Shown here in pieces: positions 1 to 64,000 of a DNA stretch of 64,000 nt. Numbering within the stretch: the stretch's first letter is position 1; every line of letters begins with the position of its first letter. Below the pieces are notes generated by a model. It was not told the origin of the DNA and did not search any database. It saw nothing but the letters and a program-made list of their open reading frames with translations. A program made the position numbers and the translations under genes. This DNA comes from Chondrocystis sp. NIES-4102 (GTDB lineage: Bacteria; Cyanobacteriota; Cyanobacteriia; Cyanobacteriales; Xenococcaceae): NCBI GenBank assembly GCA_002368355.1, contig AP018281.1, forward strand, positions 2,232,001-2,296,000. Reading direction: 5' to 3'.

Positions 1-449
1 AGACCATCGGAATGCTGAATATACTTATAAAAAAACTCTCGGTCGCGTTCTCTTAAATTTAATCTGGGACGAGCATCAGTACCTGCAAATATAGATGACG
101 GTTGACAAATATATGTACTCAATGAATCAGCATCAGTTTTAAGAAGCTCTCTTAATACAGCAAATAAAATTGTTAAAGTTGTTAACCTTTGTTGTCCATC
201 AATAACTTCAGAATCTGGTTTGTCACTCTGCTTAATTAAAACAATATTACCTAAAAAATAGGGAGATATTTTTTCAATATCTGTCGTCGATTTATCTCCC
301 AGTGCATCAATTAAATCTGTTAATAATTGTTCCGTTTGTTCAATTGTCCAAGCGTAGGGACGTTGATAATTAGGAATATTAAATATAAAATCGTCGCTGA
401 GTACCTTTTTAATAGGATAACCAGCCCCTGAAATTTCTATTGCTGCCAT
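1..449 (-). CDS. DUF262 (GmrSD N-terminal-like) protein, cut by window edge
   Basis: An ATG at 447-449 opens 149 codons that run off the left edge, so only the N-terminus is visible. It carries the DUF262 hallmarks YQRPYAW (residues 28-34) and DGQQRLTTL (residues 84-92), which belong to the ParB/Srx-like nucleotide-hydrolysing fold. In GmrSD-type IV restriction enzymes this domain powers cleavage of modified DNA by a C-terminal DUF1524 HNH domain; many other DUF262 proteins are uncharacterised. A role in DNA defence is therefore an inference from family. The missing C-terminus would decide it. Confidence 0.85.
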   Translation of the reverse strand, partial: MAAIEISGAGYPIKKVLSDDFIFNIPNYQRPYAWTIEQTEQLLTDLIDALGDKSTTDIEKISPYFLGNIVLIKQSDKPDSEVIDGQQRLTTLTILFAVLRELLKTDADSLSTYICQPSSIFAGTDARPRLNLRERDREFFYKYIQHSDG

Positions 450-600
450 GTTTTTTTTGAGAAATCTAAACTTCTTTGCGTCTATAAATAGATTTCCCAA
501 AATTAAATTTAACTAAACATCAATGTAGTAAATACTAGATACTTTTTGAGCTTCTTAGCTATTAGCTTTTAGCTTTAACTACTCCTACTACCAGACTCGT

Positions 601-650
601 TACTCTCATTGTCCCCTTGTGGGATTACTCTCATTGTCCCCTTGTGGGAT
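601..650. repeat. 25-bp perfect tandem duplication
   Basis: Two identical 25-base units beginning TACTCTCATTGTCCCC lie head to tail at 601-625 and 626-650. A 23-base stretch of the same unit occurs in inverted orientation at 5992-6014, so this is a dispersed repeat family and not only a local slip. Confidence 0.9.
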
Positions 651-668
651 TACTTTTTACTTCCCTAC

Positions 669-710
669 CTCCTGACTCCTGTCTCCTGACTCCTGTCTCC
701 TGACTCCTAA
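669..710. repeat. Heptanucleotide tandem repeat (STRR type)
   Basis: Six heptamers in a row alternate CTCCTGA and CTCCTGT, ending CTCCTAA. Short tandemly repeated heptanucleotides are known from cyanobacterial genomes as STRR sequences. The same units recur near 60350-60465 and 61400-61460. Confidence 0.9.
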
Positions 711-790
711 TATTAAGGTTTGGGAATAAGATAATTGTCAATTAATATTACCTACCCCCAGTCACCGTTTAACACTAATCCATATTTCAA

Positions 791-1183
791 TTACTTTTTA
801 GTAATTTTAGGACTAGGTTTGCTAGCACTTTTTCTACGGCTAGAACTATTATCTGTCTGATCACGACTGCTATCATCATCAGCTTTATTAGCTGTATCGT
901 CGTAAATATCCAAGAAGATTGACTGATTGTGAACTATGGCTGCGGTTTCAACAGTAGTTCTAATTGCTTGAATATTACGACCACCACGACCAAAAACCTT
1001 ACCGCGATCGCTCTGATCAAAAGCTACTCTGAGCCATATCTTTTTGTTATTCTGATTAACTTCAGAATTGATACATAGGGATTGAGGATCACTTAAAAAT
1101 GGTTCGATCAGAAAGCGTACTAATCTCTCATAATCGGGACTAGTAGCTGACTGATCGCCAGATAATGCGCTCTTACTTGGCAT
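791..1183 (-). CDS. khpA: KH-domain RNA-binding protein KhpA (YlqC family)
   Basis: Small RNA-binding protein of the KhpA/YlqC family. A single KH domain carries the GxxG loop as GRGG, followed by NIQAIRT. The last 30 or so residues are a Ser/Lys/Asp-rich tail, probably disordered. The ATG at 1183 is chosen; a TTG at 1195 in the same frame would add four residues. It overlaps the end of rpsP by 11 bases and so is probably translationally coupled. The ffh-rpsP-khpA order matches the ffh-rpsP-ylqC order of Bacillus, which supports the assignment. In other bacteria KhpA pairs with KhpB and affects RNA processing and cell shape; that role here is inference. Confidence 0.88.
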
Positions 1184-1424
1184 GAACTTGATCAAAAACT
1201 TGAGCTTTTTTGAGAATATTGCTAACAGTTTCGCTAGGTTGCGCTCCTTGTTCTAGTCGTTTAACGATAGCAGGTACATTGAGTCTAGTCTCATCGGTTC
1301 TAGGATTATAGAATCCTAATTCTTCAATGGGGTGACCATCTCTGCGAGTTTTGCTTTCGATCGCCACGATTCGATAGCTCACTTCTCTTTTTTTACCAAA
1401 ACGCTTTAAACGTAATTTAATCAT
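1173..1424 (-). CDS. rpsP: 30S ribosomal protein S16
   Basis: Ribosomal protein S16, a small-subunit assembly protein that binds 16S rRNA. The 83-residue length and the N-terminus [18 protein letters not shown] with the later GFYNPRT motif are typical. It lies 76 bases downstream of ffh and overlaps khpA by 11 bases, so the three genes very likely form one operon read from ffh to khpA. Confidence 0.98.
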
Positions 1425-1500
1425 AGGTTATTCAAATTTGTTCTTTACGATTGTAATCTATCTAATTTTTCTTTAGGGTATAGTCAGACAATCTATTAGT

Positions 1501-2949
1501 TTACAATGTTCCAAAGCCTTTTTTCTTTTTCTTTTTCTTTTTAGTGCCACCCATTCCAGGCATTCCCATTCCAGGCATTCCCATCCCAGGCATTCCCATC
1601 CCAGGCATTCCCATCCCAGGCATCCCCATCCCAGGCATTCCCATCCCAGGCATTCCTCGACCCATATTCTGCATCATTGAGCGCATTTTAGTAAAGTCTT
1701 GGACTAACTTAGACACATCTTTTTCATCAAATCCTGAACCCTTGGCGACTCGACGACGACGACTAGGAGATTGGGCGAGTAATTCGGGATTGCTTTTTTC
1801 ATCTTTAGTCATGGAGTTAATCATCGACTCAGTACGTTTTAACTGGGTTTCTCCCTTAGCTAAATCTGCACTGCTAATTTTTCCCATCCCAGGAATTAAT
1901 TTAAGAACTCCCCCTAAAGATCCCATATTCTTAAGTAGGCGCATTTGTTTAACAAAGTCGTTAAAGTCAAATTTTGCCTCCATGATTTTAGACTGCATCT
2001 TTTCGACATCAGCTAAATCTAATTCCTCTTGGGCTTTTTCTACTAAAGTTAGGATATCGCCCATATTTAAAATACGGGATGCTAGACGATCTGGATAGAA
2101 AGGTTCTAAAGCCTCAACTTTTTCTCCCACCCCAACAAATTTGATCGGTTGTCCTGATACTTGTCGGACGGATAAAGCTGCACCACCACGACTATCACCG
2201 TCTAACTTGGTTAGAATTGCGCCTGTAATGCCAATTTGGTTATGGAAAGTATAGGTTAGGTTAGCTGCTTCTTGACCTGTCATAGCGTCAACTACGAGCA
2301 AGATCTCATCAGGGTTAATGCTATCTTTGATGCGGGATAATTCTCCCATCATCTCTTCGTCAATTTGTAGTCGCCCTGCGGTATCGACAATAACGGTATC
2401 TACTCCCAATTCTTTACCCTTGGCAATACCTTGTTTGGCGATGTCCACTGGGTTAGCATCTGTTCCCATTTCAAATACAGGTACATTAATCTGCTTACCC
2501 AAAGTGAGTAACTGATCGATCGCTGCGGGACGATATACGTCTGTACCCACCATCAAACACGAACGCTGTTGTTTACGCAGATATAAAGCTAATTTGGCTG
2601 TGGCGGTGGTTTTTCCTGTACCTTGTAACCCAGCCATCAAGATTACAGTGGGTGGCTTGTCTGCTTGGGCTAGAGGAACATTACTCTCTCCCATGACTTT
2701 AACCAGTTCATCGTAGACTATTTTGATAAACTGTTGACCTGGGTTTACCCCTGTAATTACTCCCTCTCCTAATGCTTTTTTTTCTACATCGGCAATAAAA
2801 GCTTGGACTACTTGAAGGTTAACATCTGCTGCTAACAGCGCACGTCTTACTTCTTTGAGGGTATCTTGTATATTGGCTTTGGTTATTTTATTCTGACCGC
2901 GTATTTTTTTCCACGCTTCATCTAATTTTTCTGCTAGAGCATCAAACAT
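1501..2949 (-). CDS. ffh: Signal recognition particle GTPase Ffh (SRP54)
   Basis: Ffh binds SRP RNA and signal sequences and with FtsY delivers nascent membrane proteins to the translocon. The N domain (about 1-95) is followed by the G domain with P-loop GLQGTGKTT (107-115) and DTAGR (189-193), then the methionine-rich M domain (about 300-440). The C-terminus is unusual: a run of GMPGM units followed by eight lysines. At DNA level this is a 15-bp minisatellite (1561-1650). Length (482) is otherwise normal. First gene of the ffh-rpsP-khpA operon. Confidence 0.97.
   Translation of the reverse strand: MFDALAEKLDEAWKKIRGQNKITKANIQDTLKEVRRALLAADVNLQVVQAFIADVEKKALGEGVITGVNPGQQFIKIVYDELVKVMGESNVPLAQADKPPTVILMAGLQGTGKTTATAKLALYLRKQQRSCLMVGTDVYRPAAIDQLLTLGKQINVPVFEMGTDANPVDIAKQGIAKGKELGVDTVIVDTAGRLQIDEEMMGELSRIKDSINPDEILLVVDAMTGQEAANLTYTFHNQIGITGAILTKLDGDSRGGAALSVRQVSGQPIKFVGVGEKVEALEPFYPDRLASRILNMGDILTLVEKAQEELDLADVEKMQSKIMEAKFDFNDFVKQMRLLKNMGSLGGVLKLIPGMGKISSADLAKGETQLKRTESMINSMTKDEKSNPELLAQSPSRRRRVAKGSGFDEKDVSKLVQDFTKMRSMMQNMGRGMPGMGMPGMGMPGMGMPGMGMPGMGMPGMGMPGMGGTKKKKKKKKGFGTL
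1561..1650. repeat. 15-bp coding minisatellite in the ffh C-terminus
   Basis: Six consecutive 15-base units of the type CATTCCCATCCCAGG (plus strand) encode the GMPGM repeats of Ffh, with partial units at both ends. Units differ by single bases (positions within 1561-1575 and 1621-1635), so copy number could vary between strains without shifting the frame. Confidence 0.95.
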
Positions 2950-3072
2950 AATAATATTTCTTGGTATTTATTTTTATTATTACTTCAACTATAAAGTTAA
3001 ATAAACTCAAAATGTTTAGCTAAAAGAATAACTCAAGAGCGATCGCTCTACTTGATTTTGATAAGTAATTAT

Positions 3073-4806
3073 TTAGAAACCTTGAGCCGATCCCGCAGGA
3101 CGACGCAGATCTTGCCCCCCAACGAAACCATTTTTTTCTACTGCTAGTGATTCGGCTGCACCCCACTGTCTGAAAGGCATAATTTTATAACCCATAGCGG
3201 TTAGTTCTTTTACTTGCTCTTTGGTTAAGGCAGATGGTTCACTCAACACAACATTTGGTTGTCCTTGATAGTGGATTTTGGGGGTGTTAACTGCTTGATT
3301 TATATTTTTGCCTTCGTCGATGACACCTAAGATTACATTTAAGACGGTTGTGGGGATAGTTGAACCCCCTGGGCTTCCAGTTACCATAGTAACTTGATCA
3401 TTCTTTTTCACGATCGCTGGTGTCATGGAACTTGCAGGGCGTTTTTGGGGTTCGATCCGATTGGCATTTCCTTGTATTAAGCCAAATTGATTAGGTTTTC
3501 CAGCAATAGTAGTAAAATCGTCCATTTCATTATTGAGAATAATCCCAGTCTCTGGCGCAACCACCCCTGCACCGAAATAGGAATTGATTGTATAAGTAAC
3601 AGCTACAGCATTTCCCCAGCGATCGATCACTGAATAATGGGTGGTGTTTTGCCCTTCTGGTTCTGTAGTATGGAATCCTACGGTTTTAGGTTCTATTGCG
3701 CGATCGCCTATTTGGGATCTTAATTCTGCACCATATTCTTTAGCGATTAATTTATCTACAGGTACAGAAACAAAGTTAGGATCGCCTAAATATTTATTGC
3801 GATCGCGATAGGCAAATAACATGGCTGCTAAACGTCTATGTATCTGTTGGGTAGATTTTTCTCTACTTTGGGGATATCCTTCTAAAATACTGAGCATTTG
3901 ACATAGGGTACTACCTCCTCCTGGTGGTGGTGTAGTCAGGATTTCATAGTCGCGATAGGTACAAGATAGCGGGGGTTTAGCTTCTATTTGGTAATTAGTA
4001 AAATCTTCTTTGGTAAAAATCCCACCATTTTCTTGACTGGCTTGCACTAACTTTTGAGCAATAGCCCCTTGATAAAATACTGATTCTCCCTTAAGGGATA
4101 TTTGTTTTAGTGTGTTGGCTAAATCTTCTTGAATCAAGCGATCGCCAATCTGATAATCTTGATTATTATTTTTAAAAATACTTGCTATTTCTGGATCATC
4201 GGCGAATTTTTTTTTGCTTTGTTGCAGAATTTCTATATCCCCAGCCTTTAAAATATAACCCTCTTCGGCTAGAGCGATCGCACCCTCCATAACTTTATTT
4301 CTGGGTAAACTACCAAAATTAGCTAAAGCATATTCTAACCCTTTAACTGTCCCTGGAATAGCTACGGATAAATAACCCTGTTGGGATGCTTCCTCAGATT
4401 TACCAACATACATATCAGCAGTTGCTTGCAGTGGTGCTGTTTCGCGAAAGTTGAGAAATATTTCCTCTCCATCCGCTTGATTAATTACCATAAAGCCCCC
4501 ACCGCCTATATTACCACAACAGGGATCGACCACTGCTAAGGCATATCCTACGCCAACCGCAGCATCAACGGCGTTTCCCCCTTGTTTGAGAATTTCTACA
4601 CCCACAGCAGTAGCTAAATGTTGCGAAGATACTACCATTCCCTGAGTACTAGTAATTATTTGAGGATCAGATTGATTGGAAGATTTACTAAGTAAGCTGC
4701 TTGCACTCTCATTAGCGTGGCTATTCTTAATAATTGTGGTTGTGCCTAATATTAGTAGAGCGATCGCAGTTATCTTAAGTTTGCCGATTTTTTTTATACT
4801 GATCAC
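3073..4806 (-). CDS. ggt: Gamma-glutamyltransferase (glutathione hydrolase)
   Basis: Splits or transfers the gamma-glutamyl group of glutathione, normally in the periplasm. A hydrophobic stretch at residues 10-22 after a lysine-rich start fits a signal peptide. The self-processing site is the TTHYSV motif, with Thr388 as the expected nucleophile that becomes the N-terminus of the small subunit. PGGGST (295-300) and GSPGGS are further family motifs. Full length at 577 residues. The start is GTG at 4806 and no clear Shine-Dalgarno is visible. It stands alone on this strand; the next gene, a GST, is divergent and about 480 bases away. Confidence 0.93.
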   Translation of the reverse strand: MISIKKIGKLKITAIALLILGTTTIIKNSHANESASSLLSKSSNQSDPQIITSTQGMVVSSQHLATAVGVEILKQGGNAVDAAVGVGYALAVVDPCCGNIGGGGFMVINQADGEEIFLNFRETAPLQATADMYVGKSEEASQQGYLSVAIPGTVKGLEYALANFGSLPRNKVMEGAIALAEEGYILKAGDIEILQQSKKKFADDPEIASIFKNNNQDYQIGDRLIQEDLANTLKQISLKGESVFYQGAIAQKLVQASQENGGIFTKEDFTNYQIEAKPPLSCTYRDYEILTTPPPGGGSTLCQMLSILEGYPQSREKSTQQIHRRLAAMLFAYRDRNKYLGDPNFVSVPVDKLIAKEYGAELRSQIGDRAIEPKTVGFHTTEPEGQNTTHYSVIDRWGNAVAVTYTINSYFGAGVVAPETGIILNNEMDDFTTIAGKPNQFGLIQGNANRIEPQKRPASSMTPAIVKKNDQVTMVTGSPGGSTIPTTVLNVILGVIDEGKNINQAVNTPKIHYQGQPNVVLSEPSALTKEQVKELTAMGYKIMPFRQWGAAESLAVEKNGFVGGQDLRRPAGSAQGF

Positions 4807-5288
4807 GTTTAGTTGATTTATTGTCTTTTTTTAAGCTTATTTTTGCATATTTAAGTTGCTTTTTTCTCTTGCAGGTTTTTAAGATAAACAGTTATGATGC
4901 AATGGTTTTTATTTTGGTTTAATTAATTTCGATTTTATTGATAATCCCATCATAAAAAGCGTTCAATATAATCACATATATAAAATTTAGTATTTATAAA
5001 ATTATTTGTTTCTTAATATAAAGGTGATAGTTTTATTGAACACGCATTTAATTTAATCATGCTTGGATAAGTGATATATCAAATTGTTTTATATTTAAAA
5101 ATATATTCTTATCCTGTCAACCAGTAAATTATATTTAATAATAGTTGTTATGTCTATTTTACTTTAATAAAATTAGATATAATATCTCATGATAGAAAAA
5201 TCGAAATGTAAAATACTATTAATAAACTTATTAATTATAATTACTAGATATAAACTGGATAATAGACAATTCTATATTAAACATAATT
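4807..5288. other. AT-rich divergent intergenic region
   Basis: The gap between divergent ggt and the GST gene is very AT-rich and has no credible gene. A TATAAT at 5178-5183, inside the near-palindrome GATATAATATC, could be a -10 element for the GST gene about 105 bases downstream, but I see no good -35. Nothing else is recognisable. Confidence 0.5.
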
Positions 5289-5939
5289 ATGCTCAAACTA
5301 TACCACGACCCATTATCATTTAATTCTCGCCGTGTTTGGGTAACTTTGTTAGAAAAAGAATTAGAGTTTGAATTAATCCATTTAAAATTAGATCAAGGGG
5401 AACAATTAAAGCCAGATTTTCTAGCAATTAATCCTTTCCATCACATCCCAACCTTAGTAGATGATAACTTTAATGTAATTGAATCCCTAGCAATTTTAGA
5501 TTATTTAGATAACAAATATCCTACACCCAAAATGTTACCTGATAACCCTCAAGATTTAGCAATTGTGAGGATGGTACAAGCAACCACAGCTAACGAATTA
5601 GCACCAACGATGATGTCATTAGCTCCAGTCATTTTAGATTTACCCGTAAAAGATGCTGAAAAGATTACTAGGGCAGAAGAAAAAGTGTCAATAGTACTTA
5701 AGTTTTTTGAAAATTTATTAGACGATCGCGATTTTTTTGGCAGCAATACTATTACTTTAGCAGAACCAGTGGCTGGTACAATTATTCCCTGGTTAACAAA
5801 AACTAATATATCTCTCTCTGATTATCCTAAATTAAATGCTTGGTGCAATCGTTTATTGGCTCGTAAAGCTTGGCAACTTACTAAAGAAACTCCCGAAGCG
5901 ATCGCAGATTTTAAAGCTAGATTAGGAGGTAATAGGTAG
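5289..5939 (+). CDS. Glutathione S-transferase family protein
   Basis: Two-domain GST fold: an N-terminal thioredoxin-like domain (about 1-78) beginning MLKLYHDPLSFNSRRV, with the cis-proline motif in HHIPTLVDD and the glutathione-binding ES in VIESLAILDYL, then an all-helical C-terminal domain. The serine in PLSFNSRR is a candidate catalytic Ser, as in theta/beta-like bacterial GSTs. Substrate unknown. At 216 residues it is full length. A run of heptamer repeats begins just after its stop codon. Confidence 0.88.
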   Translation: MLKLYHDPLSFNSRRVWVTLLEKELEFELIHLKLDQGEQLKPDFLAINPFHHIPTLVDDNFNVIESLAILDYLDNKYPTPKMLPDNPQDLAIVRMVQATTANELAPTMMSLAPVILDLPVKDAEKITRAEEKVSIVLKFFENLLDDRDFFGSNTITLAEPVAGTIIPWLTKTNISLSDYPKLNAWCNRLLARKAWQLTKETPEAIADFKARLGGNR

Positions 5940-5950
5940 TGGGGGTTTGG

Positions 5951-6014
5951 GTAGTAGGTAGTAGGTAATAGGTAATAAGTAATAAGTAATAAGTAATCCC
6001 ACAAGGGGACAATG
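5951..6014. repeat. GTAATAA/GTAGTAG heptamer array plus inverted copy of the 601-650 unit
   Basis: About 6.7 heptamers (GTAGTAG twice, GTAATAG, GTAATAA three times, then partial) cover 5951-5997. They run into AGTAATCCCACAAGGGGACA (from 5992), whose 23 bases through 6014 are the exact inverse of the repeat unit at 601-650. The array sits between the GST and helicase genes. Confidence 0.9.
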
Positions 6015-6072
6015 TAGGTAGGAGAAGCTAAGAGCTAAGAAGCTAAAAAGCCAATTGATATAAAATAATAAT

Positions 6073-9000
6073 ATGGTGGAGCGTAATAATTACTTAACCC
6101 CCCAGCAAGAGACAGCAGCCTACGCGCCTTGTAGTGTGGTGATTACGGCAGGGGCAGGCACAGGTAAAACTCATATGTTGGCGGAAAGATATCTGTATTA
6201 TCTAGAGCAAAGAAATTATTCGCCCTTGGAGATAGTTGCAGTTACCTTTACAGAAAAAGCAGCAGCAGAATTGCGATCGCGCATCAGGGCTTTGGTTAGT
6301 GATCATTTACCCCAGCGTTTGGATCTTTTGGCAGAGTTGGAAGCAGCACAAATTAGTACTATCCATGCTTTAGCTGCACGCATTTGTTATGAGCATTTTC
6401 AAATACTTAATTTACCTGCGGATTTTCAGATTTTGGAGGATTTGGAGGGTGCAATCTGGTTAAATGAGTCTCTACGTAAGGCAATAGCGCAATTGTCACC
6501 AGATATATGGCAATCTATTCCTTATTCGCTTCTAAAAGAGATTTTACAGCAGTTATTGGCAGATCCTTACACGGCTAGATTAGCTTTGGCGCAGGATGGT
6601 AAGGATTGGCGTAAGTTAATTTTTAAAGCTCGTATTGAAGTAATTAAAGCACTGATTGATGATCCTATTTGGCAGTCTACTTGGCTTACTTTACAACAGC
6701 ATCAAGGAAAAGCAGGGGATAAATTAGAAGTAATTCGTAACTCTGTAATTGAAGCTATGGAGGATTTGGAATCTGGATTAAATATTGATCAAGCAATCGC
6801 AATTATATGTCAAGTTAAGCTGAATGTAGGTAGTGCTAAAAATTGGCAAAATGACGGGTTGAAAATAGTTAGATCTGCTTTAGCCAGTCTGCGCGATCGC
6901 TTAAAAGAAGTTGTTGGCAAAGGATTACTTAATGGAGAATTAACTACGGTAGATCAAGAGTTGCAATCCTTATTACCTATGATTCGCAAGGCTTATCAGT
7001 CAGTATCAACCTATTTAAGTCGCTTAAAATTACAGAAAAAAGTTTTAACTTTTAGCGATCTGGAAATATACGCCCTGCAAGCTATAAATCAGCCCTCAGT
7101 TCAAAAGTACTATAAAAAAAGATGGCAAATATTTTTAGTAGACGAGTTTCAGGATACTAATGCTACTCAAGGAGAAATATTGAGTGTTTTAACCACAGCA
7201 GCAGAATTAACTATTGTGGGGGATATTAAACAAGCCATTTATGGTTTTCGACGAGCAGATATTGAGGTTTTTGGGCAGTTTCGCGATCGCATTCTCTCTA
7301 ACGGGGGGAAAGAGGTAATTCTGAGTACTAGTTTTCGCACCCATCAAGCTTTAATTAATCTTTTAAATCAAATCTTTGCACCTTTATTAGGGGAAAATAA
7401 ACAGGATTTGGCTGCTGCACGCTCAGAAATAGCAGATGGTAATTATTTAGAAGTAATCACGGTTGGGGAGGGATTAGGGGATGATGAGCAGTCTACATCT
7501 GACAAGCCCAACAGAGACGAAGCTCAACGCACCGAAGCATTTTATTTAGCTCAAAAAATTCAGCAACTGCTAGATAATAAAACTCCTGTGTTGGATAAAC
7601 AAACTAAACAACTTCGTCCTGTGCAACCCAAGGATATTGCCATACTTACCCATACCTGGCAACCTTTAACTGTATACGGTGATGCTTTAGCTGCAAGAGG
7701 AATTCCTTTTATCCCAGGCGGTGGGGGAAATCTATTAGAGACAAGGGAAGCCAAGGACGGGGTTGCATTATTAAGGTTTTTAGCTAATCCTTTGGATGAT
7801 CTGGCTTTGGTTGCAGTTTTGAGAAGTCCCTTTTTTACAATTAGCGATCGCTTATTATATGAATTTCGTTTAGGTTTTACACAAGATCAATCAGATATTT
7901 GTTGGTGGGATATTTTAGTAAATACCCAGTTGTCGGAATTTGAACATCCTGTAAATGTATTAAAACAGCTATTAAAATACAGTCAAGCCGAAACACCTAG
8001 TCGTTTATTACAAATCGGCGATCGCTTAACAGGATATACCGCCGTCATAGCTAATTTAGCAGGTGCTGAACGTAGAATGGCAGATTGGCAAGGGTTTCAA
8101 GGGTTGGTTAAAGATCTACAACAAGAAACCCATGATTTATTTGGGGTGGTGCGTCGTCTTAAAGGGTTGGTTGAGCAACAGGTAGCTATACCACGTCCTT
8201 TATTGGGAAATAATAATGGTGTTGCCTTAATGACTATTTATGCTGCTAAAGGGTTGGAATGGTGTGTAGTAATTGTGGCAGATCTTAGTAAAAAACGTGC
8301 TACATCTAATTCTAAGGTGCTGTTTGATGCAAAGTTAGGCATGGCAATAGAAATTAAACACCCGACTACAGGCGAAACTTTAAAACCATTTTTATATAAT
8401 TGGCTAAAATACGAGCAGGAGCGAAAAGAGCAAGCGGAAGCTATTAGAATTTTATATGTCGCTTTAACTAGAGCCAGAGACTATCTTATTTTAAGTGCTG
8501 GTCAAGCGGATAAAGGGGAACTAACGTACTTACAAAGAGGTTTGATGGCTGCGAATATTGAACCTATAACCATTCCCTATAGTGCAACTAAAGCTATATT
8601 TCCTCACCCTCCAACGCCGATAAAAACCGAAAATTTACCCCCATTACTAATTAATAGCATTGGTTCAGGACTCTGGGAACTACCCGTAACCGCCTTAACA
8701 GACTATGCTCGCTGTCCACAAAGGTTTAAACTACGTTATATAGAAGGACATCCAGGTTTAGGATCAGGATTAGCCTATGGAATGCAACTAGGAATTTTGG
8801 TACATAAAGCATTAGAATACAATATTACTAAAGCTCAGGATTTAATACCATTTATTGAAGGAGAGTGGGAACAAGAAATGATTACCCAAGCTCTCGCCCT
8901 AGCTCGTAAATTCTTTCAATTGCCCATATATCAGCATTTTCGCCAAACCGCCGTCGCCAAAGAACAACAAATCAACTTAAAAATTAACCAGATTACCTTT

Positions 9001-9309
9001 AAAGGAGTTATCGATCTGGTGGGGGATGACTGGGTATTAGATTACAAAAGCGATCGCTCATTACAACCCGAAGATCACCGTTTTCAACTTTGGGTATATG
9101 CTCAAGCAATGGAATATCCCCAAGCCTATATAGCCTATTTACGTCACGACTATCTACATGAATTTAATAGTCAAGATTTAAAGGCGATCGCTCCAGAAGT
9201 TGATTTTACTGCACAACAAATCTATCTCGGTAACTATATTGCTACCCCCCAGATCCAAAAATGCGCTGTTTGCCCTTATATTGCCTTCTGTGACGACGCT
9301 ATGATTTAG
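6073..9309 (+). CDS. UvrD/RecB-family helicase-nuclease with Fe-S nuclease domain (AddA/RecB-like)
   Basis: Superfamily 1A helicase fused to a PD-(D/E)XK nuclease, likely acting on double-strand DNA ends. Walker A GAGTGKT is at 27-33, motif Ia VTFTEKAAAEL follows, Walker B is VDEFQDTN at 356-363, motif III GDIKQAIYGFR, motif V YAAKGLEW and motif VI VALTRARD. The nuclease core is GVIDLV (Asp981) and DYK (Asp990, Lys992). Cys881 together with Cys1064, Cys1067 and Cys1073 (CX2CX5C) match the iron-sulphur staple of AddB and Cas4. No AddB partner gene lies next to it. Its start is preceded by a repeat-rich gap. Confidence 0.92.
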   Translation: MVERNNYLTPQQETAAYAPCSVVITAGAGTGKTHMLAERYLYYLEQRNYSPLEIVAVTFTEKAAAELRSRIRALVSDHLPQRLDLLAELEAAQISTIHALAARICYEHFQILNLPADFQILEDLEGAIWLNESLRKAIAQLSPDIWQSIPYSLLKEILQQLLADPYTARLALAQDGKDWRKLIFKARIEVIKALIDDPIWQSTWLTLQQHQGKAGDKLEVIRNSVIEAMEDLESGLNIDQAIAIICQVKLNVGSAKNWQNDGLKIVRSALASLRDRLKEVVGKGLLNGELTTVDQELQSLLPMIRKAYQSVSTYLSRLKLQKKVLTFSDLEIYALQAINQPSVQKYYKKRWQIFLVDEFQDTNATQGEILSVLTTAAELTIVGDIKQAIYGFRRADIEVFGQFRDRILSNGGKEVILSTSFRTHQALINLLNQIFAPLLGENKQDLAAARSEIADGNYLEVITVGEGLGDDEQSTSDKPNRDEAQRTEAFYLAQKIQQLLDNKTPVLDKQTKQLRPVQPKDIAILTHTWQPLTVYGDALAARGIPFIPGGGGNLLETREAKDGVALLRFLANPLDDLALVAVLRSPFFTISDRLLYEFRLGFTQDQSDICWWDILVNTQLSEFEHPVNVLKQLLKYSQAETPSRLLQIGDRLTGYTAVIANLAGAERRMADWQGFQGLVKDLQQETHDLFGVVRRLKGLVEQQVAIPRPLLGNNNGVALMTIYAAKGLEWCVVIVADLSKKRATSNSKVLFDAKLGMAIEIKHPTTGETLKPFLYNWLKYEQERKEQAEAIRILYVALTRARDYLILSAGQADKGELTYLQRGLMAANIEPITIPYSATKAIFPHPPTPIKTENLPPLLINSIGSGLWELPVTALTDYARCPQRFKLRYIEGHPGLGSGLAYGMQLGILVHKALEYNITKAQDLIPFIEGEWEQEMITQALALARKFFQLPIYQHFRQTAVAKEQQINLKINQITFKGVIDLVGDDWVLDYKSDRSLQPEDHRFQLWVYAQAMEYPQAYIAYLRHDYLHEFNSQDLKAIAPEVDFTAQQIYLGNYIATPQIQKCAVCPYIAFCDDAMI

Positions 9310-9331
9310 ATATATTTAGAATTTATTTTAA

Positions 9332-9700
9332 TTAAGCTATCATGCCAATGTGAGCAGTAACAATCTGCCATCCTGTTGCAGACATAGCCCAAACTCGCGT
9401 ATAACGAAAGTCGCCATTGGTAGGGATGCCCTTGTAGCTACCAGATAACTGCATTCTTACTGAAACTATCGCTACGTTGTCATATACTTGAATATGTTGC
9501 TCAGAAGGTTGTAATTGATTTATTTTAAACGCACCAGATTGATGAGCAGCTAAATCGTCTGCTTTGCTTAATAACTCCCCGTTATGAGTAGTAATAATAA
9601 TTTCGGGGGCTAATAATTGATCTAAAACAGCAACATCAGAAGTTAGCATGGCATCCCTCAGACGCTCTTCTACTTGAATAATCTGGTTTTTAATAGACAT
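9332..9700 (-). CDS. NTF2-like/DUF4440 family protein
   Basis: Small alpha+beta barrel protein of the NTF2-like superfamily (DUF4440/SnoaL-like type). Evidence is the amphipathic N-terminal helix, the motif LLAPEIIITTHNGELLSKAD, and the strand pattern ending RYTRVWAMSATGWQIVTAHIG. I chose the ATG at 9700 (MSIKNQII), because the 19 residues upstream in the same frame look like read-through of AT-rich DNA. The family has varied enzymatic and binding roles; no substrate can be assigned. It is convergent with the helicase gene and divergent from the methyltransferase of the Hcp operon. Confidence 0.8.
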   Translation of the reverse strand: MSIKNQIIQVEERLRDAMLTSDVAVLDQLLAPEIIITTHNGELLSKADDLAAHQSGAFKINQLQPSEQHIQVYDNVAIVSVRMQLSGSYKGIPTNGDFRYTRVWAMSATGWQIVTAHIGMIA

Positions 9701-9827
9701 TGCGACTAATAAATAATAAACAAACGAAAGACTAACATAACAAAACTTTACCCCCAAACATGAGCTACCTCAAAGACGCAACTGTAACTTAATGTCAAAG
9801 TAAAGGTATCGAGTTTGGATATGACTG

Positions 9828-10592
9828 ATGACAACTACTCTTAATTTTACTACCGCACCAGGTCATCAAGTATTAGCAGCAGCAGGGAAGAAGATATTAC
9901 GCCCAGGTGGAAAAGCAGCAACGGAACAATTATTGAGTTGGGCTAATTTTCAGCCAGGAGACACAGTATTAGAATTAGCAGCTAGTTTTGGAGAGAGTGC
10001 TATTGCGATCGCTAAAAGATTTGATGTTCAAGTAGTTGGAATTGAAAAAAATCCCGCCAGCGTAATTAAAGCTAGGGAAAATATTATTAATGCTAGGTTA
10101 GAAGATAGAGTAAAAATTATTGAGGGTGATATCTTCCATCTAGAAATTAGCGACAAATTTGATTATGTTTTAGCTGAAGCAATTCTTACTATGCAGTCGA
10201 ATGTAGCTAAAGCCAAGATCCTCGCAGCCATTAAAAACTGTCTCAAACCTGGGGGTAAATTTCTAGCTCATGAGATGATAGTCCGTAACAATGAATTAGA
10301 AGTCCGTCAAAGTTTATCCCAAAGCATCCGAGTCAACGCTAACCCTTTAACCATTGAGGAATGGATAAAAATATGTTTGGAAGCTGGTTTGACTATACAA
10401 CAGCAGCAAGTAGGAAAGATGGGTTTGCTTAATTTTAATCAAATGTTACAAGATGAAGGATTATTAGGCACAATCAAAATTGCTTGGAATGTTGCAGTTA
10501 ATCCTAATTTACGCCAAAGAATCTTACAAATGCGTCGTAATTTTCAACAGCAAGCAAATAATCTTGGTTACATGGTTTTTATTAGTAATTAA
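9828..10592 (+). CDS. Class I SAM-dependent methyltransferase, first gene of Hcp unit
   Basis: Rossmann-type methyltransferase. Motif I is VLELAASFGESAIAIAKRF (about residues 45-63), followed by the acidic ribose-binding strand VVGIEKN and the post-motif GDIFHLE; the C-terminal half is helical. Substrate unknown. It is the first of three plus-strand genes, 47 bases before the cupin-globin gene and leading to hcp, so a link to nitrosative stress is inferred from position. An ATG at 9821 opens a seven-codon overlapping frame that ends at 9844; the ATG at 9828 fits the protein. Confidence 0.85.
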   Translation: MTTTLNFTTAPGHQVLAAAGKKILRPGGKAATEQLLSWANFQPGDTVLELAASFGESAIAIAKRFDVQVVGIEKNPASVIKARENIINARLEDRVKIIEGDIFHLEISDKFDYVLAEAILTMQSNVAKAKILAAIKNCLKPGGKFLAHEMIVRNNELEVRQSLSQSIRVNANPLTIEEWIKICLEAGLTIQQQQVGKMGLLNFNQMLQDEGLLGTIKIAWNVAVNPNLRQRILQMRRNFQQQANNLGYMVFISN

Positions 10593-10639
10593 TACGCGCA
10601 ATGCCCCCAAGGGATAAATAAATAAGCAAGGAAATAATT

Positions 10640-11416
10640 ATGACTCTCACGCCCACAACAAATTCTTTCATCGCTAATTTACATGATTTAATTGAATATC
10701 CTAGCAGTGGGGTATTTAGTAAGGTTTTACTCAAAGATAATAATACTCAATACCTTCTTTTTTGTTTAGCTGCTGGTGCGGAAATTAAAGAACATACATC
10801 TACTCGCAATGCTGTTATTACCGTAGTCGATGGCAAGGGTAATCTTAATTTAGATGGGGAAAAGATTACTTTATTACCAGGTGTATTGGTATTTATGCCA
10901 GCTAATGCGCCTCATGCTTTGCAAACCTCCGAAAAACTGGCATTTATTCTCACTTTATCCGAGCATTTACCCAAAAAACAGCAAATTAGCCACCAAAGCG
11001 TCGAAATAGTTAAATCTACTGCCCCTGTACTTAAGCAGCACGGTAAAACAATTACGACTCGAATGTACGAGATTATGTTTAATCAGTATCCAGAAGTTAA
11101 AACACAGTTCGATCAGTCTGCGCAGGCTAATGGTAGTCAACCAGCTAAACTTGCTAATGCTGTTTATAGTTACGCTACTCATATTGACGATCTTGAAGCT
11201 TTAAAAGCAATGGTTGATAAAATTGCCCATCGTCATGTTGATAGTCACGTGCTACCACAACAATATCCCATAGTCGGGGAATGTTTATTACAAGCGATTA
11301 AGGATGTGTTACAAGATGCTGCCACACCAGAAGTCATGCAGGCTTGGACAGAGGCTTATCAATTATTAGCTGAAGTTTTTATCAACCGAGAACAACAAAT
11401 TTACCAGGAAAATTAG
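10640..11416 (+). CDS. Cupin-globin fusion protein (flavohaemoglobin-type globin domain)
   Basis: Two domains in one chain. Residues 1-115 form a small cupin with likely metal ligands His52 and His92. Residues about 117-258 align closely with the globin domain of flavohaemoglobin Hmp: B10 Tyr143 in RMYEIMF, distal Gln167 in GSQPAKL, and proximal His199 in KIAHRH, followed by QYPIVGE and VFINRE. The FAD/NAD reductase part of Hmp is absent, so electrons must come from another protein. It starts 47 bases after the methyltransferase (AAGGA before the ATG) and ends 11 bases before hcp. Nitric oxide binding or dioxygenation is inferred from the intact haem pocket and the neighbour. Confidence 0.88.
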   Translation: MTLTPTTNSFIANLHDLIEYPSSGVFSKVLLKDNNTQYLLFCLAAGAEIKEHTSTRNAVITVVDGKGNLNLDGEKITLLPGVLVFMPANAPHALQTSEKLAFILTLSEHLPKKQQISHQSVEIVKSTAPVLKQHGKTITTRMYEIMFNQYPEVKTQFDQSAQANGSQPAKLANAVYSYATHIDDLEALKAMVDKIAHRHVDSHVLPQQYPIVGECLLQAIKDVLQDAATPEVMQAWTEAYQLLAEVFINREQQIYQEN

Positions 11417-11427
11417 GGGATAAAATT

Positions 11428-13077
11428 ATGTTTTGCGAACAATGCGAACAAACTGCTAGCGGTAATGGGTGTCATCAATGGGGTGCGTGTGGCAAAAGTC
11501 CTCAAGTAAATGCGGTACAAGATTTATTGATTTATTGTTTACGTGGACTTGCACCTGTAGTGCTTGAAGCTAAAAAGTTGGGGATCGAGACGCTAGAAGC
11601 AGATAGATTTACTTGTGAGTCGATGTTTGCAACTATGACTAATGTAAATTTCGATCAGAAACGATTTACAGTTTATATCAAAGGCGCGATCGCTCTACGG
11701 GAAAATCTTAAAGCCCAAATTCAATCGTTAGCAGCTATTAATTGGTCGGATATTTCTAATTATCAACCAGATTATCATGACAGTTTGGTGGAACAGGGAC
11801 AAAATTATAATTTAGAATTAATTGCTCAGTCTGGGGCAAATATCGATATTTTTTCTTTAAAACTTACCGCGCTTTATGGGGTTAAGGGTGCTGCTTCTTA
11901 TACTTTCCATGCTTATGAATTGGGACAAGAAGACGAAGCGGTATATGAATTTGTACAACAGGTATTAGCTAGTATCGATCGCCAGGATCTATCTTTAGAT
12001 GCTTGGGTTAATTTGAATTTGGAAATTGGTAAAATTAACCTGCGGGCAATGGAATTGATTGATCTAGGACATACTAGCACTTATGGTCATCCTGTACCCA
12101 CTCCTGTACCTTTAAATCATCTACCAGGTAAAGCAATTTTAGTGTCGGGACACGATATTAAACAGTTAGCAGCTATCCTTAAACAGACTTTAGATCAGGA
12201 TATTACTGTCTACACCCACGGAGAATTGTTACCAGCCCACGGGTATCCGCAATTAAAAGCACAATACCCCCACTTTTACGGACATTTTGGCACTGCTTGG
12301 CAAAATCAAACTAAAGACTTTGCTAAATTCCCTGGCGCAATTGTTATTACTACTAACTGTCTGATGCCTCCCCACGATCATTATGAAGCTAAACTATTTA
12401 CTTTAGGCCCAGTGGGATATGCTGGTATTAATTATCTGCCTGCAAAAGAAGATGGCACTATAGATTTTACGCCCGTAATCCAAAAAGCTCAAGAATTACC
12501 AGGATTTAGCGAACCATCACCCTATAAAGAGGTTACTACAGGTTTTGCTCATAACGCGGTTTTAACAGTTGCAGATCAAATAATTACTGCGGTTAAACAG
12601 GGTAAGATCCGTCATTTCTTTCTTGTCGGTGGTTGTGATGGGGCGAAACCAGACCGTAACTATTACGCCGAATTTGTCGATCAAGTTCCCGATGATTGCA
12701 TCGTTTTAACCCTTGCTTGTGGTAAATTCCGCTTTTTCGACAAGGAAATGGGCAATATTGCAGGTATTCCCCGTTTATTAGATGTGGGACAATGTAATGA
12801 TGCCTATTCAGCTATTAAAATTGCGATCGCTCTAGCTAATGCCTTTGAAGTAGGAGTTAATGATATTCCCCTGTCTATGATTCTTTCCTGGTATGAACAA
12901 AAAGCAGTGGCTGTCTTACTCACTCTACTTTATTTAGGAATTCAAGATATTCGTCTTGGCCCAACTTTACCAGCTTTTCTTTCAGCCAATGTTTTAAAAT
13001 TGTTATCTGAGAAATATAATCTACAAGCTATTACCACTGCCGATCAAGATTTAGCTGCTTGTTTAGCAAGTAAGTAA
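11428..13077 (+). CDS. hcp: Hybrid cluster protein Hcp (NO/hydroxylamine reductase)
   Basis: Hcp carries a cubane Fe-S cluster and a hybrid Fe-S-O cluster; in Escherichia coli it reduces nitric oxide to nitrous oxide and can reduce hydroxylamine. The N-terminal cluster ligands are Cys3, Cys6, Cys15 and Cys21 (CX2CX8CX5C), closer to the short spacing of the anaerobe type than to that of E. coli. Later motifs such as VGGCDGA, LACGKFRF and DVGQCNDAYSA supply hybrid-cluster ligands. Length 549 is full. It sits 11 bases after the cupin-globin gene, so co-transcription is likely. No hcr reductase gene is adjacent. Confidence 0.95.
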   Translation: MFCEQCEQTASGNGCHQWGACGKSPQVNAVQDLLIYCLRGLAPVVLEAKKLGIETLEADRFTCESMFATMTNVNFDQKRFTVYIKGAIALRENLKAQIQSLAAINWSDISNYQPDYHDSLVEQGQNYNLELIAQSGANIDIFSLKLTALYGVKGAASYTFHAYELGQEDEAVYEFVQQVLASIDRQDLSLDAWVNLNLEIGKINLRAMELIDLGHTSTYGHPVPTPVPLNHLPGKAILVSGHDIKQLAAILKQTLDQDITVYTHGELLPAHGYPQLKAQYPHFYGHFGTAWQNQTKDFAKFPGAIVITTNCLMPPHDHYEAKLFTLGPVGYAGINYLPAKEDGTIDFTPVIQKAQELPGFSEPSPYKEVTTGFAHNAVLTVADQIITAVKQGKIRHFFLVGGCDGAKPDRNYYAEFVDQVPDDCIVLTLACGKFRFFDKEMGNIAGIPRLLDVGQCNDAYSAIKIAIALANAFEVGVNDIPLSMILSWYEQKAVAVLLTLLYLGIQDIRLGPTLPAFLSANVLKLLSEKYNLQAITTADQDLAACLASK

Positions 13078-13142
13078 TGTATCAGCTTTTAGCTTTATGC
13101 AGTCGTAGATCATAGACCCCGAAACATTTAAGTGATGACTTT

Positions 13143-13184
13143 TAGCTATTAGCTATTAGCTGTTGGTTATTAGCTTTTAGCTTC
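13143..13184. repeat. TAGCTAT-type heptamer array
   Basis: Six consecutive heptamers (TAGCTAT twice, then TAGCTGT, TGGTTAT, TAGCTTT, TAGCTTC) lie in the gap between the convergent hcp and radical SAM genes. A CTCC-rich run follows at about 13225-13245. They belong to the same class of seven-base repeats seen elsewhere in the window. Confidence 0.85.
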
Positions 13185-13317
13185 TATTTTTTAATTGCTA
13201 AATGATCGATAATTATTGACTAGACTCCTCCTCCCTACTCCCTATTTGCTTTATCTTATCCTTTAGAGCTACTAACTATCTACTACTAAAAGAACCGATA
13301 ATCCTTGCCAAGCTATA

Positions 13318-13917
13318 TTAATTCTCTAATGTTTTCCCAAACCCAGTAATAATTCTACTACCATCTTTGAGGATATTAATTTCTATTTGCTCCCTCGCCC
13401 AATCAAGTTTATCTTGTAGTTTAGGATTAAAAATATGAACATTCTGCTCACATGATGAAACTATAGATTTATGTTCATTGACTGCTAAAGATTTTACAAA
13501 TACACTATCAATTAAAATGTCTAATTGTGCCAATAATTCTTGACTGCAAGCAGGAGCATATTCCGATTGTAATCTTTCTAAACTAAAGCCTGTAAAAGAC
13601 ATAACATTTAAACCTGCTGCCTTGACTTTTTTAGCTACATCTGTAAGTGCTGGTGCTTGCCAGAAAGGTTCACCCCCAGAAAAAGTTACCCCAGTATTGT
13701 TAGGATTATTTAAGATCTTTTCAACTAAATGTTCAACAGATATCAATTGATTGATTTCAAAAGACCAAGAGTCTGAATTAAAACTACCCTGCAACCAAAC
13801 TACCGCCCTAGAACCTGGGCCATTTACTTGGGATTGATCAACATAACCCATAATATTAAGATGTCCTGGGGGAATTTCTAATAACTTAAGATAGGCATCA
13901 CTATTGGTTTGCTTCAT
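13318..13917 (-). CDS. NrdG/PflA-like radical SAM protein lacking its CX3CX2C motif
   Basis: The frame resembles the short radical SAM activases (NrdG-like, single 4Fe-4S). NIMGYVDQSQVNGPGSRAVVW leads to WLQG at 41-44, and SGGEP is kept at 80-84. In this family WLQG is followed by CxxxCxxC and then FNPDSW. Here WLQG is followed directly by S45 and FNSDSW, so all three cluster cysteines are missing, as if about 21 bases were deleted in frame and the last Cys codon changed to AGT. The frame is otherwise open over 199 codons. It may be a non-catalytic relic or an early pseudogene. It is convergent with hcp. Confidence 0.82.
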   Translation of the reverse strand: MKQTNSDAYLKLLEIPPGHLNIMGYVDQSQVNGPGSRAVVWLQGSFNSDSWSFEINQLISVEHLVEKILNNPNNTGVTFSGGEPFWQAPALTDVAKKVKAAGLNVMSFTGFSLERLQSEYAPACSQELLAQLDILIDSVFVKSLAVNEHKSIVSSCEQNVHIFNPKLQDKLDWAREQIEINILKDGSRIITGFGKTLEN

Positions 13918-14001
13918 CTCATTATTTTATGTTTAGTCTTGCTTAAATAAATAGTAACTCTTTAAGTTAATTGTTTTATTTATTAAGGCAAAAATCCATT
14001 A

Positions 14002-14814
14002 TTAATTAACAAAATTATTATTTTCCAACCATCTTTGAATATCTGCTAAAACTTGATCGGGTATCTCCCAAGGAAAGAGATGGGCAACTTGGGGATAGTT
14101 GATATATTGGCAGTTTTTTAAATTTTGAGCAGTTTTTTGACTGGCGTAGGCGATAATATGGCGATCGCTTTCTCCCGATAACATTAGACTGGGAATATCT
14201 ATCTGATGTAGGTCTTCTAAGCGGTTATATCCCTGTCCAATTGCCGTAAATAAAGCTCTATTCGCTGCCTTCGAGGTTTGAAAATAAGCTGCTACTCCTT
14301 CTTTAGCTAGATAGTTATAAGACTCTGGAGTATGATTGCTAATTAAATAACGAAATAGCGATCGCTTGCCAAAAGTCTCGATATTCCATTCCCAACCTGG
14401 TTTAACATAGTTGACTATACCACCGACACCAGTAAATAATAAGTCTTGCCAAGTTGGTTGAGGATGACTACTTAATGGATGGGCTGCTGTGGCAATTAAA
14501 ATCATCCCCTTAAACCTCTGGGGCATTGCTAAGGCTAATTCCATAGCCATAATTCCCCCCAAAGACCAACCTAATAGCAAACAGTTATCTATCTTATTTT
14601 GATCTAGTAGTTGTGTTAAGTCTTGTAAATGTTCTTTGATTAAGAATTCTTTACTATAACGACTCTTGCCATAACCACGCAAATCAGGGGTAATAGTTTG
14701 ATATTGACGGGATAGATAATTGGTAAATACAGACATAGTAGCAGCCGACCCTGGATGACCATGTAGACAGAGTATTGGTAATCCTTTTCCTTTTATTTCT
14801 GTATTTAATTGCAT
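14002..14814 (-). CDS. Alpha/beta hydrolase
   Basis: Alpha/beta hydrolase fold enzyme of 270 residues. The oxyanion region is LHGHPGS (17-23), the nucleophile elbow GWSLGG holds Ser84, the acid is probably the Asp in SGESDRH and the histidine is that in QVAHLFPWE, so the catalytic triad looks complete. The pattern resembles esterase, lactonase or BioH-type hydrolases; the substrate cannot be given. It lies about 200 bases downstream of ssb on the same strand. Confidence 0.87.
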   Translation of the reverse strand: MQLNTEIKGKGLPILCLHGHPGSAATMSVFTNYLSRQYQTITPDLRGYGKSRYSKEFLIKEHLQDLTQLLDQNKIDNCLLLGWSLGGIMAMELALAMPQRFKGMILIATAAHPLSSHPQPTWQDLLFTGVGGIVNYVKPGWEWNIETFGKRSLFRYLISNHTPESYNYLAKEGVAAYFQTSKAANRALFTAIGQGYNRLEDLHQIDIPSLMLSGESDRHIIAYASQKTAQNLKNCQYINYPQVAHLFPWEIPDQVLADIQRWLENNNFVN

Positions 14815-14957
14815 AATCTTTTAATTTAACAGTTTATAATTAGCGTAAACATAAAGAAAGTATTAAATTATTAAGAAAATTCCTAAAAAACTTTATATTA
14901 ATTAATATAAATTAACTCAGCTAGCAATAAATATAAAAGCTGCAACTTATAAATAAC

Positions 14958-14986
14958 GCACCCAAGACTGTATATAGAATGGGTGC
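14958..14986 (-). terminator. Possible terminator after ssb
   Basis: A 7-bp stem GCACCCA/TGGGTGC with a 15-base loop lies 25 bases past the ssb stop on the minus strand. The tract that follows is only moderately T-rich (GTTATTTATAA), so termination would be weak. Confidence 0.4.
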
Positions 14987-15010
14987 TTAATATTTTTTGG
15001 GGTAAAGAAA

Positions 15011-15484
15011 TTAAAAGGGTATTTCGTCCCACTCATCGCTACCACCACTAGAAACTGGTTCAGCCACTAATTCCAGTTTAGGAGAAGATTTAGGGGTAGA
15101 TTTAGTAGTAACAGCTTCTTGGAAGGAATTACTAGTAGCCTGATAGTTATTAGTACTTGTTTGGGCAAAACTGGAAGAAGCAACATTACCAAGGGGATAA
15201 ATACGAGAGGCGATCAACTTAGCGCGTTTTTCCTTATACCCTTCTTGAAGATTAATAACGTTCATCGATAAACGCCCTTCAATAATAACGTTATCCCCTT
15301 GCTTATAAGTATTCTTAGTTTCTTCGGCTAAATTGCCCCATACTTCCACCTGCACTTTACCAGGTTCTTCGCCTTCCTTACCAGACTCAAACTCAACCAT
15401 CATTGAGGTGACATTTAAATTATCTTGAGTAGAACGTAATTCGGGATCAGTAGTTATTTGTGCCATTAAAACACAGCTATTCAT
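15011..15484 (-). CDS. ssb: Single-stranded DNA-binding protein
   Basis: SSB-type OB fold in residues 1 to about 105, beginning MNSCVLMAQITTDPELRST, then a linker rich in Ser, Thr and Gln and the conserved acidic tail ending DEWDEIPF that docks repair and replication proteins. The length, 157, is normal. N-terminal residues MNSCVLMA differ from E. coli-type SSB and fit the cyanobacterial form. It is 85 bases downstream of the NDP-sugar pyrophosphorylase on the same strand. Confidence 0.9.
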   Translation of the reverse strand: MNSCVLMAQITTDPELRSTQDNLNVTSMMVEFESGKEGEEPGKVQVEVWGNLAEETKNTYKQGDNVIIEGRLSMNVINLQEGYKEKRAKLIASRIYPLGNVASSSFAQTSTNNYQATSNSFQEAVTTKSTPKSSPKLELVAEPVSSGGSDEWDEIPF

Positions 15485-15569
15485 GGGTTTACTACTCCTA
15501 AAGTTAAAATTACTGGGAACTGAACAATTGTACTATTTATCTTAATCAATGGGGAACTTGGTGATACCA

Positions 15570-18086
15570 TTAAATTTGCTCACTATCAACGAAATTTTGA
15601 ATTAAATGACGATATTTTGCCAATTGCTCATCAACCCAACTGCGATCGCTACTATTGGCATAAATATGGACGATAGGTTCACCAGCATCAGGTAGAATTA
15701 AAACCCAATTATCATTTTGTGGGTTAACTATTTTAACACCATCAATTAATTCTAAGTTTTCTGTCCCATGAATTTCCACTAAATAGCGCATCAAAGCACC
15801 CTTAACTTTCCAAGGACAACGCAGTGAGGCAAACTTATGACAAACATTAGGTAAATCATTACGTAGTTCTGCCAGCGATCGCTCTTGAATAGTGAGCATT
15901 TCAATTAATTTGGCAATACTAAACATGGCATCAAAACCAGGGTGTAATTGCGGGAAAATAAACCCCATATCGCTATTGCCTCCTAAAACTACATTAGGAT
16001 TATTTAAAGAAGCCTCCATTAAAGCTGTAGGATTAACCTTTGTCCGCACAACATGACCATCATGACGACGGGCGATCTCTTCGACTGCACTAGAAGTATG
16101 TACAGGTACGACAACGGTGCTACGAGGATTAGCCGTAAAAATTATATTTACCATCAAGGCGGTTAGAGCTTCGCCCCGAATTGGTAAACCAGCCTCATCT
16201 ACTAAAATAAATTGTTCGCCGTTAGCAGATACCTGTACGCCAAAATTTGCCTTCAAAGCTTCTACTACTTGACCTAACTGATCAAGTAAAATTTCTTTTT
16301 GGGTAGCAGAAATTGCAATTTCTTTGAGACTGGCATTTAACACCACAGCATCACAACCAAATTTAGCTAAAAGCTGGGGTAAAATTGCTCCAGATACAGC
16401 ATACACATAATCAATAACAATTTTAGAGCTACTATTGCGAACTGCTGCGATATTAATATACCTTTCAAAGGTACGACTATAAATATCCAAAACTCCACTA
16501 GGATAACTAACTTTGCCAATTTCCTGTACAGCTACCCGCCTTAGATCCTCTTTAAAATAAGTTCCCTCAATTTTCTTTTCTTGGGATTTCGAGATACTAA
16601 TTCCTTGTCTATCAAAAAATTCAATCAATAAATAATCAGGGCGATTAGGTTCTAAACGAATATGAATCCCTCCTGAAACATCCATTAAATTACTCATCAT
16701 CATCGTGCGAGAAATAGGAATAGCCGTAGCCTCCAAATTCTGCACATTAATTCCAGCAGACATTAAACCTGCAATAATCGCCCGACTAATCATACGGGAA
16801 ACACTGCGCTGATCACGAGAGACAATAACCGTCGAACCCAATTTTAAAGTTGAACCGTAGGAAGCCCCCAACTTCACCACAAATTCAGGAGTCAAATCAA
16901 TATTAGCTAGCCCTGTAACTCCCCTTTGCCCAAAAAGATTACGTTGTGCAGTATTGCCCCAAATCAGATTAATATTTAAAATTGCCCCAGATTCAATTCT
17001 TTTACTCGGCCACACCCTTACTCCTGGGGAAATGAGAGCTTCTTCTCCCACAATTGATAAACTTCCTACTACCGATCCTTCCAAAGCTTGCGCTCGACGA
17101 TCCATTCTAGTTCCACGGGAAATCACACAAGCACGTAAATGTGCTTCATCGCCAATAGTTGCGCCATTCCAAATAATTGGACGTTTAAGATTAGCATCTG
17201 CCCCAATGGTTACATTGTCACCAATCACCGTTCCAGATTCAATGCTTACCCTTGCACCAATACGACAGTTATCACCAATTATGGCAGGGGTTTCAATTAC
17301 AGCACTAGCATCAATATAAGTATTATGACCAACCCATACCCCAGGTGATCTTTCCTCATAGGGAAAATCCAACTTAACTTTTTTAGCTAAACCGTCATAC
17401 TGCGCCTCTCGATAGGCTTCCAAATGCCCCACATCACACCAATAACCTTCTGCAATGTAGCCATAGATTGGTTCTCCAGATTCCAAAAGTAAGGGAAATA
17501 AATCTTTAGAAAAATCAACTTCCTCGTTTTCTGGCAGATAATCTAAAATCTCAGGTTCAAGAATATAAGTACCTGTATTAACGGTATCGGAAAAAATTTC
17601 ACTCAAAGAAGGCTTTTCTAAAAAACGATTAATTCTGCCATCCTTATCAGTAATTACCACCCCAAATTCCACAGGGTTAGGTACACGAGTCAAAATTAAT
17701 GTAGCTTGAGATTTTTTTTCACGATGAAAAGCGATCGCAGCTTGTAAATCGAAATCTGTAATGGCATCGCCACTAATGGTAATGAATGTATCGTCTAGCC
17801 ATTGTTGAATATTTTTTACACAACCTGCTGTTCCCAAGGGTTGTTCTTCTTCAACTGCATAGGTCATTTGTACTCCAAAATCACTGCCATCTTGAAAATA
17901 ATCTCGCATCACATCGGGCAGATAATAAAGAGTTGCAATGATCTCTGTAATATTATGACGTTTTAATAAATTAATGATGTGTTCAGCTATGGGACGATTT
18001 AACACTGGTACCATCGGTTTTGGCAGATCACAAGTTAAAGGGCGCAATCTTGTCCCTGAACCCCCAGCCATTAGCACTGCACGCAT
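15570..18086 (-). CDS. NDP-sugar pyrophosphorylase / phosphomannomutase-like fusion
   Basis: Three parts in 838 residues. Residues 1 to about 235 are a nucleotidyltransferase with GGSGTRLRP (8-16) and the sugar-site motif EKP; about 250-370 is a left-handed beta-helix with hexapeptide repeats; the rest resembles phosphoglucomutase/phosphomannomutase. The family is usually called mannose-1-phosphate guanylyltransferase and would make GDP-mannose or a similar activated sugar for glycans. In the mutase part I find neither the phosphoserine loop (TASHNP) nor the DGDxDR metal loop; [15 protein letters not shown] and LVDEAGLPI occupy the places. That domain may be non-catalytic, possibly as a family trait. 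Confidence 0.85.
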
Positions 18087-18357
18087 TCTACCTTCTTGCT
18101 CCTTATTTTATTTTAGTTGGCTTGTAGTTATTTTTGTCTTTGGTGACGCTTTGTAGTTAACCAAAACCTAGATTTTCCTACACCTTCAATTAGATTCCCA
18201 AATATATATATGGGGTGATGTTAACTGAGTATTTTAGAACACTGTTTTAATAAGTAGATTGGGAAAAGTTGAATTTAGGATTAAAAGGAAGAAAAATTTA
18301 CAATTGTTAGAATATAGCTGTTATCCATTTATTACTTAGAGTTAGGGTTGAATTAAG

Positions 18358-18552
18358 ATGTCAGATTTAATTACTTTTATCTTGTTATTAGTTTATGGTG
18401 GCGGAATTTGGAAGTTTTTATCTGGCTATAGTCGTACTAATTTTGATCCCAGTTTGTCTAGAAAAGCGGTTCTAGCTTTATTGTGGCCTGTTTTCTTGGC
18501 AACTAATAAATCCTATCGGCGTAATTTTCGTAAAGCTTTAAAAGGAAGATAA
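18358..18552 (+). CDS. Small conserved-type membrane protein
   Basis: A 64-residue protein with one clear hydrophobic segment (about residues 4-20, ITFILLLVYGGGIWKFL), a polar middle (SGYSRTNFDPSL), a second weakly hydrophobic stretch (AVLALLWPVFLAT) and a basic tail ending RRNFRKALKGR. The layout, with Trp and Pro in the second segment, looks like a real small cyanobacterial membrane protein and not a random frame. Function unknown. It lies alone between the divergent sugar enzyme and the convergent leuS. Confidence 0.65.
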   Translation: MSDLITFILLLVYGGGIWKFLSGYSRTNFDPSLSRKAVLALLWPVFLATNKSYRRNFRKALKGR

Positions 18553-18637
18553 AGGCAAGCAGGGAGTGGCGTAGTGAAGTAGCGAGATTGGCTAATATTT
18601 TACTAACCGCACCACTTCAATACATCCCAACACCTAA

Positions 18638-21193
18638 TTATTTTGCCACCACAAAATTAACCAATTTATTGGGTACTACTATCACTTTTTTAATTTCCTT
18701 ACCTTCCAAATAACGTTGAGCCACCTCAGACTCCACTGCATACTTTTCCAACGCTGCTTTATCTAAATTAGCAGGGACTTGAATAGTACCACGAGTCTTA
18801 CCCATAACCTGCACCACCAAAGTAATCTCATCTACCGTTAATGCTGAAGGATCTACTTCTCGCCATTGCTGATGATGAACAGATGTACTATTACCCAAGT
18901 GACTCCATAATTCTTCTGTAAGATGAGGAGCAAAAGGAGCAAGTAATAAGACTAAAGTTTCAATACCTTCTTGATATACAGGGGAATTGACACAATTACT
19001 GTCTTTGAGGGCATTACTTAATTTCATCAATTCCGAAACCGCAGTATTAAACTGATATTCCCCCGATAAATCCTCTGAAATCTCCTTAATTGCTATATGA
19101 ATGGCTCGGCGGAGGTCTTTTTCTGCTTTAGTAAGTTCTTGATTAGATTGAGTAACTTGAGAGCGATCGTAATTTGTCACCAAAGACCAAACTCGATTTA
19201 AAAAGCGGAATTGTCCTTCCACATCAGCATCATCCCATTCCAAATCTTTTTCTGGTGGGGCTTTAAAAAGAATAAACATCCTAGCTGTATCGACACCATA
19301 TTTACCCAAGCCTGCTTCTAAGCTCACACCATTGTATTTAGACTTAGACATTTTCTCAAAAAATACCTCTAGTTTGTCTCCTGTTTCAGGATCTCGAGGA
19401 TCTTCAGGATTAATTTGGTCTGGGGGGATATATTTATTATTTTTGGGATTTTTATAAGTTAATCCCTGTACCATTCCTTGAGTTAACAAGCGTTTAAACG
19501 GCTCATCAAAATTAAGTAAGCCTCTATCTCGCAATACTTTAGTAAAGAAACGGGAGTAAAGCAGATGTAAGATAGCGTGTTCAATCCCACCGACATATTG
19601 ATCCACAGCTAGCCAATCATTAACCTGATCTTGCTCAAAAGCAGTATCAGTATTATTAGCATCGCTATAGCGTAAAAAATACCAAGAAGAATCAATAAAA
19701 GTGTCCATAGTATCAGTTTCCCGTTTTGCAGGCTTACCACATTTAGGACAATCAACATTAATCCAAGCTGACAACTGAGCTAAAGGAGAACCACCACGCC
19801 CCGATAATTCAACAGATTCGGGCAATTTAACAGGTAAATCACTATCTGGTACAGGTACAGTTCCACAATCAGCACAATGAATTACAGGTATAGGACAACC
19901 CCAATATCGCTGACGGGAAATTAACCAATCTCGTAAACGATACTGCACTCTAGCTTTACCATAACCCTGTTGTTCGGCATATTCAATTATTTGAGTTTTA
20001 CCTGCATCGGCGGATAAACCATCAAATTGCCCCGAATTTACCAGAATTCCTGATTCAGTATAGGCTGCGGATAGCGGTTGATCAGCACTTTGTCCTTCTG
20101 GCACAATTACAGTTTTGATCGGCAGTTGTTTTTCCGTGGCAAATTTAAAATCCCTCGTATCGTGGGCTGGCACACCCATTACTGCCCCTGTACCATATTC
20201 ATAAAGAACATAGTCGGCAATCAAAATAGGTACTTGTGTTCCATTAAAAGGATTAATTACCATTCCCCCAGTGGGAATACCTCGTTTGGGCTTATCTTCT
20301 GCTGTTCTTTCAATTTCGCTTTGCCCTTTAATTTCCTCAATAAACCCTTCCACTGCTGCTTTTTGCTCAGGGGTAGTTACCTTAGCGGTTAAAGGATGTT
20401 CAGGGGCGAGAACTACATAAGTCACACCATATACAGTATCGGGACGAGTGGTAAATACGGCGACCTTCTCATCCATCCCCACAATGGGAAATTCTAAATA
20501 AGCCCCAATGGATTTACCTATCCAGTTAGCCTGCATAGTTTTGACTCTTTCTGGCCAACCATCTAACTGTTGTAGATCTTGGAGAAGTTTTTCTGCATAA
20601 TCAGTAATCTTAAAAAACCATTGTCTAAGCAGCTTACGTTCAACAATCGCTCCAGATCTCCAACTACGTCCTTCACTATCTACCTGTTCGTTAGCAAGTA
20701 CGGTTTGATCAATAGGATCCCAGTTAACCGCAGCTTCTTTTTGATAAGCCAACCCCGCATCTAAAAATTGTAAAAATAGCCACTGTGTCCATTTATAATA
20801 GTCGGGAGAACAAGTCGTTACCTCTCTATCCCAGTCAATAGACAGTCCTAACTGTTTGAGTTGCTCCCGCATCTGGGCAATATTTTGATATGTCCATTGA
20901 GCAGGAGGAATACCTCGATCTATGGCTGCGTTTTCGGCAGGTAATCCAAAAGCATCCCAGCCCATTGGATGTAATACTCGATACCCCTGCATTCTTTTTA
21001 AACGAGCAATAACATCGGTAATTACATAGTTACGGACATGACCCATATGTAAGCTCCCCGAAGGATAGGGAAACATGGAGAGGGCATAAAATTTTGGCTG
21101 ATCTTTAGAGTTGGGAGTTTTATCGATCCCAGATTCTTGCCATTGTTTTTGCCATTTTTGTTCTATGTCTGCTGCGTTATACCTTGACTCCAC
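18638..21193 (-). CDS. leuS: Leucyl-tRNA synthetase
   Basis: Class I aminoacyl-tRNA synthetase that charges tRNA-Leu. The HIGH motif is HMGH at residues 49-52 and KMSKS is present in [13 protein letters not shown]. The CP1 editing domain with TRPDT and [12 protein letters not shown] lies between them; a zinc-type CADC/CPKC pair is also present. Length 851 is full. The start is GTG at 21193, with AGGAG 11 bases upstream. It is divergent from the DUF gene at 21376. Confidence 0.97.
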
Positions 21194-21375
21194 GACTGGG
21201 TTTACTCCTAAGTTTTGATTGCTATGGTGAATTTAATAACTCTTCAATAGAGATATTTGCTGCTGGAGAAAATTTGTTGATTGAGTTTCTCCTGGTTGTA
21301 TTTCACTACATTTTACTAAAGCCTTGTGACCAGACAATTTTAAAATCAGAGATAAGCATAAAAAGCAAAATTATC

Positions 21376-21774
21376 ATGAAACCAACTTTTAAAACAAGAT
21401 TAGCTTGGGAACAAGCTCAAGTGTTAATGCAACCTGCTATGCTACGGGTTGTAGATAATATTCGCAAGGAATTAGAATCATCAGACTGGAAGGGAACATA
21501 TAGAGAAGTTACTTTACCCATTCCTGGTTATCATCTTTGTTTAACTCGTTTGGAATATCAAGTGGAAGTTGATGTCTGGGAACTTTGCTATAAAGTTTGT
21601 TTTTTAGAGTATGAGCCAATTGTGCATATTTTTAGTCAGGAGGATGAAACTGCTTATCCTGTAGATATCGATACTCGTTTAATTGATGAATTTGGAGAAA
21701 TAGATTGGCAGTTATTGGAATCTAAAGCCCAACAGTCGGTAAGAAGAGTGTTTCAGACTTTGCCTAAAGAGTAA
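21376..21774 (+). CDS. Conserved hypothetical protein
   Basis: A 132-residue soluble protein starting MKPTFKTRLAWEQAQVLMQP. It has balanced composition and motifs such as PIPGYHLCLTRLEY and VDVWELCYKVCFLEYEP; no known domain is recognised. The frame is open back to 21184 but the upstream part is AT-rich and hydrophobic, so the ATG at 21376 is chosen. It is followed after 23 bases by the ygfZ-like gene, so the two may be co-transcribed. Confidence 0.75.
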   Translation: MKPTFKTRLAWEQAQVLMQPAMLRVVDNIRKELESSDWKGTYREVTLPIPGYHLCLTRLEYQVEVDVWELCYKVCFLEYEPIVHIFSQEDETAYPVDIDTRLIDEFGEIDWQLLESKAQQSVRRVFQTLPKE

Positions 21775-21797
21775 ATTATTAATTATTAGTTATTAAA

Positions 21798-22838
21798 ATG
21801 ATGGAATTAAGAAAAGTACAGGAATCAGCAGGAGCAGTATTTAATGAATGTGGGGTACTTACTAGCTTTAATAATGACCATGAAGCAATAAAAGCAATTC
21901 CAGAAGGGGTGACAATTTGCGATCGCTCCTTATGGGGCTTGATTAAAATTACAGGGGCAGATCGCTTACGTTATCTTCATAACCAAAGTACTAATGATTT
22001 TCAATCTTTAAACCCAGGACAAGGTTGTGAGACTGTATTTGTTACTTCTACCGCTCGTACTCTCGATTTGGCTACCGCCTATGTGACCGAAGATGCAGTA
22101 CTAGTTTTGGTGTCTCCTAATCGTCGCGCTCAGTTATTAGCTTGGCTTGATCGCTTTATTTTTCCCTTTGATAAGGTAGAATTAACTGATATTTCGGCAG
22201 AATATTGTATATTTAGTTTGTTTGGGCAACAAAGCAGCAATTTACTATCACAATTAACCTCCCAACCCCTGAAGTTGGAAAATTTAGGAGATCATCAAAT
22301 CATGGCGATCGCCGAAGTTGAAGTTAGATTAGCTAATGGTAGTGGTTTGGCAACTCCTGGTTATACCTTACTAATCCCCCAACAACAGGCTGTCACAGTT
22401 TGGTCAGAATTAATTGCTAAAGGAGCTATTCCTTTCGGCGAGACATTATGGTCAACTCTTCGTATTCAACAGGGTAGACCTGCTCCCGACCATGAACTTA
22501 CAGAAGAATATAACCCCCTAGAAGCAGGACTTTGGCAAACTGTTTCTTTTACTAAAGGTTGCTATATTGGACAGGAAACTATTGCTCGCTTAAACACCTA
22601 TAAAGGTATAAAACAAAAACTTTGGGGATTAAAGCTCAATCAAGCTGCTGTACCTGGTACTCCCATTACCATCGAAGATACTAAAGTGGGAGTCTTAACT
22701 AGTTATACCGATACTCCAACAGGTGGGTATGGACTAGGTTATATTCGCACTAAAGCAGGAGGTGCAGGTTTACAAGTACAAGTGGGTGAAGCGGAAGCAG
22801 AGATAATACCTGTTCCCTTTATTGAGCATCAAGAATAA
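21798..22838 (+). CDS. ygfZ: YgfZ/GcvT-like folate-binding protein
   Basis: Folate-dependent protein related to the glycine cleavage T-protein and involved in Fe-S cluster assembly or repair in bacteria. The diagnostic motif K-G-C-Y-x-G-Q-E is present as KGCYIGQETIAR, which separates YgfZ/IBA57 from true GcvT. The N-terminal section (ITGADRLRYLHNQSTND) is also typical. Length 346 is full. It follows the hypothetical gene by 23 bases. Confidence 0.9.
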   Translation: MMELRKVQESAGAVFNECGVLTSFNNDHEAIKAIPEGVTICDRSLWGLIKITGADRLRYLHNQSTNDFQSLNPGQGCETVFVTSTARTLDLATAYVTEDAVLVLVSPNRRAQLLAWLDRFIFPFDKVELTDISAEYCIFSLFGQQSSNLLSQLTSQPLKLENLGDHQIMAIAEVEVRLANGSGLATPGYTLLIPQQQAVTVWSELIAKGAIPFGETLWSTLRIQQGRPAPDHELTEEYNPLEAGLWQTVSFTKGCYIGQETIARLNTYKGIKQKLWGLKLNQAAVPGTPITIEDTKVGVLTSYTDTPTGGYGLGYIRTKAGGAGLQVQVGEAEAEIIPVPFIEHQE

Positions 22839-22842
22839 GCTG

Positions 22843-22875
22843 AAAAATCCCTCAGAGATATGATCAACTGAGGGA
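22843..22875 (-). terminator. Rho-independent terminator of psaE
   Basis: The 8-bp stem TCCCTCAG/CTGAGGGA (22848-22855 with 22868-22875) is followed on the minus strand by TTTTT. It lies 160 bases beyond the psaE stop and 10 bases past the ygfZ-like gene on the other strand, so it may stop minus-strand transcription before it enters that gene. Confidence 0.75.
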
Positions 22876-23035
22876 GTCAATAACACAAGTTCAAGTTAAA
22901 GTAGAACTTTGGATAATCAAAGTATTTTTAAAATACCGTTGTTAGCATTTTTTTTGATAGGTTAGATTGCAGCAAAATATATTAAAGCCTATTAGCTTCT
23001 AACCACCTTATCTGCAAGTATTGTTAAATAACGCT

Positions 23036-23248
23036 TTATTTAGCAACTTTTTTAGCAGGTGCGCTAACTTCTTTTAATTCAGATTCCGCGTAGTTATTAG
23101 TGTTTACGCCTGCATAGTTAACCTTGTCAAAGCGCACCACTACAGGATAACGAATACCACTTGTATCTACAGATGCTACTGAACCAACTTCATTGTACCA
23201 ATAGGATTCTGGACGGAGAATTCTGACTTTAGAACCTCTTTGAACCAT
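23036..23248 (-). CDS. psaE: Photosystem I reaction centre subunit IV (PsaE)
   Basis: Stromal/cytoplasmic PSI subunit with an SH3-like fold that helps dock ferredoxin. The opening [19 protein letters not shown] and the segment [12 protein letters not shown] are the family pattern; 70 residues is the normal size. AGGAG precedes the ATG by 7 bases. It is transcribed alone, with a terminator at 22843-22875. Confidence 0.98.
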
Positions 23249-23530
23249 AATTAATTAGTCTCCTGAAAATAAATGTTGTTTATTTTTAAATCAGAAAAAT
23301 ACCAGAGGTAATTTTCCAAGTTAGCTGTTCTTGGCTAGATAGAATATTAACCATTAAACTTCATTGTCAAGTTTATCAAACCTAGCTGGCTATAAATTCT
23401 TACGAAACATAACAATTGTAGGAATTTATTTAGTTCAAGAATACTGATTTAATCATTTTTCATCTCAAATAGAAAAGTAAACTTACAATAATTACAAGCT
23501 CTAAATCGAGAATAAATATTTAAAACCATA

Positions 23531-24463
23531 ATGTCTGGTTCAACAAAAGAAACAATTTATGCAGCTATGGCTGCGAACTTTGCGATCGCCATTACGAAAT
23601 TTGTGGCAGCTTATATTACTGGTAGTTCAGCCATGCTCTCAGAAGGTATTCATTCAGTAGTTGATACAGGCAATGAATTATTACTATTGTTAGGTATTCG
23701 CCTTAGTAAAAAACCAGCAGATGAAAGTCATCCTTTTGGTTATGGACACGAGCTTTATTTTTGGACTTTAATTGTCGCTCTATTGATCTTTGGTATTGGT
23801 GGCGGAATGTCGATCTATGAAGGAATACGCCATGTTAGAAATCCAGACCCCTTAAGCGATCCTTTGTGGAATTATATTGTATTAGGGTTAGCAGTTATAT
23901 TTGAGGGCTACTCCTGGAATGTAGCTCTACAAACATTTTTAGCCAGCAAAAATGAAGCCAATTTCTGGAAAGCCATTCGTACTAGTAAAGATCCAATTGT
24001 TTTTACCATTCTATTTGAAGATACTGCTGCTTTAATCGGTCTGTTTGTCGCTTTTATTGGGGTATTAAGTGGACATTTACTAGGTAATATTTATTTAGAT
24101 GGAGTGGCATCAATTGTCATTGGGGTTATTCTGTGTGGCGTAGCTTTATTACTCGCTGCTGAAAGTAAAGGATTATTAATTGGCGAAGGTGCTGATCCTG
24201 AAATAGTAGCAAATATTAGAAAAATCACCAATGCCGATCCTGCGGTAGAAAAGGTTATTAAAGTGTTAACTTTGCATTTTGGACCACAAGAAATCCTGCT
24301 AAATCTAGAAATAGAATTTATCGAAGACTTAGAAACAGAAGAACTAGCGATCGCTGTAGAACGATTAGAAACTTCAATAAACACTCAGCACTCCCAAATA
24401 CAAAATATTTTTATTGAAGCTAAATCGATTACAGCCAGCCGTAAAGACCTAGCTGATTGCTAG
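23531..24463 (+). CDS. Cation diffusion facilitator family transporter
   Basis: Integral membrane metal/proton antiporter of the CDF (zinc efflux-like) family. Several hydrophobic helices are seen in residues 10-200, with the metal motif HSVVD (EGIHSVVDTGNE) in helix 2 and the SHPFGYGHELYFW loop typical of the ZnT9-like branch. A cytoplasmic C-terminal ferredoxin-like domain follows from about 210. At 310 residues it is full length. Metal specificity cannot be read from the sequence; Zn, Fe or Mn are possible. It is convergent with the PBP gene, 18 bases apart. Confidence 0.92.
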   Translation: MSGSTKETIYAAMAANFAIAITKFVAAYITGSSAMLSEGIHSVVDTGNELLLLLGIRLSKKPADESHPFGYGHELYFWTLIVALLIFGIGGGMSIYEGIRHVRNPDPLSDPLWNYIVLGLAVIFEGYSWNVALQTFLASKNEANFWKAIRTSKDPIVFTILFEDTAALIGLFVAFIGVLSGHLLGNIYLDGVASIVIGVILCGVALLLAAESKGLLIGEGADPEIVANIRKITNADPAVEKVIKVLTLHFGPQEILLNLEIEFIEDLETEELAIAVERLETSINTQHSQIQNIFIEAKSITASRKDLADC

Positions 24464-24481
24464 CAATTATCTCTAAAAGTT

Positions 24482-26407
24482 TCAAGGACGGTCATATTGT
24501 GAAGTTCCAGGAAAATATTTAACAGGTTCATTCGCCAGAGCCTTCAGCATAAAAGAACGCCATACAGGAGCAGCAAAACTTCCACCTGTAATCCCTTTAC
24601 CCATACTTTGATAATTATCGTTCCCTATCCATACCGCAGTCGATAATTGGGGTACATAGCCCACAAACCAAACATCTCTTTCTGATGAGGTAGTACCTGT
24701 TTTTCCCGCAGCAGGACGACCAATATTAGCATTAGTCCCAGTTCCCCCAGGCTGCAATACCCCTTGTAACATACTGGTTAAATTCGCTGTTGCCCAGGGA
24801 TCTAATATTTGCTTGGGCTTTGGGGTATTATCCAAAAGAATATTACCTTTACTATCTGCAACTTGGAGGATAACTGTAGGTTCAGAATGCCAACCACTAT
24901 TAGCAAAAGTAGCAAAAGCTCCAGCCATTTCCAACGGTGTTACCCCAATTGAACCCAAAGGTAAAGAAATTACAGGCTGCATGGGGCTTTTAATTCCTAA
25001 ACTGCGACAAACTTCGATAATTTCCTCTAGCCCTACAGCTTTACCCAGTTTTACCGCAGGTACATTACGAGATTGCTTTAAAGCAGTTGTAAGAGACATC
25101 ATCCCTGCAAAATCTGTTTTTCCGCCATAATTTTGGGGTCGATAAACACCTCCAGGAATTGGATAACTAACAGGAGCATCATCAATCATGGTACTGGGTG
25201 TATACTTACCAGTTGCTAAAGCAGCGTAATAAACAAAGGGTTTAAAAGCAGAACCTGGTTGTCTACGAGATTGAACTGCACGGTTAAACTGGCTCGATTC
25301 ATAATCTACTCCCCCCACTAAAGTTTTAACAAAATGAGTCCGAGGATCAACGGCAGCTAAGGCTATTTGATCTGCTCTTAATCCCCAACGACGTAACATA
25401 GCATGACTTTCCTTAACTGATTCTTCAGCCATTTTCTGAAAGTCCATATCAATTGTTGTTTGAACTCGAATTCCCCCTTGAAGTACTTTATCTTTACCAA
25501 AACGGGCTTCTAATTCTTTAATTACAGCTTCAGTAATAAAGGGCGATTTACTTTTGCGCCAAGCGGTCGGTTTACCTATTAATAGAGGGGCTTGCAATGC
25601 TGCTTGTTCTTCTTCTACAGTAATCCAATTTAAGGCACGCATTCTGGCTAAGACCTCTGTTTGCCTATCTTTGGTTTCGGAATAGTTGAGAAAAGGACTA
25701 TACTGCTCTGGTGCTTGAATTAAACCTGCTAATACAGCAGCTTCAGCTAAATTTAAATCCGCAGCACTTTTATTAAAATAGCTTTCGGCAGCAGTTTGAA
25801 TTCCATAATTATTATGACCCCAATAAATAGTGTTGAGATACATTTCTAAAATTTCTTCTTTAGAAAATACCTGTTCAACACGAATAGCTAAAATAGCTTC
25901 AGCTAATTTACGACTAAAAGTACGTTCACGAGTTAGAAAAAGATTTTTGACTAACTGCATAGTTAAAGTAGAAGCACCCTCTGATACTCCTCCTTCCCTG
26001 TAATTGGCTAAAGCTGCACGACCAATACTATAAGGATTTAAGCCATTATGACGATAAAAACTACTATCTTCGATCGCAATTACCGCTAATTTTAGATTTG
26101 GAGATATTTGGTCTAAAGCAGCCACTTCTCGGTTTGCTTCACCATGTAAACTGGTTAGTAATCGCCCTTTGATATCGTAAATGTAACTAGTTTCTGCTGG
26201 TACATAATTACGCAACATCCTCACATCAGGCAAATTGCGAAAACTGAAGGCTAAACCCAATAACCCCCCAGCAGCTACAGCACTGGAAATCATTGTAATG
26301 CCCAATACTGTACCCCCAGTTGCCTTTGCCACTCCTAATAGAAAGGATTTGAGGATCTCTTGCGTATTTCTAGGGTTTGGTTTCTGTAACATTATTTCAG
26401 AAGACAC
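24482..26407 (-). CDS. Class A penicillin-binding protein (PBP1A family)
   Basis: Bifunctional peptidoglycan synthase anchored by one N-terminal membrane helix. The GT51 glycosyltransferase has EDSSFYRHNGLNPYSIGRA and the TLTMQLVKN motif; the transpeptidase has the SxxK box in RRQPGSAFKPF, SRN in KQSRNVPAVK and the KTGT box. Length is about 640, typical. The frame is open to a TTG at 26428. I chose the GTG at 26407 because GGAGG lies 12 bases upstream of it; an ATG at 26392 is also possible. Confidence 0.93.
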   Translation of the reverse strand: MSSEIMLQKPNPRNTQEILKSFLLGVAKATGGTVLGITMISSAVAAGGLLGLAFSFRNLPDVRMLRNYVPAETSYIYDIKGRLLTSLHGEANREVAALDQISPNLKLAVIAIEDSSFYRHNGLNPYSIGRAALANYREGGVSEGASTLTMQLVKNLFLTRERTFSRKLAEAILAIRVEQVFSKEEILEMYLNTIYWGHNNYGIQTAAESYFNKSAADLNLAEAAVLAGLIQAPEQYSPFLNYSETKDRQTEVLARMRALNWITVEEEQAALQAPLLIGKPTAWRKSKSPFITEAVIKELEARFGKDKVLQGGIRVQTTIDMDFQKMAEESVKESHAMLRRWGLRADQIALAAVDPRTHFVKTLVGGVDYESSQFNRAVQSRRQPGSAFKPFVYYAALATGKYTPSTMIDDAPVSYPIPGGVYRPQNYGGKTDFAGMMSLTTALKQSRNVPAVKLGKAVGLEEIIEVCRSLGIKSPMQPVISLPLGSIGVTPLEMAGAFATFANSGWHSEPTVILQVADSKGNILLDNTPKPKQILDPWATANLTSMLQGVLQPGGTGTNANIGRPAAGKTGTTSSERDVWFVGYVPQLSTAVWIGNDNYQSMGKGITGGSFAAPVWRSFMLKALANEPVKYFPGTSQYDRP

Positions 26408-26471
26408 GTGTTTTGATTTCCTCCACAAAGCATTACAAGCAATGGTTTGATTAGTAGGCTACTGTAATTAG

Positions 26472-26514
26472 GTGAACAGTACCCCGTTTGACGAAGGACG
26501 GGGCTTGCGTTCAC
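26472..26514 (-). mobile_element. Solitary IS200/IS605 (TnpB-type) right-end-like hairpin
   Basis: Nested palindrome: outer stem GTGAAC/GTTCAC (26472-26477 with 26509-26514) and inner stem CCCCGT/ACGGGG (26482-26487 with 26498-26503). Read on the minus strand it gives GCAAGCCCCGT, loop, ACGGGG, then GTTCAC, which resembles the right end and guide-RNA 3' end of cyanobacterial IS200/IS605 elements. No tnpA or tnpB coding sequence is beside it, so it looks like a remnant. The match is by memory of the pattern, not by alignment. Confidence 0.45.
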
Positions 26515-26604
26515 TTCGTAAAAAGTCAAGCTACTTATACATAGATAAATAGATAGATTGATCGATCAATTGTAGCAAGCTCAACGAAAGAATTGATTTT
26601 TAAC

Positions 26605-26680
26605 AAAAAAAAATCCTTGGCTGACCAAGTTTAAGTAACTATCGCCTTTTTAAGCGGAGTATCTTAAACTAACCAAGGAT
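26605..26680 (-). terminator. Strong orphan terminator on minus strand
   Basis: Stem ATCCTTGG/CCAAGGAT (26673-26680 with 26613-26620), with an inner stem GTTTAAG/CTTAAAC and a small CGC/GCG apex, is followed on the minus strand by nine T. No protein gene lies upstream on this strand before the divergent parA, so it probably ends a non-coding transcript. Confidence 0.75.
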
Positions 26681-26930
26681 CATAGAATTCAGGAGAAATC
26701 AATGTTGACAAAGTTCAAGCAGTATCCCTCTTATTAAAGTGGATGTGTTGAACCAATAGTGACCACCGAAGGTTACTTAATACAGGTTTTTTCGTTTTAC
26801 CGCTAAATACCTGTAATTAGTGAATTAACTTAGCAATTTAGGAGATAAATTTTTTAAGCTAGTGCCTTCGCGCAGTTCAAGCAACTTCCGTCATTTGAAG
26901 GCGGAGGATGTTTTACTAATGGGAATAGAC
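26605..26930 (-). ncRNA. Candidate non-coding RNA ending at the orphan terminator
   Basis: Inferred from the orphan terminator. Upstream on the minus strand the DNA can form further stems, such as GTTCAA/TTGAAC closing an ATCC/GGAT stem (about 26710-26750), and ACCTGTA/TACAGGT (about 26780-26813). The 10-mer TGCTTGAACT occurs twice. A weak promoter (TTGTTT, 16 bases, TAAATT at 26938-26943) would start the RNA near 26930. I could not match it to 6S RNA, tmRNA or RNase P RNA by eye, although a 6S-like RNA is not excluded. Confidence 0.4.
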
Positions 26931-27062
26931 AACATTTAATTTATGTAAATAAATGTAACAAACAAGTTATATATTTAGCAAGGTATCGCTATATCTAGAC
27001 CTGCAAGACGCGCTTCTAGGTAAACTACTACTACTCGATATATTAATTTCATTATTTAGCCG

Positions 27063-27659
27063 ATGATTATTGCAATTACTGCTTTGAAAGGAGGAGTAGG
27101 TAAAACCACAACCGCAGTTCATTTAGCAGCATATTTTCAGACACTAGCACCAACCCTTTTAATTGATGCAGATAAAAATCGTTCCGCTTTAGTATGGTCA
27201 AAAGAAGATAAGTTGCCTTTCTATGTAGCATCTCAAGCAGGCGCACCTGGTTTGGTTTCTAAGTTTACCCATATTATCATCGACACTCAAGCAAGACCTG
27301 AACCTGAAGAATTGGAAGATTTAGCTGCGGGTAGTGATCTGTTAATCTTACCTACTACTCCTAATCATCTCGATCTTGATACGACAATTAAAGCTGTTGA
27401 ATTGTTAAAGCCTTTTAAAGCTAAGTATAAGGTGTTGTTAACTAAGGTGGATTCTCGTACTGTTAATGGTCGAGATGCTAAAAAATTTTTAGAAGCTGCT
27501 CAAATACCTCTTTTTAAAGAAGAAATTCCTCTATTAGCAGCCTTTGGGCGATCGCCTAGTCGCGGAGTTATTATTAAGGATTTTCCCGATCGCCGATCCT
27601 ATATTGGTTGGAATAAGTATAAGGCTGTCGGTAAGGAGATTATGGAGAATGCTAAATAA
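27063..27659 (+). CDS. ParA/MinD-like ATPase
   Basis: Deviant Walker-A ATPase of 198 residues. The P-loop KGGVGKTTTAVHLAA is near residues 9-23 with the signature lysine; the A-prime region is LLIDADKNRSALVW and the Walker B-like strand is IIIDTQARPEPEEL. ParA proteins position plasmids, chromosomes or protein complexes by nucleoid-bound ATP cycling. It is shorter than chromosomal ParA, and no parB or partner gene lies beside it, so the cargo is unknown. Confidence 0.88.
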   Translation: MIIAITALKGGVGKTTTAVHLAAYFQTLAPTLLIDADKNRSALVWSKEDKLPFYVASQAGAPGLVSKFTHIIIDTQARPEPEELEDLAAGSDLLILPTTPNHLDLDTTIKAVELLKPFKAKYKVLLTKVDSRTVNGRDAKKFLEAAQIPLFKEEIPLLAAFGRSPSRGVIIKDFPDRRSYIGWNKYKAVGKEIMENAK

Positions 27660-27671
27660 CTATTAACGGAC

Positions 27672-28316
27672 TTAATTTTGTTTACGGGCGATTACTGCAT
27701 AAAAGGGATCGCCCCCTGCTAACCCCAACATTTGAAATAACCCTGGTACTGCTGGCTGATGTATGATTATTTCTGGCGAGGTAAAACCATCAACCGATTG
27801 AAAGTATTTTTGTACTAATTTGACTCGCTCATTATCTGTTCCATCACGCCAAGCTGCGATCGCTTTTTGATAAAACATACGATTGGAAAAGCTAATAATT
27901 ACTACACCATTAGGTTTAAGAATACGCTGAATTTCCGATAAAACCGCTTCAGGGTATTGTAAATATTGTATGGAAACAGTAATTAATACAGCGTCGAAAT
28001 CCGCATCTTCTAAAGGTAATTTGGGATTTTGATTGAGATTTTGAACAAAGTAATGATCTAGTTGTGGATTTTTACTTAATTCTGCCTCATTCATTCCATG
28101 TCCTTCTACATGGGCAAATTCCATTTGTGCAGGTAAATGAGACACCCAACTACTCATCAGGTCTAATATACGAGTATTGGGCGTTAATTGCTCACTATAA
28201 AGATTGGTAAGGCGATTAATAAACCCATCATCAACATGAGTTACAAAACGAGGCGAGTCATAAAATTCGCGATCATTGGAATCATCTAACTTCTCTCTTT
28301 GCTCAGGACGCAACAT
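27672..28316 (-). CDS. Class I SAM-dependent methyltransferase-like protein
   Basis: A 214-residue protein with the C-terminal half of a class I methyltransferase: DFDAVLITVSIQYLQYPE and RILKPNGVVIISFSNR. Motif I is atypical (ILDLMSSWVSHLP in place of the usual glycine-rich loop), which is common in a branch annotated as methyltransferase type 11. Substrate unknown. Convergent with parA, 12 bases apart. Confidence 0.8.
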   Translation of the reverse strand: MLRPEQREKLDDSNDREFYDSPRFVTHVDDGFINRLTNLYSEQLTPNTRILDLMSSWVSHLPAQMEFAHVEGHGMNEAELSKNPQLDHYFVQNLNQNPKLPLEDADFDAVLITVSIQYLQYPEAVLSEIQRILKPNGVVIISFSNRMFYQKAIAAWRDGTDNERVKLVQKYFQSVDGFTSPEIIIHQPAVPGLFQMLGLAGGDPFYAVIARKQN

Positions 28317-28415
28317 AGAATTATTAAGTTGTATGTATTTTCATTAAAGTTAAGATGATTTTAACGCTTTTTCTAAGTTTGTGTGACGCTTTATAACTCA
28401 TGGTTTTCGAGTTAA

Positions 28416-28907
28416 TTAAGGTTGAGACTGAGAATCAACAGGCGATCGCAGAATTAAAACCGAACATGGTGCGTGATGGGTAACATAATTACTCACACTA
28501 CCTAAAAACATTTCTTTTAAACCTTTAAGTCCACGACTACCGACAATAATTAGATCTGCCGACCAATTTTTAGCCAAATCACAAATTATACGCCCAGGAT
28601 TACCAGATAATTGGGTATATTCAGTTTCCACACCTAAGGTTGTTGCTTTTTGACTGAGATCTTGTAAAAATTCTATTCCTAGTTGTTTATATTCCTCTAA
28701 CTTCTGTTGATATAGCTCATAATTGCGATCGTTAACAGTAGGATAATAAATATAAGTAGGTAATGTCGGATAACCAGGCTCATCCTCAGCCAAAATATGC
28801 ACTAACATCAAACTTGCACCAGTAGTTTGTGCTAGGGAAACGGCAGCTTCAAAAACAGCTTGATTTCTTTGAGAATTATCTACCGCTACGAGAATTTTGT
28901 TCATCAT
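28416..28907 (-). CDS. Universal stress protein (UspA family)
   Basis: UspA-fold protein of 163 residues. MNKILVAVDNS at the N-terminus and the ATP-binding signature GSRGLKGLKEMFLGSVSNYV (G-2x-G-9x-G-S) near the C-terminus indicate the ATP-binding type. It lies 47 bases downstream of the PEP synthase gene on the same strand and may be co-transcribed with it. Role: stress-related, not specified further by the sequence. Confidence 0.92.
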   Translation of the reverse strand: MMNKILVAVDNSQRNQAVFEAAVSLAQTTGASLMLVHILAEDEPGYPTLPTYIYYPTVNDRNYELYQQKLEEYKQLGIEFLQDLSQKATTLGVETEYTQLSGNPGRIICDLAKNWSADLIIVGSRGLKGLKEMFLGSVSNYVTHHAPCSVLILRSPVDSQSQP

Positions 28908-28954
28908 ATTTAATTTAATACCTCTTTTACACTGATCACTAAGTAGTTTTAAAA

Positions 28955-31426
28955 TTACTTTTCGCCGTGAGCTATATGTAGTCTAGTTTTCAACACTGAG
29001 TCTGGATTAAGGCTAATAGAATCAATACCTTGATCTACAAGAAATTGAGCAAACTCTGGAAAATCACTAGGTGCTTGACCACAAATTCCAATTTTACGCT
29101 GATTGCGTTTCGAGCCTGCGATCGCCATTTGTAAGAAATTTTTGACTGCTTGGTTACGTTCATCAAATAAATGGGCAACTAAGGAAGAGTCGCGATCTAA
29201 CCCTAATGTCAGTTGTGTTAAGTCATTTGAACCAAGAGAAAAACCATCAAAAACTTGGCTAAATTCGTCTATTAACAATACATTACTCGGTATTTCGCAC
29301 ATTACATAGACTTGTAACCCATTTTCTCCTCTAACTAACCCATATTCACCCATTACAGCCAAGACTTTTTGCCCTTCTTCTGGGGTACGACAGAAAGGAA
29401 TCATTGGTATCACGTTAGTCAAACCCATTTCATCCCGCACTTGTTTAAATGCTTGACATTCCATGCCAAAGGCTTGGCGATATTGAGGATCGTAGTAACG
29501 ACTAGCACCACGCCAACCCAGCATAGGATTTTCTTCCTGGGGTTCAAATTGCTTACCACCCAAAAGGTTAGCATATTCATTACTCTTAAAGTCAGACATT
29601 CTCACAATAACAGGTTTGGGATAAAAAGCTGCTGCAATAGTTCCTATACCCTTAGCCAGACTGTCAATAAAGTAGTCGGGTTTATGAGGGTAATTAACTG
29701 TTTGTTGAGCGATCTCACTTTTAGTATTTAAATCAGATAATTCGTCAAATTTTAGTAAAGCCAAAGGATGAATTCTGATTTGATTGGCAATAATAAATTC
29801 TAGTCTAGCTAAACCCACACCATCACAAGGTAAAGCTGATAAACGAAATGCTTCTTCAGGATTACCTACATTTATAAAAATTTGAGTTTTGGTTGTAGGT
29901 AAACTATCTAACTGATGTGATTCTATAGTAAAGGGAATTAAACCTGCATAAACCTTCCCTTCTTCCCCTTGCGCGCAGCAAACGGTGATTTCTTGCTTAT
30001 TGGTAATTTTTTCGGTAGCATCACCACACCCTACAATCGCAGGTATCCCCATTTCACGGGCAATAATAGCAGCATGACAAGTTCTACCACCTTGATTAGT
30101 AATAATGGCACTAGCTTGTTTCATTATAGGTTCCCAGTCAGGATCAGTTCTTTTAGTTACTAATACCTCTCCTGGTTGAAATTGTTCAATTTCACTGACA
30201 TCTAAAATTAATCTGGCATTACCTGCACCAATTTTATCCCCTACTGCCCTACCTGAAGTTATAATATCGCCTGTGCCATCTAATAGATAACTTTGCAATA
30301 CATTATCTCTCTTCTGAGATTGAACGGTTTCAGGACGAGCTTGTACGATAAATAAGTCTCCTGTAATTCCGTCTTTTGCCCATTCAATATCCATTGGGGT
30401 ATAAGTTCCCCGCACCTGGGAATAATGATTCTCAATTTCACAAGTCCACTGTGCTAATTGTAGAATTTCTGACTCGCTAATGGCATACTGGTTTCTTTCT
30501 TTTGCTGATGTGGGTACGTTTTTTGTTAATTTGTTACCGCCTAAATCGTAAACCATCTTAATTTCTTTACTACCCAAACGTTTGGATAAAATTGGGCGAT
30601 AACCTTGATTTAATGTAGGTTTGAAGACTATATATTCATCAGGATTAACTGCACCTTGAACCACATTTTCTCCTAAACCATAGGCTGCGGTAATTAACGC
30701 GGTATCTTTAAAACCAGTTTCCGTATCGATGGAAAACATTACCCCCGAAGTAGCTAAATCGGAACGCACCATCTTTTGTACGCCTACAGAAAGGGCAACA
30801 TTGAAGTGATCAAAACCTTTGATTGTACGATAGGATATGGCTCGATCTGTAAATAAAGAAGCAAAACACTTATGACAGGCTTCTAAAACATTTTTAACAC
30901 CGTGAACATTAAGATATGTTTCCTGTTGTCCTGCAAAACTTGCATCGGGTAAATCTTCCGCAGTAGCTGAGGAACGCACCGCCACATCTACATTTTGCTC
31001 ATTTTCTAAAAAGCGATCGCTCTTTAACAAATCAGGATCATATCGCTGGCATAATTGGTTATATGCTGTGGTGATTGCTGTTTCTAATTCGGCAGGAAAT
31101 GGTGTATTAAGTATTAAATTTCTAGCTAATTTACCGCGCGATCGCAAGTTCCTCACATCTTGTACATTTAAATCAGCAAATAATTGTCTTAGTTGACTTT
31201 CTAATCCTGCTTGTTGTACAAAATAACGATAAGCATAAGCAGTAGTTGCGAAACCCCCAGGTACATTGATCCCTCTAGGAGTTAATTGTTGAATCATTTC
31301 TCCTAATGAAGCATTTTTTCCTCCTACTATAGAAACATCTTTCATGTTCACGTCTTCAAACCAAACAACGAAAGCTTGTTCTTTATTTCCTAAGTGTTGC
31401 TGTGGAAAATTTGCTCTTAACACCAT
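28955..31426 (-). CDS. ppsA: Phosphoenolpyruvate synthase
   Basis: Converts pyruvate, ATP and water to PEP, AMP and phosphate. The ATP-grasp domain (about 20-360, with GGKNASLGEM and VRSSATAEDLPDASFAGQQE) is followed by the swivelling domain with the phosphohistidine in GGRTCHAAIIARE, then a PEP-utilising TIM barrel with LGSNDLTQL and the C-terminal Cys in ICGQAPSD. Length 823 is full. The uspA gene follows on the same strand. Confidence 0.96.
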   Translation of the reverse strand: MVLRANFPQQHLGNKEQAFVVWFEDVNMKDVSIVGGKNASLGEMIQQLTPRGINVPGGFATTAYAYRYFVQQAGLESQLRQLFADLNVQDVRNLRSRGKLARNLILNTPFPAELETAITTAYNQLCQRYDPDLLKSDRFLENEQNVDVAVRSSATAEDLPDASFAGQQETYLNVHGVKNVLEACHKCFASLFTDRAISYRTIKGFDHFNVALSVGVQKMVRSDLATSGVMFSIDTETGFKDTALITAAYGLGENVVQGAVNPDEYIVFKPTLNQGYRPILSKRLGSKEIKMVYDLGGNKLTKNVPTSAKERNQYAISESEILQLAQWTCEIENHYSQVRGTYTPMDIEWAKDGITGDLFIVQARPETVQSQKRDNVLQSYLLDGTGDIITSGRAVGDKIGAGNARLILDVSEIEQFQPGEVLVTKRTDPDWEPIMKQASAIITNQGGRTCHAAIIAREMGIPAIVGCGDATEKITNKQEITVCCAQGEEGKVYAGLIPFTIESHQLDSLPTTKTQIFINVGNPEEAFRLSALPCDGVGLARLEFIIANQIRIHPLALLKFDELSDLNTKSEIAQQTVNYPHKPDYFIDSLAKGIGTIAAAFYPKPVIVRMSDFKSNEYANLLGGKQFEPQEENPMLGWRGASRYYDPQYRQAFGMECQAFKQVRDEMGLTNVIPMIPFCRTPEEGQKVLAVMGEYGLVRGENGLQVYVMCEIPSNVLLIDEFSQVFDGFSLGSNDLTQLTLGLDRDSSLVAHLFDERNQAVKNFLQMAIAGSKRNQRKIGICGQAPSDFPEFAQFLVDQGIDSISLNPDSVLKTRLHIAHGEK

Positions 31427-31522
31427 AAATTAAATTCTTGTTCCTTATTTTGCTTATATTTCCGTTGTAAACAACTAATTTGAGAAACTTGTGAAGATCT
31501 ACAAGAATGCAATTCTTTATCT

Positions 31523-32451
31523 CTACAAGAAAATTAAGGATTTTTTATTTAAACAGTCTTTTTGTCTTTGATTAGTCTGGTATGCAATATCCTCCCACTG
31601 TTGAGTAGTCATTTTGCGACTTTTCCAAGTTACATAAGGATTAGTTGAGGTGTAACAAAAACTTATAGAATAACGTTCCCATTGTGTAGCTGGTTGGGCG
31701 CGATGGAAAACACTACTAGTATGACTAATTATCACAGTTCCCGCCTTGCCTAAATAAGTTACCCAATTGGCTTTAGGTACTGATCAAGTAATTTTCTCCT
31801 CAGATATATACCCTAAATTGTAATAATTTAATTGTTTAATCGCACTTTTGGTAATTTTACGAGGAATATATTGATAAGGGCCACCCTCACTATTAACGTC
31901 ATTTAAATAAATAATTATCTTAATTGTACGCCGATCTTCCATGTCTAAATGCCAACTTCTTCTTCCCATATACTGACCATCTGCAATACTTCTACGCAGC
32001 GCAAAATATTGATAAAGTATGGGCAACCCAATGTAGTTTTCTACTATATTTAGTAATCTTGATTCTAATGCCCACAATAGTATTTCTGGAAATTATTTTA
32101 AATTTCCTTTTGCAATTATGACAGTGATTAGTTTGAGCAACTTTATATTTCAATCTTTCGGCTAACAAGTAAGCTTTACTCAACATCTTGTTGGTTGTTG
32201 AAAATCCTAGTGTTTTAAAAGTAAATATACAAACAAGTTCCCTGTGTTTACAAAGTTTCCACAATTGGCTTTCCCAGACTGTCTAAGTTAGGTAAATATT
32301 GGGCATGATTAAGTAAATATTTTTGATAATGTTGCTCCTTAAGGGTCTGAAATTGCGTAATTTTATTAAGTTATCGTTGCAATTTATAAGGTAAAGTTTT
32401 TATTTTATTAGCGACACTACACCATTTAATAATTGGTGTTTTTATCTGCAT
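31523..32451 (-). pseudogene. Degraded phytanoyl-CoA dioxygenase-like gene
   Basis: Read on the minus strand, pieces of one Fe(II)/2-oxoglutarate dioxygenase can be chained. An ATG at 32451 begins MQIKTPIIKWCSVANK and meets TAA after 26 codons; a second TAA follows VETL; a frame change leads to LGFSTTNKMLSKAYLLAERL; another change near 32095 leads to SRLLNIVENYIGLP and the iron motif WHLDMEDRR. A TGA at 31784-31786 interrupts the frame before VFHRAQP, which holds the distal histidine. At least five lesions make this a clear pseudogene. The metal ligands themselves survive. Confidence 0.85.
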
Positions 32452-33003
32452 CTTTTAAATAATCCTGTTCTAGCTAGTACAAATATATAGTTAATCAAAG
32501 TATTTATATATTAAAAACAGTACAAAAGTATTTTTGTTAAAGAATCAGAGATTTTACTGAAGAAGCATTGTATATATTTATAGGGTAAAAATCCCTAAAT
32601 ATACAGAATCCTTGACTCAATATTTCACATCTTTATCGAATCTTTATATATATTTTTATCAACTTGAAAATCTCCATTATTTAATTGATTTTCATATCTT
32701 GACGAAGGCTATATTTATCGATTACAACCTTGGTTATCTGGATAATATTGCTAACATTTGTGCAACATCTAATAAACTCAATATAAATATAAGCTACAAG
32801 TTAAATTTCACTATCTTACTTACCAGTAAATATTTATATAAACATTGCTTTCTAAATAATTGTGCATAACTTTTAAATTTTCAGTAGTTTTATAACCAAC
32901 TTTAAGTAAGCAACCAGATAAAAACTTTAAAGACGTTAATTAATGATTGAAATATTAATTTTCGTTTTGATTCGCTTGGAAAAGTAACAATCTAGAAATA
33001 ATT
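32452..33003. other. AT-rich gap, no supported gene
   Basis: About 550 bases between the pseudogene and the S13 peptidase. Composition is strongly AT-rich. One 85-codon open frame at 32612-32869 has a low-complexity Leu/Ile/Asn/Tyr translation and no ribosome site; I do not believe it codes. No hairpin with a T-run was found. Confidence 0.6.
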
Positions 33004-33879
33004 ATGCTCTCTCAAATAAAATGTACCTTTCTAACGCTGACTTTATGGAGCGTGACTAATTTCTGCACTTTTGCCCCAATTAAAGCAGAAACTACCACAA
33101 CTTCTTTAAATTCTATTGAAAGACCTATAGTTACCCCTCCACAAACTCATAATGTTTCGGGTGTTTGTTCGCAATTAATAAAACCAGTTATTGACCAGAT
33201 TATTGAACGTCCCCAATTAGATAAAGGTAAATGGGCGATTTTAGTTCAATCATTGAGTGGAACGAATATATACAGTCTTAATCCCGACTCATATATGGTA
33301 CCTGCATCCAATATGAAGTTGTTAGTGACTGCTGCTGCTTTACAAAAGCTTGACCCAAATGGCAAAATTCGCACTACCTCTATTAGTGATTGGATTAAAG
33401 TTACTAACCTCAAAAGCGATAATGCTTACGCCAATATTTTATTAAAGTATGTCGGTGGTTTTGAACCTGTGGAACAAGCTTTAACTAGTCTTGGTGTTGA
33501 TCATAAGGGTTATCGCCTACGCGATGGTTCAGGTTTATCTCATAATAATTTAGCTACTCCCAGAACTTTGGTTTCAACTCTTAGGGCAATGTTTTATGCT
33601 AAAGGTAACGATGTATTTTTAGCTTCTTTGCCTGTTGCAGGAATTAGCGGTACTCTACAAAACCGTTTACGCCATACTTCATCGGAAGGTACAGTTAGAG
33701 CCAAAACAGGTACTCTCAAAGGTGTTAAAGCTTTATCTGGTTATATCGAACACCCAGAATACGGCACTTTTGTATTTAGTATTATTACCAATCAACCAAC
33801 TACTCAAGCTAGTGAGCCTATTATTGAAGCAATTGATGACATTGTTGTTAGTTTAAGTACTTTATCTAACTGTCAATAA
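33004..33879 (+). CDS. Compact S13-family D-Ala-D-Ala carboxypeptidase-like protein (PBP4/DacB type)
   Basis: Periplasmic serine peptidase-like protein with a signal peptide (about 1-28, ending IKAE). The three active-site boxes are present: SNMK (Ser102, Lys105), SDN (138-140) and KTG (234-236), followed by ALSGYIE. In E. coli PBP4 the first two boxes are about 244 residues apart; here they are 36 apart. The domain II/III insertion of the family is missing, and the total is 291 residues against the usual 430-500. The remaining frame is intact. It could be a functional minimal transpeptidase fold or the result of an in-frame deletion. Confidence 0.85.
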   Translation: MLSQIKCTFLTLTLWSVTNFCTFAPIKAETTTTSLNSIERPIVTPPQTHNVSGVCSQLIKPVIDQIIERPQLDKGKWAILVQSLSGTNIYSLNPDSYMVPASNMKLLVTAAALQKLDPNGKIRTTSISDWIKVTNLKSDNAYANILLKYVGGFEPVEQALTSLGVDHKGYRLRDGSGLSHNNLATPRTLVSTLRAMFYAKGNDVFLASLPVAGISGTLQNRLRHTSSEGTVRAKTGTLKGVKALSGYIEHPEYGTFVFSIITNQPTTQASEPIIEAIDDIVVSLSTLSNCQ

Positions 33880-33996
33880 GTCAATAATATTAAGTAATAT
33901 TACAAAGTTGACGGCAAAACAGCATACCATCTTGACAGACAAAAATAAAATCATTAGAGTGATTTACATACCCGGGTAATTAATAAATTTAGTGAT

Positions 33997-34347
33997 ATGC
34001 AGAGTAAGCAAAAAGTAACTTTATATATACCTCCAGAGTTGCATAGGCAATTAAAAATAAAAGCAGCAGTCGATGTAGAATCAATGTCTGCGTTAGTAGA
34101 GAAAGCGATCGCTTTTTATATGGAGTATCCAGACAAAGTAGCTGAGATTGAAGCCTCTGTAGAGGGTAAAACTCATCAAGTACATTTTTGTCCTGAATGT
34201 AGCACAGCGATAGTAATGCGAGATGGAGATCTAGTTTCTCTAGGCAAGCAAAACAGTATTATAAATGAAGAAATTAGTATAAAAGTAGCGAGTAAAACCA
34301 GTAAATCTGGAGAATCTAGCGAAGAAGAATTAGTTTCCTGTTTATAA
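33997..34347 (+). CDS. Ribbon-helix-helix-like protein upstream of ycf46
   Basis: A 116-residue protein. Residues 5-45 (KVTLYIPPELHRQLKIKAAV...) look like a ribbon-helix-helix/CopG-type fold; a CPEC motif follows near residue 65, which could be half of a zinc site or a dimer contact; the tail is Ser/Glu-rich. It lies 48 bases upstream of the Ycf46 AAA gene on the same strand. Synechocystis has a stress-responsive slr0373-slr0374-slr0376 unit around its Ycf46 homologue; whether this gene is the counterpart of slr0373 I cannot tell. Confidence 0.75.
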   Translation: MQSKQKVTLYIPPELHRQLKIKAAVDVESMSALVEKAIAFYMEYPDKVAEIEASVEGKTHQVHFCPECSTAIVMRDGDLVSLGKQNSIINEEISIKVASKTSKSGESSEEELVSCL

Positions 34348-34395
34348 AAAGTCGAAAAAACCTTTAAGAGTAGTTAATTCAGCAGGGTCGATATC

Positions 34396-35901
34396 ATGAA
34401 GGAAGAGCTAAATATTCTAGTCCAAGCTCAATACCCGTTAATTTATTTGATGACACCAGAGGAAGAACGGGCGGAGCAAGCAATATCAAAAATTGCCCAA
34501 GACAATGCTGAATATAAAAGAGTGTTTGTTTGGACAGTGACCCGTGGGATGGTTGAATATGGTCAACCTCGGCAAGCGACCCAACATAATACTGTTTCTC
34601 CAGAAGCAGCTATAGAGTGGACAATTAGGCAAAAGGATGACGGAATCTATATATTTAAAGATTTGCATCCCTTTATAGAAGGGCCAGTGATCACTAGATG
34701 GTTGAGAGATGCGATCGCCTCATTTAAAGGTACAAATAAAGTTATTATTTTGATGTCTCCTGTACAAACTCTACCAATAGAATTAGAGAAGGAGGTTGTA
34801 GTTTTAGATTATCCCCTACCTAATTTGTCGGAACTAAATCAAGTTCTTTCGGCAAGACTAGGCAGAAATAATCACCTTACTACTGAAACTAGAGAAAAAT
34901 TACTCAAGGCTGCTTTAGGTTTAACTAAAGACGAAGCAGAGAAGGTATATCGTAAAGCGCAAGTAAAAGCTGGGCATTTAACAGAAAACGAAGTAGAGAT
35001 AGTTCTTTCAGAAAAGAAACAATTAATTCGTCGTAATGGGATTTTAGAATATATCGAAGAAGATGAAACTCTAAATTCGGTTGGTGGTTTAGAAGAACTC
35101 AAACGCTGGCTAAGGCAACGTTCCAACGCCTTTACAGAAAGAGCCAGAGAATATGGTCTTCCACAGCCTAAAGGAATGCTAATTTTAGGTGTGCCTGGTT
35201 GCGGTAAATCCTTAATTGCTAAAACTACATCTCGTCTTTGGGGTTTACCATTGCTACGTTTAGATATGGGTAGAGTTTATGATGGATCTACTGTTGGTCG
35301 CTCTGAAGCCAATTTACGTAATGCCTTAAAAACTGCAGAATCAATTTCCCCTGTAATTCTATTTATCGATGAGTTAGATAAATCATTTTCAGGTGGTGGT
35401 GGATCTGGAGACTCGGATGGAGGAACTTCTAATCGGATCTTTGGTTCTTTTCTAACTTGGATGCAGGAAAAGAAATCACCAGTATTTGTGATGGCAACTG
35501 CCAATAGAGTGGAAAGATTACCTGGGGAGTTTCTACGTAAAGGTAGATTTGATGAAATATTTTTTGTAGATTTACCTAGTTCGGCAGAAAGAGAAGATAT
35601 ATTTAAAATTCACTTAGGAAAACGACGTTCAGAAATAGATCGTTTCGATATAGAACAGTTAACTAAGGTTTCAGATGGTTTTTCTGGTGCAGAGATTGAG
35701 CAAGCAATTATCGCTGCAATGTATGATGCTTTTGCTCAAGATCGGGAGTTTACGCAGTTAGATATTATTGCTGCAATAAAAGCTACCCTACCTCTGTCTC
35801 GGACAATGACTGAGCAGGTAACAGCCCTAAGAGATTGGGCTGGGCAAAGGGCAAGACCTGCATCAGCCTCCGTTGCTGAATACCAGCGAATGGAGTTTTA
35901 A
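34396..35901 (+). CDS. ycf46: Ycf46-like AAA ATPase
   Basis: AAA+ ATPase of 501 residues. The N-terminal 200 residues (VQAQYPLIYLMTPEEERAE...) are the specific Ycf46 region; the ATPase core has Walker A GVPGCGKS (265-272), Walker B ILFIDELDK (321-329), a glycine/serine-rich insert right after it, and the second region RKGRFDEIFFVDLP. Homologues are encoded in red-algal plastids (ycf46) and in Synechocystis as slr0374, reported as responsive to carbon and stress conditions. The upstream RHH gene and downstream ycf35 are on the same strand. Confidence 0.9.
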   Translation: MKEELNILVQAQYPLIYLMTPEEERAEQAISKIAQDNAEYKRVFVWTVTRGMVEYGQPRQATQHNTVSPEAAIEWTIRQKDDGIYIFKDLHPFIEGPVITRWLRDAIASFKGTNKVIILMSPVQTLPIELEKEVVVLDYPLPNLSELNQVLSARLGRNNHLTTETREKLLKAALGLTKDEAEKVYRKAQVKAGHLTENEVEIVLSEKKQLIRRNGILEYIEEDETLNSVGGLEELKRWLRQRSNAFTERAREYGLPQPKGMLILGVPGCGKSLIAKTTSRLWGLPLLRLDMGRVYDGSTVGRSEANLRNALKTAESISPVILFIDELDKSFSGGGGSGDSDGGTSNRIFGSFLTWMQEKKSPVFVMATANRVERLPGEFLRKGRFDEIFFVDLPSSAEREDIFKIHLGKRRSEIDRFDIEQLTKVSDGFSGAEIEQAIIAAMYDAFAQDREFTQLDIIAAIKATLPLSRTMTEQVTALRDWAGQRARPASASVAEYQRMEF

Positions 35902-36049
35902 AGGCTTTCTTCTACAAGTTAAATCAATTTGTAGGAGTAGAGGCTAGCGATCGCTAGCAGTTGACTAAAATAATCCGTTTCTCAATTGAGCGAGTTCGGT
36001 TATTAATTTTAAAGTTGTTGTTTACATCTCTTCTACTGGAGGAAATCTT

Positions 36050-36400
36050 ATGTCTCATTTTAGTACTCTACGCACCAAAATTAGCGATGCTGAAATTCTA
36101 GTAAATTCTCTTCGCGATCTTGGTATCAATGTTCAAACCAATGCTGATGTTCGTGGTTATAACGGTCAAAGACTTCGTGCTGATATCGTTGCAACTCTAG
36201 AAGGCGAATATGATTTAGGCTGGTCAGAAAATAGTGATGGCACTTTTGATTTGATTGCTGATCTTTGGGGTGTTGCTAAAAAACACAATCAAACTGAGCT
36301 TATTAACTCAATCAACCAAAAGTATGCGGTAAATAAAACCTTGTCTGAAGTAAAACAGCGCGGTTTGCAGAATGCCAACGTGAAATTAGTTCTTCAGTAA
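36050..36400 (+). CDS. ycf35: Ycf35 (DUF1257) family protein
   Basis: A 116-residue protein starting MSHFSTLRTKISDAEIL, the pattern of Ycf35/DUF1257 proteins in cyanobacteria and red-algal plastids. Function unknown in the family. A good ribosome site (GGAGG, eight bases before the ATG) fixes the start. A strong terminator follows at 36445-36474. It lies 148 bases after ycf46, a gap that holds a 16-base HIP1-centred palindrome at about 35942-35957 and a CTACAA/TTGTAG hairpin. Confidence 0.92.
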   Translation: MSHFSTLRTKISDAEILVNSLRDLGINVQTNADVRGYNGQRLRADIVATLEGEYDLGWSENSDGTFDLIADLWGVAKKHNQTELINSINQKYAVNKTLSEVKQRGLQNANVKLVLQ

Positions 36401-36444
36401 AAAAAAGAATTTTATTTTAAGTTAAAGCGCGTTCCCAAGCATTG

Positions 36445-36474
36445 GGGTTGACCGAGTTATGTCAACCCTTTTTT
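36445..36474 (+). terminator. Rho-independent terminator of ycf35, overlapping the end of ackA
   Basis: Perfect 8-bp stem GGGTTGAC/GTCAACCC (36445-36452 with 36461-36468), eight-base loop, then TTTTTT. The ackA stop codon (36457-36459) is in the loop and its last codons are in the 3' arm, so the terminator of one gene is built from the coding end of the other. Confidence 0.88.
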
Positions 36475-37668
36475 ATTGGCAAGATCTTTAATTTCTAGAG
36501 CGATCGCTTGTTCTTCTTCGGTATGAATAACTAGTACCTTAACTTGAGAATTACAAGTAGCAATGTCTTGTTCTAAAAGATGAGCATTATTTTTAGTTAA
36601 ATCTAACTCTAATCCTATAAAAGCGAATTGCTGGCAGGTTTTTTCCCTAACTATTGCTGCATTTTCTCCTACCCCTGCGGTAAAAACCAATACATCCAAC
36701 CCTGCTAAAGATGCCATCATTGCGCCTATGTTGCTGCTAAGACGATGGATATAAATATCTAAAGCTAGTTGCGCTCGTTCATTTCCCTGGCTACAAGCTG
36801 TTAAAATTTCCCTCATATCCGCCGATATACCAGAAACTCCCAGCAATCCTGATTCCTTATTTAATAGTTTATTTAATTGATCGGCATTTAAATCATGTTC
36901 TCGCATCAAATACAGCAAAATTTGCGGATCAATCGAACCACTACGAGTACCCATCATTAAACCTTCAAGCGGAGAGAACCCCATAGTAGTATCAATGCAA
37001 ACACCATTTTTAATTGCAGCTAAAGAGCAACCATTACCTAGGTGACAAGTGATTACTTTTAAGGTATCTAAGGAGCAATTAAGAATTTGAGCAGTTTTTT
37101 CGGCGCAATATTGATGACTAATGCCATGAAACCCATAACGTCTGATCCCCTGTTCAAACCATTGATAAGGTAGAGGATAAACTTTAGTAGCAAGGGGCAT
37201 TTGACTATAAAAAGCGGTATCAAACACAGCAACTTGGGTTACATTTGGTAAAATTTTAGTAATGGCATCTATCTCTTCTAGGTGAGCAGGATTATGATTA
37301 GGAGCTAAAGGTATAAGATCTGCGATCGCCTGTTTTACTTTTGGTGTGATTATAGTAGGCTGTTCATATTCCGCCCCTCCATGTACCACACGATGACCTA
37401 CGAGATCTATTTGTGCGAGATTATCTATAACTTTAGTTTCACCCAGAGTCAGGGTATCTAGCATTGTTGCTAGGGCGGTACTACGGTTATTTAAAACAAT
37501 ATTTTGTTTAGTATGATTGCTTTTAACCGTCAAACTACCTGTATCTGGAGTAGTCCAATCTATATGGGCTGACCATAGGAGTTTAGGGTGTTGAGGTAAA
37601 TCGGTTTCTACTTGATAAAGACTACTTTTCTGACTACTAGAACCTGCATTTAAAATTAAGATGTGCAT
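36457..37668 (-). CDS. ackA: Acetate kinase
   Basis: Interconverts acetate plus ATP and acetyl phosphate. LILNAGSSSQKSSLY opens the ASKHA fold, with VVHGG, HLGNGCSLAAIKNG, DTTMGFSPLEGLMMGTRSGSIDP and the late GVGENA motif all present. Length 403 is normal. No pta gene is adjacent. The gene ends inside the ycf35 terminator; the start is the ATG at 37668. Confidence 0.97.
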   Translation of the reverse strand: MHILILNAGSSSQKSSLYQVETDLPQHPKLLWSAHIDWTTPDTGSLTVKSNHTKQNIVLNNRSTALATMLDTLTLGETKVIDNLAQIDLVGHRVVHGGAEYEQPTIITPKVKQAIADLIPLAPNHNPAHLEEIDAITKILPNVTQVAVFDTAFYSQMPLATKVYPLPYQWFEQGIRRYGFHGISHQYCAEKTAQILNCSLDTLKVITCHLGNGCSLAAIKNGVCIDTTMGFSPLEGLMMGTRSGSIDPQILLYLMREHDLNADQLNKLLNKESGLLGVSGISADMREILTACSQGNERAQLALDIYIHRLSSNIGAMMASLAGLDVLVFTAGVGENAAIVREKTCQQFAFIGLELDLTKNNAHLLEQDIATCNSQVKVLVIHTEEEQAIALEIKDLANKKGLT

Positions 37669-37862
37669 ATAATTTATACCAACAATGGTTATAGGAATAC
37701 GGAGAAAATACCTTCATCTATACTTCTACAAATATTAAATTAATTTTGCACGGGTACTTATACCTACACTAAGTAATTATCTGGTCAAAAAGTGTAAAAA
37801 AACTGTCTATTTGGGAACTATAACTATATTGATGAAGATGTCTATAAGTGAGGAAATAAACA

Positions 37863-39890
37863 GTGTCATTAAGTTGGATTAAATCACTAGCGTCAGTTTC
37901 TTTAGGTTTATTTATCTGGGACTCAGGATTATCAGCGACCGTTTTTGCCAGTCCTAATATAGAACGTACTGAAGAATGCGAACTACTGGTCATTGGTGGC
38001 GGTTTAGCAGGAGTTGCAGCAAGTTACGAAGCCCTATTAGCTGGAAAAACCGTATGTATGACTGAAATTACCGACTGGGTAGGGGGTCAAATATCTTCTC
38101 AGGGAACTTCCGCACTAGATGAAAGAACAACTCAGCGATCGCAGTTATTTTTCCCTCGCGGTTATTTGGAATTTAGACAACGAATTGAAGATTATTATAA
38201 AGAGCTTAATCCTGGTGACTGTTGGGTGAGTGAGTCTTGTTTTCTGCCAAAAGATGCTCACAAGATAATGTTGGAACAATTGAAAGATGCCGAGGCTAAA
38301 GGAAAAGGGACTTTAAAATGGTTTCCAGCCACTGTTATTAAAGATTTAGAAATTAAAAAAGTTGCGGGGGAAGGAACAGGTAAACAAATAACTGGCGCAA
38401 TTGCTATTCAACATCGTCCTAAAAGTGAGTATTTATCCCTCAATTCCCTACCTTTGTCTCGCACCATAGAGGATGCTTATACCTATGAAGATTCTACTTT
38501 GTTTGAAAAAGAAGTTATTCGCCTAGTTCCTGCTGCAAGTAACCCCAAGTCTCCTGATTGGTATGTAATTGAGGCTACCGAAACTGGAGAAATTGTGGCA
38601 TTAGCAGATGTTCCCTACCGTTTGGGAATAGATCCTCTCTCCGCCTCCGAACCTTCATCCTCTTCTGTAGAAGGCGATCCCTATTGCACTCAGGGATTTA
38701 CTTATACCTTTGCTATGGAAGCAACAGAGGATGCACAGGATAATAAAATGCCTCCTTTTTATCCCCAACATCAAAACTACTACAGCTATGAACTGGAAAG
38801 ATTAGCAGATTTTGATTTAGTTTTTACCTATCGACGTATTTGGAGTCCTGATGAGGGAGAAACTAAGAAATTTGGAGGAATTGAGTTTACCGCCTCTACC
38901 CCTGGGGATATTTCCATGCAGAATTGGACTTGGGGTAATGATTATCGCCCTGGCACGGCGGAGGATAATTTAGTTTATACTCGTCAACAATTACAGTCGT
39001 TAGGTCAATTAGAACCAGGCGGTTGGCTTGGGGGCTTACGCACCTCAACTCTTAGTAAAGGTGAAGATCATGCTTTGGGTTATTTTTATTGGTTGGTACA
39101 AGGAACAACCGATTCTCAATTAGGAGAAGGAGTGAAAAAGCCCTATCCTAATCATCGTTTACTCACAGGCTTAGATTCGCCGATGGGGACAGAACACGGT
39201 CTATCGAAATATCCTTATATTAGGGAAGGTAGAAGAATTATTGGTCGGGTGTATCCTGGTTATTCTCAGGGTTTTACCATTACAGAAGTGGATATTTCAC
39301 GGGCAGACTATCGTAATGAGCATTATAGTAAAAATCTTGATCCTGTTACCTATCGTCAATTATGGAAAGCAGTAGATGGTAGAGAAGCTTTAATTAATCG
39401 AGATATGAAAATTGAAGCAATTAAAAGACGTACTCGTTCTAGCATTTATCCTGATTCTGTAGGTATTGGACATTACGCGATCGATTTTCACCCCTGCATG
39501 ACTCAAAGTCCGCCAGAAAAAGCAGGCAATACTGAGAGAAAAGGGGAAAGACAGGGAGGAGGACAAGCTTATCCTTTCCAAATACCTTTAAGAGCGATGA
39601 TTCCCCAAGAAATTGATAATTTGATTGTTGCAGGTAAAAGTATTGCTACTAGTCATATTGCTGCTGCTGCTTATCGTGTCCATTCCTTTGAGTGGTCTTC
39701 TGGGGTGGCTGCTGGAATGGTTGCTATGTTTGGTTTGGAGCAAGATATAATCCCTTATCAATTGGTAGATGAGCCTTTTATCAAAGAAACTAAGCTGCAT
39801 ATCTTGAAAAAGAAATTAGATCAAAGTGGTAATCCTACTGCTTTTCCTGATACTTCAATATTTAATCAGGATTGGGAAGATTGGCAGTAA
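37863..39890 (+). CDS. Exported FAD-dependent oxidoreductase
   Basis: A 675-residue flavoprotein. A hydrophobic N-terminus (about 9-30, ending VFAS) suggests export or membrane anchoring, without a twin-arginine motif. The dinucleotide fold is ELLVIGGGLAGVAASYEALL with GGGLAG at 45-50, and a late FAD motif NLIVAGKSIATSHIAAAAYRVH matches the FAD_oxidored/xanthan lyase-like family. Substrate unknown. The start is GTG at 37863 with GAGG upstream. A repeat-rich gap follows. Confidence 0.85.
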   Translation: MSLSWIKSLASVSLGLFIWDSGLSATVFASPNIERTEECELLVIGGGLAGVAASYEALLAGKTVCMTEITDWVGGQISSQGTSALDERTTQRSQLFFPRGYLEFRQRIEDYYKELNPGDCWVSESCFLPKDAHKIMLEQLKDAEAKGKGTLKWFPATVIKDLEIKKVAGEGTGKQITGAIAIQHRPKSEYLSLNSLPLSRTIEDAYTYEDSTLFEKEVIRLVPAASNPKSPDWYVIEATETGEIVALADVPYRLGIDPLSASEPSSSSVEGDPYCTQGFTYTFAMEATEDAQDNKMPPFYPQHQNYYSYELERLADFDLVFTYRRIWSPDEGETKKFGGIEFTASTPGDISMQNWTWGNDYRPGTAEDNLVYTRQQLQSLGQLEPGGWLGGLRTSTLSKGEDHALGYFYWLVQGTTDSQLGEGVKKPYPNHRLLTGLDSPMGTEHGLSKYPYIREGRRIIGRVYPGYSQGFTITEVDISRADYRNEHYSKNLDPVTYRQLWKAVDGREALINRDMKIEAIKRRTRSSIYPDSVGIGHYAIDFHPCMTQSPPEKAGNTERKGERQGGGQAYPFQIPLRAMIPQEIDNLIVAGKSIATSHIAAAAYRVHSFEWSSGVAAGMVAMFGLEQDIIPYQLVDEPFIKETKLHILKKKLDQSGNPTAFPDTSIFNQDWEDWQ

Positions 39891-40192
39891 GTAAGAAAGC
39901 AAAAGTAATTTTTAGAAAAGACGAGGAGACAAGAGAATATAGCCCAAAAGATTATTTGCTTGATAATTAGGGTGATTATTGGGTAGTGGGTAGTGGGTAG
40001 TAGGGGGGAGTCTGTATTATTTGAATGCCACCCTAATTTAGCTGCGGGTCAAAGCTAAAAGCCAAAAGCTATCAAACACGGATTAGCTGCGCGTCAAAGC
40101 TAAATGCTAAAGACTAAAAACTAAAAAATGTCCTAATATTATCTAGTAATGCTATATATAGAAGCAAAAAAAAATTAAGTGTAACTATATTT
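39891..40192. other. Repeat-rich gap before mtnA
   Basis: Three GGGTAGT heptamers at 39981-40001 are followed by two imperfect direct copies of a unit beginning TTAGCTGCGGGTCAAAGCT (about 40037 and 40083). A 29-base segment at 40067-40095 occurs again, inverted, at 60309-60337. No gene seen. Confidence 0.8.
40067..40095 (+). repeat. 29-bp dispersed repeat, copy A
   Basis: AGCTATCAAACACGGATTAG and nine further bases (to GCGTC) are identical to the reverse complement of 60309-60337, about 20 kb away. Both copies lie in gaps with heptamer repeats. Confidence 0.9.
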
Positions 40193-41251
40193 ATGATCCT
40201 AACCTCCAATGAGATTTATCCTGTCGTCTGGCAAGACGGTAAAGTTTTATTAATCGATCAAACTCGTTTGCCTGGGGAATATAGCAGGGTAGCAATTACC
40301 CGTAGTTCTGATATGGCACAAGCTATTAAAACCATGATTGTCAGGGGTGCGCCAGCTATAGGTGTTGCAGCAGCTTATGGGATGTATTTAGGTGCATTAG
40401 AAAGTAACACAAGCGATCGCGCTAAATTTTTAGAACATTTAGAACAGATTGCTCAACAACTACGCCAAACCCGCCCCACGGCAGTTAATTTGTTTTGGGC
40501 TATTTCTCGAATGTTAAAAAGTGCCTATGAAGATTTAGGGACAATTGCCGAAATAAAAGATAACTTGTTAATAACCGCCCAGACAATTCAAGCGGAAGAT
40601 TTAGCCACTTGTCGAGCGATCGGTGAACATGGTTTAAATGTTTTACCTAAAACTCCAGAAAAATTAAGAATTCTAACCCATTGTAATACAGGTTCTTTAG
40701 CCACCGCAGGTTATGGAACGGCTTTAGGGGTAATTCGTTCTGCCTGGCGATCGCAACGTTTAGCTAGAGTCTACGCGGATGAAACACGCCCTCGTTTGCA
40801 GGGAGCAAAATTAACTGCTTGGGAGTGTGTACAAGAGAATATACCTGTTACCGTAATTACTGATAGTATGGCTGCCCACTGTATGCAGCGTCAAATGGTA
40901 GATGTAGTAATAGTAGGTGCAGATCGGATTACGGCTAATGGCGATGTTGCTAATAAAATCGGAACTTATTCAGTAGCGATCGCAGCTAAGGCTCATCAAA
41001 TTCCTTTCTATGTTGCAGCACCCTTTTCAACTATCGACTTTAAATTAGGTAGTGGTAATGAAATAACTATTGAAGAGCGATCGGCTAGTGAAATATATCA
41101 CTTAAACGATAGTAATATTTGTGTTGAAGGAGCAGAATTTTATAATCCAGCTTTTGACATTACCCCAGCTAATCTAATTACTGGCATTATTACAGAAAAA
41201 GGCACAATTAAACCAGACTCATTAGCAGATTATAGTAATCAAATGGTTTAA
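40193..41251 (+). CDS. mtnA: Methylthioribose-1-phosphate isomerase
   Basis: Converts 5-methylthioribose-1-phosphate to methylthioribulose-1-phosphate in methionine salvage. The eIF2B-alpha-like fold shows [15 protein letters not shown] near the N-terminus, [18 protein letters not shown] (catalytic Cys in HCNTGS), and [19 protein letters not shown] with the catalytic Asp. Length 352 is full. The next two steps, mtnB and mtnC, are about 20 kb away at 61.5-62.8 kb, so the pathway is split. Confidence 0.95.
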
Positions 41252-41273
41252 ATTACTAATATTTGATTTATAT

Positions 41274-41411
41274 TTAGCGGTTTTTTTGATTCTCAATGTG
41301 AAAATCGCCTACATTGCTATTGTGAGGCATCTCTTGACAAGCAATTAAAAGAGCGACTAACATAATAGCCGTAATTAACCTGTTCATTACCGTAATAAAA
41401 TCACCAGACAC
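41274..41411 (-). CDS. Candidate small lipoprotein (45 aa)
   Basis: A short minus-strand frame begins with GTG at 41411, preceded by GGAGG eight bases upstream, or with an internal ATG at 41387. From that Met the product is MNRLITAIMLVALLIACQ and 19 polar residues: a basic start, a hydrophobic core and a lipobox LIAC, as in small bacterial lipoproteins such as entericidins. No homologue is recognised. It lies downstream of the TIGR03792 gene on the same strand, in a gap otherwise empty. Confidence 0.5.
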   Translation of the reverse strand: MSGDFITVMNRLITAIMLVALLIACQEMPHNSNVGDFHIENQKNR

Positions 41412-41551
41412 AATTTTAACCTCCCCAAAACACCAGTTAAGATAATGGTGCAATAAGAGAGTGAGTAATTTTGTCAGTATTATTACAGGTTTTAAATTGG
41501 CACAGGGTATAAATTAGAAAATCTCTATCCTATTGCCTATCCTTGCATCCT

Positions 41552-41869
41552 TTATTTAGAGGGAAATTTACGAACTTGAAATTCCTTGCTTTCGATCATT
41601 TTATAACTAATATTCATTTTGCCCATAATCTGTGAAAATCGCTGTTCAATCTCCACCAAATCTGCCATCGGAATAGATTTCCATTGTTGACGAGTTTGCC
41701 AACGAATTATAAAGATCACTTTATCCGATGAATGAGGTTCAATCCAGACTTCTTTACCCAAAAAACCAGGATAGGTAGCTAAAGAAGCAGTCCAAACCGC
41801 TTCATCTTCGCGAATAAATTTTTCGCGTCCATCAGCATCAACCTCAAATTTCAGCCATTCAATAACCAT
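41552..41869 (-). CDS. TIGR03792 family cyanobacterial protein
   Basis: A 105-residue protein starting MVIEWLKFEVDADGREKFI, with VWTASLATYPGFLGKEVWIEP and VIFIIRWQTRQQWKSIP. This is the pattern of TIGR03792, a small cyanobacterial family with a dimeric alpha+beta-barrel (ABM monooxygenase-like) fold. Function unknown. Full length. Confidence 0.85.
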   Translation of the reverse strand: MVIEWLKFEVDADGREKFIREDEAVWTASLATYPGFLGKEVWIEPHSSDKVIFIIRWQTRQQWKSIPMADLVEIEQRFSQIMGKMNISYKMIESKEFQVRKFPSK

Positions 41870-41972
41870 AAAACTTACGCAAAGAGATTAATAAATTCAA
41901 TAATATTTATCTGGAGCTATTTTTACGATCTAATAATTAATATAGTAAATAAATTAAGAGGGAAGAACAGGA

Positions 41973-42296
41973 ATGGATAATAATGATTGGCTCAAGCAAC
42001 TAGTAATGTTAGGTATAGGTACAACCTCCTTGGTAACAGAGAAAATTAAGGAAGTTAGTGATCAATGGGTAAAGGATGGCAAACTTAATTCCGAACAAGC
42101 CAAATCTTTTGTTGATGATTTCATGTCGCAGCTTAATACTGAGTCTGGAGGAGTTCAAAAACAATTAGAAAGGCAAATCAAAAATATTTTGCAAGATCTC
42201 GGAGTACCTCGTCAAGCAGAAATGGATGAATTACGTGGGCGTATTGACCGCTTGGAGCGTCAAATTAGAGATTTAGAAAATAAAAGTTGGCGTTAA
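41973..42296 (+). CDS. Phasin-like coiled-coil protein
   Basis: A 107-residue, highly charged protein. The N-terminal half (LKQLVMLGIGTTSLVTEKIKEVSDQW) is an amphipathic helix like phasin-family and poly(hydroxyalkanoate) granule-associated proteins; the C-terminal 40 residues (DELRGRIDRLERQIRDLENK) form a heptad coiled coil. Many cyanobacteria carry such a gene without a clear link to PHA granules. Function uncertain. Confidence 0.75.
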   Translation: MDNNDWLKQLVMLGIGTTSLVTEKIKEVSDQWVKDGKLNSEQAKSFVDDFMSQLNTESGGVQKQLERQIKNILQDLGVPRQAEMDELRGRIDRLERQIRDLENKSWR

Positions 42297-42503
42297 TTCT
42301 AGATATTGCTATTTTAATATCCAGTCAATACTTTTGGTACGGACACAAGCTTGGCTATCGGCTAATATAACAATTGTAAATTAGAATTATATTCATATGT
42401 TTTACATCCTTTCGCCACAGGTACAAAGTGTTCTATTTTATACCCATGCCAACATTAGTATCTCTGGATTTTAGACTGTAACCTCTATTTTAAGGACGAA
42501 TTT

Positions 42504-42893
42504 GTGATTACATTAAGCTTATTACATCCTCTTCAATCAGTAGCGGTTCAAAGCTGGACTTTTCATAATGAGTCCAGCATTAAAATTGGTCGTGCCACTA
42601 ATAATGAGGTAGTGTTATACAGTGCGGTTGTTTCTCGCCATCATGTAGAGATAAAAAAAACAGGAGATAATACCTGGGAAGTTGTAAACCTTGGATCTAA
42701 TGGTACTTATATTGATGGTGAACGTGTTGATCAAGTTCCAGTGGTAGATGGTATGATTTTCCGTTTAGCTACTTCAGGGCCGAAAATTTTGATTAAAATT
42801 GAAACTGTTAATCCAGCAGAATTAGATTTAGGTAGTCAAGCAACAAGAATTCCTAGACAACCAAAAGGAGCAAAGGATACTTTAATTAGTTAA
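42504..42893 (+). CDS. FHA domain protein
   Basis: A single forkhead-associated domain (129 residues) expected to bind phosphothreonine. The motif series is intact: IKIGRATNNEVVL, VVSRHHVEI (SxxH) and NLGSNGTYIDGERV. No other domain is present apart from a polar tail, so it is an adaptor module. The start is GTG at 42504 with AAGGA upstream. No kinase gene is adjacent. Confidence 0.92.
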   Translation: MITLSLLHPLQSVAVQSWTFHNESSIKIGRATNNEVVLYSAVVSRHHVEIKKTGDNTWEVVNLGSNGTYIDGERVDQVPVVDGMIFRLATSGPKILIKIETVNPAELDLGSQATRIPRQPKGAKDTLIS

Positions 42894-42969
42894 GGGTTGG
42901 CAGTTTGCACAAGTATCAAGTAAAACAACCACGCTTAGGGCATAAAAGCTAAATTTCCAAGTTACTCAG

Positions 42970-43770
42970 TTAAAAATCTTTAATTATTTCCTTAATTTCA
43001 TTAAGATTTAAACAAGAAGATTGAGAATCTACAGCAACTTTTAACCATAAGAGATACTCTACATTACCCGCAGGGCCAGTAATAGGTGAAACTGTAAGAC
43101 CTTGATATTGCCAACCTATAGACTGTGCAGCTTGCCAAACCTGCCAAATAGCCAAGGCTCTATCTTCGCTCTGGCGCACCACCCCATTTTTACCTACTTT
43201 TTCTCGTCCAACTTCAAACTGTGGTTTAACCAAAAGAATCACTTCTTTAGGCAAAGTTAAGAGATTCCATAAAGGTTCGAGGACTTTAGTTAAAGAAATA
43301 AAAGATAAATCCAACACTCCCAAATCTGCCATTGAGGAATCACCATATAGCTTATCTGGAGTTAGATAGCGAATATTAGTTCTTTCCTTTAAGATTACGC
43401 GATCGCTATTGCGAATATTCCAGGCGACTTGTCCGTAACCTACATCTACACCATATACAAGTTTTGCCCCTGATTGTAATAAGCAGTCGGTAAATCCTCC
43501 TGTTGAAATACCTCCATCTAAACAGATTCGATCTTGGACTTCAATCTTAAAAGTTTGCAGGGCTTGATTTAGTTTTTTACCCCCACGAGATACATAGGGT
43601 GGTTGTTCTTTAACTTCAATTTGAGCATCGATTTTAACCTCTGTCCCAGGTTTATCTATAATCTCTTGATTTACTTTAACTTTTCCAGCCCTAATCAGAC
43701 TTTGTGCTAAGGCTCGTGAATCACACAATTCCAGAGTAACTAAAAGTTTATCTAATCGTTGTTTAGTCAA
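42970..43770 (-). CDS. tlyA: TlyA-family rRNA 2'-O-methyltransferase
   Basis: S4 RNA-binding domain (residues 1-65, RLDKLLVTLELCDSRALAQSLIRAGKVKV) followed by an FtsJ-like methyltransferase with LDGGISTGGFTDCLLQ as motif I and VKPQFEVGREKVGKNGVV. This is the TlyA/haemolysin family, which methylates the ribose of rRNA cytidines in mycobacteria; haemolysis is a secondary label. Length 266 is normal. Confidence 0.92.
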   Translation of the reverse strand: MTKQRLDKLLVTLELCDSRALAQSLIRAGKVKVNQEIIDKPGTEVKIDAQIEVKEQPPYVSRGGKKLNQALQTFKIEVQDRICLDGGISTGGFTDCLLQSGAKLVYGVDVGYGQVAWNIRNSDRVILKERTNIRYLTPDKLYGDSSMADLGVLDLSFISLTKVLEPLWNLLTLPKEVILLVKPQFEVGREKVGKNGVVRQSEDRALAIWQVWQAAQSIGWQYQGLTVSPITGPAGNVEYLLWLKVAVDSQSSCLNLNEIKEIIKDF

Positions 43771-43824
43771 TAATCGAATATAAATTAAAATTATATAAAT
43801 TTAGTGTAAGTATTTATGGGTAAA

Positions 43825-43870
43825 AAGTAAAACCAGGGCTTACAATTTATTCTCACCATGTAAACCCTGG
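43825..43870 (-). terminator. Orphan terminator of candidate small RNA
   Basis: Eleven-position stem with one mismatch (CCAGGGTTTAC against GTAAGCCCTGG) around a 16-base loop, followed on the minus strand by TTTTACTTTTT. It lies upstream of the tlyA start and downstream of no protein gene. Confidence 0.65.
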
Positions 43871-43998
43871 AGATGTTCGAGAAGTATCTTCAACTATCCT
43901 AGATGTTTGTCTATGTTTAAACATCGGTCATTTGACTTAACTCATTAGTGCTGAATCTAGAGAAAAATCCGCAATATGACTTAGATTAATTTAATGTG
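43825..43998 (-). ncRNA. Candidate small RNA (about 175 nt)
   Basis: On the minus strand TTAACA (44029-44034), an 18-base spacer and a perfect TATAAT (44005-44010) are followed about 130 bases later by a hairpin CCAGGG-GTTTAC/GTAAG-CCCTGG (43833-43870) and the tract TTTTACTTTTT. No frame longer than a few codons lies between, and the only minus-strand gene below, tlyA, starts after the terminator. A second hairpin GATGTTT/AAACATC lies about midway. Together these outline a free-standing small RNA of roughly 175 nt. No known family recognised. Confidence 0.5.
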
Positions 43999-44004
43999 GA
44001 GTAT

Positions 44005-44034
44005 ATTATATGTCCGTATAAAATTAGCTGTTAA
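44005..44034 (-). promoter_or_regulatory. Sigma-70-type promoter of candidate small RNA
   Basis: TTAACA, 18-base spacer and TATAAT on the minus strand. The boxes differ from consensus at one base only. Transcription would begin near 43998. Confidence 0.5.
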
Positions 44035-44136
44035 CATTTAACAGGGGTAGTATTGGTCAAACCTATGATTGATCTCAGTTAAGCATAAGCTACAAGCTAA
44101 GAGAACTAATAAATTTTCCTAATGGGAACTGATGTG

Positions 44137-45357
44137 ATGATTAAAATTCTACATTTATCTGACATTCACATGGGTAGCGGATTTTCCCACGGTAGGGTTA
44201 ATCCAGAAACAGGTATTAATACTAGACTTGAAGACTTCATAAATTGTTTACGTATTTGTATAGATAGAGCGATCGCCGAACCTGTAGACTTAGTATTATT
44301 TGCTGGAGATGCTTTTCCTGATGCTACTCCTCCCCCTTATGTACATGAAGCCTTTGCAAGTCAGTTTCGACGTTTGGCTGATGCTCAAATTCCAGTAATT
44401 TTATTAGTAGGTAATCACGATCAACACTCTCAAGGTAATGGGGGGGCAAGCTTATCTATCTATCGTACCTTAGTTGTTCCTGGATTTATCGTTGGTGATA
44501 CCATTACTACCCATCGCCTCAACACTCGCAATGGCGAAATTCAAGTTATTACTCTCCCTTGGTTAAATCGTTCTACCTTATTAACTCGTCCTGAAACGGA
44601 AGGTTTGGCATTGGCAGAAGTTAATGAGTTACTCATAGAAAGATTGCAGCCAGTTTTAGAAGCAGAAATCCGCCGTAAGGACGCTAGTTTGCCTACGGTT
44701 TTATTAGGTCATTTGATGGCAGATAGGGCAAATTTGGGAGCAGAAAAGTTATTAGCTGTGGGCAAAGGTTTTACTATTCCTATTTCCATGTTAATTCGCC
44801 CTGAATTGGATTATGTGGCTTTAGGTCATGTTCATAAACATCAAAATCTTAACCCAACTAATGATCCTCCTATTATTTACCCAGGTAGTATTGAACGGGT
44901 AGATTTTAGTGAAGAAAAAGAGGATAAGGGTTATATTTTACTGGAAGTTGAACCAGGTAAGGTAAATTGGCAATTTTGTCCGCTTCCTGCGCGTCCTTTT
45001 TTAACTATTGAGATTGATGTTTCTAAAGAAGAAGATCCTAATCAAGCTATACTCAACGCCATAGCCAAACAGGATATTACTGATCGTGTGGTGCGTTTAA
45101 TTTATAAATTGCGCTCAGAACAATTAGATTTAATTAATAATGCTGCTATAGATCGGGTTTTGCAAACTGCCCATAGCTATAGTAGTCGTCCTGAATTAAT
45201 TAGTCAGTTATCTCGTTCTCGTTTACCAGAATTAGGAGTAGGTAATAGTTTAGACCCTATAGAAGCCCTAACGACCTATTTAAATAACCGAGAGGATCTG
45301 CAAGATATTCGTCAAGATCTTTTAAATGCTGCGTCTGTTTTGCTTAATGCTAATTGA
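44137..45357 (+). CDS. SbcD/Mre11-like DNA repair exonuclease
   Basis: Calcineurin-like phosphoesterase of the SbcD/Mre11 type, expected to trim DNA ends together with an SbcC/Rad50 ATPase that is not adjacent. The metal motifs are in order: LHLSDIHMGS, FAGDAFPD, VGNHD, LGHLMAD and ALGHVHKHQ. A C-terminal capping region follows from about residue 270. I chose the ATG at 44137 (MIKILHLSD), which fits the family; an ATG at 44122 in frame would add five residues. Confidence 0.9.
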   Translation: MIKILHLSDIHMGSGFSHGRVNPETGINTRLEDFINCLRICIDRAIAEPVDLVLFAGDAFPDATPPPYVHEAFASQFRRLADAQIPVILLVGNHDQHSQGNGGASLSIYRTLVVPGFIVGDTITTHRLNTRNGEIQVITLPWLNRSTLLTRPETEGLALAEVNELLIERLQPVLEAEIRRKDASLPTVLLGHLMADRANLGAEKLLAVGKGFTIPISMLIRPELDYVALGHVHKHQNLNPTNDPPIIYPGSIERVDFSEEKEDKGYILLEVEPGKVNWQFCPLPARPFLTIEIDVSKEEDPNQAILNAIAKQDITDRVVRLIYKLRSEQLDLINNAAIDRVLQTAHSYSSRPELISQLSRSRLPELGVGNSLDPIEALTTYLNNREDLQDIRQDLLNAASVLLNAN

Positions 45358-45364
45358 GGGAAAT

Positions 45365-45407
45365 AAAAAAAAAGGTAGGAAAACGTTTATTCTACGCACC
45401 CCTACCT
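45365..45407 (-). terminator. Terminator of flv3
   Basis: The 7-bp stem AGGTAGG/CCTACCT (45373-45379 with 45401-45407) is followed on the minus strand by a run of eight or nine T broken once by A. It lies 33 bases past the flv3 stop and just after the convergent SbcD-like gene. Confidence 0.8.
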
Positions 45408-45439
45408 CAATAATAAAAATGTAAATTTAGACAATTAGT

Positions 45440-47167
45440 CTAGTAATGATTCCCTACTTTACGATGATGCACTGCGGTTATTCCTTCAGGGTTGGCAACA
45501 CGTCCTAAATCAACCTGACTGTAGACAATCCAATGATCGCTACATTCCATACGGCTAGATACTCGACATTCTAAGTATGCCAAAGCATCGGTTAGTATAG
45601 GTGATCCATTAGCTGCGGTTTGGGTTTTTACCCCTGCAAAACGGTCTGCACCAGGTTTAAATCGTTTGAGGAAGTGTTTCATTAACCCTTGATACTTCCC
45701 TTCTTCTAAGATATTTAAAACAAAGCGATCGCCTACCTGCATTAAGGATTCAATTGCCCGATCTTTAGCCACAGCAATAGTTAAGCCTGGTGGTTCAAAA
45801 CTGGCTTGGGATACCCAGGATGCCAACATCGCACTATTAACATCGCCTTTAGTGGCGGTAATGATATACAATCCTCCACTCAAACGACCTATAGCTTTAT
45901 CTAAATCGGTGTCAACAGCCTTCATCTGTTTGACTAATTCTTCACGGGTGAGTAATTGTCCTAAATCTGTTCCCGATTCTTCGCATAATTGATAATCTGC
46001 TTCAGTTGGGGTGTCTTTGATTTTTATGACGGGGAAGGCTGGTTTTAACCCTGCTTCACGAAATTTAGCCAGCAAGGGATCTATCGGTTCATCATCATCA
46101 CCATAGGACTCAAACAGTCCAATTAGTTGTTTCTCCTTGGCTACTGCTAATACTGTTCCTAAGTTGCTAGTAATTTCTTCTTGGTTTTTTCCCGCCAGTG
46201 GAGGCATTCCTAAGACAATACCTACAGATCGATTTACTATTTCATGGACTTCGGTATTATCTGCCGATCGCAAATCAACCATTTCTACATTGATGCCAGT
46301 TTTGGTAATCCCTCTAGCTATAACTTGGGACAAGCGATCGCTATATCCATAATCTGAAATGTAAAAAACAGCTACACTTTTATCTGCTTTGGTTTGGGAT
46401 TCACTCCAGTGACGATAGCGACCTAGTAGTTCTTGTATGTTATAACGTAATAGGGGCCCATGTCCATTAGCCACAACATTGATATCTCCTAACTGATCCA
46501 TTCTCTTCATTGCTGAAAGTACGGATCGTGCATTAGGGGCCATCAAACAGTCATAGTAGAAACGATAGTCTTTATCGATCGCTTTTAAATCTTCGTCATA
46601 GGTTGCATCTGAGCAATAGTGCATCCCAAAGGCATCGCAGGTAAATAGTATCCCTGTTTGATGATCGTAACTGAAAATGGTATCTGGCCAATGTAAATTG
46701 GGAGCGTTGACAAACTCAATTATATGACCTTGACCTAAATCGATTGTTTCACCATTTTTTACTATTTGCTGTTTAAAGGGTTTATGTACTAAATCTTCTA
46801 AAAACTTAATTGCCATTTTGGATGCAACTACTGTTGCTTGAGGCGCAAGTTCTAGAAAATCTTTTACTAAACCACTATGATCTGGTTCTGTATGACTAAC
46901 GATTAGATAATCGATTGTTTGGGGGTCAATTAGACCTTTTAATGTATCAAGATATAATTGGCGAAACTTGGCATGGGAAGTATCAACCAAAGCAATTTTA
47001 TCTGCACGAATTAAATAGGAATTGTATGTTGTCCCATTTTGCAAACCAAATTCAATATCAAAGCGATCGCGATCCCAGTCTAAAGAACGAATTACTGTAG
47101 TATCGTCAGTTATCGCTTCGGTTTGAACGGTTAACCTTGGTTGGGTTTTAATTGGTGTTGCGACCAT
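45440..47167 (-). CDS. flv3: Flavodiiron protein Flv3-type
   Basis: Cyanobacterial flavodiiron protein that reduces oxygen to water with electrons from photosystem I, usually as a heterodimer with Flv1. Three domains: metallo-beta-lactamase-like diiron domain (about 30-265) with the canonical ligands HTEPDH (His92, Glu94, Asp96, His97), flavodoxin domain (about 270-410) and a C-terminal flavin reductase domain specific to cyanobacterial A-type proteins. The intact ligands exclude Flv1/Flv4, and overall wording is closest to Synechocystis Flv3 (sll0550); Flv2 is the alternative. No partner flv gene lies here. Confidence 0.85.
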   Translation of the reverse strand: MVATPIKTQPRLTVQTEAITDDTTVIRSLDWDRDRFDIEFGLQNGTTYNSYLIRADKIALVDTSHAKFRQLYLDTLKGLIDPQTIDYLIVSHTEPDHSGLVKDFLELAPQATVVASKMAIKFLEDLVHKPFKQQIVKNGETIDLGQGHIIEFVNAPNLHWPDTIFSYDHQTGILFTCDAFGMHYCSDATYDEDLKAIDKDYRFYYDCLMAPNARSVLSAMKRMDQLGDINVVANGHGPLLRYNIQELLGRYRHWSESQTKADKSVAVFYISDYGYSDRLSQVIARGITKTGINVEMVDLRSADNTEVHEIVNRSVGIVLGMPPLAGKNQEEITSNLGTVLAVAKEKQLIGLFESYGDDDEPIDPLLAKFREAGLKPAFPVIKIKDTPTEADYQLCEESGTDLGQLLTREELVKQMKAVDTDLDKAIGRLSGGLYIITATKGDVNSAMLASWVSQASFEPPGLTIAVAKDRAIESLMQVGDRFVLNILEEGKYQGLMKHFLKRFKPGADRFAGVKTQTAANGSPILTDALAYLECRVSSRMECSDHWIVYSQVDLGRVANPEGITAVHHRKVGNHY

Positions 47168-47321
47168 GTACCCTCTTTTTATTTTTATTAAGTTTCTTAT
47201 ACTATTTTTATTGTGCCACGACTTCTAATTCTGTTGGCATCTATTTAAATCTTTTTATTTAAGGTCTGGATATGCTCTTTTATCTATCAATTGTATAGAG
47301 TAAATATGTAGACAATAAATA

Positions 47322-48062
47322 TTAAATATTGACCGATAACTGCTCCTTAGTTGCTGATAAGCGTTCGTTTTGCCAAAATTTTAATATCTGTTGACTGGTT
47401 TGTTCTGGAAAAAAGTAATGGAAAAAATGGTGTCCTAAAGGGTTGATCCAAATAGTATCTTCTGGTTTCAAACATTCAGACCATCGACCCAATTCAAAGC
47501 GATCGACTATGCCATCATTTTCACTCCCACAAACCATTAAAGGCATAGACACTCCACCAACATCAATAGTAGCTGGTTGAAACAAAGAATGAGATGTGGG
47601 CGCATTTAGCAGATCTTTTTGCAGGATTTTAACTAGTTTTAAAGTGTTGGCTCTATCTTGCTCTCCGAACATCATTTGTACTAAGCGAGATAATATTATT
47701 TCCTGACTGCAAGGTAATAATTTTCGCATTTGATAGTAATGTGCCTGCCAATCACATCCAGGATTATATCCCACTGCTAATAAGGTTAAGGATTTAACTT
47801 TATCGGGGTAACGACGCGCATACAGTAAGCTTAATATTCCCCCTACACCATGACCTATTAAATCAACTGCTTGAGAATTAGAACTTAAGTAATCATTAAG
47901 TAAATCTAGGGCAATATCTATAGAACTCGCCTCATCTTGCTCTTGCTGGTACTCCCAATAGGTTAAAGGTATTTGTTGTGAAATACTGCGTATTATTCTA
48001 CTTTCAAAATGTTTAAAATTAGGATTAGCGTTGATCCAAACTGGTTTGATTGATTGAGACAT
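47322..48062 (-). CDS. Alpha/beta hydrolase-like protein without nucleophile serine
   Basis: A 246-residue alpha/beta hydrolase fold protein. The nucleophile elbow reads GHGVGG (70-75), so the usual Ser is Gly72; the codon is GGT. The acid and base positions look kept: Asp in CGSENDGIVD and His in NPLGHHFFHYF. DWQAHYYQMRKLLPCSQEIIL is a recognisable cyanobacterial segment. Whether the Gly is a feature of the whole subfamily or of this copy cannot be decided from one sequence. It lies between flv3 and isiB, all on the minus strand. Confidence 0.8.
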   Translation of the reverse strand: MSQSIKPVWINANPNFKHFESRIIRSISQQIPLTYWEYQQEQDEASSIDIALDLLNDYLSSNSQAVDLIGHGVGGILSLLYARRYPDKVKSLTLLAVGYNPGCDWQAHYYQMRKLLPCSQEIILSRLVQMMFGEQDRANTLKLVKILQKDLLNAPTSHSLFQPATIDVGGVSMPLMVCGSENDGIVDRFELGRWSECLKPEDTIWINPLGHHFFHYFFPEQTSQQILKFWQNERLSATKEQLSVNI

Positions 48063-48139
48063 GATATTTATATGTGTTGCAACTTTGAATAAGAAAAAGG
48101 GAGAAGTGCATAATTAACATGGCTTCTTTGTTTAATTAA

Positions 48140-48190
48140 TTACTTCCCCCACCCTTTAGGAGAGGAGAACCCCCAAACTTTTAAAAACTT
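48140..48190. repeat. Direct repeat copy 1 near isiB
   Basis: About 50 bases, TTACTTCCCCCACCCTTTAG and onward through GGAGAACC to ACTTTTAAAA, recur with a few changes at 48280-48330. Confidence 0.75.
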
Positions 48191-48279
48191 GAAATAAGAA
48201 AAAAGGAAAAAGTAAAAGAGTTTTATGGCTCATTATTTGGATCAGGGCAGTTATTAATATAGATAGTCTGATCCCTCAG

Positions 48280-48330
48280 TTACTTTTCCCCACCTTTTAG
48301 GAGAGGAGAACTCCTAAACTTTTAAAGACC
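48280..48330. repeat. Direct repeat copy 2, reaching into the isiB 3' end
   Basis: Second copy of the 48140-48190 unit, 140 bases away. Its right end overlaps the isiB stop codon (48322), so copy 1 may derive from duplication of the isiB 3' flank. Confidence 0.75.
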
Positions 48331-48834
48331 AAATTCAGATTTAAGTTGTATCGTCCATTCCTGAATTCGGCTATCTGTTAATTCTGGTTGGTTATCCTCG
48401 TCTAAAGCTAAACCTACAAACTGACCATTTTTCTCTGCTTTTGATGCGTCGTGTTCATATCCATCTGTAGACCAATGACCAACCGTAATTCCTCCAAGAC
48501 TGGAAATTTTTTCTTCTAGAATTCCCATAGCGTCTTGAAAATTATCTGCATAACCTATCTGATCTCCAGTCCCAAAATAAGCTACTTTTTTACCTGTGAA
48601 ATCGATATTGTCTAATTCATCGTCATAAAATCCTTCCCAATCACTTTGTAGTTCCCCAACATCCCAAGTGGGGCAACCAATGATTAGATAGTCATAATCG
48701 GCAAATTCTTCCGCAACCTCGTTAATTTCGTGTAATCTTACAACATCCTCACCACCCAAAGCAGCTTGAATTGCTTCTGCTACTGTTTCTGTTTTACCTG
48801 TAGTCGAACCGTAAAAAAGACCAACTTTTGCCAT
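48322..48834 (-). CDS. isiB: Flavodoxin (iron-stress type)
   Basis: Long-chain flavodoxin of 170 residues, an FMN electron carrier that replaces ferredoxin when iron is scarce. The phosphate-binding loop is GSTTGKTET (residues 9-17); the flavin-stacking regions are CPTWDVGELQSDW and GTGDQIGYADNF. In many cyanobacteria isiB follows isiA in one operon. Here an isiA remnant lies about 600 bases away on the opposite strand, so the gene has its own promoter, which I could not pin down. Confidence 0.95.
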   Translation of the reverse strand: MAKVGLFYGSTTGKTETVAEAIQAALGGEDVVRLHEINEVAEEFADYDYLIIGCPTWDVGELQSDWEGFYDDELDNIDFTGKKVAYFGTGDQIGYADNFQDAMGILEEKISSLGGITVGHWSTDGYEHDASKAEKNGQFVGLALDEDNQPELTDSRIQEWTIQLKSEFGL

Positions 48835-49034
48835 CGTTCTATCTTCCTATTGATTGTTTGATAAGGGTTTTCGTTGTTTATAGTTTTAAGATAAGTTTTG
48901 CTTGTTGCTAATAGTTTTAAATAAACTTCTAGTGCTTGATTCTTTTGATATTTAAGAGTTCTTGAGTAAAAGGGTTAATTGATAGTTGCTCAAACCCCTT
49001 TACTCGTGCCTATATTATACCCTTGTGGTACGGC

Positions 49035-49102
49035 GTGACGGAAGCCACGGGATTTCACATCCCGATCTGCGCGTCACTTAAAGTGTGAGTCGTTCACTTT
49101 TT
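49035..49102 (+). mobile_element. Solitary IS200/IS605-like right-end hairpins
   Basis: Nested palindrome: outer GTGACG/CGTCAC (49035-49040 with 49072-49077), inner CGGGAT/ATCCCG (49048-49053 with 49059-49064), with GGAAGCC leading in. It is followed by AAAGTG/CACTTT (49080-49085 with 49095-49100) and a T-run; GTTCAC occurs at 49092-49097. The architecture and size equal those of the hairpin at 26472-26514. No transposase sequence is present. A remnant end is the likeliest reading; an independent terminator is possible for the last hairpin. Confidence 0.4.
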
Positions 49103-49382
49103 GCTATCTTACATTTAATGATATTTATTTGCAATAACTAATAAAATTTTTTTTAATCCCTACCCTGGTTTTACCTCCCAAAAGCAATCAGAAACATCGG
49201 TGATAATTGAGCAAAGGTAGTTTAGCCTAGATTTTAATTCCTGCAAAGATATTTTGCTATCCATCAAAAGCGATCGCCTTGGATAGAGCTACATAGTTGA
49301 GAATTGAGTAATTATTAAGTTTTTTAACTGAACTAGTTGCTAATTTATTTCAATAAGTCAAAATAAAACTTGCTGCTAGCTT

Positions 49383-49401
49383 ATTGATAATTATTACTAA
49401 C
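49383..49401 (+). promoter_or_regulatory. Fur-like site before the isiA remnant
   Basis: ATTGATAATTATTACTAAC resembles the GATAAT-type Fur box and lies 40 bases before the start of the isiA fragment. Iron-dependent repression of isiA by Fur is established in cyanobacteria; the site here is assigned by eye. Confidence 0.45.
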
Positions 49402-49440
49402 AACTGCGAATAAGACATTTAAGTTATAGGAGGTTACATT

Positions 49441-49684
49441 TTGCAAACATACGGTAAACCCCAAGTTAAATATGATTGGTGGGCAGGAAATGTTCGTTTT
49501 GCCAATTTATCTGGGTTATTTATTGCTGCCCATGTAGCTCAAGCAACATTAAAAGTTTTTTGAGCAAGATCATAATCTGCGTTAGATATTTGCCAATTCT
49601 CAAGCAGGTGCGCCCGTAGTCAGCACAACCCAGGCAGCACCAGAAACAGCCTGTATTCGTGTTCTCATTTACAGCTTAGTGTAA
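49441..49684 (+). pseudogene. isiA: Truncated isiA (CP43-like chlorophyll protein) remnant
   Basis: TTG at 49441, with AGGAGG 7 bases upstream, opens 40 codons. They match the N-terminus of IsiA/CP43: [20 protein letters not shown], then [18 protein letters not shown] at 49561-49563 falls where the family has Trp of FWAG. After that the similarity ends. The adjacent frame from 49556 gives FFEQDHNLR, a TAG, and IFANSQAGAPVVSTT to a stop at 49684, which I do not recognise. The six-helix chlorophyll protein is gone, but the ribosome site and a Fur-like box remain. Confidence 0.82.
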
Positions 49685-49961
49685 GTAGTTTGCATTAAGC
49701 TTTCTTGGTTTTATTTACCTTCTTGCTAATCACCCTAATTTTCTCAGGATATAGACTACATAAATAGACCTATACACAATAATACAGAAAAATAATTATT
49801 AATGGATAGAAGAGCAATTAGTTAATTTAGTGCGTATGGGCAATGCCCCAGGTTGATCGGCAGATTTGAGGATAATTTACTTTTTAAGTTATATAACCCA
49901 CGCCTAAATAAAATCATCTTATTATCGAATTTCCTTTTAACCCGTACAACAAATCTAATAA
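49685..49961. other. Decayed DNA after the isiA remnant
   Basis: No intact gene. A plus-strand frame around 49805-49850 reads WIEEQLVNLVRMGNAPG before TGA and then continues SADLRIIYFLSYITHA. It looks like a scrap of a coding sequence but I cannot name it. Confidence 0.4.
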
Positions 49962-51104
49962 TTACGCTCGTTTACTCAAGGGAAAAAAATTCTTATAAGA
50001 ATGAGAAATAGTTTGTATAATTGCTTGGCGATAAAGCTGGGTAATTTCTTGCCAACTAAAACGTTGAGCATTTTGTTGTGGTGGTTGCCATTCCCAATAT
50101 TTTTCTAACGCCAGTTGTAGTGACTGGGCATAAATATCTAAATTACTGACATCGCAAGTTATACCCCCTTCACCAATTAAATAACGACGAACAGGAACAT
50201 CTGTTGTTACTACAGGTAAACCGCAAGCCATCGCTTCAATATAATTGAGTCCACGAGGTTCTTCGATTGAAGCTAAGGTAAAGACATTAGCACTACGATA
50301 AACTTGAGGCATTTGAGCATAGGCAAAAGATCTAATCTGAAATCGTTGTGAACCCAATAAGCGATCGCCCATAGCTTGGAAATAATCGCGATCAATACCA
50401 TTGCCACAAATTAACAGGCTAACATTAGGCAGACGAGATACTGCTTCGATAGTTAATTCTATTCTTTCATTTCCTTGACGAGTTAAAGGCGCAACACAAA
50501 GTACGGTGGGTTGAGGTAAGCCTGTCAACATTACTTTACCTGTAGGGGTAAATTCAGACAGATCAATACCATAGGGAATAACATTGACTGGTTGTTGTGG
50601 ATTTATTTGGGTAACATATTTAGCTACTTCAGGATTAAGGACAATCAAGCGATCGGGTTTAAGAGCCAGATTACTTTTAAGATATTTCCCCCCTTGCAAG
50701 AGACTGTTATGCTCTGTAAATAGGATAGGCGTACCTTTAAGCGCGCGCACACAAGTAGCAACAAATAAACCGCCATAGTCGTTTTGAGGAAAAATTAAAT
50801 TTGCTGGATGCTTGAGTAGATAGGCAACACAAGGTAAGAAGCTAGTTAAATGTTCGATCGCCATTTCAGGACGATTAAACCACTTTTGCAGCAAGCGAGA
50901 AATCAAGGGATTACTAATTAAGTCTGAAGCATCACTACGACTAATAGATTTAATTGGACGACTAAAAGAACCACATTCAGCACCGCTTAGTAATTCTACT
51001 TCAAAATAATTATCTAATCGACGGGCTAGTTCTATGGCAAAATTTTCTGAATTACCATTCCAATTAACTCCTGCGCTAGGATGAATTAAGACTAATTTGT
51101 ACAC
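49962..51104 (-). CDS. Glycosyltransferase family 4 protein
   Basis: GT-B fold glycosyltransferase of 380 residues. The N-terminal Rossmann domain begins KLVLIHPSAGVNWNGNSENF; the C-terminal domain has VIPYGIDLSEF, LLICGNG and the donor-binding E-x7-E region IEEPRGLNYIEAMACGLPVV. It probably adds a sugar to a cell-surface glycan or lipid; donor and acceptor are unknown. No other glycan genes are next to it, and about 770 bases of gene-free DNA lie upstream. Confidence 0.9.
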   Translation of the reverse strand: MYKLVLIHPSAGVNWNGNSENFAIELARRLDNYFEVELLSGAECGSFSRPIKSISRSDASDLISNPLISRLLQKWFNRPEMAIEHLTSFLPCVAYLLKHPANLIFPQNDYGGLFVATCVRALKGTPILFTEHNSLLQGGKYLKSNLALKPDRLIVLNPEVAKYVTQINPQQPVNVIPYGIDLSEFTPTGKVMLTGLPQPTVLCVAPLTRQGNERIELTIEAVSRLPNVSLLICGNGIDRDYFQAMGDRLLGSQRFQIRSFAYAQMPQVYRSANVFTLASIEEPRGLNYIEAMACGLPVVTTDVPVRRYLIGEGGITCDVSNLDIYAQSLQLALEKYWEWQPPQQNAQRFSWQEITQLYRQAIIQTISHSYKNFFPLSKRA

Positions 51105-51870
51105 TGCTTGCTCCTTTTTTCTTTAAGTTTGAATCGTTTTGATAGGGTGTTTAACGATACTTAATAGGTTTTTTGGTGATAATTTTTCGCCTGATCATAG
51201 GCATTAAGATAATTTAAATCAATATTTCCTATGGGCTTATTATGCTTTTATCAGTAATCTAATTGATTTTTCTGCTAACTCGTAATATTTCGACTTGATA
51301 TTTTAAATACCCACTATAATTTTTTCTGATTAGAAGAAATAATAAAATCTTTGCTACACCCATAGAAAATTATTTATCCTGTAATTAGTAACAGTTCATT
51401 AGTATTTATCAATAAGCAATAGGGAACTATTTCGCTTCAAAATATTAAAAATAAAGCGAATCTATTGAGCAACCCAATAATTAGTTCTCAAACCTGTTTT
51501 AAATAGACTTTTTTTTAGTTAATCGCCAATCAATCAGTAACAGATGCCAAAATAAAATCAATACAGTATAAACAACCAAGTAAAACAAAATAACAAGATA
51601 AATTACGTGAAAATATCTAAGAAAAAACACGTAAATAATTGGCATACACAATAATAATCGCTCAAAATGCAATTGGCAACGTTGAGATTAAATCAGTAAA
51701 ATTACTTAGGCAAAATATTAGCAATTTTACATAAATTCTTAATTTTTCTTGCTTGCCTTTTACACCAATACCTGATGGCTAACTAACATGACAAATTGTT
51801 TGAGTAACAACTAGGTGATCATTAAGTAAGATGTTGAGGGAAAATGAACTATGAGAACTAATACAGTCAG
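51105..51870. other. Long AT-rich gap before thiE
   Basis: About 770 bases with no convincing gene. A 48-codon minus-strand frame at 51499-51645 encodes a hydrophobic peptide but lacks a ribosome site. One clear structure, the hairpin at 51417-51467, is listed separately. No TPP riboswitch was found before thiE. Confidence 0.6.
51417..51467. repeat. Two-storey inverted repeat
   Basis: Outer stem CAATAG/CTATTG (51417-51422 with 51462-51467) and inner stem TTCGCTT/AAGCGAA (51431-51437 with 51454-51460) are collinear, with an eight-base bulge on the left and one base on the right. No T-run follows on either strand, so it is not a plain terminator. Confidence 0.6.
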
Positions 51871-52884
51871 ATGAACAAAGCTATATACCGCATTTTAGAC
51901 GCTAATTTAGATCGAGCCAGAGAGGGACTAAGAATTATTGAAGAATGGTGTCGTCTGGGTTTAAATGATCAATCATTAGCCGAACAATGCAAGCAATTAC
52001 GCCAAGAATTAGCCCAGTGGCATAGTTGGGAATTACGCCAAGCTAGAGATACACCTGGAGATGTGGGGACAGAATTATCCCATCCCCAAGAAGAAAAAAG
52101 AGAAAACATAGAACAGTTGTTGCAAGCTAACTTATGTCGAACTCAAGAAGCCTTAAGAGTGCTGGAAGAATACAGTAAGCTTTATGATCCAAACATGGCA
52201 GCAGTTTGTAAACAATTGCGTTATCAAGTTTATACCTTAGAAAGTAATTTATTTCAGAATTACCGTCATCAACAGCTACACCTAAGCCCTTTATATTTAA
52301 TCACTTCTCCTGTTCCAGAAATAATAAAAGTTGTAGAAGCAGCCTTAAAAGGTGGAGTAGGGTTAGTACAATATCGAGATAAAGAATCAAAAGATTGCGA
52401 TCGCCTGGAAAAAGCTTATCAATTATGTCAATTATGTCACCGTTATAACGCTCTATTTATCGTCAATGATCGGGTAGATATAGCATTAGCCACAGAAGCA
52501 GACGGTGTACATTTAGGACAACAAGATGCACCAGTAAGCTTTGCACGGGAAGTTTTAGGTAATAATAAAATCGTTGGTCGATCAACTACCAATAAACAAG
52601 AATTACATAAAGCGATCGCTGAAAAAGCAGATTACGTTGGAGTAGGGCCCTTTTTTGAAACACCCACTAAACCTGGAAAAGCAGCAGCTAGTGAGGAATA
52701 TATCGAATATGTGACAACCAAATGCCCTATACCTTGGTTTGCCATTGGTGGTATTGATCTAGATAATCTTAATGGAGTTCTAACTAAAGGCGCACAACGG
52801 GTAGCAGTAGTTCGCGCTATCATGCAAGCAGATCAACCAACTCAAGTTACTCGTCAATTTTTAGCTCAATTAACAAGACGGTAA
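51871..52884 (+). CDS. thiE: Thiamine phosphate synthase, long cyanobacterial form
   Basis: Joins HMP pyrophosphate and thiazole phosphate to thiamine phosphate. The C-terminal TIM barrel (about 140-337) has GLVQYRDKE, FIVNDRVDIALATEADGVHLGQQD, GRSTTN, YVGVGPFFETPTKPGKAA and FAIGGID, all standard ThiE motifs. The N-terminal 130 residues (YRILDANLDRAREGLRIIEEW) are a helical extension found in cyanobacterial and some other ThiE proteins. thiS follows after 23 bases, so the two are probably co-transcribed. Confidence 0.95.
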   Translation: MNKAIYRILDANLDRAREGLRIIEEWCRLGLNDQSLAEQCKQLRQELAQWHSWELRQARDTPGDVGTELSHPQEEKRENIEQLLQANLCRTQEALRVLEEYSKLYDPNMAAVCKQLRYQVYTLESNLFQNYRHQQLHLSPLYLITSPVPEIIKVVEAALKGGVGLVQYRDKESKDCDRLEKAYQLCQLCHRYNALFIVNDRVDIALATEADGVHLGQQDAPVSFAREVLGNNKIVGRSTTNKQELHKAIAEKADYVGVGPFFETPTKPGKAAASEEYIEYVTTKCPIPWFAIGGIDLDNLNGVLTKGAQRVAVVRAIMQADQPTQVTRQFLAQLTRR

Positions 52885-52907
52885 TTACGCCCTTGTTTGC
52901 GATATCC

Positions 52908-53129
52908 ATGTTCAATACAACTAATACAATAAATATAAAAGTTAATGGTGACAATTATACCTGTGTTGCCTCAATCTCTTTGCCACAGCTATTAGAACAA
53001 TTACAACTTAATCCGCGTTTGCTTGCTGTCGAATATAATGGCGAAATTTTACATCGTCAATATTGGGCAGATACCCAGATGCAGGCAGGCGATCGCTTAG
53101 AGATTGTCACCATTGTGGGTGGGGGTTAA
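52908..53129 (+). CDS. thiS: Sulphur carrier protein ThiS
   Basis: Ubiquitin-like sulphur carrier for thiazole synthesis, 73 residues from the ATG at 52908. The C-terminus ends TIVGGG, the di-glycine tail that is adenylated and thiocarboxylated; VNGDNYTC and LLAVEYNGEIL are typical of the fold. A TTG at 52893 in frame would add five residues. It is downstream of thiE in the same operon. Confidence 0.93.
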   Translation: MFNTTNTINIKVNGDNYTCVASISLPQLLEQLQLNPRLLAVEYNGEILHRQYWADTQMQAGDRLEIVTIVGGG

Positions 53130-53162
53130 TCTTACTAGTATGAATAAAGATAATTAAACAAA

Positions 53163-54146
53163 ATGTATAAAGTAATAAAAATGATGTTGAAACGTAAATT
53201 TTGGTTGCAATCAGTTCTTTCTGTGGGATTAGTGGGAGTTCTATTACTCGGTAATGCTAGCAGTGCTTTAGCAGCCCGTACAGGGGGAAGAATTGGCGGT
53301 GGTTCATTCCGTTCTTCACCTAGCTATTCCACTCCCCGTGGTGGTGGATATTCTTCTCCAGGGTATGGTTACGGTGGTGGTTACGGTGGTGGTTACGGTG
53401 GTGGTGGTTTTGGATTTCCTTTTCTACTACCCTTTGTTGGTTTTGGAGGCGTTGGGGGGATATTTTCTATCCTCGTATTTATTGCTATTGCTAACTTTTT
53501 AGTACGTAGTTTTAATAATGCAGGAGTTGGTGGTGGTGAGCTTGGTTATGAAAACTCATCTCAAGTAGCTGTAGCACAGGTACAAGTTGGGTTATTGGCT
53601 AATGCTCGCGAATTGCAACCCGAATTAAACCGTTTAGCTTTGACTGCTGATACAAGCTCCGCCTCGGGTAGAGCAACTGTGGTTCAAGAAGCAACCTTAG
53701 CTCTTTTACGCCATCCTGAGTATTGGGTATATGGAGCAACAGAATCACAAAAAACAGATATTAATACCGCCGAAGCTAGATTTAATCAGTTATCTTTAAC
53801 CGAACGTAGTAAATTTAGCGAAGAAACCTTAACTAATGTTGATAGCGTAATCAATAGTGCTAAACAAAAAACATTAGGTGGAAGTTCTGCAACGGGAGCA
53901 ATTCAACTGAGCGATAATAATCCAGGGGAATATATTGTAGCTACAGTAATTGTAGGGGTGATAGGTAGCTTAAATTTACCTCAAATAAATAACCCTGATG
54001 ATTTACGTCAGGCACTGCAACAAGTAGGTAGTGTAGGTAGCGATCGCTTACTCGCTGTAGAAATCCTTTGGACACCTCAAGCAGATGGTGACACCCTCTC
54101 TTCGGATGATATTATGGCTTACTATCCTAATTTAAAACTTGTGTAG
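53163..54146 (+). CDS. DUF1517 family membrane protein
   Basis: A 327-residue protein with a signal-like hydrophobic N-terminus (about 14-37, ending SSALAA), a Gly/Ser/Tyr-rich low-complexity stretch (about 40-85, including GGGYGG repeats), a membrane segment (about 88-118, FGGVGGIFSILVFIAIANFLV) and a soluble C-terminal domain with VVQEATLALLRHPEYWVYG. This layout is DUF1517, found in cyanobacteria and plastids; function unknown. Starts at 53181 or 53184 are alternatives. Confidence 0.9.
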   Translation: MYKVIKMMLKRKFWLQSVLSVGLVGVLLLGNASSALAARTGGRIGGGSFRSSPSYSTPRGGGYSSPGYGYGGGYGGGYGGGGFGFPFLLPFVGFGGVGGIFSILVFIAIANFLVRSFNNAGVGGGELGYENSSQVAVAQVQVGLLANARELQPELNRLALTADTSSASGRATVVQEATLALLRHPEYWVYGATESQKTDINTAEARFNQLSLTERSKFSEETLTNVDSVINSAKQKTLGGSSATGAIQLSDNNPGEYIVATVIVGVIGSLNLPQINNPDDLRQALQQVGSVGSDRLLAVEILWTPQADGDTLSSDDIMAYYPNLKLV

Positions 54147-54170
54147 AAAATTAAGCAGATGAGATTCCTA

Positions 54171-55073
54171 TTAATAGCTTGTCTTTTGATAGAGAATTTC
54201 ATCTGTATCAATGGTTAGATCCTGATTTAACCAAACCAAAGAAATTGACTGCACAACACCACAACTCATAGAAACTAAGGAAAAACTGCGTTTAACGTTA
54301 TCAGAAGTTTTTACCACACGAGGCACACAAGCTGCATTCAAATAAACAGTTTCATTTACAACCTCAATGATATTTCTGCGCTTTCGGGTAGGATACTTGA
54401 GGTTGTGGTGCATATGCCCAAAAGTTACTAAAGGTATGGATTTTCCCAGATCATTAATCGATGCGATCGCACTGGCAAAATCAGGATCGCCATAGTCCCC
54501 TCCCTCCATCTTCCAGTCTCGACCACAAATAGCTTCAGGTTGCGCACCTAAGCCGAATGGGCCATTATGACCAATTAAGATTACCGTATTATATGTAGTA
54601 TTTTGAGCAGATCTAACAATTTGAGCCGTAGATTCCTCAAAACTATTAACTTGATAGCGATCGCCGTAAAATTTACTATTGCGCCAAGTTAAACCCCCCC
54701 AACTAAAAGGACGACTACCGACTACAGATAAATTTAGTTGTGGAAAATTCTGCGCCGAAAAGCCTACATGAGCTTCACCCAGTAGATCTAATTGTTGCTG
54801 TACTCGATCTTCTTTGGTTTGATCATAAGGAGCTTTGGATCTTCCCCAAGACGATGCACTATACCAAGCATCATGATTACCCAATATTACTGCTTTAGGT
54901 AACTTAACTGCTGCCACCTGACTTACTATATCTACCGCTTCGTTACCAAAATCCCCGACAAATAAAACTAAATCAACACCAAGATGTTCTAGTGCTATTT
55001 GATCTTGGTAATCCCATAAATTATGAACATCTCCAATTACGGCGATCGTAATTTGTTCTTTGATTTGCGTCAT
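54171..55073 (-). CDS. TIGR04168-type metallophosphoesterase
   Basis: Calcineurin-like phosphoesterase of 300 residues. Metal-binding motifs are IGDVHNLWD, FVGDFGNE, LGNHDAW, GHNGPFG and TFGHMHH. The wording matches TIGR04168, a cyanobacterial and plant family. Substrate unknown. Convergent with the DUF1517 gene, 24 bases apart. Confidence 0.9.
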   Translation of the reverse strand: MTQIKEQITIAVIGDVHNLWDYQDQIALEHLGVDLVLFVGDFGNEAVDIVSQVAAVKLPKAVILGNHDAWYSASSWGRSKAPYDQTKEDRVQQQLDLLGEAHVGFSAQNFPQLNLSVVGSRPFSWGGLTWRNSKFYGDRYQVNSFEESTAQIVRSAQNTTYNTVILIGHNGPFGLGAQPEAICGRDWKMEGGDYGDPDFASAIASINDLGKSIPLVTFGHMHHNLKYPTRKRRNIIEVVNETVYLNAACVPRVVKTSDNVKRSFSLVSMSCGVVQSISLVWLNQDLTIDTDEILYQKTSY

Positions 55074-55173
55074 TGAGTTTATCTGTCAATTATTAATTAT
55101 AGGTATTAGCTTTTAGTTTATATACCCACGTAGATATCTTAACTAACTTTTGACTGATAACTTTTGAGCGATA

Positions 55174-56151
55174 CTACATTGCGCCACTGTTTTTCTGAAA
55201 AACAATTAAAACTGTCTTAAAAATTAATCTAAGATCGTATTGTAAGCTCCAATTATGCTGATATCGTAAATCTAACTTAATAACATCTTCAAAATTACGT
55301 ACTTGAGAACGACCATTTACTTGCCATTCTCCAGTCATTCCAGGTTTAACATTTAATCTTTGCCACTCTGGTATTTGATACGTTTCTACTTCTTCAGGAG
55401 TGGGAGGACGAGTACCGACTAAACTCATATCACCCTTAAGGACATTCCAAAATTGAGGTAGTTCATCTAGACTAGTACGGCGCAAAAAATGACCAATCTT
55501 AGTAATACGTGGATCGTTATCATTTTTAAAAAAAGCCCCAGTCGCTTGATTCTCCACTTGTTTTTTCATCTCCTCGGCATTGGAATACATAGAGCGAAAT
55601 TTCCAAATTAAGAACTTCTTACCCATCCAACCACAGCGCGTTTGATGAAATAATACTTTACCAGGACTATCCAACTTTATGGCGATCGCTAGGGGAATAA
55701 AAATAATACCCGTTAAAATTAAACCAATTATTGCCCCAACAATATCTATTTGTCTTTTAATAATGGATTTAACGGAAGGATGAGTTTCGGGGAATTCTTT
55801 ATAAGATCCATGATCTTTGGCGGATCTAATATTTAGTAGATCGACTAATCCAGTCATAGATAAAGTTGCCATAACTGGAGGCTGAACTGATTCTAAGATC
55901 AATTCTATATTTTGTTCCTTACTTGATTTGAAATTAGAAATTAATGCACCAATTCCACTACTATCAATAAACTTAGTTTTACTAAAGTCAAGAACTATAC
56001 ATTGATGAGAAATATTTTGTTGTAATAATCTAGTAACAGTTTGCTTAAAGACAATGGCTTCTAAAACTGTTAGTCGCTCTGGTAACTCTACAATCGGGTT
56101 GTCCTGATAGAAGGACAAGGGAAACCGGACATCCGGCGTCTCGTCAATCAT
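55174..56151 (-). CDS. STAS domain fused to sugar (phosphoglycosyl) transferase
   Basis: Residues 1 to about 115 form a STAS domain like anti-sigma factor antagonists, with the phosphorylatable-loop motif DSSGIG (63-68). From about 127 a WcaJ/WbaP-type phosphoglycosyltransferase follows: a membrane hairpin (DIVGAIIGLILTGIIFIPLAIAI), KFRSM, RRTSLDELPQFWNVLKGDMSLVG and RPGMTG-like VKPGMTGEWQ. Such enzymes load the first sugar phosphate onto undecaprenyl phosphate at the inner membrane. The fused STAS domain suggests control by a serine kinase/phosphatase switch; that is inference. Confidence 0.9.
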   Translation of the reverse strand: MIDETPDVRFPLSFYQDNPIVELPERLTVLEAIVFKQTVTRLLQQNISHQCIVLDFSKTKFIDSSGIGALISNFKSSKEQNIELILESVQPPVMATLSMTGLVDLLNIRSAKDHGSYKEFPETHPSVKSIIKRQIDIVGAIIGLILTGIIFIPLAIAIKLDSPGKVLFHQTRCGWMGKKFLIWKFRSMYSNAEEMKKQVENQATGAFFKNDNDPRITKIGHFLRRTSLDELPQFWNVLKGDMSLVGTRPPTPEEVETYQIPEWQRLNVKPGMTGEWQVNGRSQVRNFEDVIKLDLRYQHNWSLQYDLRLIFKTVLIVFQKNSGAM

Positions 56152-56260
56152 TAATAATTCTCAATTTTAGTTAACAGTAATTATATATTTTTTTAAATTT
56201 AATTTTACACTTACCGTCTTAATTTGTATCCCAAAATTTAATATTAAATATAATAATTGT

Positions 56261-56357
56261 GGGGTAAAACCTACGCTCTATAATCAAAAGTGTTGTTTAG
56301 TTGTACTAAATGTCTTAGTGTTTTCTAATTTTTATCCGTAAAAACACTGATTTTTTA
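56261..56357 (+). ncRNA. Candidate small RNA (about 97 nt)
   Basis: On the plus strand TTGTAT (56224-56229), a 19-base gap and TATAAT (56249-56254) precede a segment with hairpin TTTAGT/ACTAAA (56296-56310) and then a terminator at 56317-56357. No plus-strand protein gene lies between 54146 and 57217, so the terminator is an orphan. The DNA is AT-rich, so chance is a real alternative. Confidence 0.35.
56317..56357 (+). terminator. Orphan terminator on plus strand
   Basis: Stem AGTGTTTT/AAAACACT (56317-56324 with 56341-56348), extendable by two pairs, followed by TTTTTT at 56351-56356. No plus-strand gene is upstream for 2 kb. Confidence 0.55.
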
Positions 56358-56396
56358 TTAGCGTAAGTTTATGTTTAATTTAACTTTAAATCTAGT

Positions 56397-57056
56397 TTAA
56401 AGTCTATTTTCGCCTCTGCCAATTGGCTCTCTACCTTCTTGAGTTCTTGCTTTATCCCTAGAAGCATTACGGCGTAAGGCTTGAAGGCGTTCTTCATATT
56501 TTTTGCGCTGGCGACGACTTGGAGTCATTTCAATCAAAGTTTTTAAAGCACTACCAAGACTCTTATAGGCGTTGGGTAAAGAATAACCAAAACGAGTAGC
56601 TAAAGCGATCGCTTTTTGATCAGCTTCGATGGCTTCAGTAATAGTTTTTTCACTACTATTTTTTTGCCATAAGCGATAACCTGAAATACCGCATAAGGAG
56701 AGGGCTAACAAAAGTAATAAACCGTCTTGTACCCACAATTCACCAACAGCACCACCCAGCCCTATGGCTAAAGCTGCCATTTCCCAACCTTCTTTAGGAA
56801 TTGTATCGCTTTGTACCCTTGCTACTTCATGCCAAAATAGTAGATTACGTTGATCTATAGCGAGATTATCCCATTTGGCTAAATCAATCTGTATTTCAAT
56901 CTCATCCTTACCAATTTCCTCACTACGAATCAAAGGCGGATTAACTTCTGTCGAACCTTCCACAATTACCCAGCTTTGTAATTCTGGTGGTAACAAAGTT
57001 TTTAAACGGCGCAATTCGTTAATTTCAGCCCTAGCAGAAGAAGTGGCGTAACTCAT
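56397..57056 (-). CDS. DUF3318 family membrane protein
   Basis: A 219-residue protein. The soluble N-terminal part begins SARAEINELRRLKTLLPPELQSWV and contains LLFWHEVARVQ; two hydrophobic segments follow at about 95-125 (MAALAIGLGGAVGELW, LLLLLALSLCGISGYRLW); the tail is strongly basic (SRRQRKKYEERLQALRR). This is the DUF3318 pattern of cyanobacteria. Function unknown. Confidence 0.85.
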   Translation of the reverse strand: MSYATSSARAEINELRRLKTLLPPELQSWVIVEGSTEVNPPLIRSEEIGKDEIEIQIDLAKWDNLAIDQRNLLFWHEVARVQSDTIPKEGWEMAALAIGLGGAVGELWVQDGLLLLLALSLCGISGYRLWQKNSSEKTITEAIEADQKAIALATRFGYSLPNAYKSLGSALKTLIEMTPSRRQRKKYEERLQALRRNASRDKARTQEGREPIGRGENRL

Positions 57057-57216
57057 AGGATTAATAAATTAATGCTCAGGTGATTAATTTTAAAGTTTAT
57101 TTATTTTATTATCATATCCAAATTTATTCACTGATTATAAATGCTTGGGTTCTGGTAAATTCCCAGATAAACTTAAGACTTGGTAAATATTTTTTTAAAT
57201 TAGGAATGAATCTACT

Positions 57217-58203
57217 ATGTTTGGGCAAAGCAAAAGATATTTAACATATGCTTGGTGTTTAAGTATTGGCATCATCTTAAGTATCATTTTGTCTGTTTTT
57301 CACCACGATCTAGCTATAGCAGCTTCTAAAGATATTCTCACCTCAGAAGTAGCGAAAAGCACATCTGATGTAACTTTACTCCAAGCGATCGTTTTAGGTT
57401 TTGTTCAAGGGGCGACGGAATTTATCCCTATTAGTAGTACTGCTCATCTTAAAGCCGTACCTATATTCTTAGGTTGGGGAGATCCTGGGGTTTCCTTTTC
57501 CGCGATGATCCAATTAGGGAGTATTGCTGCGGTTATTTCTTATTTTCGTTCAGACTTAGCCAAAATTTTGACAGGAATGATTAAAGCAATTCGTAACTCT
57601 AATTATCAGTCGCAGGATTTTTGGTTAGCGGTAGGTATTGGATTAGGTTCTATTCCGATTATCATCTTCGGTTTAATTTTAACAATTTTTGAGCCAGCTT
57701 TCTATGAAAATACTTTAAGAAGTATGCCGTCGATCGCGATCGTTTCTATTGTCATGGCATTATTATTAGCCTTGGCAGAATATGTAGGTAGTCAAAAGCG
57801 CAATTTTGAAGATTTAACAGCAAAAGATGGAATTTTAATCGGTTTAGCTCAAGCATTGGCGATTATACCAGGTGTATCTCGTTCAGGCTCGACTATGACC
57901 GCCAGTTTATTTAATAATATAGATCGCGCCTCAGCAGCAAGATTTTCTTTCCTTTTAGGAATACCAGCGATTTCAATTGCAGGCTTAGTTGGCTTGAAAG
58001 ATTTAGTTGATCATGGTGCAGGTTCTGGAGGATATTTACCATTAATTGCGGGTTTAATTTCCTCAGCCGTCTTTTCCTATCTAGCGATCGCTTGGTTACT
58101 AAAATTCTTGCAAAGAAGAAGCACTTGGGTCTTTGTTTGGTATAGATTAGGATTTGGGGTGTTTATTTTAGTTTCCTTAGCTTTGGGTTGGATTAAAAGT
58201 TAA
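57217..58203 (+). CDS. uppP: Undecaprenyl-diphosphatase UppP (BacA)
   Basis: Membrane enzyme that recycles undecaprenyl pyrophosphate to the monophosphate for peptidoglycan and glycan synthesis. The catalytic motifs are GFVQGATEFIPISSTAH and PGVSRSGSTMTASLF; eight or so hydrophobic helices are seen. At 328 residues it is longer than E. coli BacA (273) because of an N-terminal signal-like segment (about 1-36). Two bases separate it from the TIGR03279 gene, so they are probably co-transcribed. Confidence 0.95.
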   Translation: MFGQSKRYLTYAWCLSIGIILSIILSVFHHDLAIAASKDILTSEVAKSTSDVTLLQAIVLGFVQGATEFIPISSTAHLKAVPIFLGWGDPGVSFSAMIQLGSIAAVISYFRSDLAKILTGMIKAIRNSNYQSQDFWLAVGIGLGSIPIIIFGLILTIFEPAFYENTLRSMPSIAIVSIVMALLLALAEYVGSQKRNFEDLTAKDGILIGLAQALAIIPGVSRSGSTMTASLFNNIDRASAARFSFLLGIPAISIAGLVGLKDLVDHGAGSGGYLPLIAGLISSAVFSYLAIAWLLKFLQRRSTWVFVWYRLGFGVFILVSLALGWIKS

Positions 58204-58205
58204 TT

Positions 58206-59552
58206 ATGAGTTTAAGTACTATTCAACCAGCCAAAATTAGTAGAGTATTACCAGATTCAATAGCTGAAGAAGTTGGCTTTGAACCTGGAGATGCGATTAT
58301 ATCTATTAATCAAACTCGTCCACGGGATTTAATAGATTATCGTTTTCTTTGTAGTGATGAATATTTAGAATTGGAAGTTTTAGACGCTTTTGGAGAAACT
58401 CATCAGATAGAAATTGAGAAAGACTACGATGATGATCTGGGGTTGGAATTTGAAACGGCTTTATTTGATGGTTTAATTCAATGTAATAATCATTGCCCTT
58501 TTTGTTTTATCGATCAACAACCCCCTGGTAAAAGAGAAAGTCTTTACTATAAAGATGATGATTATCGTCTAAGTTTTCTTTATGGAAGCTATCTAACTTT
58601 AACTAATCTTACTGATAAAGAATGGCAAAGAATAGAACAGATGCGCCTATCGCCCCTATACGTATCTGTACACGCTACTGAAGCCGATATTAGAACTCGT
58701 TTGTTGAAAAATCAACGTGCAGGACTAATTATGTCCCAGTTTCAATGGTTTAAGACAAGACGCTTACAAATACACGCCCAAGTAGTAGTATGTCCTGGAA
58801 TTAATGACGGCGAACATTTAACCAGGACTCTTTTAGATTTAGCTTCCTTTCATGAGGGAGATATTCCTACTGTAGCTTCGGCTGCGGTTGTACCTGTTGG
58901 CTTAACTAAATTTCGTCCTCAAGAAGATGAATTGATTCCTGTAACTCCAGCTAAAGCCTTAGAAGTTATTCAGCAAGTACAACAACTACAAACACAATTC
59001 AAACAACGCTTTGGTAGTAACTTTGCTTGGTTAGCAGATGAATGGTTTCTCATCGCCAGGGAAGATGTACCCCCAGAATCTCACTATGAAGATTATCCCC
59101 AAATAGGTAATGGTGTAGGATCTATCCGTCTATTCCTTAAAGAATTTCAAGCCACAGCAGCAAAACTATTACCCCAGGCGATCGATCCGCCTCGTAGTTT
59201 CACTTGGGTAGTAGGTAATGCTGTAGAACAAGCTTTTCAACCCCTACTTAAGCAGCTAAACTCTGTTTCGGGGCTAGAAATTAACTTAGTTGCTTTAAAT
59301 AGCCAATATTGGGGACAGGAAATTACTGTTACAGGCTTGCTAACAGGACAAGATTTACTCGCAGGTTTATCAGGAAAAGAATTAGGAGAAGGAATATTAC
59401 TACCTTCCCTGATGCTAAAACATGATGACACTAAATTTCTCGATGATTTAACTGTCGCTGATGTTAGTCAACAGTTATCTACGGTGATTTTTACTGTAAG
59501 TAATGTCCAAGAATTAATTAGTGTGTTAGTTGAGGGAAATAAAGCTATATAG
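58206..59552 (+). CDS. TIGR03279 family radical SAM protein (PDZ-like, DUF512)
   Basis: Cyanobacterial protein of 448 residues. Residues about 8-60 look like a PDZ-like domain (SRVLPDSIAEEVGFEPGDAIISIN). A radical SAM cluster motif CX3CX2C follows at Cys93, Cys97, Cys100 (CNNHCPFCFIDQQ), then a DUF512 C-terminal region with TVASAAVVPVGLTKFR and NGVGSIRLF. The reaction is unknown. It starts two bases after uppP and ends five bases before a convergent gene. Confidence 0.92.
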   Translation: MSLSTIQPAKISRVLPDSIAEEVGFEPGDAIISINQTRPRDLIDYRFLCSDEYLELEVLDAFGETHQIEIEKDYDDDLGLEFETALFDGLIQCNNHCPFCFIDQQPPGKRESLYYKDDDYRLSFLYGSYLTLTNLTDKEWQRIEQMRLSPLYVSVHATEADIRTRLLKNQRAGLIMSQFQWFKTRRLQIHAQVVVCPGINDGEHLTRTLLDLASFHEGDIPTVASAAVVPVGLTKFRPQEDELIPVTPAKALEVIQQVQQLQTQFKQRFGSNFAWLADEWFLIAREDVPPESHYEDYPQIGNGVGSIRLFLKEFQATAAKLLPQAIDPPRSFTWVVGNAVEQAFQPLLKQLNSVSGLEINLVALNSQYWGQEITVTGLLTGQDLLAGLSGKELGEGILLPSLMLKHDDTKFLDDLTVADVSQQLSTVIFTVSNVQELISVLVEGNKAI

Positions 59553-59557
59553 ATTGC

Positions 59558-60064
59558 TTAAAACTCATAACTTTCAAGGTTTTCAGGCGATAACTTACGT
59601 AAAATTGGCACGGCGCGATCGCTCAACCCTCCCAAATCTTCAACTAAAACTAAATACTTATCTGCATTTAAATAATCACGGTAGGGAACAGTATTAGCCC
59701 TAGTGTCAATTGCCCATCCAACACCCCCGCCGACAAAAATACTACCCATTGCACCCCCAATAGCACCTAAAATCCCTCCTAAAATATGATTACCAGGTTC
59801 TCCAGCCCAATCAAAAGTATCTAAGCCTGTGATTAAATTAAACACATAGCCCCCAAAAAAACCAAAAGGGACTAACCAATAGGACATAAATATTGCTTTT
59901 TTTCTCGTCTGAGTGGCAGGATCTAATAGACCAAGTTCATCAGCAGTTTTATAACCCTTACCAGCGATCGCGATTTTCTCTAAAGGTATGCCTCCTTTTT
60001 CTAACGCTGTATAAGCTTCTTCTGCTTGTATACGATCAGGTAAAACAGCAATTAGATAATTCAT
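59558..60064 (-). CDS. Glycine-zipper membrane protein, conserved hypothetical
   Basis: A 168-residue protein. The N-terminal 45 residues resemble a small alpha/beta domain as in general-stress DUF1269/DUF1269-like proteins (MNYLIAVLPDRIQAEEAYTALEKGG). A hydrophobic region follows (SYWLVPFGFFGGYVFNLITG) and a Gly-zipper helix (HILGGILGAIGGAMGSIFVGGGVGWAID). The C-terminus DKYLVLVEDLG resembles the N-terminal strand pattern. No function can be given. Confidence 0.75.
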   Translation of the reverse strand: MNYLIAVLPDRIQAEEAYTALEKGGIPLEKIAIAGKGYKTADELGLLDPATQTRKKAIFMSYWLVPFGFFGGYVFNLITGLDTFDWAGEPGNHILGGILGAIGGAMGSIFVGGGVGWAIDTRANTVPYRDYLNADKYLVLVEDLGGLSDRAVPILRKLSPENLESYEF

Positions 60065-60490
60065 TACTTAAGCTCTTTATCAAACAAAAGGTATTAATAA
60101 ATACTATCCTAGTCACTGGTGTAACTGATGATAAATTATGTATCTCATGCACAGACTTTTAGCTGTTATATTAAATCCTGTTTAGATACGCTATTTAAAA
60201 GTTGAGGTAAGGCATTAGGCACGCTTACACGCTTACACGCTTGGTTTTAAACTAATTAAAACTACAGATTGATCTTATGTTTTAGTAATCGGATTTCATA
60301 TTAGCTATGACGCGCAGCTAATCCGTGTTTGATAGCTATTAGCTTCTCCTGACTCCTACTACCTACTACCTCCTGACTCCTGACTTCTTGGTGCATTCGC
60401 TCTTTGATGGAAACCAACAAGTTAGCACAGCACCGCTCCTGACTCCTGTCTCCTGTCTCCTTACTTATATCTCAATCAAAGTTTTAAGCC
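60065..60490. other. Repeat-rich gap before a methyltransferase
   Basis: No gene. Contains ACGCTTAC octamers in tandem (about 60220-60241), the inverted 29-base repeat (60309-60337), and CTCCTGA/CTCCTGT-type heptamers in two clusters (about 60344-60390 and 60433-60461). Confidence 0.75.
60309..60337 (-). repeat. 29-bp dispersed repeat, copy B
   Basis: Exact reverse complement of 40067-40095. It is flanked by TTAGCTAT-type heptamers and CTCCTGA heptamers. Confidence 0.9.
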
Positions 60491-61234
60491 ATGAATCAAT
60501 GGAATGTTGAGCTTTATCAAGAAAAACATAGTTATGTCTGGGAATATGGTTCAGAAATCATACAGATGCTTGATTCTAAAGCAGGAGAATATATTTTAGA
60601 CTTAGGCTGTGGGACAGGAGAATTAACAGCAACAATTGCAGCCACAGGGGCGAAAGTTATAGGTTTAGATGTGGCAGAAAGTGCGATCGCCCGATGTCGT
60701 CAACAATATCCCCAGCTAGAATTTATAATTGCCAATGGAAGGGATTTTAATTATCCAGAGGTATTTGATGGGGTTTTTTCTAATGCAGCTTTACATTGGA
60801 TGCAGCCAGCAGCAGATGTCGCGCGATGTATCTATCAATGCCTTAAACCAGGTGGGCGTTTGGTTGCGGAATTTGGCGGGAAAGGGAATGTAGCGCAAAT
60901 AGTTAATGCAATTAATCAGGTTATGCCTCAATCTAATTATAATCCTTGGTATTTTCCTAGTATTGGCGAATATAGCACCCTGCTAGAACAAATAGGGTTT
61001 GAGGTAAACTACGCTGCTTTGTTTCCTCGTCCAACAAAATTAATAGGAGATGCACGAATGCAAAACTGGATTGAAATGTTTGCAGGCGATCGCTTAAGAT
61101 GTTTATCTACAGATGAGCAATTAAGAATAATAAAAGAAATAGAATCAATATTACGCCCTGATCTCTATAGTGATGGCAATTGGTGGGCTGATTACAAAAG
61201 ACTTCAAATTGTCGCGAAAAAACCTGGTGGATAA
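60491..61234 (+). CDS. Class I SAM-dependent methyltransferase
   Basis: A 247-residue methyltransferase. Motif I is ILDLGCGTGELTATIAATG (about 35-53), followed by VIGLDVAESAIARC; DGVFSNAALHWMQPA and CLKPGGRLVAEFGGKGN are typical of the Tam/trans-aconitate methyltransferase-like branch. Substrate unknown. It is flanked on both sides by repeat-rich gaps and may be a single-gene unit. Confidence 0.85.
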   Translation: MNQWNVELYQEKHSYVWEYGSEIIQMLDSKAGEYILDLGCGTGELTATIAATGAKVIGLDVAESAIARCRQQYPQLEFIIANGRDFNYPEVFDGVFSNAALHWMQPAADVARCIYQCLKPGGRLVAEFGGKGNVAQIVNAINQVMPQSNYNPWYFPSIGEYSTLLEQIGFEVNYAALFPRPTKLIGDARMQNWIEMFAGDRLRCLSTDEQLRIIKEIESILRPDLYSDGNWWADYKRLQIVAKKPGG

Positions 61235-61495
61235 TTACCTACCTACTACCTCCTACCTACTACAATTAGCTCTAAGCAATACGCTCTAAGCTCTAGGCTT
61301 CTCACTCCTACCTAAACCCCTACTACCTAAACCCCTACTACCTACTAACCCCTACCTCCTACCTCCTACCTCCTACCTAAACCCCTACTACCTACTACCC
61401 CCTCTCCTGTCTCCTGTCTCCTGACTCCTGACTCCTGACTCCTTGTCTCCTGTCTCCTAATCAAATATAGTCACTCTTCAAGAGCATTATTAGAT
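61235..61495. repeat. Dense heptamer repeat tract
   Basis: The gap between the methyltransferase and mtnB is largely made of CTACCTA, CTACTAC, CCTCCTA and CTCCTGT/CTCCTGA units, most in a seven-base register, with a TTAGCTCTAAG-type part near 61265-61300. Copy numbers are irregular. This is the densest such tract in the window. Confidence 0.85.
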
Positions 61496-62161
61496 ATGAT
61501 TCAAGAAATTCCTATAGAACAAATAATGTCAGCAAATATTTTATATCAAACGACGGTAGAAGAATTAATTGCGATCGCTAATTGGATCGGTAGTAAAGGT
61601 TGGTGTCCTGCTACGGGGGGTAATTTTTCTGCCAGGCTGGATCAGCATTTGAGTTTAGTTACTGCTTCAGGAGTAGACAAGGCTAATTTACAGCCAGATG
61701 ATTTTTTAGTTGTAAAATCTACAGGAGAAGTGGATTCTGGAGATAAACGACCATCGGCAGAAACCTTATTACATACAACTTTATATAGTTTGTCTACGGA
61801 TATCGGTGCAGTGTTACATACCCATACTGTGGCTGCGACAGTATTATCCAATCAAACCCAGGCTGATCATTTAATTATCCAGGGTTACGAAATGCAAAAG
61901 GCTTTAAATCAGGTAACTACCCATGAGGCGACAGTAAACTTGCCAATATTAGATAATAATCAAGACATGAACCAATTAGCCGTAAAATTAAAGCAGCGTT
62001 GGCAGTCTGAAATATTTCAGTATGGCTTTTTAGTTAGAGGACATGGGTTATATGCTTGGGGGGAAAATCTACGACAAGCCCAACGTCATCTAGAAGGTTT
62101 AGAGTTTTTGTTAAGTTGCGAACTTAATCGTATGTTGTTGGAGGTACGTTTTGCCAATTAA
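61496..62161 (+). CDS. mtnB: Methylthioribulose-1-phosphate dehydratase
   Basis: Class II aldolase-fold enzyme of methionine salvage that dehydrates methylthioribulose-1-phosphate. The fold motifs are present: TGGNFSARLD, TASGVDKANL, SAETLLHTTLY, the zinc histidines in VLHTHTVAATVLS, and RGHGLYAWGENL. Length 221 is normal. It overlaps mtnC by 11 bases. An internal Met at residue 10 is an alternative start. Confidence 0.94.
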   Translation: MIQEIPIEQIMSANILYQTTVEELIAIANWIGSKGWCPATGGNFSARLDQHLSLVTASGVDKANLQPDDFLVVKSTGEVDSGDKRPSAETLLHTTLYSLSTDIGAVLHTHTVAATVLSNQTQADHLIIQGYEMQKALNQVTTHEATVNLPILDNNQDMNQLAVKLKQRWQSEIFQYGFLVRGHGLYAWGENLRQAQRHLEGLEFLLSCELNRMLLEVRFAN

Positions 62162-62834
62162 AGCGATTGTTACGGATATTGAGGGAACAACTTCTGATAT
62201 TGATTTTGTCCATCAAGTTTTATTTCCCTATGCTGCTAAAGCCCTGGGGGACTATCTGCGTCAAAACCAGCAACAAGAGGAAATAGCTACAATTATTGAC
62301 CAGGTGAAGGCAGAAATTCAACAACCAGATGCAGATTTAGAGGTAGTTATTACTACTTTATTGGATTGGATTGCTAGAGATCAAAAAATTACCCCGCTTA
62401 AAACTTTGCAGGGCTATATTTGGGAAACTGGGTTTAAAAATAAAGACTTTCAGGGACATCTTTATCAGGATGCCTATGATAATCTTAAGCAATGGCAACA
62501 AGCAGGGATTAAACTTTATGTCTTTTCTTCAGGCTCAGTTAAGGCGCAAAAGTTACTCTTTGGCTATAGTCAGTATGGAGATTTAACCTATTTATTTGAG
62601 GGTTATTTCGATACTCAGATCGGCGGTAAAAAAACCGTAGAAGCATATCAAAATATTGCCAAAGCGATCGCTCTTGCACCTGAAGAAATCTTATTTTTAT
62701 CCGATGTGATTGCTGAATTAGACGCTGCTAAAACAGCAGGATATCACACCAAACTTTTAGACCGAGGGCAAAGTTATCAAAATGAACCTGGGCATAATAT
62801 AGTTAAAGATTTCGATGCTATCAAGCTCAATTAG
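62151..62834 (+). CDS. mtnC: Enolase-phosphatase E1
   Basis: HAD-superfamily enzyme that enolises and dephosphorylates diketo-methylthiopentyl phosphate in methionine salvage. [11 protein letters not shown] holds the HAD nucleophile Asp; [11 protein letters not shown] and [13 protein letters not shown] are motifs II-IV. The start is TTG at 62151, supported by GGAGG eight bases upstream and by the length (227). It overlaps the mtnB stop by 11 bases, so the two are translationally coupled. Its stop overlaps that of convergent hemC by three bases. Confidence 0.94.
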
Positions 62835-63808
62835 TCACGTTGTACTTGAGCAAAGATTTCCGCTAATATCTCACCTGCGCCTTGTTCTCTTAACCTGTGT
62901 GCTAGATCGATACCTAATTGTTCACAGTTTTGTTGTTCACCACTTATAGTATCTTTAATCAGTCTTTGACCATCAAGACTGGCTACCATACCTGTAAGAG
63001 TTAGATGTCCAGCTTCAATCTTAGTATTAACACCAATGGGAACTTGACATCCCCCTTCCAATTCCCTTAAAAAGGATCTTTCCGCTAAAGTGCGATCGCG
63101 ACTATCAACATCTTCTAATACTTTTAAAAGATCTAATATTGCACTATCTCCAGCCCTACATTCAATACCCAACGCCCCTTGTCCCACAGCATGGAGGGAA
63201 ACATCAGCAGAAATAACCTGATGAATGCGATCGCTCATTCCTAATCTTTGTAACCCTGCTACCGCTAAAATAATGCCATCATATTCTCCCGCGTCCAGTT
63301 TGGCTAAACGAGTATTAACATTACCGCGAATATCTTTAAATTCTAAATGGGGATAATGATGACGTAACTGCGCTAAACGTCTGAGGGAAGATGTCCCAAT
63401 AATTGAACCTGGGGGTAGGGTTTCTAATTTGTGTTCTTGGTTTTTTTCATTTACCACTAAAGCATCCGCAGGATCTACTCTTTTTGTTACGCAACCTAAC
63501 ATTAAACCTTCAGGTAAATTAGTTGGTAAATCTTTGAGGGAATGCACAGCAAAATCTGTTGTATTATTGAGCATCCCTACTTCTAATTCTTTGGTAAATA
63601 AACCTTTGTCTCCAATTTTGGCTAGGGGAACATCTAAAATCTTATCCCCTTGAGTACTCATCTTTTCCACCTCAAAGTCAATATTAGGGAAATGCTTTTC
63701 TAATTCCGCTTTTACCCAATATGTTTGTACTAAAGCCAGTTGACTTTTGCGTGTGCCGATCCGAACAGTACGATTATCAGTTTCAATGTTAGATGTTGTG
63801 GATGTCAT
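62831..63808 (-). CDS. hemC: Hydroxymethylbilane synthase (porphobilinogen deaminase)
   Basis: Joins four porphobilinogens into hydroxymethylbilane for haem and chlorophyll synthesis. [37 protein letters not shown] and the cofactor-binding Cys in [11 protein letters not shown] are all present. I chose the ATG at 63808 (MTSTTSNIE); a GTG at 63841 would add 11 residues that are poorly supported. It is convergent with mtnC and their stop codons overlap. Confidence 0.95.
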
Positions 63809-64000
63809 AGTAAGTATCTTAAGAAAATCTAATATAATCACCCGATCTAGGGTATCGCAGTTCTTGAAGTGTATTAATTAATTTTTGTTTGTTTTTTTCC
63901 TTAAGATCTTACTTTACAGGAAAACCCCTTCAGAGTCTGATAACATTTTTACTGTTATCGTTTTTCAATAAACCCTGATGGACATTGAAGTTGACCATTA

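Follow-up and report, generated by a model that had tools for sequence, protein, structure and literature searches.

A cupin–globin fusion gene between methyltransferase and hcp genes in Chondrocystis sp. NIES-4102, and its possible part in a nitrosative-stress response

A gene of Chondrocystis sp. NIES-4102 joins a small cupin to a flavohaemoglobin-type globin without the reductase domain, and lies between a methyltransferase gene and hcp, downstream of a palindrome that is conserved in front of related loci. The reading we favour, to which we give a little better than an even chance, is that of an FNR/HcpR-type operon in which the fusion would act as a reductase-less NO dioxygenase or NO scavenger beside Hcp. 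The features listed here are numbered within the window, the whole stretch of 64,000 nucleotides that was analysed.

9760..9773, no strand assigned: conserved palindrome ATGAGCTACCTCAA (WTGAGnnnnCTCAW), putative Crp/Fnr-family site, 54 bases 5' of the methyltransferase start (motif search of upstream regions)
9828..10592, plus strand: class I SAM-dependent methyltransferase, 254 aa (ORF list, Pfam, NCBIfam, solved relatives)
10640..11416, plus strand: cupin–globin fusion, 258 aa (ORF, Pfam, NCBIfam, relatives, alignment)
10640..10975, plus strand: cupin half of the fusion, residues 1–112, with E51, H52 and H92 conserved (Pfam, alignment)
10985..11413, plus strand: flavohaemoglobin-type globin half, residues 116–258, without reductase domain (NCBIfam, solved relatives, alignment)
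11428..13077, plus strand: Hcp (hybrid cluster protein), 549 aa (ORF, Pfam, NCBIfam)

The three genes and the fused protein

The three plus-strand open reading frames sit where the first-pass annotation had placed them, with gaps of 47 and 11 bases. Next to the locus lies an NrdG-like gene, of the type associated with anaerobic ribonucleotide reductase, and a search of window positions 5000–19000 against Rfam gave zero matches. The first gene encodes a class I methyltransferase by Pfam, with a narrow pass for Pfam TehB (20.9 bits, cut-off 20.4) and higher scores for other Pfam methyltransferase families; the NCBIfam TehB equivalog scores 25.9 bits against a cut-off of 218, and among the best 25 of 49 NCBIfam families none reaches its cut-off. 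Its solved relatives are varied. The identification of the third gene as Hcp is borne out by Pfam Prismane (528 bits) and by a full-length match to the NCBIfam equivalog NF003658 (766.2 bits, cut-off 367, residues 1–547).

The middle gene holds, in one open reading frame, Pfam Cupin_2 at residues 40–96 (39.4 bits, cut-off 27.2) and Globin at residues 141–245 (63.8 bits, cut-off 22). The absence of a reductase domain, as first noted from the letters alone, follows from the match to the 399-position NCBIfam flavohaemoprotein model, which covers the globin positions 2–144 only (195.8 bits, cut-off 432); the globin half ends at the point where the reductase of a flavohaemoglobin would start. We counted 22 fused loci, along with split and single-domain relatives, after dropping, here as in the palindrome, alignment and neighbour counts, L001–L030, which are the same places as other rows, and L031 and L034, whose contigs are already represented by G015 and G019. 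Of the 22, 18, all full-length, are spread over 16 of the 80 related genomes, that of the window included, and the other four come from named records (L032, L033, L035 and L036); one copy is plasmid-borne (NC_019765.1, Stanieria cyanosphaera PCC 7437). A mis-join, against which the first-pass annotation had cautioned, or a decaying gene could be suspected from two relatives in which cupin and globin are separate reading frames (L056 and L058, the globin of the latter itself in two pieces), but 22 fused loci, one of them on the named plasmid record, rule out mis-assembly, and with the functional residues invariant the probability of either is practically negligible. A literature search gave no description of the cupin–globin architecture, just as the first-pass annotation had known of none.

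The globin half keeps the full flavohaemoglobin-type haem pocket. Tyr143, Gln167 and the proximal His199, already noticed on first inspection and which we take to be TyrB10, GlnE7 and HisF8, are invariant in all 39–40 globin rows covering these positions (41 rows in total, one shorter than 80 residues and left out of the tree), and likewise Phe157, Leu171 and the residues Tyr209 and Glu251, presumably the Tyr/Glu relay. The classical metal cupin motif consists of three histidines and one glutamate. Among the cupin rows (80, of which two shorter than 80 residues were excluded from the tree), H52 and H92 are invariant and E51 is present in 99% of 78; the remaining two positions of the classical set are neither His nor Glu. 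Predicted structures of the fusion (mean pLDDT 45.6, alignment of 7 sequences) and of the methyltransferase (mean pLDDT 43.3, 5-sequence alignment) were too poor for use.

Neighbours, upstream palindrome and regulator

The methyltransferase, which the first-pass annotation had treated as an add-on, is instead the most constant partner of the cupin: it lies directly upstream in 16 of the 22 fused loci, accompanies the cupin in 39 of the 55 loci with a cupin but no globin (cupin-only loci), and forms a single reading frame with it in L127. The methyltransferase–fusion–Hcp triplet is not conserved as a unit. An hcp gene follows within 3 kb downstream in at least 8 of the 22 fused loci, a lower bound because the sequences of L037 and L045 stop less than 1 kb from the fusion gene, and 5 of the 16 fusion genomes have no Hcp match. 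The first-pass annotation had itself counted fusion homologues without Hcp against its operon idea, and these locus and genome counts mean that the objection applies in part. NorB gave no match in 15 of the 16 fusion genomes. The neighbours that recur around the methyltransferase–cupin pair are NorB, alternative oxidase (AOX), HPP, GlbN, Hcp and a Crp/Fnr regulator, the 55 cupin-only loci having NorB in six, AOX in four, Hcp in three and GlbN in two. Globins of two families, the flavohaemoglobin type and truncated GlbN, adjoin this cupin. The nitrosative-stress setting is supported by the palindrome, the co-occurring regulator and these neighbours; Hcp, present beside at least 8 of 22 loci, does not serve as its main support.

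The palindrome matches at 8 or more of 10 positions in 36 of 38 upstream regions, against 6.1 in first-order Markov simulations used as controls (largest control 12). Having been defined in a first set, it is exact in 13 of the 19 methyltransferase loci of a second set, and in 9 of the 10 of these with the regulator alongside. It also stands 5' of the stand-alone globin in L054 and 5' of a 164-aa gene followed by NorB (L068) or AOX (L071). One further exact copy occurs in the genome, within a long ORF; a search tolerating one mismatch gives 25 sites genome-wide and 12 with a backward control, and single-mismatch sites therefore carry no evidence. The window shows no enrichment of the cyanobacterial HcpR site published as TTGACnnnnGTCAA (Rodionov et al. 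2005, PMC1274295), with 33 matches at up to two mismatches against 28.7 expected. The best match to this site before the methyltransferase has two mismatches, spans the start codon, and was dropped.

A Crp/Fnr regulator gene lies near 12 of the 22 fused loci; in the genome of the window it is 1.8 Mb from the locus. The regulator is present in 16 of 16 fusion genomes and, across the 80 genomes, in 33 of 43 with the cupin versus 6 of 37 others; outside the family of the window the counts are 14 of 22 versus 3 of 31. Association tests across these genomes are inflated by kinship. The counts include the cupins of G011 and G021, shortened by contig end or stop, but not the distant ones of G034 and G062, and they include the weak regulator match of G007. 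Across the same 80 genomes the regulator is unassociated with Hcp (p 0.65) or NorB (p 0.22). The exact palindrome occurs in 23 of 41 loci in regulator-bearing genomes and in 1 of 13 in genomes without it, a comparison that omits L032, L033, L035 and L036 (no assigned genome), L088 and L089 (lacking a cupin or globin as anchor) and L092 (upstream region missing). Upstream of the genome's own regulator gene no good palindrome was found (best 7 of 10), and the regulator scored below the cut-off of every NCBIfam regulator model; it is called HcpR-type by gene arrangement only, and orthology with slr0449 is putative.

Proposed function and alternatives

We propose that the three genes are cotranscribed as one operon in a cyanobacterial FNR/HcpR-type response to NO or nitrite, probably at low oxygen, with the distantly encoded Crp/Fnr-family regulator probably acting at the palindrome, a pairing predicted from their co-occurrence. 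The fusion is predicted to bind haem in its globin and would most likely convert NO and O2 to nitrate, or trap NO, with electrons that may come from a separate reductase; Hcp would then reduce NO once oxygen is exhausted. The cupin would be an older partner, linked to the methyltransferase and possibly carrying a two-histidine metal site, that became joined to a globin; in other loci this globin has a gene of its own, or a truncated haemoglobin takes its place in the operon. A bolder version, on the unlikely side in our judgement, would make methyltransferase and cupin an undescribed cyanobacterial NO-defence core that uses any available globin, be it the flavohaemoglobin type fused, the same type separate, or GlbN in the operon; the fusion would then be a two-centre enzyme, its cupin site processing what the haem site produces or else supplying that site.

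The signal could instead be low oxygen, with a VHb-like globin that binds or delivers O2 or shields oxygen-sensitive enzymes, and Hcp as a redox protein of anaerobic life. FNR-like sites commonly serve low-oxygen control, the globin counts VHb among its closest relatives of solved structure, and the adjoining NrdG-like gene would fit; we nonetheless consider this explanation unlikely, since NorB, Hcp and HPP recur as neighbours and two other small cupins, in operons with hcp or norB, are reported to be NO-induced. The 39 cupin-only loci with the methyltransferase, the single frame in L127 and the narrow TehB pass in Pfam would agree with the methyltransferase–cupin pair as the working unit, in a TehB-like detoxification or repair of a small molecule or metalloid toxic under nitrosative stress, with the globin as passenger or accessory. 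The higher scores of other methyltransferase families, the NCBIfam TehB score far below its cut-off, the invariant globin pocket and the two globin families beside this cupin all speak against it, and we hold it to be quite unlikely. Very unlikely, finally, is a sensor in which the haem state of the globin alters the cupin and so signals to the methyltransferase or to a regulator: globins joined to other domains frequently act as sensors and the cupin–globin join is short, but this globin is of the flavohaemoglobin type with the Tyr/Glu relay kept, and some relatives encode cupin and globin separately. For the favoured NO-responsive operon, the conserved site and the short gene list make up a testable regulon that would include the methyltransferase and cupin families.

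Comparison with known systems

The fusion shares its globin type and haem-pocket residues with the flavohaemoglobins (Hmp/FHb), which have an FAD/NAD reductase domain where the fusion has none and carries an N-terminal cupin instead. Its nearest solved sequences, the single-domain globins thermoglobin (7dih), VHb (1vhb) and Cgb (2wy4), are likewise without reductase but have no cupin; the globin described here is joined to one in 22 loci and encoded on its own in others. By the missing reductase the globin half thus is of the single-domain flavohaemoglobin type, but with an extra Cupin_2 domain.

Globin–DUF1971 gene pairs on alphaproteobacterial plasmids resemble the present arrangement in that a small protein neighbours a globin, single-domain or truncated, and NorB or Hmp. 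DUF1971 has a cupin-like fold; in these pairs globin and DUF1971 are separate genes, and DUF1971 is not detectably of the same family as the cupin of the fusion, kinship being unsupported by hhalign (probability 4.8). The cyanobacterial HcpR regulon combines a Crp/Fnr regulator, hcp, norB and a palindrome with a 4-base spacer, as found here, with the site TTGAC-N4-GTCAA in place of our TTGAG-N4-CTCAA; the portion of that text available mentions neither methyltransferase nor cupin (PMC1274295). Small cupins in operons or clusters of NO or nitrite genes are, in the available parts of the respective reports, described from three distant bacteria: Desulfovibrio, where a cupin gene adjoins hcp and is NO-induced (Ddes_1828–1829), Sphingopyxis, with a cupin–norB–nnrS2 operon induced by NO, and Thermus, with NsrT in an NO/nitrite gene cluster. 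Those parts report neither globin fusion nor methyltransferase, and the likeness drawn here is one of gene setting; an explanation of the present cupin could clarify the pattern of small cupins in NO operons of distant bacteria.

The gene cluster and its fused protein

ORF coordinates and domain searches bear out the arrangement described in the first-pass annotation, namely three plus-strand ORFs, spaced by 47 and 11 bases, of which the middle one fuses a cupin to a globin. The genome carrying them comprises 5.0 Mb in 7 contigs.

Features at the locus (window positions; proteins assigned by domain search)
9332-9700, minus strand: DUF4440 protein, flanking
9760-9773: palindrome ATGAGCTACCTCAA, an exact WTGAGnnnnCTCAW, upstream of the methyltransferase
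9828-10592, plus strand: class I methyltransferase
10640-11416, plus strand: Cupin_2 + Globin fusion
11428-13077, plus strand: Hcp
13318-13917, minus strand: NrdG-like activase (anaerobic ribonucleotide reductase type), convergent with hcp

Immediately 3′ of hcp, at 13080-13183, a TATTAGCTTTTAGCTT-like repeat of 16 bases occurs three times, each copy imperfect, and a relative of the NrdG-like gene is found in the related locus L041, 3.7 kb beyond hcp.

The globin half matches the flavohaemoglobin model (399 positions) at 2-144, where the match stops. Among solved sequences, thermoglobin, flavohaemoglobins, VHb and Cgb come closest to it, and 3rns and 1yhf come closest to the cupin half. Alignment of 40 globins (34 cyanobacterial loci and 6 plasmid records) reveals Y143, F157, Q167, L171, H199, Y209, W236 and E251 (fusion numbering) to be invariant in the 39-40 covering rows. 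Across 78 aligned cupins, H52 and H92 never vary and E51 occurs in 99%; the remaining two classical cupin metal positions are neither His nor Glu. At E 0.001 or better, the sole match to the fusion in its own genome is the fusion itself.

The methyltransferase-cupin core and its partners

The methyltransferase stands immediately upstream in 16 of the 22 loci with cupin and globin in one ORF and in 39 of the 55 cupin-only loci, one of these as a single ORF (L127 6149-7300, 383 aa, with the exact palindrome upstream and a divergent Crp/Fnr-family regulator). Near the fused loci, hcp follows within 3 kb downstream in eight (in six of these within 120 bp), and the Crp/Fnr regulator occurs in 12, HPP in 4 and a cytochrome b561 gene in 3, all lower bounds owing to contig ends (L037 and L045 end less than 1 kb away). 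Near the cupin-only loci we find the regulator (21), a 164-aa family (14), YwiC (11), NorB (6), AOX (4), Hcp (3), HPP (2) and GlbN (2). The core unit is methyltransferase plus cupin, and Hcp is one among several alternative partners of it. The proposed reading as a nitrosative-stress operon is partly supported, with the emphasis shifting away from Hcp to the methyltransferase-cupin core and the FNR-like site upstream of it.

Truncated GlbN-type haemoglobins, a globin family other than the fused one, take the place that the fused globin has at other loci in L069 (8564-8926, 62 bp 3′ of the cupin) and L128 (6531-6905, 29 bp 5′ of it). Since two globin families adjoin the same cupin, a functional pairing of cupin and globin is suggested.

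Genes of the 164-aa family (L077 8407-8901 and relatives) often follow the cupin directly, before NorB, AOX or YwiC, and sometimes have their own palindrome. Another family (L034 5528-5992 and relatives), with proteins of about 155 aa, lies near these genes in 7 of the 55 cupin-only loci. Neither family has a match in Pfam or NCBIfam.

Palindrome and regulator

The palindrome precedes the methyltransferase at near-constant distance and came up during a test of the published site of HcpR, a Crp/Fnr-type regulator described in cyanobacteria. At least 8 of the 10 positions of TTGAGnnnnCTCAA are matched in 36 of 38 upstream regions (simulated mean 6.1, largest 12), and ATGAG (28/38) and TTGAG (23/38) lead all 1,024 inverted pentamers with the same spacer at 9/10 match (next 12), these loci being kin and the motif having been selected on them. 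A fairer test is offered by 19 methyltransferase loci from a class draw of 146 genomes, fetched after the motif was chosen, of which 13 carry the exact palindrome: 9 of 10 with an adjoining regulator versus 4 of 9 without. Elsewhere in the genome, exact WTGAGSTASCTCAW occurs once, within a long ORF. The palindrome also stands upstream of a stand-alone globin (L054) and of the 164-aa gene in L067, L068, L071 and L082, the gene after the latter being NorB in L068, AOX in L071 and YwiC in L082.

Loci of regulator-bearing genomes carry the exact palindrome in 23 of 41 cases versus 1 of 13 for regulator-less genomes, the single exception being an incomplete genome. Among 80 related genomes the regulator is present in 33/43 with the cupin versus 6/37 others (14/22 versus 3/31 without the window's family) and in 16/16 with the fusion. 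Some results speak against this regulatory picture. Across the 80 genomes the regulator is associated with neither Hcp (p 0.65) nor NorB (p 0.22), and the fusion has only a weak association with Hcp (11/16 versus 23/64, p 0.024), all p-values being inflated by kinship. NorB accompanies the fusion in 1/16 genomes versus 11/64 others (p 0.44). The scarcity of NorB would fit its replacement and proves nothing. In the genome studied here the regulator gene lies 1.8 Mb from the locus, and no good palindrome was found upstream of it. Its putative assignment as HcpR-type rests on gene arrangement, because none of the NCBIfam regulator models reached cut-off.

The likeliest picture, which we favour by a little over an even chance, is a putative operon under FNR/HcpR-type control by NO or low oxygen, in which the fusion would remove NO with electrons supplied from outside and Hcp would do so in the absence of oxygen.

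Spread of the fusion and known parallels

Full-length fused places number 18, in 16 of the 80 related genomes (own genome counted), and four more come from named records (Richelia MAG, Cyanothece BG0011, Rivularia MAG and Cyanomargarita MAG). In the class draw 34 genomes match the fusion at 1e-20, none at full length besides the window's own; the remaining matches are small cupins or stand-alone globins (55-56% identity, four genomes of family f48). Fused state has to change twice on the globin tree and three times on the cupin tree, with many forks open, and a single change is absent from every bootstrap tree; a lone fusion followed by splits or losses would be compatible with these trees, as would a small number of events. 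Both halves are separate ORFs in L056 and L058, in the latter overlapping and with the globin split into two pieces. The fusion occurs twice in Stanieria (G013), chromosomally and on a plasmid, and horizontal spread is plausible because the plasmid is of conjugative type. This plasmid (L151, NC_019765.1; PLSDB type conjugative) carries the second module copy with HPP and a Crp/Fnr regulator.

A literature search, with most subscription journals outside its coverage, listed no paper on a cupin-globin protein. Cyanobacterial HcpR is reported to be divergent from hcp or norB with site TTGACnnnnGTCAA (Rodionov et al. 2005, PMC1274295), the words "cupin" and "methyltransferase" being absent from that text, and a Synechocystis slr0449 mutant has an altered metabolite profile (PMC5318462). 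NO induces an hcp-adjoining cupin gene in Desulfovibrio desulfuricans (log2 4.4 and 3.17; PMC5701242) and a cupin-norB-nnrS2 operon in Sphingopyxis (PMC7713065), Thermus NsrT is a cupin of a nitrite-respiration cluster with proposed iron binding (PMC5748679), and adjoining norB and glbN of Limnospira are radiation-induced (PMC8400943). Gardner's review holds NO dioxygenase activity possible for single-domain globins with separate reductases, and has alternative oxidase averting NO poisoning (PMC3820574). A parallel to cupin plus globin is found on alphaproteobacterial plasmids (L153 3430-5428 and L154 4160-8483), where globins, group III truncated or single-domain, pair with DUF1971 and adjoin hmpA or NorB.
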